33,283 nt of DNA, taken from positions 1 to 33,283 of IMG/VR virus record IMGVR_UViG_3300023184_002385; one strand, given 5' to 3'. Below, one piece after another: positions 1-33,283 of the stretch. Origin of the DNA: a virus. Under the pieces are notes generated by a model, which saw nothing but the letters and a program-made list of their open reading frames with translations, did no database searches and had not been told where the DNA came from. Within the stretch, counting starts at the first letter, position 1. Each line of letters opens with the position of its first letter. The translations under genes were made by a program, and so were the position numbers.

Positions 1-310
1 TCCCCGATAACGGTGTTGAAAGTCCACCAAGATAAGTAATGCCACCGATGCCTTGATAGTAGGAAGTTGATTGAGTTGTTGGTCCTGCATAACGCATCTG
101 ACAATACAAGTCGACAGAAGCACTACCCCCGATATCTGAGCCAATGACTAGATAATTGTTGTAGGTGCTTGTGAAGCAGTTGTCTATTGTGACGCTAGAA
201 ACTGCCGAGGTAACAACTGCGCTAGTGATATACACCAGCCCTGAGTTAGCCAAGTAGGTGTTCGTATCGGCACTGGTAAGCACCTCGGTTGTGAATGTTT
301 TGACTGCCAT
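1..310 (-). CDS. Tail-appendage (fibre-like) protein, 3' end cut off by window edge
   Basis: The gene starts at the ATG at 308-310, behind a good ribosome site (AAGGACAAT), and stays open to position 1, so only the first 103 codons are present. It is a near-copy of the gene at 32555-33118: it lacks one Gly codon near residue 9 and has a few substitutions (for example YNNY for YDNY). The Ser/Thr/Gly-rich, beta-prone sequence has no enzyme motif. A more distant relative of about 200 residues lies at 2427-3029, and the family ends in a conserved RVYGYR motif there and at 32555. It sits directly downstream of the tail-tip gene, so a receptor-binding or tail-tip decoration role is likely. That role is inferred from position; the homology is seen directly. 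Confidence 0.8.
   Translation of the reverse strand, partial: MAVKTFTTEVLTSADTNTYLANSGLVYITSAVVTSAVSSVTIDNCFTSTYNNYLVIGSDIGGSASVDLYCQMRYAGPTTQSTSYYQGIGGITYLGGLSTPLSG
1..310. repeat. Direct repeat, copy A (matches 32806-33118)
   Basis: Bases 1-310 match 32806-33118 almost base for base, with scattered mostly third-position differences and one 3-base gap. The similarity covers the 5' part of two tail-appendage genes and stops near the start codon. Position 1 of the window falls inside the repeat. Confidence 0.95.
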
Positions 311-318
311 ATTGTCCT

Positions 319-2301
319 TTATTGTAGGCGGAATCCGTCATCAAGAGTTGATGAGTTAAGAATAAACCATGCTGTGTACTGCTCAGAACCATCAACAGTA
401 ATATCCCAACTACTTGTTGTAATGCTATGAGTGATTTTGTTTAGCAGTTGAATCTTAGTAAATGATGAACCTGTTTTTGGTGTGACAACAACCGTTGTTC
501 TATCCAGCAGTTCTAAGCCAAGCATGGTGGCATAGTCGGCAGTGGTTTTAGTTACGCCAATCCGCAACGGGGAAAGGTTTGTAGTCAGGTTGCCAGCGAC
601 AGTAGCCACATAGTTTGCAAGAGTTCTACTTATTGCAATGTTGGTTATTTGGGTGTTAATAGTTTCAGTGTTTGTGCCGTATGCAGATACAGAACCACTA
701 TTTGTGGCATTTACAAGACCTTCACCACTAAATGTGACAGTCACATCATTACGGATTTGGTCACCCGATAGTTGCATATCTATTTGAGGTTCAAATGCAA
801 TACCACCTGTGCCAAGTATGGCTTGGTTTGTGTTGCTTGTCGGATTGAGATAAACATAATTACGACCCTTAAATTGTATTTTGCCATTCTTGTCGCAAAA
901 CATAAAACCATATTCGGCATTGGTTGTGTTGTTTAACGCATCAACTATTGGTGTGCCTTGATTATCAATATCTGTTACATAAACAACATTATATGGGTAA
1001 CCTGCCCAATCAGTATTGGTACTAACTTCTGCGTAGTTAGTACGGGATTGCGGAACATTCGTGTAGTCAATTAAACGCTTATAACGGTCAGCAACAAATT
1101 CTGTTATTTTGCCTGCTCCATAGTTATACAAAGCGTATGCTGCGTATGCAGAAAAATCATAAACGGCTAATTCTTGAAACACAATATTGCTTACAGTTAC
1201 AACATCAGCACCTAAAGTGTTTGTAGCAGAACCGCCCGAAATAGACGACAAAATTGATTGACTATCTAAAAAAGCATAAACATAAGTACCAGAGGTATAG
1301 GCATTTGTAGCACTAGGGGTGTACATAATGTTCAAACAATGAGGTTGTCCATCACGCATTTTTGCGCCACTATTTTTAGTGTAGTCATAACCATCCCAAG
1401 TAAATGTTGGTGTTTTAACTTCAACATGAAAATACCCTGATGCATCAATGTTTGCTCTTATACGAACAGAGCCGTATTCAACATAAAGAAAATATGCCGT
1501 ACTAGTTTTGTCGGTAATAGTAAACCACATATTAACTGTTAAACCAGTTGCAACACCTGTACCTGTGGAGCAAGTAAATGAGTTTGATTGACCAATGTTA
1601 ATTGAGTTTTTACTTCCCAAAGGTGCCAATTGAATTCCGTAAGACCAAGCCACCGAACCAAATAAAGGAGACGCTTGTGTTCCTTGGTCTGAAATAGTAG
1701 TTGAAGGGATTTGGTCATCACCTCTGTAATAGTGAACAGGGTTTTTTGTTACTGTAGGTGAACCATCAGAAAATCCTGATAACGGGTTGTACCTTAAAAT
1801 ATAGTTATATGTAAAGTTATAAAGTACATTAGGCATTTGTGATTGTGACAGCAACGCCAGCAAGTCAAAACATTGCACCGACACGGTAGAGGCATATCCA
1901 GCCTCGGTAAAAGAAACAGGAAACCCTTCCATAAACCCACGAAAGACGGGATACAAAATACCGTTATTCATTGCAACAATCTTGATTTGTTTTCTCGGAA
2001 GCAGTTTCCCGTAGTAGGTGCCTGCCGTATTAAACGGGTCAAACTGTCGTGTGTTGTTTTGGAATGTCACATGGGCTGTAGAAACAAAAGGTGAAAAGTC
2101 ATCTGACCTGCCCCTGTCAATATCAACATTTGTTACATAGGTTGTTACTTCTGTCCATACAGGTTCAACATCGTATGGCGAACCGTCAAACGCTATGAAC
2201 ACGCCCAATGTAGGCATGGTTGTAACACCATCGCCTGCACCGTCATAGCCAACACCTGTTGCGTCATAGAGGGTTGCGGAATCGTAAAGAGGAACAGCCA
2301 T
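319..2301 (-). CDS. Minor tail / tail-tip protein with inserted LamG-like domain
   Basis: This 660-residue protein is in the position of the tail-tip (baseplate hub or Dit/Tal-like) genes after the tape measure. The N-terminal ~130 residues resemble actinophage minor tail proteins (VTNVDIDRGRSDDFSPF, then TVTFQN-like and YPVFRGFMEG segments), a pattern typical of the ring-forming tail-tip fold. Residues of about 190-390 look like a concanavalin/LamG jelly roll (LTVNMWFTI, FHVEVKTPTFTW, DGQPHCLNIMYTP), which suggests carbohydrate binding. The rest is beta-rich. The C-terminus (WFILNSSTLDDGFRLQ) resembles the end of the partial gene at 33158-33283. The ATG overlaps the stop of the 40-residue gene upstream by one base (TAATG), so translation is probably coupled. 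Structural role is well supported; sugar binding is inference. Confidence 0.8.
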   Translation of the reverse strand: MAVPLYDSATLYDATGVGYDGAGDGVTTMPTLGVFIAFDGSPYDVEPVWTEVTTYVTNVDIDRGRSDDFSPFVSTAHVTFQNNTRQFDPFNTAGTYYGKLLPRKQIKIVAMNNGILYPVFRGFMEGFPVSFTEAGYASTVSVQCFDLLALLSQSQMPNVLYNFTYNYILRYNPLSGFSDGSPTVTKNPVHYYRGDDQIPSTTISDQGTQASPLFGSVAWSYGIQLAPLGSKNSINIGQSNSFTCSTGTGVATGLTVNMWFTITDKTSTAYFLYVEYGSVRIRANIDASGYFHVEVKTPTFTWDGYDYTKNSGAKMRDGQPHCLNIMYTPSATNAYTSGTYVYAFLDSQSILSSISGGSATNTLGADVVTVSNIVFQELAVYDFSAYAAYALYNYGAGKITEFVADRYKRLIDYTNVPQSRTNYAEVSTNTDWAGYPYNVVYVTDIDNQGTPIVDALNNTTNAEYGFMFCDKNGKIQFKGRNYVYLNPTSNTNQAILGTGGIAFEPQIDMQLSGDQIRNDVTVTFSGEGLVNATNSGSVSAYGTNTETINTQITNIAISRTLANYVATVAGNLTTNLSPLRIGVTKTTADYATMLGLELLDRTTVVVTPKTGSSFTKIQLLNKITHSITTSSWDITVDGSEQYTAWFILNSSTLDDGFRLQ

Positions 2302-2423
2302 TACTCAAGTTCAGTTAGTGGTTCTGTTGGCTCTGGTAGTGCTGCAATTTCTTCGGCTGTTAGTTCCCGTGTAATGGTTTCGCCTGTGAGTGCATCGTGA
2401 AAAGTTCCAAATATCGGTTCCAT
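2301..2423 (-). CDS. Small acidic protein, paralogue of 32432-32551
   Basis: A 40-residue protein starting MEPIFGTFHDALTGET and continuing RELTAEEIA, with an acidic tail. A near-copy of 39 residues lies at 32432-32551, also directly downstream of a tail-appendage gene, so gene and partner form a repeated two-gene module. The start ATG lies 3 bases past the stop of the 200-residue appendage gene, and the stop overlaps the next ATG by one base. The (E/T)RELTAEEIA pattern recalls the C-terminal tails of phage fibre and fibre-assembly proteins. The function is not known; a role as assembly partner of the appendage is inferred from the repeated linkage. Confidence 0.8.
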   Translation of the reverse strand: MEPIFGTFHDALTGETITRELTAEEIAALPEPTEPLTELE

Positions 2424-2426
2424 TAT

Positions 2427-3029
2427 TTATTTCCTATACCCATAGACACGAATGGTTCCACCAGTCATTGTAACAGCATTGCAATAAACCTGAAAGCCTG
2501 TGTATGAAGCGTTAGTTGCAAGAACATAAGTGGCGGTGCCTGCAGTGTTGGCATCAACAAACGGCGCATTAACGAAAGTTGCTTTTGCCAAAAAGGGATT
2601 GTTTATTTCCATATTGAGACTAAATGTAGATTGAGCGCAACCACCAACATAGTTAGCGTAAGTTGCGCCATTAGCCCCAACTGAAAGAGGCGCACCACTC
2701 GCAAAGTTTGCGTAAAGGTAATTGCCATACCATTGAGCAGGGATACCATTCACATTGAAATACAACCATGCACCTGATGTGCCTGCTGTGTCTGACATAA
2801 TTATTTTGTATGAATCATAAGTTGCGCTGAAACAGTTTGAAACCGTCACGCTCGTTACGCCTGTTCCAACTGTTGCGCTTGTAACAAGCACCAACCCCAT
2901 GTAGGTTTCAATCTTGTTCACCGCACTATTTAAGTTTGAGTGTTGAAGCGAATGTGAAGGACTATTTAACGGTGAAGTTGAAAGAGGGTCTGTAAAACTG
3001 TCAATGCTTGTAGGGAATGATGAAGCCAT
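2427..3029 (-). CDS. Tail-appendage (fibre-like) protein, divergent paralogue
   Basis: A 200-residue protein directly downstream of the tape measure gene. It shares with the 187-residue product of 32555-33118 a central VTVSNCFSATYDSY-type segment (VTIDNCFTSTYDNY in the other copy) and the C-terminal end GGTIRVYGYR, so these are distant paralogues. The N-terminal ~45 residues (Ser/Pro-rich, then SLQHSNLNSAVNKIETYMG) look like a short helical attachment segment seen at the start of many phage fibres. The Gly/Ala/Ser/Asn-rich beta-prone body fits a host-recognition or tail-tip decoration protein. No catalytic motif is visible. Role inferred from position and composition. Confidence 0.75.
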   Translation of the reverse strand: MASSFPTSIDSFTDPLSTSPLNSPSHSLQHSNLNSAVNKIETYMGLVLVTSATVGTGVTSVTVSNCFSATYDSYKIIMSDTAGTSGAWLYFNVNGIPAQWYGNYLYANFASGAPLSVGANGATYANYVGGCAQSTFSLNMEINNPFLAKATFVNAPFVDANTAGTATYVLATNASYTGFQVYCNAVTMTGGTIRVYGYRK

Positions 3030-5663
3030 TTATGCCACCTTTATTTGTAATGCGCCTGAACGCCTCTGATAAGCCTGTAACGCATCAACAACAGATTTGC
3101 CGATAGCCACAGGGTCGCCAACACCTGTTTGGACTGTAATGTTAATGTTGCTACCGCCCATATTACCCATTTGTGAAAGTGGCAATACGGCTTCTGCACC
3201 TGATTCGCCAATCATTGCAAGTGTTGGTTTGTTTATAATGCCACCGTCAGCCATAAATGGAACAACCTGTGACCAATCAATATTTGAGAAGTCAATACTA
3301 GGGAAATTGTCTCCAATCCCAACTCCACCACCAAATGTTCCTATTGGTTTTCCAGTTTTAGGGTCAATGCCTGTTGTGTTTTGGGCTGATGTTTCTTGTT
3401 TTTTGGTTGTGCCTTTTGAGGCTGTGGCTAAACCTTTTTTGGCGTTAGTTAAAGCAAGTAACGCTTCTGCTTGTTTATCGTAAGCCTCAGTTACGCCGTC
3501 AATAGCGTCTTTTTCTTCTTTTTGAGCGTCTGTTAAGTCTTTAAGTGCGTCTTTGTAGGCATCGCTTGTTGCAGGTGCGCCACTTATAATGGCTGTTAGT
3601 TCTGCTTGTTTGTCAATTACATCTTGGGCTGTTTGGGCTACAGCGTCTTGAGCATCGGCTTGGTCAAGTTTGGCAAGTGTCAAATCAGTTTCGGCTTTGC
3701 GAATAGCCTCGGGGCTTGAAGCATCATTAGCCTGTCTTACAGCGTCTACAGCGTCTTTTTGGTCGGCATATGCTTGGTTTAAACGCTCGGCAGCATCACT
3801 AATGGTTTTGTCGCCACCTTGAATATAAGCATCGGCAAGGCTCTTTTTTGCATCTTCTACTTTTTGAGTAGCGTAAGCCAAATCTTGTGTTGCATTTTCG
3901 GTTGTTTTGCCTGATTTAAGGTCATCAAGTGCTTTTTGAGCATCAACTACACCTTGAGTAGCATCTTGTAACGAAATTGTGGCTCGTGTTGCAGCCCGTC
4001 TTGCCGATGCAAGGTCTGTTGTGGCAGCAGCAGCCTCTTTGCTTCCTGCCCCGTAACCCTTAGATATTTTATTAAACTTATCTTGGGCTACACGCACATT
4101 ATCTGTGGCATTAGCAAGGGTTAAAGTAGCGGTTGCTACGCCTTTAATTGAGGCTTCATACGCTTTAGTTTCCGAACCAAACAACTTGAGTGCAGAAGTG
4201 TACTTCTCTAATGCGGTCTTGGCTTTGTCTATTGCGCTAGGGCCAGTATCAGTTGAAGGTGGTTTTTTAACTACAGGTGGTTTTATTACTGCACCGCCAT
4301 TCAATTTAAGTTTTGGCTTCAACTTTGTTAGTTCATCACTTAAAGATTCCACAGACTTTTTTGCTTTATCGGAACCGACATGTAGTTCAGTAAGCATGGG
4401 GATATCACTCAAGAACGGAATACCGTTGTACGCCTTAATGAGTTGATTAACTCCCCAAATAATTGGATTAACGAATGAGTCTAAAAAGAAGTTTGCTACA
4501 AACTTTAAGACTGGAATCATCTTTCCAATGACATCACGGAAACCCTTGAACCTTAAAGCCAAAGCAGCGACAATCACTACTACCGCACCAATGAGTGCAG
4601 GAATACCAAAGAAGGCAGCATTCATAGCAACAGCGGTGCCAGTAGCAGCAGTACCAAAAGCAGACATTGCAATAGTGGCAAGTGTTTGTAGACCTGTATA
4701 AATACCTGTTGCAATGTTTAATGCAACCACTCCAGTTACTACGCCGAACACAAGGTCTTTCCAACCGTCTAACTTGCCAAGTGCTTTTAGTCCTTCATCG
4801 CCTAGAAACTTGAATCCTGCACCAAGCCCTTGTGTCCCAACAATGTCAGAGAACTTTTGAAATATCGGTACAAGAGTTTCGGTTACAAAACGAGATGCAG
4901 CCTCAAACGCTGGCAACAATAAAGTTCCCAAGTCCTCAGCCACATTGCCTACCGCTACTTTCATCCGGTCAAAGTCTGTAGCGGTAGCAGCAGCAGTCCC
5001 CCCTACTTGAGATTCAACTTCTTTAAGAATTAACTTCTGCGCCCCGAGAATGTTCCCTGAATCAACAAACGCTTTAATCTGTTTGCGTTGCGCATCAGTG
5101 AAGTCCACACCTGCCTTCTTTAACGCACTTACACCTTTAACAGGGTCAGCCAATGCTTTACCGAGTTGTTTAGCAGCGCCGTCTGTAGACCCAAATACAT
5201 TGCCTAAGTCAAGAGCAGCCTGTGAGGCTCGTGTGAAGATGTCGTTTCCTGCACCCACTTCATTGCGTACAGCCTTGAAAGTAAGGAGCATGTTCATCGA
5301 GGTTTGTATTGCCTCGTCATCAATTCCCGTCTTTACGGACATTGCCCGTGAAAGGTCTGAGATTTGTTTAGTTGATAAGTTTGCTGCTCCGCCAGTTGCT
5401 TTAACGATTGCTTCAGTTTGTTTAGAAACCTTTTGTGACTCAAGTGCAGCCTTGATAAGCGAGCCACCAATTACGCCACCAATGCCACCCATGATGCCAC
5501 CGATTTTTACAACGGATTTACCAAATGAGTTGAGTGCTTTTGTGCCGTTGAGTAATGCAAAAGCACTTTTCTGCCCTGCGCCGTCTAGTTGTCTAAAAGA
5601 CGAAATGGCTTTATTTACACCCTTGCTATCAAATGTACTTATAACTGGGATTACGATTGCCAT
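3030..5663 (-). CDS. Tail tape measure protein
   Basis: At 877 residues this is the longest gene, and it follows the tail assembly chaperone by one gene, as tape measure genes do. The N-terminal third is helical and Ala/Lys-rich. Roughly residues 295-375 hold a run of hydrophobic segments (for example VVTGVVALNIATGIY and LIGAVVVIVAALALRF), the usual membrane-active part. Residues of about 470-720 are long heptad-like helices rich in Ala, Asp, Lys and Gln (repeated DAQKALDDL / DAQDAV type segments). The C-terminus is Gly-rich (GGGVGIGDNFPS, then MADGGIINKPTLAMIGE and EAVLPLS, a motif common at tape measure ends). No peptidase domain is seen. It sets tail length and takes part in DNA ejection. 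The ATG overlaps the upstream stop by one base. Confidence 0.93.
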   Translation of the reverse strand: MAIVIPVISTFDSKGVNKAISSFRQLDGAGQKSAFALLNGTKALNSFGKSVVKIGGIMGGIGGVIGGSLIKAALESQKVSKQTEAIVKATGGAANLSTKQISDLSRAMSVKTGIDDEAIQTSMNMLLTFKAVRNEVGAGNDIFTRASQAALDLGNVFGSTDGAAKQLGKALADPVKGVSALKKAGVDFTDAQRKQIKAFVDSGNILGAQKLILKEVESQVGGTAAATATDFDRMKVAVGNVAEDLGTLLLPAFEAASRFVTETLVPIFQKFSDIVGTQGLGAGFKFLGDEGLKALGKLDGWKDLVFGVVTGVVALNIATGIYTGLQTLATIAMSAFGTAATGTAVAMNAAFFGIPALIGAVVVIVAALALRFKGFRDVIGKMIPVLKFVANFFLDSFVNPIIWGVNQLIKAYNGIPFLSDIPMLTELHVGSDKAKKSVESLSDELTKLKPKLKLNGGAVIKPPVVKKPPSTDTGPSAIDKAKTALEKYTSALKLFGSETKAYEASIKGVATATLTLANATDNVRVAQDKFNKISKGYGAGSKEAAAATTDLASARRAATRATISLQDATQGVVDAQKALDDLKSGKTTENATQDLAYATQKVEDAKKSLADAYIQGGDKTISDAAERLNQAYADQKDAVDAVRQANDASSPEAIRKAETDLTLAKLDQADAQDAVAQTAQDVIDKQAELTAIISGAPATSDAYKDALKDLTDAQKEEKDAIDGVTEAYDKQAEALLALTNAKKGLATASKGTTKKQETSAQNTTGIDPKTGKPIGTFGGGVGIGDNFPSIDFSNIDWSQVVPFMADGGIINKPTLAMIGESGAEAVLPLSQMGNMGGSNINITVQTGVGDPVAIGKSVVDALQAYQRRSGALQIKVA

Positions 5664-6292
5664 TACAGACCAAACCTTCCGAAAGCGTTGCGATTCTGTG
5701 ACCTTGCTTGAATAGACGAATTAGCACGCTTTGTTGTTTCATTAGCAATTTGCACAGTAAAGCGAGATTGTATATCCGCAATGATTTTGTCAAGGTCTTT
5801 TTCAACTAAAGGCATATAGTTTTTTACACGCTTCCACATCACTCGTGATGGAGAACCTGTCTTGTTGAGGTTCTTAACGAACTGGTCTTTCTTGTCGGTG
5901 CGATTCAAAGTTGCAAGGTCAAAGATTGAAGCACCAGCGTCTGATTGCTTGATGCGGACAATCGGGTACGAATTAGTCCTCCGTATTTTCCTGCCACCGA
6001 CTACAACACTTACGCCTCTTTTGGCTTTCTTCACATCGTATTTAGGAAACGATGCGCCTGCACCGCCGGCTGGTTTTCTTCCCCTAGAAGTACGCCCATA
6101 TTTAATCCAGTTGATTTGTTTAGATGATGTCCAAGGATGAGCAGGGAATCCTTCAGCGACTTTGGCACGCAAAGGTTCTACTTTGTTTTTTATGTCTTTG
6201 CTGACTTGCTTGAATGTTTCAGGCTCTAACCGTTTCAAGGCTTGCAAAACAGGGGCGACACCTACCACCATGTTGTTTCGTACATCAGCCAT
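5663..6292 (-). CDS. Probable tail protein between chaperone and tape measure
   Basis: A 209-residue basic protein (many Lys/Arg, for example GRTSRGRKPAGG and GGRKIRRTNSYP). I do not recognise a named family. It starts 9 bases after the end of the frameshifted chaperone and its stop overlaps the tape measure ATG, so it is firmly part of the tail operon. HK97 gp10-like tail-completion proteins share the early pattern of a helix with a Lys-rich segment and a FPAHPWTSSK-type loop, but in most phages they lie upstream of the tail-tube gene, so that match is tentative. A minor structural or assembly role is inferred only from location. Confidence 0.7.
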   Translation of the reverse strand: MADVRNNMVVGVAPVLQALKRLEPETFKQVSKDIKNKVEPLRAKVAEGFPAHPWTSSKQINWIKYGRTSRGRKPAGGAGASFPKYDVKKAKRGVSVVVGGRKIRRTNSYPIVRIKQSDAGASIFDLATLNRTDKKDQFVKNLNKTGSPSRVMWKRVKNYMPLVEKDLDKIIADIQSRFTVQIANETTKRANSSIQARSQNRNAFGRFGL

Positions 6293-6301
6293 GTGCCAAT
6301 A

Positions 6302-6711
6302 CTACTTCTTAGGTGCTTGAGAATTGCGCCAAACAATCATGTCATATACCGCTTGCAGATGCACGGGGTCTTCTAGAAGCAATTGACTAGGAGGAATACC
6401 AGTCTCCACGCATATAAACGCTAACCGCCCTGTTGCGCTGGACTGTCCAAAGGGACTGTCACATCCGATTCGTCATCAATTTCAACACTTGAAATGCTAT
6501 TGAGCCACTCAGGTTCAAAAGGTAGGGCGGTCAGTTTGTTTCGTTGCAAAGATTTCCATGCAAGCCAGCCAATATCAGTAAGTCTGATTTCTGTTTCAAG
6601 GTTAGCCACACTTCTGTTCCATGTGCGTTCAAACATCACGAAGTCAGGGAAGTGGGCTGTGGTCTTTTGTTTCTCGCCGTTGCTATAAACAACTACAAAC
6701 TTCATTTCCAT
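6302..6711 (-). CDS. Tail assembly chaperone, -1 frameshift (GT-like) product
   Basis: Ribosomes slipping back one base at CCCTTTG (6448-6454) leave the G frame after Val-Pro-Leu and continue from 6448 in the -1 frame to the TAG at 6302-6304. The expected fusion is 136 residues: 88 from the G frame and 48 from the T frame. The T part contains ICVETGIPPSQLLEDP and LQAVYDMIVWRN, a strongly conserved actinophage T-domain pattern that has no start codon of its own in a sensible place. Join: complement 6448-6711 then complement 6302-6448, with base 6448 read twice. The G:GT ratio is usually critical for tail assembly (established for lambda). Frame and heptamer are seen directly; slippage itself is inferred. 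Confidence 0.88.
6421..6711 (-). CDS. Tail assembly chaperone, short (G-like) product
   Basis: This 96-residue product lies between the tail-tube genes and the tape measure, the fixed position of the G/GT chaperone genes of siphoviruses. The start ATG at 6709-6711 has AAGGA about 9 bases upstream. Residues such as FPDFVMFERTWNRS and LTDIGWLAWKSLQR are typical of this family in actinophages. Eight codons before the stop lies a CCCTTTG slippery heptamer (6448-6454) in the correct phase, and the -1 frame continues for 48 codons. The short product should be the main one. It binds the tape measure protein during tail assembly and is not in the virion (family knowledge). Confidence 0.88.
   Translation of the reverse strand: MEMKFVVVYSNGEKQKTTAHFPDFVMFERTWNRSVANLETEIRLTDIGWLAWKSLQRNKLTALPFEPEWLNSISSVEIDDESDVTVPLDSPAQQGG
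6448..6454 (-). promoter_or_regulatory. Programmed -1 ribosomal frameshift site (CCCTTTG)
   Basis: The heptamer reads C CCT TTG in the G frame, a canonical X XXY YYZ slippery sequence. It lies just before the point where the -1 frame is needed to join the conserved T domain. I did not find an obvious strong pseudoknot by eye immediately downstream. Confidence 0.88.
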
Positions 6712-6728
6712 GTCGGGTAATCCTTAAT

Positions 6729-7160
6729 TTAGGAGGTTGTCTTTACGAGAGTTCCACCAGTGAAACTCAAGGTGGTCATTGCCAATTCTCCAACTGCGCC
6801 TGCGACAGGTGTGTGCGAGGCTAGGAAGGTTGTTGACAATGTGTAAAGAGGGTTGGTGGCTGATGTGGATGCGCTAGTTGCTTTAACTGTGACAGTTGTT
6901 GTCGTACCTACGAGTGGGTAAATCAATGCTTCCACACTGGTAGTAGCAGCCCCGGCTGGAATGTTCACAGCGAAGTCTTGCATCAAAGTGATTTCAGCAG
7001 AGTTGTTTTGCAATCCGCCAGAAAACTTATGTCCTGTATCTCCAAAGGCGGTTACTTCAATTGAGTCAATTTCGTAATTTAGTGTCACATTGTTTGATTT
7101 GTCGGATACTGCGGTACCACCGATAGTGACTACTGCGTTAGTGAGTGCGAGGACAGCCAT
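6729..7160 (-). CDS. Major tail (tube) protein, second copy
   Basis: A 143-residue beta-rich protein in the tail-tube position just before the chaperone genes. It is a clear paralogue of the gene immediately upstream: both start MAVLALTNA, share NYEIDSIEVTAFG and the GGLQNNS.EITLMQDFA block, and end in LSFTGGT(L/I)VK-type strands. Compared with the other copy it has an insertion near residue 68 (VNIPAGAATTS). The ATG overlaps the stop of the first copy by one base (TAATG). Tube subunits polymerise into the tail. Whether both copies enter the tube, or one is a specialised variant, cannot be told from sequence. Confidence 0.85.
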   Translation of the reverse strand: MAVLALTNAVVTIGGTAVSDKSNNVTLNYEIDSIEVTAFGDTGHKFSGGLQNNSAEITLMQDFAVNIPAGAATTSVEALIYPLVGTTTTVTVKATSASTSATNPLYTLSTTFLASHTPVAGAVGELAMTTLSFTGGTLVKTTS

Positions 7161-7567
7161 TATGCAACTGCCTTAACAATGGTTCCGCCTGTGAATGTAA
7201 GGCTTGTTGTTGCCAACTCGCCTACGCCACCAGCGACTGGAGTGTGAGATGCAAGGAAAGCATTGGAGATTGTGTATGAAGGGTTAGTAGCCCCAACTGC
7301 AGATGAAGTTGGCTTGATGACCAGTGTGGTTGTAGTTCCTACGAGTGGGTACACAGTTGCTTCAACATTAGAAGTTGCAAAGTCTTGCATCAAAGTAATC
7401 TCAACGCTGTTGTTCTGTAATCCGCCAGCGAAGGTGTGACCACCACTTCCGAATGCGGTCACTTCAATTGAATCAATTTCGTAATTGACCGTGACATTAT
7501 TGGCATGGTCAGATAGCGCAACACTGTTAATTGTGATTGTTGCATTGGTTAGTGCGAGGACAGCCAT
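7160..7567 (-). CDS. Major tail (tube) protein, first copy
   Basis: A 135-residue paralogue of the next gene, with the same N-terminus MAVLALTNA and the same NYEIDSIEVTAFG, GGLQNNSVEITLMQDFA and GTTTTLVIKPTS segments. The size and beta-rich makeup fit a siphovirus tail-tube subunit. It is preceded by a 54-residue gene at 7576-7740 and by the tail-completion gene, the expected order. Both copies look intact, with no stop or frameshift, so both are probably expressed from the same message. Confidence 0.85.
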   Translation of the reverse strand: MAVLALTNATITINSVALSDHANNVTVNYEIDSIEVTAFGSGGHTFAGGLQNNSVEITLMQDFATSNVEATVYPLVGTTTTLVIKPTSSAVGATNPSYTISNAFLASHTPVAGGVGELATTSLTFTGGTIVKAVA

Positions 7568-7575
7568 TGTGGTTC

Positions 7576-7740
7576 CTATTCCTTAGTTTCGGTTTTGGTT
7601 GTCGGGACTTTTGCTTGTTCTTGGATATGCCCACCAGAGATAAGCGCATCGATGTTCAAGCCGTATAAATCAGCAACAGTAACACTGGCACCTAAAGGGG
7701 CAAGAGTGAAGTTGTCGCTTGTTACTTTGTAGGTAGTCAT
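7576..7740 (-). CDS. Small structural-region protein, unknown
   Basis: A 54-residue reading frame starting at the ATG at 7738-7740, preceded by AAGGAGACAT, one of the best ribosome sites in the window. It ends at the TAG at 7576-7578. The product begins MTTYKVTSDNFTLAPLGASV and ends in a Lys/Thr-rich tail (KVPTTKTETKE). Small genes with this 'KVTSDNFTLAPLG' pattern occur beside tail-tube genes in other phages (from memory, not checked). It fills an otherwise empty gap of about 180 bases, and the spacing to its neighbours is tight. Function unknown. Confidence 0.8.
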   Translation of the reverse strand: MTTYKVTSDNFTLAPLGASVTVADLYGLNIDALISGGHIQEQAKVPTTKTETKE

Positions 7741-7748
7741 ATGTCTCC

Positions 7749-8156
7749 TTATGCGTACACGGTAAGTGTAGACGATACCTGTAGGAATTCTGCGTCATCT
7801 TGTTCCAATGCTGAAACATTAGTTGAAGAATTAAGAATCAAGTTTTGAACGACTCCGCCAAGAGTTGGGTCTGTCTCTAAAGCAGCCCGAATTGAAGTAG
7901 CCCCGCTGTAAGACAAGTAGCCGTCAAGGTTTGCATGTGCCACTCGGTCTACATATCTGCCGACAACAACATTGATAGTCCAATCCATTGTGATTAAACC
8001 GCTACCCATCGCCCCGTGATAGGTCACCGTATTCAGCACTGGGAACCCGATAGGGGGGTTTAACTGCTCGGGCTGGTACGAGTACGCCCTAAGTCCTGAA
8101 ATCGTGGCTAAGGCTGTCTGAAGGGCTGTGGCAACTTGACCGACTGTGGCAGGCAT
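7749..8156 (-). CDS. Probable tail terminator / tail completion protein
   Basis: A 135-residue protein between the head-tail connector and the tail-tube genes. The N-terminal helix (VGQVATALQTALATISGLRAY), a middle strand region (ITMDWTINVVVGRYVDR) and a short helix with SIRAALETDPTLGG match the layout of actinophage tail terminator proteins, which cap the tail tube and join it to the head. The identification is from position and general pattern, not from a specific catalytic or binding motif. The ATG overlaps the upstream stop by one base. Confidence 0.65.
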   Translation of the reverse strand: MPATVGQVATALQTALATISGLRAYSYQPEQLNPPIGFPVLNTVTYHGAMGSGLITMDWTINVVVGRYVDRVAHANLDGYLSYSGATSIRAALETDPTLGGVVQNLILNSSTNVSALEQDDAEFLQVSSTLTVYA

Positions 8157-8758
8157 TATGCAACTGCCAGTAGGCGATACGGGTTTAGCATCTCACGAAC
8201 ATCGGGGTCTACGGCTCGGACTTGAATAGCCATGTCAGCAAAGCCGACCACGCCAAGAGCAGCGTTGTATCGGGCGAAGCCACGCATCGATAAAAGAACT
8301 GTCGCTTCACGGACATCGTCAGGAACTGCATCCCAACCCCATTGTGCTGTTACCTGCACCAACGGTGGATTAGGCGGGATATTGATTGGAAAAACTTTGG
8401 CACCTATTGCACGGATATTGCGGTATGGCCTGCCGTTTAATATTGCATTAGTTGGTTCAACCATGTAGTCGGTGCCAATAGTCCAAGTGGTTTCAAATGT
8501 CCCATTGCCGTCATTGTCGGTCTTGACAATTAACCCACTAGTGGAAGCAATGTCTTGAACTGGGACATGATAAAAATTATTCGGCATAAGAGATACCGCT
8601 GTGGCAGTAGTTTTATAAAACCATCTTCCGCAGTACCCGTCTACACGGCGAGAAGCCCCTTCAATTGAATTCTCTAAAAGAGTGTCATCGGTTGAGTCGG
8701 TAAGGCGAAGTGCAGCCTTGACTTCTGCCAAAGTGCAGTAGCCGTTTGTGATTGCCAT
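8156..8758 (-). CDS. Head-tail connector (gp6-like adaptor) protein
   Basis: A 200-residue protein. The N-terminus CTLAEVKAALRLTDSTDD, followed by a helix with EGASRRVDGYCGRWFY, is the recognisable start of HK97 gp6-like head-tail adaptor proteins ('T.AdLKaaL.i.d..dD..L...i..A...ie.y.gR.F'). Later segments (VTAQWGWDAVPDDVREATVLL) are also typical of the family. It forms the ring below the portal. It lies two genes after the capsid gene and just before the tail terminator, as expected. It starts at the ATG at 8756-8758, overlapping the stop of the upstream 63-residue gene by one base. Confidence 0.8.
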   Translation of the reverse strand: MAITNGYCTLAEVKAALRLTDSTDDTLLENSIEGASRRVDGYCGRWFYKTTATAVSLMPNNFYHVPVQDIASTSGLIVKTDNDGNGTFETTWTIGTDYMVEPTNAILNGRPYRNIRAIGAKVFPINIPPNPPLVQVTAQWGWDAVPDDVREATVLLSMRGFARYNAALGVVGFADMAIQVRAVDPDVREMLNPYRLLAVA

Positions 8759-8949
8759 TATTCATCTACAGGCTTGCGAGCACGAGGCTTTGCTCGGCTG
8801 GCAGTTTCAATAGTTGGTTCAATAGAAGCGGTTTCAACACCGATTCCAAACTTGGCTAGTTCAGCATCAACTGATGCAACTCTGTTAGTTAAACCTCGGC
8901 GTACATAACTTTCACGCTCGGCTAATAGTGCTTCAACTTGTGTGGTCAT
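8758..8949 (-). CDS. Small capsid-adjacent protein, unknown
   Basis: A 63-residue protein beginning MTTQVEALLAERESYVRRGL with NRVASVDAELAKFG, followed by a Thr/Ile/Glu-rich stretch and a basic tail (RAKPRARKP). Short proteins of this pattern (helical 'LL.ER..YV.RGL..RV..VD.EL') are common immediately after the capsid gene of actinophages; their function is unknown to me. The ATG follows GAAGGAACAATT, a good ribosome site. A folded region at 8970-9009 separates it from the capsid gene. Confidence 0.75.
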   Translation of the reverse strand: MTTQVEALLAERESYVRRGLTNRVASVDAELAKFGIGVETASIEPTIETASRAKPRARKPVDE

Positions 8950-8969
8950 AATTGTTCCTTCTGCTGGTG

Positions 8970-9009
8970 GGGCAGGTGCAGGGAGAAAGGGTAAAACCTA
9001 CACCTGCCC
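8970..9009 (-). other. RNA hairpin between capsid gene and downstream genes
   Basis: A perfect 9-bp inverted repeat (GGGCAGGTG / CACCTGCCC) with a 22-base loop lies 14 bases after the capsid stop. No U-tract follows on the minus strand, so it is not a standard terminator. It may stabilise capsid mRNA or partly block read-through, which would help capsid outnumber its neighbours. Inference from structure and place. Confidence 0.6.
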
Positions 9010-9022
9010 ACAGCATTTTGGG

Positions 9023-10321
9023 CTAGAAGGTTGGTGTGATTAACCCTGTGCCGTTGATTTGTGCCCATGCATTTGGGTAACGGTTAGCAGTGAAAGTGCT
9101 ATATCCGTAGACAATCATGGTGATATCTAGTTCGGCAGCCTTTGGTTGCTCAAAGCGAAGCATCATTGGCTCGCCCGAACCTTCTTCCCAAAGGTGCAAC
9201 TCTTGCGTGTTGCCGATGTAGATGGTGTCTTGGTCTGTACCAGCACCCTTATTCACAGCAACGGTTGCGTCTGTGTATACAGGCAATCCGAGAATGCTGT
9301 ATCCAGAGTTTCCGTACTGCACTGCACCTGAACCATAAGCGTATGCAGGCTGACCTGAAGACGATGGTGTTGGTACTGCAAGTGGGCGTGACTGACCATC
9401 AACAGCAGCAAGAATCATTCCGAGACGGCGTGGATGCATGATGATGACATTAGGGCCAGCAAAGAAAGTTGTCTGTACCTTCTGAATCGCATCAACCAAT
9501 TTCGGATACAACTCTGCAACTGTCGGAGAAGCATCGGTGTATGTCACTGCCTGTCCTGCAGATGCAAAGAGTTCAGCAACAACAGCAGTGTTCAAAACTG
9601 TGTGGTATGAAGAAACAAGGTCTGCCATAACAAGTGAGTCAATATTAGTGCCACGCTCTAAAGCCTGACGAGAAACATTCTGCTGACCAGCATATGTCTT
9701 GACGGTGAGGTCAAGTTTTGTATCGTCCATGTCTGTTTCCTGAACAGCGGAACCTTCAGTCTGCAATGCAGTTGCTGAACCAGTAGTTACCTTGCTGATA
9801 CTGAGTGTCAAGCCTTCGGCTGGAAGTTGATGCTTGCGAGCGAGGTCTGCTGTTACACGACCTGCACGAGCAAACGGAGCAGCCAAATCGGTTAGGAACT
9901 GAGGAACCATAAGACCAGCAAATGCTGCTGATGTCACATCACGGCGTTCAACTCTTTCTTCCTGCATGTGGCGAGCAAGGCGCTCTTGTGCAGAATAGTC
10001 ATTGTTGAACTGTGCTGAATAAGCATCACGAATAAACGAGGTTGGTGCTTGTGGTGAGTATGTGCGGGCTTCTGATTTGATAACTGCCGGCTTGATGCCT
10101 GCATTCTCTCGTGCTTCGGCAGCCTGCTTTGAACGCTCAGCGAGTTCTTCTTGCTGTGCGATAGAAGCATCAAGGTCACGAACTTGCGTAAGTGCATCGG
10201 TTACTTCTGTGTCTTCGGCAGGCGTGAGGTCACGGTTTTCCTGCTCGGCTAGTTGAACGAAAGACTCTGCTTTAGTAACAAGAGCCTCACGCTTTTCATG
10301 GAGATTTGTCAAGTATGACAT
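9023..10321 (-). CDS. Major capsid protein (HK97 fold)
   Basis: A 432-residue protein following the prohead protease, as in HK97-type phages. The first ~90 residues are a heptad-rich helical segment (HEKREALVTKAESFVQLAEQ, DLDASIAQQEELAERSKQ), the delta domain that the protease usually removes. The body has family features: the AGLMVPQFLTDL entry strand, VTTGSATALQTEGSAV, the LDLTVKTYAGQQNVSRQALE beta-hinge and spine region, and NVIIMHPRRLGMI. It ends with the ITMIVYGYSTFTANRYPNA strand. It forms the icosahedral shell. The ribosome site AGAAGGAATTACCC precedes the ATG. An 84-base gap separates it from the protease, and a hairpin follows it at 8970-9009. Confidence 0.93.
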   Translation of the reverse strand: MSYLTNLHEKREALVTKAESFVQLAEQENRDLTPAEDTEVTDALTQVRDLDASIAQQEELAERSKQAAEARENAGIKPAVIKSEARTYSPQAPTSFIRDAYSAQFNNDYSAQERLARHMQEERVERRDVTSAAFAGLMVPQFLTDLAAPFARAGRVTADLARKHQLPAEGLTLSISKVTTGSATALQTEGSAVQETDMDDTKLDLTVKTYAGQQNVSRQALERGTNIDSLVMADLVSSYHTVLNTAVVAELFASAGQAVTYTDASPTVAELYPKLVDAIQKVQTTFFAGPNVIIMHPRRLGMILAAVDGQSRPLAVPTPSSSGQPAYAYGSGAVQYGNSGYSILGLPVYTDATVAVNKGAGTDQDTIYIGNTQELHLWEEGSGEPMMLRFEQPKAAELDITMIVYGYSTFTANRYPNAWAQINGTGLITPTF

Positions 10322-10405
10322 TGGGTAATTCCTTCTGAATTGGTGGGTTTATTTCAACGGTGAAACAGCAAGTGAGATTCAACCCTCGGCTTGTTTTTTC
10401 GGCAG

Positions 10406-11863
10406 TTATTTGGTTCGTGCGATAGCAACTTGTTGTCGGCGCAAGCGAGTTACAGCACTAGGCGCAGTGTAATGCATCTTTCGTAGTTCCGCAATAGTTT
10501 CCTCGTAGGCGGGATAAGTCACTACCGACACATCATAAAGTTGTACTTCACGCAGTTGTCGCACGGAACGGTCTGTATTCCAACTGTCCTTAATAGTCCT
10601 AAAGGCGAAAGACATTTGGTTTAAGTCCCCTCTGCGAAGGGCAGACATAATCTGTTGTGCTAAAGGGTTGGCAGGGTCTAGTTCTGCTTCTACTTTTAGT
10701 CCTCGTGAATCTTCGCTTAGACGCAAAGTGCCTGATTTGGTTCGGGCAAGTGGAGCACCATCATGGTCAAATAGCAAACGAACATCAGCACCGTCTTTAA
10801 GAGTCTTGGTGAATGCACCCCTTGTTACATATTCTGTGAAGCCGAGGTCTTGAGAAGGTGTATCCCACATTGCTGCATACCCAACAAGGGTGTTGCCAGT
10901 TGCATCAGAACGAACTTCAAGATTTGAATAGGCTATTGAGCGCTTGTCATCTACGGAACGGCTAACCCATTCAATTGTGTTACTGCGAGTGGCTACAACA
11001 TCAAGTGAAGCCTTGAGTTGCCAATCCCATTTTTGATGTCGGTCAATTCGCTCTGCAAGGAAGTTCGCAATGCCTTGTTCATCTGTTTCGTCAGCAACTT
11101 CAAAAGTATTACGCAAGCACATAAGTATTTGGGTGTTGCCGAGAAGCAACGCTGTGGCTAAAGCGGAAGTTGTATCTGCAGGTGCGGTCTGTCGTACCGA
11201 ACTCATAGACAAAAAATCTTGAAGCATGAACGGCGCTTCTCCACCAAGTTTGCGAATGTTCTCAGCAATAGGGTCAATAGACCCGTAAATGTCTTCGTAA
11301 ATCTCTGCAAACAATTCATGGTATTGAGCGAAGTCCGTGCCTCTTACATTCCAATGCGAACCATGCGCTTGAAAATAAAGGGAAACTGCATCGGACAATA
11401 GTTCCCTAAGCCCATCTACCAAAGAGTAAGTCGGCATGGGTTCTTCCACATCAACTTCTGCTTCGGTTACTGGTTCTACAACTGATTCAACTATATCCAT
11501 AAGTGCTCCTCGTTCGGCTTCTTTGTCAAAGTTATCCACTACTCTAATCGCATATTCCATCGCTCGTTGCGCATCTTGCTTAGATGGCCCTGAACCCCAA
11601 AGTAGATGAGCAACTAATCCTGCGCCCGGATACCCACTATCGTTTGGGTCTTTATTTTTGGGTGCATCTAAATCAACTAAATGCCTTGCTATCCAAGGGG
11701 CTATCTTGCGCCATTTTTCTATTGATACTTCACCGTTAGCCATTTTACGAGCAGATGCAATTGTCGCTTCAACTAGTCCATCTCCGCCGTAGCCGTCTGC
11801 ATTGAGTTTTAACCCACGCTTTGCAGCGTTTCGCATATAAGTAGGCGGAGTAAGGTTTGCCAT
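10406..11863 (-). CDS. Dps-like ferritin fused to HK97-type prohead protease
   Basis: This single 485-residue frame holds three parts. Residues 1-115 form a helical phage domain (GYGGDGLVEATI, WIARHLVDLDAP, SGYPGAGLVAHLLWG) seen in other phage head proteins. After an acidic linker, residues 146-288 read as a Dps/ferritin subunit: FQAHGSHWNVRGTDFAQYHE, then SIDPIAENIRKLGG and DFLSMSSV. The Dps ferroxidase ligands correspond to His170, His182, Asp197 and Glu201; the fifth (Asp67 in E. coli Dps) is Ala186, with Glu187 beside it. Residues 300-465 are an S78-type prohead protease (GYAAMWDTPS, TRGAFTKTL, LLFDHDGAPLART, QMSFAFR, DVSVVTYPAY), with His367 and Ser418 as likely catalytic residues. The protease trims capsid and scaffold during maturation. 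The role of the Dps part is unknown: iron or DNA binding inside the head is possible. No stop or frame change interrupts the gene. Confidence 0.9.
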   Translation of the reverse strand: MANLTPPTYMRNAAKRGLKLNADGYGGDGLVEATIASARKMANGEVSIEKWRKIAPWIARHLVDLDAPKNKDPNDSGYPGAGLVAHLLWGSGPSKQDAQRAMEYAIRVVDNFDKEAERGALMDIVESVVEPVTEAEVDVEEPMPTYSLVDGLRELLSDAVSLYFQAHGSHWNVRGTDFAQYHELFAEIYEDIYGSIDPIAENIRKLGGEAPFMLQDFLSMSSVRQTAPADTTSALATALLLGNTQILMCLRNTFEVADETDEQGIANFLAERIDRHQKWDWQLKASLDVVATRSNTIEWVSRSVDDKRSIAYSNLEVRSDATGNTLVGYAAMWDTPSQDLGFTEYVTRGAFTKTLKDGADVRLLFDHDGAPLARTKSGTLRLSEDSRGLKVEAELDPANPLAQQIMSALRRGDLNQMSFAFRTIKDSWNTDRSVRQLREVQLYDVSVVTYPAYEETIAELRKMHYTAPSAVTRLRRQQVAIARTK

Positions 11864-12117
11864 TAATCCACGCTTGGTGTAAGGACACGCATAGTTTGCG
11901 TACCCGAACTTGTAATGCCATAAATAGTTTCGTTAAACGGAACGCTTATTGCAAGTGTCGTTCCATTGGATAAATGTATGCCTGTAGATGCGGTTACATC
12001 CGAACCACCGATATATACAGAACCACTTCCCGAATGTAAATAACAAATGCGTGGTTGATTATCGGCATCAATTAACAGCGTTGCTGATGTTGTGATAGTT
12101 ACGGCAGAAGTTTTCAT
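11863..12117 (-). CDS. Small beta-rich head-region protein
   Basis: An 84-residue protein between portal and protease, with 1- and 4-base overlaps with its neighbours, so it is translationally coupled. The whole chain is beta-prone (VTITTSATLLIDADNQPRIC, GSGSVYIGGSDVTASTGIHL, ETIYGITSSGTQTMRVL). Short proteins with the same 'VYIGG.DVT...G..L..G..L' pattern occur in many phage head modules and sometimes within capsid decoration or fibre proteins. A virion decoration role is a guess; no specific motif decides it. Confidence 0.7.
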   Translation of the reverse strand: MKTSAVTITTSATLLIDADNQPRICYLHSGSGSVYIGGSDVTASTGIHLSNGTTLAISVPFNETIYGITSSGTQTMRVLTPSVD

Positions 12118-13295
12118 GCTGGTAAATCCGTAATACTGCTTGCCATAGGGGGCAAAGCGTCTACGCCGATTGCTGTTCCTACTTGACCGTAATAGAAGTT
12201 GTCGCCACCTTCGTACGGCTCTCGCCCTTCTGATGCTCGTGCTTCGTTCGGGGACAATGTTCCTGTTTGAATCTGAATCTGTTGAGCCATAACTCTTGAG
12301 TTCAAATCTCCACGCATCAAACCATCAGCATTTAGTCGTACTCGTTGTGGTGTAGGCAACATAGAACTAAGCGTGTCTTCTAGTCGGTGCATCCAAGGGA
12401 GCAAAGTGTGACGAACAAAGTTGATACCAGCGGACTCCACATTTTGATAAGTCTGATTGTCTCCGCCTGTGCCAGCAATGAGGTGTAAAGGGATTCTATA
12501 CGCTCTTGCAATATCCCGAACAATAGATTCACGATGTTCCATTGTGTCCATATCTGATGCAGATGCTGTGACTGAACGCCACTTTAACCCACCAGCGAGA
12601 ACTGCAGGTCTGCGCCTTTTCCAATGTGCATCTTCCCAAGTGGTGCGTAGAATTTCTGCTTGTTCCATTGTCACTTGCTGGTCTGTTTCTAACACTGATG
12701 AAGGTGTCGCTCCATCTCCGTAGAACTGTGCAAGGAAGCGGTCAATAGCAATTCCCGTTCCAATAATGTTTCGCATTGCATCAAGTGGTGAAACGCCGTA
12801 AGCCTGATTAGGGAAACGAAGCCACGAGATGTGATACATAGATTCAAAGTCAATCACTGTTTTGTTGTACGAATAAACACGATTACCGTTATCGCCCACA
12901 ACAACATTGACTAATAGCGGGTGAAGGCAACGCATCTCAAGAGGTGCTCCGCCTGCGTTGCGAGGTGCATAAATAAAAGCGTTGCCGTGAAGTGCAAGAG
13001 TTGCAATTGTTTGGTGAATAAACTCAAACATATTTTGGTCATCGTTAGGTTTCACAAACACGCTCGGAACTGGTAGTTCTTCTAGAGTTCCTTTGTTGTC
13101 ACGATAAACCTGCAAAGGCATTGTGGCTATTGAATCTGCCAATAGTGTGACGGCAGACAATACAGCGGTAGACGAGACTGCTGTGCGTTCAGTAACGATT
13201 TCGCCTGAATAGTTTTGAAACTGAGGGCGAGCCGAGATTTGGTTTACATCTACCGTAATTGGTAGCGAACGAACTTCTCGTCTAATAATGCTCAT
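12114..13295 (-). CDS. Portal protein (HK97 type)
   Basis: A 393-residue protein starting at the ATG at 13293-13295 (MSIIRREVRS), which overlaps the upstream stop as ATGA. A longer reading to 13358 is possible but would swallow most of the 45-residue gene upstream. Family features: the N-terminal SSTAVLSAVTLLADSIATMP helix, PLQVYR, EFIHQTIATLALHGNAFIY, MRCLHPLLVNVVV, DMDTMEHRESIVRDIARAYR and IPLHLIAGTGGDNQTYQNVE. It forms the dodecameric DNA entry ring and docks terminase. It lies just downstream of the large terminase gene, the standard order. Confidence 0.93.
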   Translation of the reverse strand: MSIIRREVRSLPITVDVNQISARPQFQNYSGEIVTERTAVSSTAVLSAVTLLADSIATMPLQVYRDNKGTLEELPVPSVFVKPNDDQNMFEFIHQTIATLALHGNAFIYAPRNAGGAPLEMRCLHPLLVNVVVGDNGNRVYSYNKTVIDFESMYHISWLRFPNQAYGVSPLDAMRNIIGTGIAIDRFLAQFYGDGATPSSVLETDQQVTMEQAEILRTTWEDAHWKRRRPAVLAGGLKWRSVTASASDMDTMEHRESIVRDIARAYRIPLHLIAGTGGDNQTYQNVESAGINFVRHTLLPWMHRLEDTLSSMLPTPQRVRLNADGLMRGDLNSRVMAQQIQIQTGTLSPNEARASEGREPYEGGDNFYYGQVGTAIGVDALPPMASSITDLPA

Positions 13296-13429
13296 GCTGA
13301 AAATGCTCCGCCCGTGATTAGAAGTGCTCCCGTAACAATAAACCCTAATGGCATCCAAATCATGAATGCTCCGATTGACACGAGAATAGCACCTAATACT
13401 TCAACTGTGGATGTGATGTTTTGTCTCAT
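13292..13429 (-). CDS. Small membrane protein between terminase and portal
   Basis: A 45-residue frame from the ATG at 13427-13429 to the TGA at 13292-13294. After MRQNITSTVEV it is almost wholly hydrophobic (LGAILVSIGAFMIWMPLGF, then VTGALLITGG), giving one or two membrane segments. It starts 5 bases after the terminase stop, and its TGA overlaps the portal ATG (ATGA). Filling the gap exactly with coupled overlaps argues that it is real. Function unknown. Confidence 0.75.
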   Translation of the reverse strand: MRQNITSTVEVLGAILVSIGAFMIWMPLGFIVTGALLITGGAFSA

Positions 13430-13434
13430 AACTT

Positions 13435-14949
13435 TTACCAAACTGGAACGACGCTAGGGCCATTGTAGCCTTCTGGTCTGCGTGTCGCTCGGTCTAACGC
13501 AATGACCATTGCAATACAAGCGTCAATCTTTCGGTGGCTTTTACCTTTACTTAGCCGCCAGCCAGTATCAGTCATTCGTTGTGCTGCTGATAGCACTTGG
13601 TCTGTGAAAACTGGAGAACCGTTATGCACCACTTTGTTGTTGATGATGAGTTCGTATGTGTGACCGCAGGCTGGAATCATGCGCTGACTACTTTGTGGGT
13701 ACTCAACCATCGGAAGCCCATCATCTATAAGGATTTCTGCAGAACGCTGAAAATATGCAGGGTCGTAGGCGAACTCTTTAATATTGTACTTCAAATGTAT
13801 TTCCCGAAGGTAATGCTCAATGGATGCCACATCCACAGCCTTTTCAGATGGGTGCCATATTTTGGCTGTGACAGCAACCTTGTCCCCTTGAGGCTGTGCC
13901 ATTACTACAGCGATGCTGTCGTGCTTCAACGCCATGTCAATGCCAACCCAAGTTTCTAAATCAGGGTCAATCTCTACTTCGCCCACTAGCCGTTCCCATG
14001 CGCCTGCAGGGAGCCAACTTTCTTCTGCTCGTACCCATTGGTTCAATCGGAATCTACGGAATGCCATTTCGCTTGACTGCCGTGCAGATGTTTCAAGGTC
14101 GTCTTCGTCTATGAGTTTGGAAGCCAAGTTAGGATTGCACTGTTCCCACACACTCCTATCTGTGATGGAACAATCAGCAGGTGCTTCCCACCAAAAGAAA
14201 CCGAAGTTCTCGTCTACTTCATCTCCTTGAGCAACAGCCTTGCCGTAGTCGTACAACCTTCCGCAAAGAGTGTTGATGTCATAACCTGCTGTAGTAATTG
14301 AAACAATCATTGGGTCTACACGAGCACCCGAACCCAATGTCAATTGGTCATACAAGTCATCGTTCCTCTGCACCCATAGTTCGTCAAAGATAACTAAAGA
14401 AGGGTTTAGACCAGCCTGTGATTTAGCGTCAGCGGATAGCACCCGATACACAGAGTTAAACGCTGGAACCTCAATAGCGTCACGGTAAACCTTGCAGTGA
14501 GCAGATAGGACTGGAGACTTAACTACTTGTTCCCGAGCCTCGTTGAATACAATGCGAGCCTGCTTTCTGTCTCCAGCAGCGGAGTACACTTCTGCACCTG
14601 CTTCACCAGCGAACAAACCATAAAGCGCAAGGGCTGAACCCATTAGGGATTTGCCTTGCTTTCTTGGCAGTCCAATAACTGCACGGCGATAACGCAAGCG
14701 GTTATTGTCTCGGCGTTCAAGCAAAGCTTTTAATAGCCACTGTTGCCATTCCACAAACTCTAAAGGCTGACCTGCTCTTACGCCTTTGGAAACTCTCAAC
14801 CATTGATAAGCAAAGTCAATAACATCGTCACCATCTGAAGCGTTGCTGTGGCGTTTAGTGAAGTAGGTCGGTTCCCATTCCTTTTTAGGCAGAAGCCCTT
14901 TTAACTGCGATGCGGTCACGGAAGTCTTGGATTGCGTCATTGGAGACAT
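13435..14949 (-). CDS. Terminase large subunit
   Basis: A 504-residue packaging motor and nuclease. Walker A is GLPRKQGKS (residues 93-101) and Walker B is LVIFDE (185-190), followed by the ITTAGYD coupling segment. The C-terminal nuclease domain has the first Asp in WVGIDMALKHD (Asp338), AYDPAYF (about residue 395), and KIDACIAMVIALDRA near the end. The size is normal for the Terminase_1/HK97 group. The chosen ATG at 14947-14949 overlaps the small subunit gene by 65 bases, more than elsewhere in this genome, so the true start could be an internal ATG at 14938-14940 or a GTG further in. It cuts and pumps DNA at the portal. Confidence 0.95.
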   Translation of the reverse strand: MSPMTQSKTSVTASQLKGLLPKKEWEPTYFTKRHSNASDGDDVIDFAYQWLRVSKGVRAGQPLEFVEWQQWLLKALLERRDNNRLRYRRAVIGLPRKQGKSLMGSALALYGLFAGEAGAEVYSAAGDRKQARIVFNEAREQVVKSPVLSAHCKVYRDAIEVPAFNSVYRVLSADAKSQAGLNPSLVIFDELWVQRNDDLYDQLTLGSGARVDPMIVSITTAGYDINTLCGRLYDYGKAVAQGDEVDENFGFFWWEAPADCSITDRSVWEQCNPNLASKLIDEDDLETSARQSSEMAFRRFRLNQWVRAEESWLPAGAWERLVGEVEIDPDLETWVGIDMALKHDSIAVVMAQPQGDKVAVTAKIWHPSEKAVDVASIEHYLREIHLKYNIKEFAYDPAYFQRSAEILIDDGLPMVEYPQSSQRMIPACGHTYELIINNKVVHNGSPVFTDQVLSAAQRMTDTGWRLSKGKSHRKIDACIAMVIALDRATRRPEGYNGPSVVPVW

Positions 14950-15349
14950 TGTTCATTCCTAGTCGGGCTCGGTCTGTAGGTGAGAATCCTAGCGCAGAAA
15001 GGTTTTGAGCAATCATCTTTTCTAATGTTCTTAGTGAGGCTCTGTCTCGCCATTCTTGTTCCCTAAACACTTTCGTTCTTAATACTGCTCGCTCGTCAGT
15101 TTGTTCACAAGTCATCATCACTAATTCAATGTCTGTGTCCCTGCGTAGCCACGCACATCCCGAAGTCCAAATAGCAGTCCATAGTTGTAGTCCAGGGCCA
15201 TTGTCTATTAGTGGGCGATGAGGAGTGGGCATATCACGATTTGTTATTACAGGTATGACATCGGTTGAAGGTAGTTTTCTTCCGCCCGGATTACCAATGC
15301 GAGCCTTCTGCTCTATCGGTTTTGGCTTGCGCCCTCTTGTCTCAGCCAT
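14885..15349 (-). CDS. Terminase small subunit (P27 family)
   Basis: A 154-residue protein. The start AETRGRKPKPIEQKARIGNPGGRKLP is the basic opening typical of P27-type small terminases (split here: AETRGRKPKPIEQK then ARIGNPGGRKLP). Later comes DNGPGLQLWTAIWTSGCAWL, then a helical region with MTCEQTDERAVL and the end LSALGFSPTDRARLGM, a hallmark of the family. It recognises the packaging site and regulates the large subunit. The gene overlaps the HNH gene upstream by 8 bases and the large subunit downstream. Confidence 0.9.
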   Translation of the reverse strand: MAETRGRKPKPIEQKARIGNPGGRKLPSTDVIPVITNRDMPTPHRPLIDNGPGLQLWTAIWTSGCAWLRRDTDIELVMMTCEQTDERAVLRTKVFREQEWRDRASLRTLEKMIAQNLSALGFSPTDRARLGMNNVSNDAIQDFRDRIAVKRASA

Positions 15350-15644
15350 TTAATTTATTACCCCTGCGTGAGTTGCACGAACGATGTGCAGGTAATAACA
15401 AACTATCGGGATTAGAAGGTACGACATGGTCGGCTGTCCAAGGGTCATTTGCTCGTGCACCTTCTCCACATATCCAGCATTTGGTTGCGTTGAGCCGTAC
15501 TTCTCTTGCCCGTCTTTTGTAGTCGCCTGCGTAATGAGGGCGCTGCTTCTTAGGCTTGAGACTGTCTCGGTAAATACGACACGAGTTACACCTTGCTCCG
15601 TCTGTGACAAGGATGCCACAGCCCAAGCAGGGCTTCGGAATCAC
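15342..15644 (-). CDS. HNH endonuclease
   Basis: A 100-residue protein starting at a GTG (15642-15644) that overlaps the cupin stop as GTGA. The N-terminus has CLGCGIL and CNSC (one zinc site), and the core has CWICGEGA, TADHVVPSN and LPAHRSCNSRRGNK, a complete HNH motif with its CxxC pairs. HNH genes next to terminase are common in siphoviruses of this type, and in HK97-like phages HNH proteins assist cos cleavage by terminase. That role fits here, but a simple homing endonuclease cannot be excluded. Confidence 0.88.
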   Translation of the reverse strand: MIPKPCLGCGILVTDGARCNSCRIYRDSLKPKKQRPHYAGDYKRRAREVRLNATKCWICGEGARANDPWTADHVVPSNPDSLLLPAHRSCNSRRGNKLNG

Positions 15645-16171
15645 GATGCCTTAGTCGGGATATGTTCGCATTGGATTTCGTCAAGCAACCCTTTTGCGCC
15701 ACAGATGCCACATTCCACTTCACCAAGTTCGGTAGCGATAGAGTTGTACTCAACCAGTTTCATTCGTTCAGGGTCATTCGGTAAGCGGTGAGGAGAACCC
15801 ACTGCAAGAATGTGATGCTCGTCAATCGCTCCAACTGCGTGTGGGTGGTCACCGTCTATGTAGTAAACCTGCCCTGCGTGAGTTGGGTAAATCTTAGAAT
15901 CAACTGTGATAGTTCCTCTGCCTGCAATAACAATAAGCAGATGCGCTCCCGGATGTGTGTGAGGCGGAAAGCCTGAACCTGCTGGAACTGAGATGTGGTC
16001 TACACCTAGTTCACCACTGGTGACTAATGGCCATGCTGTTGCATCGGTGTTGTGCATTTCAACTGTGCCCATGCCCATGAACGGGGTGATTGAACCGTCT
16101 CCATTGTCAAATGCCCAGTCGGCGATAATGAGTTCGCCGTTCTCGTCTTTGCCGTGTACTTGATTACTCAT
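15641..16171 (-). CDS. Cupin-fold protein with C-terminal zinc-binding tail
   Basis: Starting at the ATG at 16169-16171 (MSNQVHGK), which overlaps the upstream stop as ATGA, the protein is 176 residues; an ATG 6 codons earlier is possible. The core has cupin motif 1 (PPHTHPGAHLLIVIAGRG) and motif 2 (YIDGDHPHAVGA), so a metal ion bound by His residues is likely. The C-terminus carries CGICGAKG and CEH, a probable second metal site. Cupins have very varied functions (dioxygenases, isomerases, ligand sensors), and no substrate can be named. It lies in an unbroken chain of overlapping genes from the ParB-like gene to terminase, which suggests shared expression with the IbrA/IbrB-like pair. Confidence 0.82.
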   Translation of the reverse strand: MSNQVHGKDENGELIIADWAFDNGDGSITPFMGMGTVEMHNTDATAWPLVTSGELGVDHISVPAGSGFPPHTHPGAHLLIVIAGRGTITVDSKIYPTHAGQVYYIDGDHPHAVGAIDEHHILAVGSPHRLPNDPERMKLVEYNSIATELGEVECGICGAKGLLDEIQCEHIPTKAS

Positions 16172-16677
16172 CGCTTTTCCGCCACCCATGCTGGTTTGAA
16201 ATCATCGTTGCCTGCTCGCTTAATCATCTGTCCTCTGTCTAGTAGTCGTGTGACTTCTTCTTTTTCCATGCCCAACCGTTTAATAAGTTCCGCAGGTTCA
16301 ATCTTTAATTCATCAACTAATTCTGTAACTATATCCGCCATTGACATTACATAATGTTCTCCCCTTGCACGGTTATGTCTGATGGTTGCCATGCGCTGAC
16401 GAGCGGGGTCAATCTCCTGAATAAAAACTACAGGCACTAATCCGTCTGTTAATGCTGCAACATCTTTGTCTGCCGAGACAGTCCATCGGTGGAATCCATC
16501 TACAATTTCTCCGTCAAGGCGGGCAACGATTGGTTGAGTCCAGCCGTCTTCCATAATGCTGACTTTCAATAAACCGAGTTCGGTCTTAGCCATTTTGTTT
16601 GGGTTGTAATCATTTGCTTTCAACTGGTCACGCTTGACCCATTGCACATCTGATATTGGTTGCTTTTCACGGCTCAT
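16168..16677 (-). CDS. IbrB-like ParB/sulfiredoxin-fold protein
   Basis: A 169-residue protein of the ParB N-terminal domain family: WVKRDQLKANDYNPNKM, the core GWTQPIVARLDGEIVDGFHR (the ParB 'GxxxPIxVR..g.i.dGfHR' pattern) and IRHNRARGEHYV. It overlaps the stop of the PP-loop gene by one base. A PP-loop gene followed by a ParB gene is the pairing known as IbrA/IbrB; in E. coli the pair activates prophage eib genes. Some ParB-fold domains are nucleases or CTPases. What this one does in a phage is not established. Family call fairly sure; function open. Confidence 0.82.
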   Translation of the reverse strand: MSREKQPISDVQWVKRDQLKANDYNPNKMAKTELGLLKVSIMEDGWTQPIVARLDGEIVDGFHRWTVSADKDVAALTDGLVPVVFIQEIDPARQRMATIRHNRARGEHYVMSMADIVTELVDELKIEPAELIKRLGMEKEEVTRLLDRGQMIKRAGNDDFKPAWVAEKR

Positions 16678-17888
16678 TATTCTTTGCTCTTTTCTATGTT
16701 TTCTTTGTATTTCTTAACCATTGAAGTTCTTGATGCCCCATCTGAAGTTGTCAATTTAGGAACAACTCTTGATTTGAAGTCACCCTTAGACGCAACCTTC
16801 ATAAGCATTCTCCATGAGATGCCCGTGACCGGATGTGGGGTGAACAGGATTGGGTCAGCGGTTCTGCGATAGTGACGATTGATATGACCTTGGATTGCTT
16901 TCGCTACGAACTTGCGCTCGTCAGGTGGGAACTTGTCTAGTTCGGCTAGCACTTTCTGTTCCCAAGTTTCGCCTTCGTTTAGGTCTGATTCTTTTACTCC
17001 GCCTTGCCCTGCATGGTAAAGCGCACCTCTTGCGTATCGTGCTGCTGTCTTGGCACCTGGCACTCGGTCGCCTAGTTTGTCCCATACATCGGGGAAGCAT
17101 TTAGCGAACATCCACAAAGACTGCATTGGCTGTTCTCCGTAAGGTGGAGCGATGCGTTGAAGGTGGTGAGCCATGCCTGCCAACTCCATCATGTCGTAGC
17201 CTCGGTTGTAGTCCCACCCGAATAGTTTTGGTGCTCGCCAAACATCCTGTGTAGACCAATCGTAAATTGGATAGACCTTCGCCATTCCTTTTTCATGTTC
17301 AATGATGTAGTTGTCCACCTCTTTACGAGTGACTGCTTGCCTTCGGCGGATTGATTCGTCAGCCCTGATACCCATGATGAAACAAGTTCTTCCGTACTGG
17401 CGTGGTGGATAAAGGATTGGGTCTGTCTCTGTGAAGGGAAGTCGTGCGCTGATAGGCCACACTGCAAAGCCTTCGGCTGTCTGCTTACCTTCGGGTGGCA
17501 GTGGGCGTACCCACTTTTCTTCCATCTCAGGTGCCCAAGGATGCCAGATGCTGTCGCCTTCTTCCGAGGAACAACTATTGCGATGGGCAATTGGTAGGCA
17601 CCACCAGTCCAAATCAATGTCTTCAATCTGTGACACACGCCTGACATAGTCTTCAGTTTCGTATGGGATTGCTTCCTCATCAAAGTGTTTAACCTTGAGT
17701 GGCAGTCTGTTCCTACGCCGTGCTTCTTCTAGTGCAAGGTTGAGACATACGGTTGAGTCTTTTCCACCCGAGAAAGAAACTATAACTGTGTCAAATAAGT
17801 CAAATGCTCGTGAGACTCTTTCGCAAGCCATCTCATAAACATCTTTGTCAATGAAGGTTTGTCTTATATATTCTTTTGGGCGAGCCAC
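16677..17888 (-). CDS. IbrA-like PP-loop (PAPS reductase family) protein
   Basis: A 403-residue protein with the PP-loop ATP-pyrophosphatase signature SFSGGKDST at residues 38-46, then KHFDEEAIPYE, CFIMGIRADESIRRRQA and the KVYPIYDWSTQDVWRAPKLF segment of the PAPS reductase/DndC superfamily. The length, C-terminal GHINRHYRRTADPI and TGISWRMLMKVASKGDFK point to IbrA (DUF3440-type), not to a metabolic PAPS reductase of about 250 residues. The partner IbrB-like gene follows directly. It starts at a GTG (17886-17888) and overlaps the ParB-like gene by 25 bases. It should activate a substrate by adenylation; that substrate is unknown. DndC-type relatives act in DNA phosphorothioation, so DNA or RNA modification is one possibility. 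Confidence 0.85.
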   Translation of the reverse strand: MARPKEYIRQTFIDKDVYEMACERVSRAFDLFDTVIVSFSGGKDSTVCLNLALEEARRRNRLPLKVKHFDEEAIPYETEDYVRRVSQIEDIDLDWWCLPIAHRNSCSSEEGDSIWHPWAPEMEEKWVRPLPPEGKQTAEGFAVWPISARLPFTETDPILYPPRQYGRTCFIMGIRADESIRRRQAVTRKEVDNYIIEHEKGMAKVYPIYDWSTQDVWRAPKLFGWDYNRGYDMMELAGMAHHLQRIAPPYGEQPMQSLWMFAKCFPDVWDKLGDRVPGAKTAARYARGALYHAGQGGVKESDLNEGETWEQKVLAELDKFPPDERKFVAKAIQGHINRHYRRTADPILFTPHPVTGISWRMLMKVASKGDFKSRVVPKLTTSDGASRTSMVKKYKENIEKSKE

Positions 17889-18529
17889 TCTGTAACTACT
17901 TTCATCAGTGCATCGTTGCGATTGGTGACGCTGGTGGCGTGAAGTGCATCACGCAACAAGTCAAACTCGGCTGAAGTCAAATAGAACTGTGCCACCTTGG
18001 TGTCGTTCGTTACATGATTTGATTCGGTGTCCATCGGGTTGTGAGCACCTTCGGTGTCAATGCCCGTCAAGTTCGGTACCGCCATGTTGGCAATGGAGTG
18101 CGACTGTGTGGCAAGCATGTCGTCAAGGTCGTCTTGATTCCACACAAGACCTTCCATGTCGTAGCCCCTTGCGAACTCAGAAAGGATTTCTGCCAGTGCG
18201 AAACTGTCGTAATCGGCTAAGTCGCTCGTGCGATTGTCGGCTAAAAGGATTCGTAATGCACGGTCATCGTCCATATCCAACTCAATAACAGCGATTTTGT
18301 CCCAGCCCAAAGACTTAGCAGCCGACCATGTGTGGTTGCCAGCGACTATAAAGCCACTTGATTTCTGCACAAGTATCGGTCTGTACTGGCCATGAGCCTG
18401 AAGTGAAGTGCAGATTGCACCCACATCACCTTGACGGACATTCTTCGGATGGGGGGAGATGCTGTCTATGAGGACTGCGCTCTTTGCTAGTTCTTTGCGG
18501 ATATTGCTCATAGAGAGATGTTGCTCCAT
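17864..18529 (-). CDS. ParB-like N-terminal domain protein
   Basis: A 221-residue protein with a second, distinct ParB domain: LIDSISPHPKNVRQGDVGAI, then AHGQYRPILVQKSSGFIVAG, NHTWSAAKSLGW and LLADNRTSDLADYD. This form (GNHT in place of GHR) is typical of ParB domains attached to phage DNA methylases and modification genes. The C-terminal half holds a DDLDDMLATQ segment, also usual in that group, and a helical tail. The annotated start has no good ribosome site; the ATG at 18509-18511 (MSNIRKEL) is an alternative. It is the first gene after the noncoding island and heads the chain that runs into terminase, so its promoter probably lies just upstream. Confidence 0.85.
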   Translation of the reverse strand: MEQHLSMSNIRKELAKSAVLIDSISPHPKNVRQGDVGAICTSLQAHGQYRPILVQKSSGFIVAGNHTWSAAKSLGWDKIAVIELDMDDDRALRILLADNRTSDLADYDSFALAEILSEFARGYDMEGLVWNQDDLDDMLATQSHSIANMAVPNLTGIDTEGAHNPMDTESNHVTNDTKVAQFYLTSAEFDLLRDALHATSVTNRNDALMKVVTEWLAQKNI

Positions 18530-19126
18530 TTGGTCGGGTAATCCAATACAGCGATACGAGATTGCTGATGGCTAACAGGATTACAAAAATCTTTGATGCC
18601 ACGACTGACACTCTACACATTCGCTATGACATATGGAAGTATTCGTTCTGCATATCAAAAAAAGCGAAGCGCCCTATCCATTGACCTTCAAAAGAAACTG
18701 GTTTATTTCGCCAGTACACGCTCCGTGACGGGGTAGGGGTGACCGTGTCTCCCTTCTACGGAAAAGTGGGGTGGGGGGTGTCCCTCTAGGGGGGTCTATT
18801 GGACTGGTGGTGGGGTCTAGGGGTGGTTTGGGGTGTTGGTCACTGGTGGTGGTGGTCAGTGGTGCATGACCGTCTAGCGGTGTCTCAAGGGGTGCAGTGT
18901 GTGAGACGGCTCAGGTGGGGCTGTGTTGTGATGGGTGGTGAAGGTTCAAGGTGTACCCGTGAGGCGTGTGTATGGGCTTCTCAAGGGGCAATGGTGGGCG
19001 AATGGGTGTGGGTCAATGGATGCAGGTTGTGCAATGCCAAACAGCCGAACCAAACATCTGTCGGGAAGATGAATGATTCGGCTGCTTAGTGATGAGCGAC
19101 AGCGGGAGGACTAATCGCTAATCAGA
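18530..19126. other. Noncoding island, G-rich on the plus strand; candidate origin, cos/pac or control region
   Basis: This is the longest stretch without a convincing gene. From about 18720 to 19020 the plus strand is extremely G/T-rich with many GGGG and GGTGG runs, unlike the rest of the window. Short direct repeats occur: GGGGTCTA twice, ACTGGTGGTGG twice, TCTCAAGGGG twice, and several GTGTCTC/GTGTCCC variants. A two-part hairpin lies at 19042-19084, and an A7 run at 18657-18663. It separates the early small-gene operon from the ParB-to-terminase operon. A plus-strand frame at 18799-19089 is just the G-rich composition. Origin, packaging site or promoter region are all possible. Confidence 0.7.
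19042..19084 (-). terminator. Two-part hairpin after the early operon; possible terminator
   Basis: An 8-bp outer stem (CAGCCGAA/TTCGGCTG) encloses a symmetric 5+5 internal loop, a 5-bp inner stem (CATCT/AGATG) and a 7-base loop. On the minus strand it is followed only by TTTGG, so it would be a weak terminator. It starts 43 bases past the stop at 19127. The regular form could equally be a protein-binding site in the adjacent noncoding island. Confidence 0.5.
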
Positions 19127-19432
19127 TTATGTTATGTCATCAGTGATGTCATCAGTTGGTTCATTGTCTTCACCATCAAGTGCGATGGTCTTTGCAGGTG
19201 TTGGCTTCTTAGGTGGTGCCTTCTTCGGGCTGAAGATGCTGCCGATGTCTAGCCCTTCTGATACTTCATGCAGTTCAAGGTCGGTGAGTCGGCTATCAAC
19301 CATTGATGCGTCTATGGATGCGAAGCGGAACTCGTTGTCTAGGTCGTGTGACCAGTCAATAAGTGTGGCGTTCACATCATCCTCATCCTCGGCTTCATAC
19401 ATCACATCAATTGATAATCGTACATACTTCAT
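19127..19432 (-). CDS. Acidic early protein, unknown
   Basis: A 101-residue protein, last gene of the early operon. The N-terminus MKYVRLSIDVMYEAEDEDDV reads like a small alpha/beta domain. A basic Pro-rich linker (KKAPPKKPTPAKT) then leads to a very acidic tail (DDITDDIT). I recognise no family. The ATG overlaps the upstream stop as ATGA. Highly acidic phage tails sometimes mimic DNA, but nothing else here supports that. Confidence 0.7.
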   Translation of the reverse strand: MKYVRLSIDVMYEAEDEDDVNATLIDWSHDLDNEFRFASIDASMVDSRLTDLELHEVSEGLDIGSIFSPKKAPPKKPTPAKTIALDGEDNEPTDDITDDIT

Positions 19433-19704
19433 GGCTTGGTCTTCTTTGCTACTGATGGATGGTTGGTTACATCGTGGATGGATTCAAGGTTGATGAAAGA
19501 ACCTTCTGTAATAAGTTGGGCTAGCAACATCAACGCCTGCTCACTGGTTATTGGTTCTAGGTCGTCACGCTGCTGTACAGACACAACGAAGGTATGGCGT
19601 TGTCTTAGGCGTGTCACCTCACGAGACATGGCTCGCATGCCATCAAGGATGTTGGCGTTCGTTTCTTTCCCCGAGGGGCTAATCATTTTCCATTTGGCTT
19701 CCAT
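19429..19704 (-). CDS. Early protein, unknown
   Basis: A 91-residue protein, mostly helical in appearance (ILDGMRAMSREVTRLRQRHT, EQALMLLAQLITEG). The first ten residues, MEAKWKMISPSGKE, resemble a short beta hairpin. No motif is recognised. It overlaps both neighbours (1 base upstream, ATGA downstream), so it is translated as part of the early chain running from 20757 to 19127. Confidence 0.7.
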   Translation of the reverse strand: MEAKWKMISPSGKETNANILDGMRAMSREVTRLRQRHTFVVSVQQRDDLEPITSEQALMLLAQLITEGSFINLESIHDVTNHPSVAKKTKP

Positions 19705-20021
19705 CAGAATTCAACCTCTGTTCTTTCTAATCCTTGTGCGATGTCTAGTGCGTGTCCGTCTTCCCAAGGGCGGAACAAGTAGTTGCCTGAGAAGTCACGG
19801 GCTGCTTCTTCTTTGATGTCAATGCCGTAGTCGGTGTACGCCTTGAAGTACATCTCTTTCAGCAGTGTGCCGTCTGCAATGTGTGGCTTGCCTTGAATCA
19901 TTCCGTAGATAACGCACCACACCTCGGCTTTATTAGTCGTTGGGTTGTAACGATATTCAATCGTGCTTTTCATAACAGTTGGTAATTCAAATACCATCAC
20001 CTGCTCATAGTGTTGTTTCAT
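19704..20021 (-). CDS. Early protein, unknown
   Basis: A 105-residue protein of mixed strand and helix (STIEYRYNPTTNKAEVWCVI, YGIDIKEEAARDFSGNYLF). Nothing is recognised. Start ATG at 20019-20021 overlaps the DUF3846 gene's stop as ATGA, and its own stop overlaps the next ATG by one base. The HYEQVMVFELPTVMKSTIEY start also contains an internal Met (MKSTIEYRY) that could be the true start, though the coupled overlap favours the first. Confidence 0.68.
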   Translation of the reverse strand: MKQHYEQVMVFELPTVMKSTIEYRYNPTTNKAEVWCVIYGMIQGKPHIADGTLLKEMYFKAYTDYGIDIKEEAARDFSGNYLFRPWEDGHALDIAQGLERTEVEF

Positions 20022-20377
20022 GCTGCCCCCTTCAGGACTTTGATTATGTGTGTGCGTAACTCGGGCGTGATACTTGTTTCATTGCCGTACTTGTCTGCCT
20101 TGCCGAACAGGATTGCGTCACCAACAATGAAGTCGTTAGGTGCGATGGACTGCTCGTGCCAAGCAAGCCAAGTAGCCCGCACATTGGCTGGCAAATTATG
20201 CATCTTCCCATCCTCGTTGATGTACATGTCTGCCAACTCCAGTGAGACACGCTCGATGTATCCACCCACTGCTGTCCGCATGGTGTTGTACCCCTCAGCG
20301 AAGGAACATTGGTTCACGGAAGAAGCAACGCCTAGCCGTGCAGGGATAAGCATGTAAGTAAGTTCGGTGTCGCTCAT
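20018..20377 (-). CDS. DUF3846-like protein
   Basis: A 119-residue protein with the pattern of the DUF3846 family found in phages and plasmids: a long region with GGYIERVSLELADMYINEDG, then NLPANVRATWLAW and IVGDAILFGKAD. In the family the same 'GyiE.v.L...d..y.NEdGkl..LpaN..At' layout ends with a statement of an entity on/off strand, 'iGdvv..g'. The function of DUF3846 is unknown. It sits third in the chain of overlapping small genes. Confidence 0.75.
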   Translation of the reverse strand: MSDTELTYMLIPARLGVASSVNQCSFAEGYNTMRTAVGGYIERVSLELADMYINEDGKMHNLPANVRATWLAWHEQSIAPNDFIVGDAILFGKADKYGNETSITPELRTHIIKVLKGAA

Positions 20378-20757
20378 TTAGCACCAGCCGTAACAAGTAC
20401 AGTCGGTTGCTCTGCCACAACTCCGCATCGTGCGATGTCCCTATCAACCGATGACGGGTTATCACTTATCGTGATGCGAGGGCTGAGTCGCATTGAGAAC
20501 TGTGACCAGCCGAACACTTCATTCTCAAGCAGAAGGTCGTAATCGTTCTTCCATAGTTCAAGACGCATCAGCCGTTCCCGTTCATATGTGTAAGCCCGAA
20601 TTGACTTTGCGCTAATAAGCCACACGCCATTCGCTGACATGAGCGCATCAACAACTTCTAGTTCCCCATTAGGAAACGGATTGTGTGCGCCGACATCCAA
20701 ATGAGATGTGACCCACACATCAAGATGTACGACAGGGTTGTTATTAACTTTGTCCAT
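20374..20757 (-). CDS. Early protein, unknown; first gene of small early operon
   Basis: A 127-residue protein with strands (PVVHLDVWVTSHLDV, GVWLISAKSIRAYTY) and a helical middle (ERERLMRLELWKNDYDLLL). No family recognised. The ATG follows GAGAAAGGAATCC, the same leader string that precedes the gene at 29180-29671, and both have the same candidate promoter motif upstream (20778-20797 here). It opens a run of five overlapping genes ending at 19127. Confidence 0.7.
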   Translation of the reverse strand: MDKVNNNPVVHLDVWVTSHLDVGAHNPFPNGELEVVDALMSANGVWLISAKSIRAYTYERERLMRLELWKNDYDLLLENEVFGWSQFSMRLSPRITISDNPSSVDRDIARCGVVAEQPTVLVTAGAK

Positions 20758-20777
20758 AGGATTCCTTTCTCCTTCAC

Positions 20778-20797
20778 TAATAATAGCCTGTGCTAAT
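20778..20797 (-). promoter_or_regulatory. Candidate phage promoter motif, copy 1
   Basis: On the minus strand the site reads ATTAGC, six bases, TATTATTA, 20 bases before the start codon of the gene at 20374-20757. The identical ATTAGC-N6-TATTATTA arrangement occurs at 29703-29722 before another operon start. TATTAT would be the -10 element; no shared -35 element is seen. Confidence 0.5.
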
Positions 20798-20856
20798 AAG
20801 CAAGGCGAGCCATACAGGATGTTTCACCTTCTGACTCGCCCTACTCATTTCGCATC

Positions 20857-21156
20857 TCACGCTGTTAGTTGATTGCCCACTTCAAAGATGACTTCATCAT
20901 GCTTGATACTTTCTGCCGGATAAATCTTGCACCAGTTAGAACGGCGGTCATTCTGAACTGCTACAAGTATTTGATTGTGGTTCACCCCGATAACTAAAAC
21001 CTGCACTTCAATCCAGTCTGTTGTGACACTCATGGTGAAGCCAGTGTTAGTAGTTAGTTCTGACACATCCGATATCCCTGAGAAGGGAACCGCACTGTCA
21101 TCTATCGCTTCGGTGAGTTGCATCATGCAAAGATGCAGGTCTGACATTGTGCTCAT
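20857..21156 (-). CDS. Small protein, unknown
   Basis: The start at the ATG at 21154-21156 (MSTMSDLHLCMM) is preferred over one two codons earlier, because it has AAAGG seven bases upstream and overlaps the upstream stop as ATGA. The 99-residue product has a helical start, then strands (TTDWIEVQVLVIGVNHNQIL, NDRRSNWCKIYPAESI) that look like a small barrel. No family is recognised. The 99-base gap after it contains the candidate promoter at 20778-20797 and a 6-bp inverted repeat (20804-20840). Confidence 0.68.
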   Translation of the reverse strand: MSTMSDLHLCMMQLTEAIDDSAVPFSGISDVSELTTNTGFTMSVTTDWIEVQVLVIGVNHNQILVAVQNDRRSNWCKIYPAESIKHDEVIFEVGNQLTA

Positions 21157-21233
21157 TTCCATACCTTTACATGTTTGTGAACGGCGATGGCCAGAATACC
21201 TAGCATCAACCCGATTGTTATTAGGTCTGTCAT
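21153..21233 (-). CDS. 26-residue membrane peptide
   Basis: A short frame from the ATG at 21231-21233 (overlapping the upstream stop as ATGA) to the TGA at 21153-21155 (overlapping the next start as ATGA). The product is MTDLITIGLMLGILAIAVH followed by a basic tail, one membrane segment. Exact overlaps on both sides are the main evidence that it is real. Confidence 0.6.
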   Translation of the reverse strand: MTDLITIGLMLGILAIAVHKHVKVWK

Positions 21234-21568
21234 TTCGTTGCCTTCTTTATTAGTAGTCCACACCAGTCGCATCTGCGACCTGACCAGTATCCGTCTTCGC
21301 CTTCGTTGAAGAACTGAGCAGTCGGTACTTGAACTGACGAGTGCGATAGGCAGTAAAAATAATTCCCATCACGCCAGCCGATGTTCGGTCTTGCTCTTTG
21401 CTCATCTTCAAATGAGAACGGTGGAACCCTGTAGACAGTTCCGTTTATTTGGTATCCGCCTCGGGAAGCGTTGTAGGCGTAATGTGCACCTAGTTTCTCC
21501 GCCCATCGGATTATCTCGTCAAGTTGTTTCTTGGTCACATCTTGAACTGCTGGTATTTGCTTCGGCAT
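21230..21568 (-). CDS. Small protein with Cys/His cluster, unknown
   Basis: A 112-residue protein. The N-terminal helix (TKKQLDEIIRWAEKLGAHYA) is followed by strands, and the C-terminus has CLSH and CDWCGLLIKKA, a possible zinc-binding cluster. No family is recognised. Ribosome site AGAAAAGGAAAGCAA precedes the ATG. It lies downstream of the amidotransferase gene, separated by about 100 bases that hold a strong hairpin (21626-21652), so its link to the amidoligase system is uncertain. Confidence 0.68.
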   Translation of the reverse strand: MPKQIPAVQDVTKKQLDEIIRWAEKLGAHYAYNASRGGYQINGTVYRVPPFSFEDEQRARPNIGWRDGNYFYCLSHSSVQVPTAQFFNEGEDGYWSGRRCDWCGLLIKKATK

Positions 21569-21625
21569 TTGCTTTCCTTTTCTAAAGCCCTAGCGGGCTC
21601 ATGTTGATTTTGTTTTGGGGTAGTG

Positions 21626-21652
21626 GGGGAAAGGGGCGTAGCCCCTCTCCCC
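21626..21652 (-). other. Strong GC-rich hairpin after the amidotransferase gene
   Basis: A 12-bp stem with one G-U pair and a 3-base loop (GGGGAGAGGGGC, TAC, GCCCCTTTCCCC) begins 16 bases after the stop at 21668. There is no U-tract, so it may act as a processing or stabilising hairpin, or as an imperfect terminator. Confidence 0.6.
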
Positions 21653-21667
21653 ATCCAGTAGCGGTGG

Positions 21668-22432
21668 TTAGAACAAACTCCTTTGTGAGTAGTTGGGCAT
21701 CTTGTAACTGAACTTGGGAGTTTCCCAAGTGACCTGCTGGGCAAGTCGCCCCTTGTGGAATCTGATGTACTCGCCTTCTTCAAGTTCGTAGACGAACTCA
21801 AACTCAATGCCAACCTCTTTAGCAACCTGCATCAGGATTGCTCTTGTAGAAGCAAGCACGACACTGCCCTTGTGAGTTTGACCGAACACTAAAGGTGACG
21901 AACTCAACCGAGCGACATGCAGGTATTTGTTCTTGCCTCGGGTGTTCAACCACATCAAGGCTGCACCGCCTCGGATGTCACGCAAGCGCTGGTACAAGTC
22001 TTTCTTGCTACTGTCGCCATGTGCCAAGTAGGCGAACGCTGCTTCGCTGTCTACTTCCGCTTGACGGCGATAGTCACTTGAAGCGTGGATGTTGTTAAAC
22101 AACTCCTTGTCGTTTGATATGTGTCCGTTGTGAACACCAATAATTCCCCGAGCGTCAATCGGGTGATTGTTCATGTTGTTGCTCGGGTCGCCTTGGGTAG
22201 CGAAGCGAGTGTGAACAATCCCTGTTGAACCGATACCTTCTTCAAGACACTTCGCAAGTTCAACACCTGACATATCCATCTTTTGAATGTAAGTCTGATT
22301 CTCGTTGTCATCGTGCCAAGCAACTCCTGAAGCATCACGCCCTCTAGGGGTCAATCCTTTCAGTAAAGCCTGTGTCAGTCGTTTAGCGTTGATTTCGTTC
22401 TCAACGATTTGGAATGCTCCAATTCCGCACAT
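21668..22432 (-). CDS. Class II glutamine amidotransferase (glutaminase) protein
   Basis: A 254-residue stand-alone glutaminase domain. Removal of the first Met exposes Cys2 (MCGIGAFQ), the N-terminal nucleophile of class II (GATase_6/7) enzymes. Other family features are PRGRDASGVAW, GIVHTRFATQGD with NNHP, the oxyanion VHNGHISND and EVDSEAAF. It should hydrolyse glutamine and release ammonia. Unlike GlmS, PurF or AsnB it has no synthase domain, so the acceptor enzyme must be separate; the amidoligase gene ends only 39 bases upstream and is the obvious partner. The ATG follows AAGAAAGGAAACATC. Family call is secure; partnership is inferred from linkage, a pairing already known for amidoligases in other genomes. 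Confidence 0.92.
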   Translation of the reverse strand: MCGIGAFQIVENEINAKRLTQALLKGLTPRGRDASGVAWHDDNENQTYIQKMDMSGVELAKCLEEGIGSTGIVHTRFATQGDPSNNMNNHPIDARGIIGVHNGHISNDKELFNNIHASSDYRRQAEVDSEAAFAYLAHGDSSKKDLYQRLRDIRGGAALMWLNTRGKNKYLHVARLSSSPLVFGQTHKGSVVLASTRAILMQVAKEVGIEFEFVYELEEGEYIRFHKGRLAQQVTWETPKFSYKMPNYSQRSLF

Positions 22433-22471
22433 GATGTTTCCTTCTTTCTTTCTTTGTTTATTTGTTTGGTC

Positions 22472-23950
22472 TTAGTTGCTACGCAACATGCTGGTGATTA
22501 GGTCTTGGGTTGCTTGAGGCATCCCTGTTCGGTGCGCTACGAGTGCGAACATTGCTTCGGGCGTGTTGTACCGCCCTGTCAATAGTTGAGTGGCTAGCCA
22601 GCCTTCACCACTGCTGAACAAGTCAGGCTGTTCGCAGGCTGACATGAACGCCATGTTCAAGCAAAGCCAAGCAAACATCTTGCGAGGGTTCAAGCAACCC
22701 TCAAGTTGCCTATTCTCAAATGTTCCGTACTTCATCCAAGACGCAATGTTCAAGTTGAAGTAGCGCCCGATTGAGCCAACCTCTCCTCTGTTACATGTTC
22801 CGCCTGAAACATCCTGTCCTTCTCTGCCTGCATTGGTGAACATCCGTTCAGCAAGAAGGCTGGCTTCACTAGCCGAGCGTGAGCGACAGTAGGAGTTGTT
22901 CAAGCGTCCTCGTAAAACAAACGCATCGAACAAAGGCTGAATCATTTGGTGACCCTCAATGATTCGTGCTCGGTCAGAAGGTGTCAAGTGTTCAACGCCA
23001 AAGTGAACATGTCCTCCACAGGCTCCGCTGATTCTTCCACCACCACGCTTGAGCGCAACAAGAACTCTACGAAGTGTGAGGAAGCCTTCATGGAAACGAA
23101 GCACTGGGCTAACAATTTCAGCGCCACGACTAACGCTTCCATCGGGAACCACCTTCCACTGTGAAAAGTTTGCATGGCCATAAGCCGTGTTCGGTAGGAC
23201 TTCAATGTCTGGCATCTGCATGACAAGGTGGTGAGCGGTGTTCACTGACAAGCCGACCAATTCTGTTTCTGTTCCGAAAGAATAATTCCTGCTGTTGAAC
23301 CACATCTGAATGTCGGTCGCTAGCAAGTACGAAGGCAACTCGTTCATGTCTTCGTCAATCTCACGCACTGTCGTTCTGCCAGTAGCACGGATGCTTGCAT
23401 TCTGCTGAGCCACCGAACGGTAAGGAGTGATACCTAGGTTTCGGCAGATGGTCACATACTCGGAGCCGATGCTGTTCGCAGTTGGCAAGTTGTAACTACC
23501 GCTTGTGTGAAGTGCGAAGCAGGCTGCAATGTGTGTGAGTGGGATGTGCAGGTTGTGACGCATGTGGAAGACAAGCGCACGGCGACTGATTGCTCTGACA
23601 GAATCCATCATGTCTGCTTCTGCATTGTCTGTGATGTGTGTGTAGACAGGATGTGCCAGCCCGCTGTCACCACCGAATGTAAATGCGCCGATGTTGTTGT
23701 GGTTCACCAACTCAGATGTGTGTAGGTAGCAGACGACTTGTTCAAAGTCGTTTCTGTTTCCGTAGTTCTGAATCAGACTGAAGTCTGCAAGGTTCGCACT
23801 CTCGGCAAAGAACAAAGCCTTCGGAAGTGTGATGGAGGCGTAGTTGCCTTCGGGAAGTGTTGCTTGCATATTCGCAAGCACTGGTGAAGTGTGACGAAGA
23901 CGGGGACTGAGTCTCCATCCGTGTCCGCTTGTCGGGAAGGTAGTAGGCAT
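22472..23950 (-). CDS. Amidoligase (glutamine synthetase-like fold, Amidoligase_2 type)
   Basis: A 492-residue protein. The C-terminal half carries the family's conserved elements: FGTETELVG (225-233; metal-binding Glu), WKVVPDGSV (265-273), GAEIVSPVL (276-284), SGACGGHVHFGV (308-319), RYFNLNIASW (396-405) and TFENRQLEGCLNP (410-422). Such enzymes use ATP to form amide bonds on carboxyl groups of peptides or proteins. The N-terminal ~215 residues are not recognised; they contain a helical stretch with AISRRALVFHMRHNLHIPL and may choose the substrate. With the amidotransferase downstream, ammonia from glutamine could be the amine donor. Target could be cell wall, a virion protein or a host protein. 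A folded leader and strong terminator lie upstream, so it heads its own transcription unit. Confidence 0.87.
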   Translation of the reverse strand: MPTTFPTSGHGWRLSPRLRHTSPVLANMQATLPEGNYASITLPKALFFAESANLADFSLIQNYGNRNDFEQVVCYLHTSELVNHNNIGAFTFGGDSGLAHPVYTHITDNAEADMMDSVRAISRRALVFHMRHNLHIPLTHIAACFALHTSGSYNLPTANSIGSEYVTICRNLGITPYRSVAQQNASIRATGRTTVREIDEDMNELPSYLLATDIQMWFNSRNYSFGTETELVGLSVNTAHHLVMQMPDIEVLPNTAYGHANFSQWKVVPDGSVSRGAEIVSPVLRFHEGFLTLRRVLVALKRGGGRISGACGGHVHFGVEHLTPSDRARIIEGHQMIQPLFDAFVLRGRLNNSYCRSRSASEASLLAERMFTNAGREGQDVSGGTCNRGEVGSIGRYFNLNIASWMKYGTFENRQLEGCLNPRKMFAWLCLNMAFMSACEQPDLFSSGEGWLATQLLTGRYNTPEAMFALVAHRTGMPQATQDLITSMLRSN

Positions 23951-24105
23951 TTTGGTTTTCCTTTTCTCGGCTCTTGGAAGCCGTGTTGGTTTCGCCCGTT
24001 CTTGGGTTCCCCTAAATAGTAGCAGGTGTGATAATCCCCCTGCATGGCCACCAGCAACCCCAAGAACTGCAAGGGTTCCCGAGGGGTGGTTTTCGGGAAT
24101 CCCCT
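23951..24105 (-). promoter_or_regulatory. Structured leader of the amidoligase operon; candidate cis-regulatory RNA
   Basis: Between the upstream terminator and the amidoligase ATG lie ~155 bases rich in helices. A 9-bp stem pairs 24059-24067 with 23998-24006 (GTTCTTGGG/CCCAAGAAC) and encloses GCAGG/CCTGC. A second helix nearer the terminator pairs TTCCCGA with TCGGGAA. A 5-bp hairpin at 23968-23983 (CGGCT/AGCCG, loop TCCAAG) ends just before the AAAAGGAAAAC ribosome site. The TCCAAG loop could pair with CTTGG upstream. I match it to no known riboswitch. A promoter should lie near the start but I cannot place it. Confidence 0.5.
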
Positions 24106-24142
24106 AAAAAGGGCAGGGGCGGATGTCCAAGCCCGCCCCTGC
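24106..24142 (-). terminator. Strong intrinsic terminator ending the early recombination operon
   Basis: On the minus strand a perfect 10-bp GC-rich stem (GCAGGGGCGG/CCGCCCCTGC) with a 10-base loop is followed by CCTTTTT. It lies 53 bases after the stop of the gene at 24195. A second, 8-bp inverted repeat (CAAGTAGC/GCTACTTG, 24145-24176) sits directly before it. Confidence 0.85.
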
Positions 24143-24194
24143 GTCAAGTAGCAAGAAAGGAAAGAATCGCTACTTGAAAATATGTATCTGAGTT

Positions 24195-24425
24195 TTAATC
24201 AGTAACTATCTGCTGAACAGTTACCCATCCGGTTGCATCAAGTTGATAAAGAAATTCTATGTCGGTCTTCGTTACATCGTGAACGATACCAGCCCGACTA
24301 GCGAGTGTGTTACGCAACTCCCCAATGGTGTCAGGATTCCACCCACTAAGAAGTTTGGTTAGAACATGGGTTGCTGATGTCCCAATAATTTCTGAACCAT
24401 CAGGGAATAACAATACGACTGTCAT
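24195..24425 (-). CDS. Small protein, unknown
   Basis: A 76-residue protein beginning MTVVLLFPDGSEIIGTSATH, with a helical middle (DTIGELRNTLASRAGI) and the end QLDATGWVTVQQI. No family recognised. Its ATG overlaps the stop of the XRE-type regulator as ATGA, so the two are co-translated. It is the last gene before the terminator at 24106-24142. Confidence 0.7.
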   Translation of the reverse strand: MTVVLLFPDGSEIIGTSATHVLTKLLSGWNPDTIGELRNTLASRAGIVHDVTKTDIEFLYQLDATGWVTVQQIVTD

Positions 24426-24691
24426 GCTTCAGTATTCGGGTGGCTGCTGTGATGGGGATATGCAATCAGCGACAACATCCCACCTTCTTCATAATCCAAT
24501 GCCTTCTCAACGGCAACGACATCTTCAATTGACATCGTGATGCGTCCTGATTCCCAAGACGAGACTAAAGGCTGCGATACCCCTAGTTGCTTAGCAAGTT
24601 CAGACTGGCTCATCTTCTTATTGGTTCTTTCCCGCTTTAGCACTTGTGCGCCATGAAGTCGGGTTTGGCTGGAAGTTTTACGGAAACTCAT
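24422..24691 (-). CDS. XRE/Cro-C1-type helix-turn-helix regulator
   Basis: An 89-residue protein with one HTH domain: VLKRERTNKKMSQSELAKQL, GVSQPLVSSWESGR and ITMSIEDVVAVEKAL. This is a clear HTH_3 domain with little else. It lies in the early operon. A TTGCAG-17-TAAGAT match could form a promoter right before the ATG (24698-24726), which would give an almost leaderless transcript, something common in actinobacteria; this is weak evidence. The protein could repress early genes or control timing. No integrase is present, so it does not by itself show lysogeny. Confidence 0.88.
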   Translation of the reverse strand: MSFRKTSSQTRLHGAQVLKRERTNKKMSQSELAKQLGVSQPLVSSWESGRITMSIEDVVAVEKALDYEEGGMLSLIAYPHHSSHPNTEA

Positions 24692-24700
24692 GCTTTTATC

Positions 24701-24871
24701 TTATTCCTTTTTATTCGGTTCTGCAATAATTGTTTGGTATTTGAATTCTCGGAGCCGACCTGCATCTGGTCTTGGGCATATGTGGGTTGGGGAAGCCGAG
24801 AGATAAACGAATGTGATAAGAACCTGTGGGCATCTGTGGCACCGCCATTCGGTAACAGCCTTTGCCGTCAC
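24701..24871 (-). CDS. Small Cys-containing protein, possible zinc finger
   Basis: A 56-residue frame starting at a GTG (24869-24871) that overlaps the upstream stop as GTGA. The product has WRCHRCPQV followed 15 residues later by HICPRP, so Cys11, Cys14, His30 and Cys32 could bind zinc. The tail is basic and acidic mixed (AEPNKKE). A second frame over the same bases (ATG start, 45 codons) is less convincing because it lacks the coupled overlap and any motif. Confidence 0.5.
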   Translation of the reverse strand: MTAKAVTEWRCHRCPQVLITFVYLSASPTHICPRPDAGRLREFKYQTIIAEPNKKE

Positions 24872-25005
24872 TTCTTCTTCGCTTTCCTTTCTAAGTAATC
24901 AGCGGTAAAGATGAAGCCGAACAATCCGCCACATGCCATTCCGAATAAGCAGTAGGCGAGGTCACGCCATTCTTGTCCTAGGTGAATTGTTACTTCTGCA
25001 ATCAT
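24868..25005 (-). CDS. Small membrane protein
   Basis: A 45-residue frame from the ATG at 25003-25005, preceded by AAAAGGAAAGACA, to the TGA at 24868-24870. The first part is soluble (MIAEVTIHLGQEWRD), then LAYCLFGMACGGLFGFIFTA forms one membrane segment, with a basic end (ERKAKKK). It follows the secreted Rpf-like gene by 11 bases. Function unknown. Confidence 0.72.
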   Translation of the reverse strand: MIAEVTIHLGQEWRDLAYCLFGMACGGLFGFIFTADYLERKAKKK

Positions 25006-25016
25006 TGTCTTTCCTT

Positions 25017-25469
25017 TTATTTGTTACACCTGTTATGCCAACGCCTAACAAGTGGTTTATTACTTTTGCAAATCATAGCCTTCAATACCGCATTGTTCTT
25101 GACACAGCCCCAACCAAATACTCCTACCGGATAAACATATTCCCCATTAGGTTCAGTATGTCCCTTGAATGCAATCGCATCAGCAACCTGAACTTGCTGC
25201 ATCGCTGTCTTGCCTTTAGCACTAGACGAGTTAGACCAGCGTTGCCATGTTCCTCTATAGATACCAAGCCCACCCGTATAAGAACGAGTTGAATGCTTCC
25301 AGTTACCGCCAGTTTCACATCGGGCGAGCCTGTCGTACCAATCGTCAACCATTACGCCCTTGTATTTACTGTGTGTATCTGATGCGTGGCTAACGCTAGG
25401 AGTAAAGAGCAACAGTGAGACTGTTGTTATCAAGACCATCAAGATAATTGGTGTTGGTTTTGTTTGCAT
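25017..25469 (-). CDS. Secreted Rpf-like transglycosylase (lysozyme-type fold)
   Basis: A 150-residue protein with a signal peptide (basic MQTKPTP, hydrophobic IILMVLITTVSLLLF, cleavage near SHAS). The mature part matches the resuscitation-promoting factor domain: WYDRLARCETGGNWKHS, then GGLGIYRGTWQRW and PVGVFGWGC. Glu52 is the expected catalytic acid, and Cys51 and Cys122 can form the family disulfide. It should cut glycan strands of actinobacterial cell wall. It is encoded in the early region and is separate from the lysis cassette, so it may act on the wall of the infected cell (growth, remodelling, resuscitation) as much as on lysis. Start overlaps the upstream stop by one base. Confidence 0.88.
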   Translation of the reverse strand: MQTKPTPIILMVLITTVSLLLFTPSVSHASDTHSKYKGVMVDDWYDRLARCETGGNWKHSTRSYTGGLGIYRGTWQRWSNSSSAKGKTAMQQVQVADAIAFKGHTEPNGEYVYPVGVFGWGCVKNNAVLKAMICKSNKPLVRRWHNRCNK

Positions 25470-26104
25470 TATGTTGCCTCCTGTATAGGCGCACTATCCG
25501 CATTGGGATGTGGGATGTCTAACTGTTCGGGTTTCGCTACTGAAAGGAAACCTTCTTCAATTAGTCGGAAATGTATATCGTCCTCGTATTCCTGTATTAC
25601 ACGAGAGTATGACCAGTTTAGCCTTGCGAAGACGATGCCCTTGGTTTTCCACTGTTCTTTCCAACTTTCTCTAATCGGGGAGTTATTGGTTTTAGTTTTA
25701 TTGGTTCTAGTTAGTTCGCCACCCGTGAAGCCACCTGTACCACCAGCCTTGATACGGGGTGGTACCACTTTTGAAGCCACCCCCTTTGGGAATGAGCGAA
25801 CGATATATAAGTTGGATGTATAGTCTCCCGATTCGCTTTTGCGATGAGTGATTTCTATAGCCCCATGTTCGGACAGTTCTTTGATGGCTCTGTCAAGAGT
25901 TGAAATAGAAACCCTTGCTCGCATAGCCAACAGCCTGCGTGAAGGGAAGCATTCGCCTGTGGTGTTGTCAGCAAATCTGCGTAAGCAACAGTAAACACGA
26001 ATCGCATTAGACGAAACAGGTAAAGCTAAAACCCACTCGGGAATGATTGCAAAGTAAAAATCTGCAGATACGGGAATCGTATTGTCGTCAGGTGTATCGT
26101 TCAT
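25469..26104 (-). CDS. Winged-helix DNA-binding protein, possible replication initiator
   Basis: From the ATG at 26102-26104 (MNDTPDD) the product is 211 residues; a GTG at 26156-26158 would add 18 codons but would run through a strong hairpin. The N-terminal half is a helix-turn-helix_36-type winged helix: PVSSNAIRVYCCLRRFAD, GECFPSRRLLAMRARVS, STLDRAIKELSEHGAI. This type is frequent in phage and plasmid replication proteins. A Gly/Thr linker follows, then a C-terminal segment with ESWKEQWKTKGIVFARLNWS. As no polymerase, helicase or primase is in the window, this is the best candidate for an origin-binding protein, but a regulator is also possible. Confidence 0.75.
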   Translation of the reverse strand: MNDTPDDNTIPVSADFYFAIIPEWVLALPVSSNAIRVYCCLRRFADNTTGECFPSRRLLAMRARVSISTLDRAIKELSEHGAIEITHRKSESGDYTSNLYIVRSFPKGVASKVVPPRIKAGGTGGFTGGELTRTNKTKTNNSPIRESWKEQWKTKGIVFARLNWSYSRVIQEYEDDIHFRLIEEGFLSVAKPEQLDIPHPNADSAPIQEAT

Positions 26105-26130
26105 ATGCCAACCCCAATTGGCTTCGTGGG

Positions 26131-26153
26131 GGGGAGTCTGTCGGGGACTCCCC
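26131..26153 (-). other. Perfect hairpin before the winged-helix gene
   Basis: GGGGAGTC/GACTCCCC, an 8-bp stem with a 7-base loop, lies 27 bases before the preferred start at 26104 and 11 bases after the preceding stop. No U-tract follows. It may be an operator for the winged-helix protein or an RNA element that limits its translation. Confidence 0.6.
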
Positions 26154-26163
26154 TTCACCCTTT

Positions 26164-26592
26164 CTATAAGTCGTTAAGTAATGCCATGAAGTTTTGGAAC
26201 TCTGACAGTCGCATGATAACTAGACCGTCACTTGTTCCTTCGGGCATCGCAACCATAGCAAAGGGACGGATGTCTCCGAGCGCAGAGCCTTGTTTACTTT
26301 GCTGTTCTGCCATGAGGAATCTTGTGTAAATAGGCTGCACTTGCTTACCTGCTTTAACTTCTACACGAATCGGCCCTCCCCATACTTCTTCATGTCGTGA
26401 GTTTGCTCCGCCAAGACCAAGTACCTTGCGAGCATGACGAGCCTTACTGTCTCCCTTTGCCCTGTTGCGCTTGCCCATGCACTGTTTGCACTTGCAGTCC
26501 TTGACATGGTCTACAGGTCGCTTCCTTAATGTTCCGAATAACTCGCATCCGCAAGCGCAGTAACCTTTTCGCTTCTGTTCAATCTCCTGCAT
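26164..26592 (-). CDS. Possible PD-(D/E)XK-type nuclease with N-terminal zinc cluster
   Basis: A 142-residue protein. The N-terminus has CACGC and then CKCKQC, a four- or five-Cys zinc site with VDHVKDC between. The C-terminal part reads HEEVWGGPIRVEVKAGKQVQ, with the Glu-x-Lys (EVK) of a PD-(D/E)XK nuclease core, followed by YTRFLMAEQQSK and RPFAMVAMPEGTSDGLVIM. This pattern recalls Holliday junction resolvase and VRR-type nucleases. It lies among recombination genes (ERF, exonuclease), which fits a junction or branch nuclease. The family call is tentative. Confidence 0.55.
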   Translation of the reverse strand: MQEIEQKRKGYCACGCELFGTLRKRPVDHVKDCKCKQCMGKRNRAKGDSKARHARKVLGLGGANSRHEEVWGGPIRVEVKAGKQVQPIYTRFLMAEQQSKQGSALGDIRPFAMVAMPEGTSDGLVIMRLSEFQNFMALLNDL

Positions 26593-27070
26593 TGCGTAAC
26601 TTCTCTATTACCTCTTGCTGTTTTTCCGCAAGGGCTTTCCAGATGTCACGCTCGATACGCATAGTCTCTAGTTGTTCTTTAAGTAGTTCGTTTTCTTCTG
26701 CTCGTAGCACACCAATAGTTTTAGCAGGCTCATCAAACCTTTCCTCAACCGAGTAATTAGACTGGTATTTCAAATGCACATAAGGGTGGCACTTATCTCG
26801 CTGCTGTCTTAGTGAAAAGATTTCTCCATTGCTGTGCATCTTTGACAAAGCCCCTGAAATCTGACCGTGATGCAACCCTAAGATTTCACCCAACTCTCTC
26901 CATGTTCCGCCTTGCTCTCCGCACAGGTCTAGATATTTGATTATCTTTTTATGTCGCTGGTTCTTTACGCCGTTCTTGGATTCACGGATAGCCCTCTCAC
27001 GAGATGCTGGTCTGTCTACGAATCCATCGGTGTCATCAAACCAGTTGAATAGTGGTTCCTCGTTACTCAT
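26579..27070 (-). CDS. Winged-helix protein with C-terminal coiled coil
   Basis: A 163-residue protein. Residues 38-100 form a winged helix-turn-helix: QRHKKIIKYLDLCGEQGGTW, RELGEILGLHHGQISGALSK, MHSNGEIF. The C-terminal ~45 residues (AEENELLKEQLETMRIERDI, EKQQEVIEKLR) are a clear coiled coil, so it is probably a dimer. This MarR/DnaD-like type of module appears near phage recombination genes. It could be a regulator or a replication accessory protein. It overlaps both neighbours by a few bases. Confidence 0.78.
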   Translation of the reverse strand: MSNEEPLFNWFDDTDGFVDRPASRERAIRESKNGVKNQRHKKIIKYLDLCGEQGGTWRELGEILGLHHGQISGALSKMHSNGEIFSLRQQRDKCHPYVHLKYQSNYSVEERFDEPAKTIGVLRAEENELLKEQLETMRIERDIWKALAEKQQEVIEKLRNAGD

Positions 27071-27278
27071 CGTTTCCTTTTGCTAGTGGGTCAAATAACT
27101 CTTTACCTTTTTTAGCCACGACATCTGTTAGTTCTGTCATTTGCTGGTGGAAGAACAGTATGTATTCAATCAGTTTCCCATTAACCATCATTTGGTGGTC
27201 AATCGTTTTGATTGAATCAACAAGACTCTCCGTAAGTGCGTCATTGATTTCTTCGTAGGCTTTCTTTCCTAGTGTCAT
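27063..27278 (-). CDS. Small helical protein, unknown
   Basis: The start at the ATG at 27276-27278 (MTLGKKAYEE) is chosen because AAAGGAAACAAC precedes it; 14 codons further upstream are open but overlap the ERF gene. The 71-residue product is wholly helical (EEINDALTESLVDSIKTIDH, LTDVVAKKGKELFDPLAKG). No family recognised. Its place between the ERF and winged-helix genes suggests a recombination or replication accessory role. Confidence 0.7.
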   Translation of the reverse strand: MTLGKKAYEEINDALTESLVDSIKTIDHQMMVNGKLIEYILFFHQQMTELTDVVAKKGKELFDPLAKGNDE

Positions 27279-27288
27279 GTTGTTTCCT

Positions 27289-28089
27289 TTACTTGTGAAC
27301 AATCCGAGGTCGGCTGTCATCCCCGAACTCTATTGAGGCTGTCTCTTTACTGAGGGCTAGTAGGTCTGCGATAAACGCTGACGCTTCAGCCGAGTTCATT
27401 GCATCAGGTTTTTTCCCTGCGATATCCACGATGTCGTCAATACTTAATTCAGCCTTGGCTGACAACTTAGTAATAAAACTCTTTTGCGAATCACTAATCG
27501 GGTTCTTGTCTGATGCTTGTGGCTTTTCTTTAGCAGGCACTTTCGCTGGTGGCATCTTTGCCTGCATCGGTGACTCCGTATCGGGGGTCTGCCATTGTGG
27601 TGCAGGTTTCCCCGTGCTATTGACCACTACAAGAGGCGAAGTCTTTGTCTGTGGTTTAGGTGCCCCATCGCTCCGAACATAAGTATCCGCATCAGGGTCG
27701 GCTTCGTCTGTCGGCAAGCACAATGTCTGCAGTAACGCTGTACGGAACGCCACACTCATCGCTTTCGCTGTTGCTTTGTCTCCACTATCCATGCTCTCGG
27801 CTACAACAGTGCTGGCAATGTTGCTTCCGTCTTGTGCGTAGAAGGTGTAAGTGACATTCACTCGGACATAACCCATGCGTGTTCGGTTCTGCCCAATCTC
27901 TATTGTTTCGGCTTCGCTCGCATTGACTGTCGGTACTACCACTACTCCGTGTTTCCGTAACGCTGGCGATACGGCATTGACCACATTGTCAATCCCACGA
28001 AAGTTAAACGCTTGGTGAGTGTTGCGCTGTGTCTTTGCTACAGCACCAACCTCTCCCATTACGAGTGTTAATTGTTTAATAATTTCCAT
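27289..28089 (-). CDS. erf: ERF-family single-strand annealing protein
   Basis: A 266-residue protein. The N-terminal ~140 residues have the ERF pattern: QRNTHQAFNFRGIDNVVNAV, SPALRKHGVVVVPTV, GYVRVNVTYTFYAQDG, and ESMDSGDKATAKAMSVAFRT with ALLQTLCLPT. A Pro/Lys-rich linker (about residues 150-200) leads to a small C-terminal helical domain (FITKLSAKAELSIDDIVDIA). ERF proteins anneal complementary single strands and support phage recombination and genome circularisation. The YqaJ-type exonuclease is the next gene upstream, the usual exonuclease/annealase pair. Good ribosome site AAAAAGGAAACACCA. Confidence 0.92.
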   Translation of the reverse strand: MEIIKQLTLVMGEVGAVAKTQRNTHQAFNFRGIDNVVNAVSPALRKHGVVVVPTVNASEAETIEIGQNRTRMGYVRVNVTYTFYAQDGSNIASTVVAESMDSGDKATAKAMSVAFRTALLQTLCLPTDEADPDADTYVRSDGAPKPQTKTSPLVVVNSTGKPAPQWQTPDTESPMQAKMPPAKVPAKEKPQASDKNPISDSQKSFITKLSAKAELSIDDIVDIAGKKPDAMNSAEASAFIADLLALSKETASIEFGDDSRPRIVHK

Positions 28090-28102
28090 TGGTGTTTCCT
28101 TT

Positions 28103-29053
28103 TTATTTGAATCTCAAGACACGGAACGCCGTGTCAGGTTTACGGTACTGGCTAGCCAGTGCTGATATTTCGGGGTTGTGATTGAGCAGGCGGTCTACAT
28201 CAATACTTCCTTTTCTTGTCTGTCGTTTATACGAAATAATTGCTTGCCCATTGAATGTTCCCACTTGCACATCTTTCAAGATGCGTGTCACTCGGTCACG
28301 AGCGCTTGACTCTGCATCCTTCAACATATCCATTTGGTCTTTCCATGCTCGCCACTCGTCAATTGCTGTCATTTCTTCATGCGTCAATTCCCGTTCGCCT
28401 TCGGGCTTGGGGTACAGCAGGTCTACTTGCTTAGATGTCAGGCCATCAGTGAGTTGGTCAAAGATGCTGCCGTCATCAATCTTGGAACCAATCAACTCAG
28501 CCTGTTCTCTCATCTCCTCAATAGCGAAGTGGTCTGCTTCAACTACCCAAAAGCCGAGACGCATGTATTTGTCAAGGGCTACAACAACTGACTCGTTACA
28601 ACCGACTGCATCCATCTGCGCTTGCACTTGCCAAAAGTAAGTAATCGGTAAAGTGTCAGACAGCGCATACGCCGTTGTGGTCTTTGCTTCCACTGTTCGG
28701 GTGGCTTTACCCGACTCATCAAATTGAATGCCGTCTAGAGTCGCCACAATCCTGTCTCGCTGGTACATGTCGGTAGGCAACACGACTTCTCCGTAGTGAC
28801 GGCGAGCGAACTCAATCAACGCTGGCTCAAGAATGTGACCTCGCAGTGTTGCATCGTTACTTGATGACGAGAACTCCGGATTAACTTTCTTTATTACTAG
28901 GTCTGTTAGGTTGTCCCAAGGGGACACGCCCATCAACGCTGGTATTTCGGATGCACCGAATACTGTGCCACCGTTCTGCGTACGCCTTTGCTCTAACCAT
29001 TCTTGCGAGCCGTACAGCGCCTTCGTAAATGTCCGTCTTTTATCTGTATCCAT
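28103..29053 (-). CDS. YqaJ-type recombination exonuclease (lambda exo-like)
   Basis: From the ATG at 29051-29053 (MDTDKRRTF), preceded by GAAAGGAACAAC, the product is 316 residues; 25 further codons upstream are open but have no ribosome site. Family features: YGSQEWLEQRR, GASEIPALMGVSPWDNLTDL, RGHILEPALIEFARR, ATLDGIQFDE, VEAKTTTAY (the Glu-x-Lys of the PD-(D/E)XK core) and YFWQVQAQMDAVG. It resects DNA ends to give the single strands that the ERF protein anneals. A helical C-terminal region with a conserved VGTFNGQAIISYKRQTRKGS segment is also typical. First gene after the terminator at 29142-29167, so a promoter should lie in 29054-29141. Confidence 0.92.
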   Translation of the reverse strand: MDTDKRRTFTKALYGSQEWLEQRRTQNGGTVFGASEIPALMGVSPWDNLTDLVIKKVNPEFSSSSNDATLRGHILEPALIEFARRHYGEVVLPTDMYQRDRIVATLDGIQFDESGKATRTVEAKTTTAYALSDTLPITYFWQVQAQMDAVGCNESVVVALDKYMRLGFWVVEADHFAIEEMREQAELIGSKIDDGSIFDQLTDGLTSKQVDLLYPKPEGERELTHEEMTAIDEWRAWKDQMDMLKDAESSARDRVTRILKDVQVGTFNGQAIISYKRQTRKGSIDVDRLLNHNPEISALASQYRKPDTAFRVLRFK

Positions 29054-29141
29054 GTTGTTCCTTTCAGAAACTTTATTTGTTGGTGTAATGATAACGAAAC
29101 CCTGTGTCACCGTTATGGCAAACATCAAAAGTTTTACTCAT

Positions 29142-29167
29142 AAGAAAAACCCCTACCGAAGTAGGGG
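29142..29167 (-). terminator. Intrinsic terminator with UUCG tetraloop
   Basis: On the minus strand CCCCTAC-TTCG-GTAGGGG is followed directly by TTTTTCTT. The stem is perfect and the loop is the very stable UUCG type. It starts 13 bases after the stop of the gene at 29180-29671. Confidence 0.92.
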
Positions 29168-29179
29168 CTTCTTATTTGT

Positions 29180-29671
29180 TTAGTACGAACGGTTGTTGAT
29201 GCTGTCCGAATATCGCTGTTGAAGTTCATCATTCATACCGATTGCGGAAAGGTTCACATATCCTTCTTCCGTTAAGAAGTGGTAATGCAGATTCCCAACT
29301 ACTGGTGGCACTGTGGGATTCCCAAGGTGCACGGGTAGCAGTTGCGCTTTCAGAATGTCACGCCCACTAGTACGCAGGATGTACATAACCCTGTTGTGTG
29401 CGCAGAAGAACTGACTGTTCAGTTGCAGTGCAACAGATATTTTCACTGTTGAATGAACAAAGTTCGGGACTCGCAAGGCAAGGTTTATGTGGTCATCAAG
29501 AAGTGAAGCCAATTCAAACGGTGGTAGTAGAACTTCGTTCGCTTCACGAATCGGGCTAGGAACAATCACTCGCAGTATCGTTCCGCCCCCTCTGCCGTTT
29601 ACATTGCGAAGCGCAGACCGCAATCGGGTACGCACCTGTGAAGGTGAAAAATGTGTGGTTGATGTAGGCAT
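29180..29671 (-). CDS. Monocistronic protein, unknown
   Basis: A 163-residue protein that I do not recognise. It begins MPTSTTHFSPSQVRTRLRSA with a basic, Gly-rich segment (NVNGRGGGTILRVIVPSP), then helical and strand segments (FELASLLDDHINLALRVPNF, VKISVALQLNSQFFCA) and the end LHYHFLTEEGYVNLSAIG. It stands alone: a candidate promoter (29703-29722) and AGAAAGGAATCCCG ribosome site lie before it, and a strong terminator lies right after it. Such isolated units in phages often encode repressors, immunity or host-takeover proteins. No DNA-binding motif is evident. Confidence 0.72.
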   Translation of the reverse strand: MPTSTTHFSPSQVRTRLRSALRNVNGRGGGTILRVIVPSPIREANEVLLPPFELASLLDDHINLALRVPNFVHSTVKISVALQLNSQFFCAHNRVMYILRTSGRDILKAQLLPVHLGNPTVPPVVGNLHYHFLTEEGYVNLSAIGMNDELQQRYSDSINNRSY

Positions 29672-29942
29672 CGGGATTCCTTTCTCGTTGATTCCGATTG
29701 CTTAATAATACCAAACGCTAATGTTGATACTGTTTAGATAATCAATGCAACATGAATACTTCCCAATGCATTCATTCGGGATGACGCTGCTGGAATATGC
29801 ACACCTTATGCCCGATGGTTGGGTTGGTTTCGTTTAACAACCCACCCCTTTGAACACGGCGTATATATAGAGGTAAGGGTTTCCTTGTATCTAAAGGGTT
29901 TCCCGTTTTCCCCTATTCCGTCATAACGAAATTGTCGGGGTA
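29672..29942. other. Intergenic region between lysis and early genes
   Basis: No gene is seen here. It holds the promoter motif at 29703-29722, a hairpin at 29821-29843 (GGGTTG/CAACCC with a short extension), an ATGAAT/ATTCAT inverted repeat near 29751-29774, and two copies of AAGGGTTTCC spaced about 20 bases apart (near 29875 and 29897). The endolysin stop at 29943 is followed within ~100 bases by the hairpin, which may end the late message. Confidence 0.6.
29703..29722 (-). promoter_or_regulatory. Candidate phage promoter motif, copy 2
   Basis: Minus-strand ATTAGC, six bases, TATTATTA, identical in layout to the site at 20778-20797. It lies 32 bases before the start codon of the gene at 29180-29671, and both genes share the leader string GAGAAAGGAATCC. 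Confidence 0.5.
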
Positions 29943-30428
29943 CTACAGTGCCGAGGGTTTCGGCAAACTACGCCAAGCAGATTCAAAAGCATCAGCGTCA
30001 TCTGCCATCTTCGGAGATAGTTCTACATGAAGCCATTTACCGCCGATGCTGCCAGCGGATTCTGCTTCGTTGGCGTACACCTTGATAAGTTTCTCGCCTA
30101 TCTTGCGCTTGCACCTATAGCCTCTGCCGAACTTGCCGAACGAGTAGTCATGCACTTCTTCAATTCCGAGGGCGTCAGCGTGAAGAACTAACCAATCAAA
30201 TGCTTCAATGCCTTTGTCACGCTCAGACACTTTGTACCCGATGTCAGCAGCCCGTCCAGTTGCATGCACCGATAACTGTCCAGGCTTCCCACGCATATCT
30301 CTGACCACCCACGAACCTAAATTGGTGAAGCCCCAACGCTTGTGGCATAAATCAATGAGACGCTCGGTACCTTCACGCTTGCCTGTAGCGGCTCCGTCTG
30401 TAGTCCCTGTGTATGGTCTAACCGACAT
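29943..30428 (-). CDS. Endolysin, M15-type (D-Ala-D-Ala carboxypeptidase fold) peptidase
   Basis: A 161-residue protein with the M15 zinc peptidase pattern: QLSVHATGRAADIGY gives His55 and Asp62, and GGKWLHVELSP gives His134, the three metal ligands. It should cleave peptide cross-links of peptidoglycan. There is no second catalytic or cell-wall binding domain, so it is short for an actinophage lysin, which usually has two or three domains. It overlaps the small membrane gene upstream by 11 bases, forming a holin-endolysin cassette. A Rpf-like glycosidase elsewhere (25017-25469) could supply the glycan-cutting activity. It probably leaves the cell through a holin, as it lacks a signal peptide. 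Confidence 0.88.
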   Translation of the reverse strand: MSVRPYTGTTDGAATGKREGTERLIDLCHKRWGFTNLGSWVVRDMRGKPGQLSVHATGRAADIGYKVSERDKGIEAFDWLVLHADALGIEEVHDYSFGKFGRGYRCKRKIGEKLIKVYANEAESAGSIGGKWLHVELSPKMADDADAFESAWRSLPKPSAL

Positions 30429-30687
30429 CGTGTTTGTTCCTGTCTACTCCAAAGGCTTTATCAACTTCTGCCATAGTGAGTTTGCCGTCATTGAGTGCTT
30501 TACTCAAGTCGTACACAACTAGCGCAACAGCAGCGCCACCAGCCTGAAGGGCTTGAAACCACATCGGGATATTGACTTTGTCAGTGAAGGCTTGAATGAC
30601 TCCCGTACCAGTGATTATTCCTAACGCTGATGAGATGAACAAGGCGGTAAGCCTCGTTGCCACATCTTTGATTACATTGATATTCAT
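30418..30687 (-). CDS. Membrane protein, holin candidate
   Basis: The start at the ATG at 30685-30687 (MNINVIKDVATRL) is set by CAGGAGGAAGA, a near-perfect ribosome site; a longer open frame to 30813 is only the shadow of the gene upstream. The 89-residue product has two hydrophobic segments (LTALFISSALGIITGTGVIQ and ALQAGGAAVALVVYDL) and a charged C-terminus with TMAEVDKAFGVDR. Size, topology and place directly before the endolysin fit a holin. It overlaps the upstream GTG gene as ATGA. Confidence 0.78.
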   Translation of the reverse strand: MNINVIKDVATRLTALFISSALGIITGTGVIQAFTDKVNIPMWFQALQAGGAAVALVVYDLSKALNDGKLTMAEVDKAFGVDRNKHDVG

Positions 30688-30848
30688 TCTTCCTCCTGTG
30701 CGAAGACTCCGACTAAGTGTACTAACAAGCCCACTAGCGATATGTAGATACCCAGCCGGCGTGTAGTGCCAGCCAAAGTAATGAGAACTAATCCTGTTCC
30801 AGCCAAAGTCCACGAGAGCGAACCTACTTCACGCAAAATCTTTTTCAC
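30684..30848 (-). CDS. Small two-pass membrane protein with GTG start, lysis cassette
   Basis: A 54-residue frame from a GTG at 30846-30848 to the TGA at 30684-30686, which overlaps the holin candidate's ATG. After VKKILREVGSLSW come LAGTGLVLITLAG and, past TTRRLG, IYISLVGLLVHLVGVF, two membrane segments, then an acidic end (AQEEE). Two-gene membrane pairs before the endolysin are usual in actinophages, and one member may be an antiholin. Because its coding potential, overlap and topology all agree, I accept the GTG start. Confidence 0.75.
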   Translation of the reverse strand: MKKILREVGSLSWTLAGTGLVLITLAGTTRRLGIYISLVGLLVHLVGVFAQEEE

Positions 30849-30891
30849 CCTGAACCTGTCCTTGGAGTGTGGTGTCGGGGAACTAGCATTT

Positions 30892-30918
30892 ATCTTACAA
30901 TGATTCCCCTATTGAAAA
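30892..30918 (-). promoter_or_regulatory. Weak candidate promoter for the lysis cassette
   Basis: TTTTCA, 15 bases, TAAGAT on the minus strand, about 45 bases before the GTG start at 30848. The match to consensus and the spacing are poor, but the 88-base gap between the secreted-protein gene and the lysis genes is otherwise unexplained. Confidence 0.25.
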
Positions 30919-30936
30919 CCATGTTTATCGCTTTGA

Positions 30937-32187
30937 TTATTTCCGTTTTGGCTGTCCTGATATCGGGCTAGGCACAGCAGCAATAGCCAGCAAGCCTGTT
31001 ACGGCGATGACTGCACGGCGAGTGCGAACTGGAACTGCAGAACCAATCGGAACATAAGTATCTGTTTTGCCATTGAACAAATCTATTGTCTCCTCAAACG
31101 CTGCTCGCACTTCTTCGCTGGCAGATTGAACCGCTACAACCAGTTGCTCGGCTTGGTCGTCATTCAAGGTTGCCACATCAAGTGCTTCAAAGATTGCGGT
31201 GGCTGTTTCCCCTGTTACCGCATTCAGCACCTCGGCGCTCGTAGCGAGGGCTACGGCATCTTCTTTGGTTAGACCCGCCTCTGCGCTTTTTGCCACTACA
31301 GAAGCGATTTCTGATTGAGGCAAATCGTTGATGTTAGAAAGCAATTCGGAAATAAGTGGTGATGCCTGCATCGGAGTGATAACTTCAGGTAATGAAGTTG
31401 TTGTGCTTGTCGTGGAAGGAACGGTAGAAGTGCTTGTACTCGTGGTGGCTTGGGCTGTGCTCGTTGGAGCAATTGTATTAGCAGTAGTAGTAGGACTTGG
31501 CTGAGATGAAGTTGTGGTGGTCAGTGCTGGCGTGGTGGTTGTTGTCGTTACTACTGGTACGGCTGTACTTGTGGTTGTTGTGGGAACTTCCGTTGTCGTT
31601 GTTGAAGATGTTGTGGATGTCGGGCGTGTGGTTGTTGTTGAAGGCAATGTAGTAGATGTCGTACTGGTTGAAGTTGTCGTTGTTGTTGATGTACTTGTCG
31701 TTGATGTTGTGGTTGATGTTGAAGTGGTGGTTTCGGGAACAGTAGATGTGGTGGTACTTGATGTCGTTGATGTTGTGGTTGGGGCTTCTGTTGTGGTTGT
31801 CTGCATAGACGCTTGACCATTAAAACTCAACTCGTACTGCAGATTCCATCCGCCATTTGTATGCCAAGCATTAGGATTGCCACAGCAAATACCAGCCCTA
31901 ATTCTATATTTGCCGGCTGGAAGTTCACGAGAGATATATGACTGCAAACCATAACTGTCATCGTTTGATGCAAGTAGCGTGCCGGCTTCGTTGTATAGCC
32001 ATAACATCGGGTCAGAATTGAACCCAGTAATCATGTAAGTCTGCGCAATTAAAGTTGTCGGTTCTTCGTATTCAAACCAAAAGTCAGTCGGTTCCGTAAC
32101 TATCGGATTAGTGGCATGGGCAGGCATCACCGAAGTGAAGAAAGCCAGTAGGCAAACTGGCGCAAAGATTAACCAGCGAGGTTTCAT
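30937..32187 (-). CDS. Secreted, Thr/Ser-rich mucin-like surface protein
   Basis: A 416-residue protein. Residues 1-25 are a signal peptide (MKPRWLIFAPVCLLAFFTSV, cleavage after AHA). Residues of about 33-125 form a beta domain like the PPC/jelly-roll type seen in secreted bacterial proteins (DFWFEYEEPTTLIAQTYMIT, DPMLWLYNEAGTLLASNDDS, RELPAGKYRIRAGICCG). Residues 129-272 are almost only Thr, Ser, Pro and Val, a likely O-glycosylated stalk. A helical Ala-rich domain follows, and the end (RRAVIAVTGLLAIAAVP then QPKRK) is a membrane anchor with basic tail. It should be displayed on the infected cell or carried on the virion. Similar Thr stretches are frequent in Acidimicrobiia proteins. Function unknown; superinfection exclusion or adhesion are guesses. 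Confidence 0.8.
   Translation of the reverse strand: MKPRWLIFAPVCLLAFFTSVMPAHATNPIVTEPTDFWFEYEEPTTLIAQTYMITGFNSDPMLWLYNEAGTLLASNDDSYGLQSYISRELPAGKYRIRAGICCGNPNAWHTNGGWNLQYELSFNGQASMQTTTTEAPTTTSTTSSTTTSTVPETTTSTSTTTSTTSTSTTTTTSTSTTSTTLPSTTTTRPTSTTSSTTTTEVPTTTTSTAVPVVTTTTTTPALTTTTSSQPSPTTTANTIAPTSTAQATTSTSTSTVPSTTSTTTSLPEVITPMQASPLISELLSNINDLPQSEIASVVAKSAEAGLTKEDAVALATSAEVLNAVTGETATAIFEALDVATLNDDQAEQLVVAVQSASEEVRAAFEETIDLFNGKTDTYVPIGSAVPVRTRRAVIAVTGLLAIAAVPSPISGQPKRK
31390..31803 (-). repeat. Low-complexity Thr/Ser-coding repeat tract
   Basis: About 400 bases of imperfect ACN/TCN codon repeats (ACAACNACG-type on the minus strand) encode the stalk of the secreted protein. On the plus strand this gives a false Val-rich frame. 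Such tracts change length easily by slippage. Confidence 0.85.
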
Positions 32188-32378
32188 CAGTCTTTTTTTA
32201 GATGCCAGTCAATATGACCCCCAAGGCGACTATCCACCTTGTCAATCTTTTCAATAACTGAATCTAATTTATCTGCGTTTGTAGCGTGGTCACGATTGTT
32301 TTGCCTGCGTGTAGTTTCAATTAATGCGACAATTAAAGCACTAGCCATACCAATAACAGCAACAGCAATTTCATTCAT
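32187..32378 (-). CDS. Small membrane protein with coiled coil
   Basis: A 63-residue protein: a membrane segment (IAVAVIGMASALIVALIETT) then a charged helix (DKLDSVIEKIDKVDSRL) ending HIDWHLKKD. The same layout, one membrane helix followed by a coiled coil and 'HxxWHL', is common in actinophage lysis and tail-tip regions. It may be a holin partner or membrane anchor for the lysis proteins. ATG overlaps the tiny frame upstream as ATGA, and its stop overlaps the next ATG by one base. Confidence 0.78.
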   Translation of the reverse strand: MNEIAVAVIGMASALIVALIETTRRQNNRDHATNADKLDSVIEKIDKVDSRLGGHIDWHLKKD

Positions 32379-32431
32379 AATAAAACTTTACAGCCGAGTA
32401 GTGCAATAGGTGCGAATACAAGCCACCGCAT
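32375..32431 (-). CDS. 18-residue hydrophobic peptide resembling a signal sequence
   Basis: A short frame from the ATG at 32429-32431, directly abutting the stop of the acidic small gene, to the TGA at 32375-32377, which overlaps the next ATG. The peptide RWLVFAPIALLGC closely matches the signal peptide of the secreted protein two genes on (RWLIFAPVCLLAF), with mostly synonymous base differences. It may be a remnant of a duplicated gene or a leader that couples translation. LLGC also fits a lipobox. Confidence 0.45.
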   Translation of the reverse strand: MRWLVFAPIALLGCKVLL

Positions 32432-32551
32432 TTATTGTTCTATGGGTGATTGTTCAAACGCTTCTAATTCGGCTATTTCTTCGGCGGTCAATTCTCTTTC
32501 TATTGTTTCGCCTGTTAACGCATCGTGAAAAATGCCTAATAGTGGTTCCAT
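32432..32551 (-). CDS. Small acidic protein, paralogue of 2301-2423
   Basis: A 39-residue protein (MEPLLGIFHDALTGET, then RELTAEEIAELEAFEQ) nearly identical through its first 27 residues to the 40-residue product of 2301-2423. It starts 3 bases past the stop of the tail-appendage gene, as the other copy does. The frame was found by reading across the gap after 32555, as it is short. Its repeated place after an appendage gene suggests a joint function in appendage assembly; nothing else is known. Confidence 0.8.
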   Translation of the reverse strand: MEPLLGIFHDALTGETIERELTAEEIAELEAFEQSPIEQ

Positions 32552-32554
32552 GAG

Positions 32555-33118
32555 TTATGCCTGCCTGTATCCATAGACGCGAAATGTTCCTGCGTTGATT
32601 GTTCCTGATGATGTTGAAAAGATAAGCCCCGTGTAAGTGCGTGAAGCATTTATGTACCCCGCGCCCGAATAAAAGGAGCCCGCATTTGAATCCCATGTTT
32701 GAATTGTTATTCCTGCGAATCCGACTGTTTGAAAGACGTTCATATTGAACGGTTTTCGTGGTCCGCCAGAAGTTATGTTTCCTAAAGTAAATGCGCTTGC
32801 GTTATTCCCCGATAACGGTGTTGAAAGTCCACCAAGATAAGTAATGCCACCGATGCCTTGATAGTAGGAAGTTGATTGAGTTGTTGGTCCTGCATAACGC
32901 ATCTGACAATACAAGTCGACAGAAGCACTACCACCTATATTTGAGCCAATGACTAAATAATTGTCGTAGGTGCTTGTGAAACAGTTGTCTATTGTGACGC
33001 TAGAAACTGCCGACGTAACAACTGCGCTAGTGATATATACCAGCCCTGAGTTGGCTAAGTAAGTATTGGTGTCGGCACTCGTAAGCACCTCGCCAGTCGT
33101 GAACGTCTTTACAGCCAT
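32555..33118 (-). CDS. Tail-appendage (fibre-like) protein, complete copy
   Basis: A 187-residue protein. The N-terminus (MAVKTFTTGEVLTSADTNTY) matches the 'FT.GEvLTAadvN.yL' opening that starts many phage fibre and appendage proteins. The middle is Ser/Gly/Thr-rich and beta-prone, and the end is AGTFRVYGYRQA. The partial gene at 1-310 is a near-duplicate, and the gene at 2427-3029 a distant one. It follows a minor tail gene (33158-33283) and precedes the small acidic gene. TTAGGATAATCAC is a fair ribosome site. A host-recognition or tail-tip role is inferred. Confidence 0.82.
   Translation of the reverse strand: MAVKTFTTGEVLTSADTNTYLANSGLVYITSAVVTSAVSSVTIDNCFTSTYDNYLVIGSNIGGSASVDLYCQMRYAGPTTQSTSYYQGIGGITYLGGLSTPLSGNNASAFTLGNITSGGPRKPFNMNVFQTVGFAGITIQTWDSNAGSFYSGAGYINASRTYTGLIFSTSSGTINAGTFRVYGYRQA
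32806..33118. repeat. Direct repeat, copy B (matches 1-310)
   Basis: The 5' part of the complete tail-appendage gene, nearly identical to bases 1-310 on the same strand. One extra Gly codon lies near residue 9 and a few scattered base changes are present, so this is not simply the same sequence read twice. Confidence 0.95.
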
Positions 33119-33157
33119 GTGATTATCCTAATCTTTTGTAGTTATTTAATGTGGGAA

Positions 33158-33283
33158 TCATACGTACCAATTTCCAAGTCGGTTTTGGTCAAGGACGCCG
33201 AACTGCGACGAGTCAAGAATAAAGTCGGCATACAAAGTGTTCGGGGACAAATACAAAGTGAACTGCGTTTGATCAGGTGTTGC
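33158..33283 (-). CDS. Minor tail protein, C-terminal fragment (5' end outside window)
   Basis: The last 41 codons of a gene that enters from the right edge, ending at the TGA at 33158-33160. The segment LYADFILDSSQFGVLDQNRL is typical of the C-terminal end of actinophage minor tail proteins and resembles the end of the 660-residue protein at 319-2301 (AWFILNSSTLDDGFRL). It precedes a tail-appendage gene exactly as the 660-residue gene does, so minor tail gene plus appendage appears twice. The nature of the missing N-terminal part cannot be judged. Confidence 0.75.
   Translation of the reverse strand, partial: ATPDQTQFTLYLSPNTLYADFILDSSQFGVLDQNRLGNWYV

Follow-up and report, generated by a model that had tools for sequence, protein, structure and literature searches.

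The window, that is, the whole stretch of DNA analyzed here, is a viral record 33,283 bases long, with the gene order terminase large subunit (TerL), portal, an 84-aa open reading frame (ORF), the fusion gene under study, major capsid protein, head-tail connector, and tail genes. The fusion gene, read on the minus strand, is a 485-aa ORF (11863-10406) starting with an ATG at 11863, which overlaps the 3' end of the small 84-aa ORF, and its stop codon ends at 10406. Its place between the portal and major capsid genes is the one expected of an S78 prohead protease gene. The features of the region are as follows:

13435..14949, minus strand: terminase large subunit (PF03354 and PF20441; phrog_9)
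12114..13358, minus strand: portal protein, upstream of the fusion (PF04860, E 2.6e-75)
11863..12117, minus strand: 84-aa ORF separating portal and fusion, retained in locus L099, without family match
10406..11863, minus strand: whole fusion gene, N-terminal domain, Dps, and S78 prohead protease, 485 aa (open frame, Pfam PF00210 and PF04586, AlphaFold2)
11528..11863, minus strand: N-terminal all-helical domain, residues 1-112, phrog_2859-like (E 8e-8; pLDDT 91)
11429..11527, minus strand: acidic linker, residues 113-145 (2 K/R, 11 D/E), its second half of low confidence in the model
11000..11428, minus strand: Dps-type ferritin domain, residues 146-288 (PF00210, PDB sequence and fold matches, ligands)
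10946..10999, minus strand: flexible linker joining Dps to the protease, residues 289-306, putative release site (pLDDT <50)
10475..10945, minus strand: S78 prohead protease domain, residues 307-463 (PF04586, E 1.7e-45; phrog_80, E 4.9e-54)
9023..10321, minus strand: major capsid protein, directly downstream of the fusion (phrog_2263, E 7.8e-49)

Elsewhere on the minus strand of the window, the adjacent genes at 6729-7160 and 7160-7567 both matched the major tail protein family phrog_4574. In the segment 15641-23950, a PAPS-reductase-like gene has a ParB-N-domain gene on either side; a cupin gene is also present, as are adjoining genes for an amidoligase and a glutamine amidotransferase.

The original prediction, made from the letters alone, had described one uninterrupted frame with a complete Dps domain and an S78 prohead protease in its C-terminal part, and the three statements were borne out. 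The 485 codons contain no internal stop, the ferritin/Dps family PF00210 matched residues 150-288 (E 1.1e-15, well above the curated cutoff), and PF04586 matched residues 314-463 with 155.6 bits versus a cutoff of 21. In the S78 domain, His367 and Ser418 were invariant in 17 sequences and are presumed, from this conservation, to be the catalytic pair. A phmmer comparison with PDB sequences gave 55 distinct matches, all between residues 135 and 296 of the fusion and nearly all to Dps or ferritin-like proteins or to constructs derived from these, with Pseudomonas aeruginosa PA0962 (8ff9, E 1.9e-19) at the top; no solved structure akin in sequence to the S78 protease of the window was found. The GC content of the Dps segment (0.448) was similar to that of its flanks (0.458 and 0.463), without a break. 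The fusion of a Dps domain with a head protease in the window was confirmed as real.

An AlphaFold2 model of the fusion as a monomer, built from a 17-sequence alignment, reached a mean pLDDT of 76 and a pTM of 0.36, the latter too low to fix the mutual packing of the domains. The Dps part was modeled as helices A (148-170), B (178-205), BC (214-220), C (232-259), and D (263-286), that is, a four-helix bundle with the BC helix characteristic of the Dps family and without a fifth helix, and the bundle whose absence would have counted against the original prediction is thus present. All 50 matches listed by Foldseek against the PDB were Dps-type proteins, the best of them with target-normalized TM scores of 0.86-0.88 and an rmsd of about 2 Å over about 141 columns. 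The modeled protease was beta-rich at 309-448 with helices on either side, and low-confidence flexible segments were present at 125-144 and 289-306. The N-terminal domain modeled alone was well defined (pTM 0.84) and is conserved in relatives; its sole family match was phrog_2859, a family of unknown function. A known fold for this domain was rejected, as both the sequence and the fold search of the PDB were empty, and Pfam gave no match. Its putative head association, stated in the original prediction, is based on the recurrence of the domain in head-protease genes.

The ferroxidase residues named in the original prediction were all as described: His170, His182, Asp197, and Glu201, with Ala186 in the fifth position and Glu187 next to it. 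The first four were invariant in cluster representatives, both viral (61/61) and cellular (62/62). The fifth acid position, occupied by Ala186 in the window, was Glu in 19 of 61 viral versus 51 of 62 cellular representatives. In many viral members, as in the window, the acid is found at 187 rather than 186, and only 8 of the 61 viral representatives lacked an acid at both positions. The Ala186/Glu187 arrangement noted in the original prediction is thus a trait of the clade, and because the fifth acid is absent, we claim a Dps fold and not a full canonical ferroxidase site. The fused Dps domains were acidic, with a median net charge of -13 in the core and mostly acidic flanks with a median of about -5 on each side. 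No basic DNA-binding tail was found in the window, and the flanks were acidic in the window and in most fused members; this combination argues against DNA binding and weakens the earlier suggestion that a Dps cargo might bind DNA. An iron or oxidation role appears more likely than DNA binding, despite the loss of the fifth ligand.

In the lineage to which the protease of the window belongs, the position of the Dps domain is a variable slot, since DUF5824, a HAD phosphatase, nothing, or a split between genes was observed at the same place in relatives. The closest protease relatives, L001 and L002, with 90% identity in the best segment, lack Dps; their hinge is occupied by DUF5824, and in other relatives the hinge was empty. 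L104 carries a HAD phosphatase alone at the protease hinge. Many relatives encode the S78 protease in a gene of its own, next to a second gene that encodes the N-terminal domain, alone or together with DUF5824. Locus L099, which comes from another sample and was found by the profile scan, showed the same synteny of portal, 84-aa ORF, fusion, and capsid; its fusion is composed of N-terminal domains, HAD phosphatase, Dps, and S78, with 61% identity to the window in Dps and 74% in S78. Most relatives of the window's protease are without Dps, and the domain is therefore dispensable in that lineage. The hinge phosphatases match PF03767 (HAD/acid-phosphatase-like) in L104:2812-4374, where the domain stands alone, and in L099:2788-4893, where it lies ahead of Dps. 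A four-Cys region resembling high-potential iron-sulfur proteins was observed in the N-terminus of head proteases of two relatives (L001:3593-5407, residues 75-117; L017:3809-5260, residues 67-111) as a weak PF01355 match (E 0.09 and 0.014, respectively); it is absent from the window.

The fusion was found repeatedly in other phages. Two scans with viral Dps alignments, of which the best 80 of 280 and the best 80 of 527 relatives were kept, yielded together with other viral loci and three contigs of metagenome-assembled genomes (MAGs) 61 clusters at 85% identity of the Dps domain. At least 16 Dps clusters were fused to a head protease (17 domain clusters when the tandem Dps of L097 is counted). 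A head protease was identified in the same ORF by Pfam or PHROGs in L217, L244/L198, L210, L251, L238, L236/L239, L252, L256, L257, L235, L213, L097, L032, L094, L099, and the window, the assignments for L028/L094, L236, L252, and L032 being weak in Pfam and resting largely on PHROGs. The domain order varied, with the protease C-terminal to Dps in some fusions and N-terminal in others, and the proteases fell into phrog_80, phrog_9427 (XkdF-like), phrog_859/18402, and phrog_3270. A further scan with the S78 sequences of five Dps-fused proteins related to L217, from an S78 lineage other than that of the window, kept 80 contigs, of which 66 had Dps and S78 in one ORF, 8 had complete ORFs without Dps, and 6 had incomplete ORFs; the fusion was present in 16 of the 22 S78 clusters (formed at 90%) of the analyzed sample, figures that demonstrate recurrence and not true frequency because similarity ranking, the choice of queries, and near-duplicate contigs bias the counts. 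Among GTDB genomes, the closest matches were the three MAG contigs L255-L257 at 44-45% identity, with the other listed matches at ≤35%, and L256 and L257 carry the S78 fusion. The searches made found no Dps-protease fusion in cultured phages, where Dps occurred only as separate genes. The fusion is a recurrent architecture of uncultured phages, extended here from one gene; its uniqueness to the window was rejected, and so was an assembly chimera, as the join recurs in other contigs and the GC content has no break. The possibility of an assembly join, raised in the original prediction, was answered by this recurrence.

Several variants were observed beside the typical fusions. The ORF at L097:1584-6713 (1710 aa) is open at the end of the locus and encodes an S78 protease at its N-terminus as well as two tandem Dps domains. 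L253:5581-7974 joins Dps to a Zeta-toxin-like kinase domain, and the protein has a match to a minor head protein family. At about the place of Dps, six Dps-less head proteases of the L217 lineage (L346, L355, L358, L374, L390, and L409) contain a short helical module (MAADASIDAAQ...YYLICAADLALDPVI-like). UniProt already contains large phage proteins named for Dps (for example, A0A6J5N5R9, 679 aa; A0A6J5RFH1, 622 aa).

The genomic context of the viral Dps clade was of two kinds. In L217, L244, and L210 the fused gene has the portal gene on one side and the major capsid gene on the other; of these two neighbors, the portal is seen in L256 and the capsid gene in L257. In eight records, other clade members sit closely after the portal match, and three of these (G029, G032, and G034) are Dps-DUF5824 proteins. 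In L206 and L231 a standalone Dps gene adjoins the gene for a head maturation protease, and in L245 one follows a capsid gene. The largest standalone group (L184, L200, L220, and related loci) was found among genes for replication initiation and helicase loading; the clade is therefore not exclusively a head component, and the assumption that standalone viral Dps genes always belong to the head module was rejected. This location suggests a second, non-structural use. The Dps genes of this group are often on the strand opposite to their neighbors.

A quick tree built for 61 viral and 25 cellular Dps representatives, based on few columns and with many unresolved forks, placed the viral Dps on one side of a branch with an SH-aLRT of 98; fusion to a head protease, as a label on this tree, required 7 changes. 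The differences in domain order and protease family are stronger evidence than the tree for repeated joining. In the L217 fused cluster, the median dN/dS (Nei-Gojobori) of Dps (0.09) was close to that of the N-terminal domain (0.087) and below that of S78 (0.16); by these estimates the constraint on the Dps part is no weaker than that on the protease, and purifying selection on it is strong.

Among cultured phages, the S78 protease gp6 of the Pontimonas phage phiPsal1 shares with the window the protease domain, the order of portal, protease, and capsid genes, and the N-terminal domain, but phiPsal1 and the other cultured phages found have a protease without Dps. Standalone phage Dps proteins (phrog_3636; Gratiaviridae, Lactobacillus phages, Salmonella phage 7-11, and cyanophage S-SRM01) also provide a phage-encoded Dps fold, and the four metal ligands are common to the viral Dps clade studied here; unlike the fusion, they are encoded by separate small genes that are not joined to a protease, and they have been proposed to aid the host (PMC8008677; PMC6669764). 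Encapsulins hold ferritin-like cargo within an HK97-fold shell, and the IMEF cargo resembles Dps (PMC11202242; PMC6668986). The likeness to the window lies in the pairing of a ferritin-like protein with an HK97-fold shell and is a comparison of working, not of membership: the encapsulin cargo is a protein of its own that carries a targeting peptide and resides in a compartment free of DNA, whereas in the window the domain is fused to the protease of a DNA-packaging tailed phage. The nearest concept is that of the polyvalent proteins of phages and conjugative elements, multi-domain proteins of the packaging module that are thought to be packaged and some of which are processed by a built-in peptidase (PMC5512222); the fusion is multi-domain and located in the head module, and would correspond to this concept if packaged. 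The main text of that paper mentions neither Dps nor ferritin, and "prohead" occurs once, in the title of a reference. No published fusion of Dps with a head protease was found in the limited set of journal papers searched. The earlier statement that no such system had been described thus stood within that literature, while the fusion proved to be common in uncultured phages and not unique to this gene.

S78 proteases enter the procapsid, where they process themselves and head proteins. The gene product would be the precursor of a head maturation protease whose middle part is a variable cargo slot, occupied here by a Dps-type ferritin. Since the fusion would enter the procapsid as S78 proteases do, the Dps domain would end up within the shell, where it would probably be cut free at the flexible linkers. 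The freed Dps, either in the shell or after ejection with the DNA, may bind and oxidize iron or consume peroxide, and this chemistry, suggested by the conserved metal ligands, may protect the packaged or incoming genome. We assign a probability of about 0.5 to this reading, in which Dps is a swappable cargo domain that the protease brings into the procapsid and whose probable function is iron or peroxide chemistry. Carriage into the procapsid, already envisaged in the original prediction, is plausible in view of the recurrence, synteny, purifying selection, and ligand conservation. Points against cargo are the loss of the fifth acid, which the window and most of the clade lack, the replication-gene context of the largest standalone group, and the many relatives of the window's protease that do without Dps.

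The main rival is a role in assembly. Dps folds normally assemble as dimers and 12-mers, and such oligomers could gather copies of the protease and of the N-terminal domain into a core or scaffold for procapsid formation, with the metal serving only to stabilize the fold. The tandem Dps pair of L097 and the acceptance of other helical modules in the slot speak for such a module; its metal ligands, however, are invariant across divergent members and are not obviously needed by a pure scaffold, many close relatives assemble without Dps, and the slot can be occupied by a HAD phosphatase instead. We regard assembly as a possible but doubtful explanation, and as it is not exclusive of the cargo role, both can hold. 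A further rival is that the Dps domain binds and compacts DNA in the head, as E. coli Dps does in the cell, and PHROGs labels phrog_3636 as a DNA binding protein; with the net charge of the fused cores and flanks described above and the basic tail missing, such binding and compaction appear very improbable.

The Dps domain might also act in the infected cell, if the precursor were cut early or overproduced and free Dps shielded the host or replicating DNA from oxidation. This would fit the related standalone genes among replication genes and the host protection proposed for phage Dps (PMC8008677; PMC6669764), but a standalone gene would suit such a function better than a late-gene fusion, and the repeated joining to head proteases and the position between portal and capsid genes point to the head, which makes action in the cell unlikely. 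An assembly artifact or a passing, non-functional join has a negligible chance of being correct and is already refuted for the architecture: although exactly this sequence was seen in one contig only, L099 from another sample has the same join, dozens of other contigs contain it, the GC content runs through it evenly, and the Dps part of the fused cluster shows strong purifying selection. Delivery of Dps as a cargo by the protease is the reading preferred here.

Head maturation proteases are usually regarded as single-purpose and consumed during assembly. In the phages described here, the protease gene behaves like a carrier whose variable slot contains a Dps ferritin in some and a phosphatase, DUF5824, or another module in others. 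We tentatively propose, at somewhat below even odds, that these phages are a viral counterpart of ferritin-loaded encapsulins, with the protease as cargo carrier with an exchangeable slot and many of them loading a Dps-type ferroxidase into the virion for iron or peroxide detoxification around the genome or for ejection into the host. If Dps stays in the virion, the phages would carry their own protection against iron and oxidation into the environment or the host, and an HK97-fold shell paired with a ferritin-like cargo would, if true, be a viral parallel to encapsulins.
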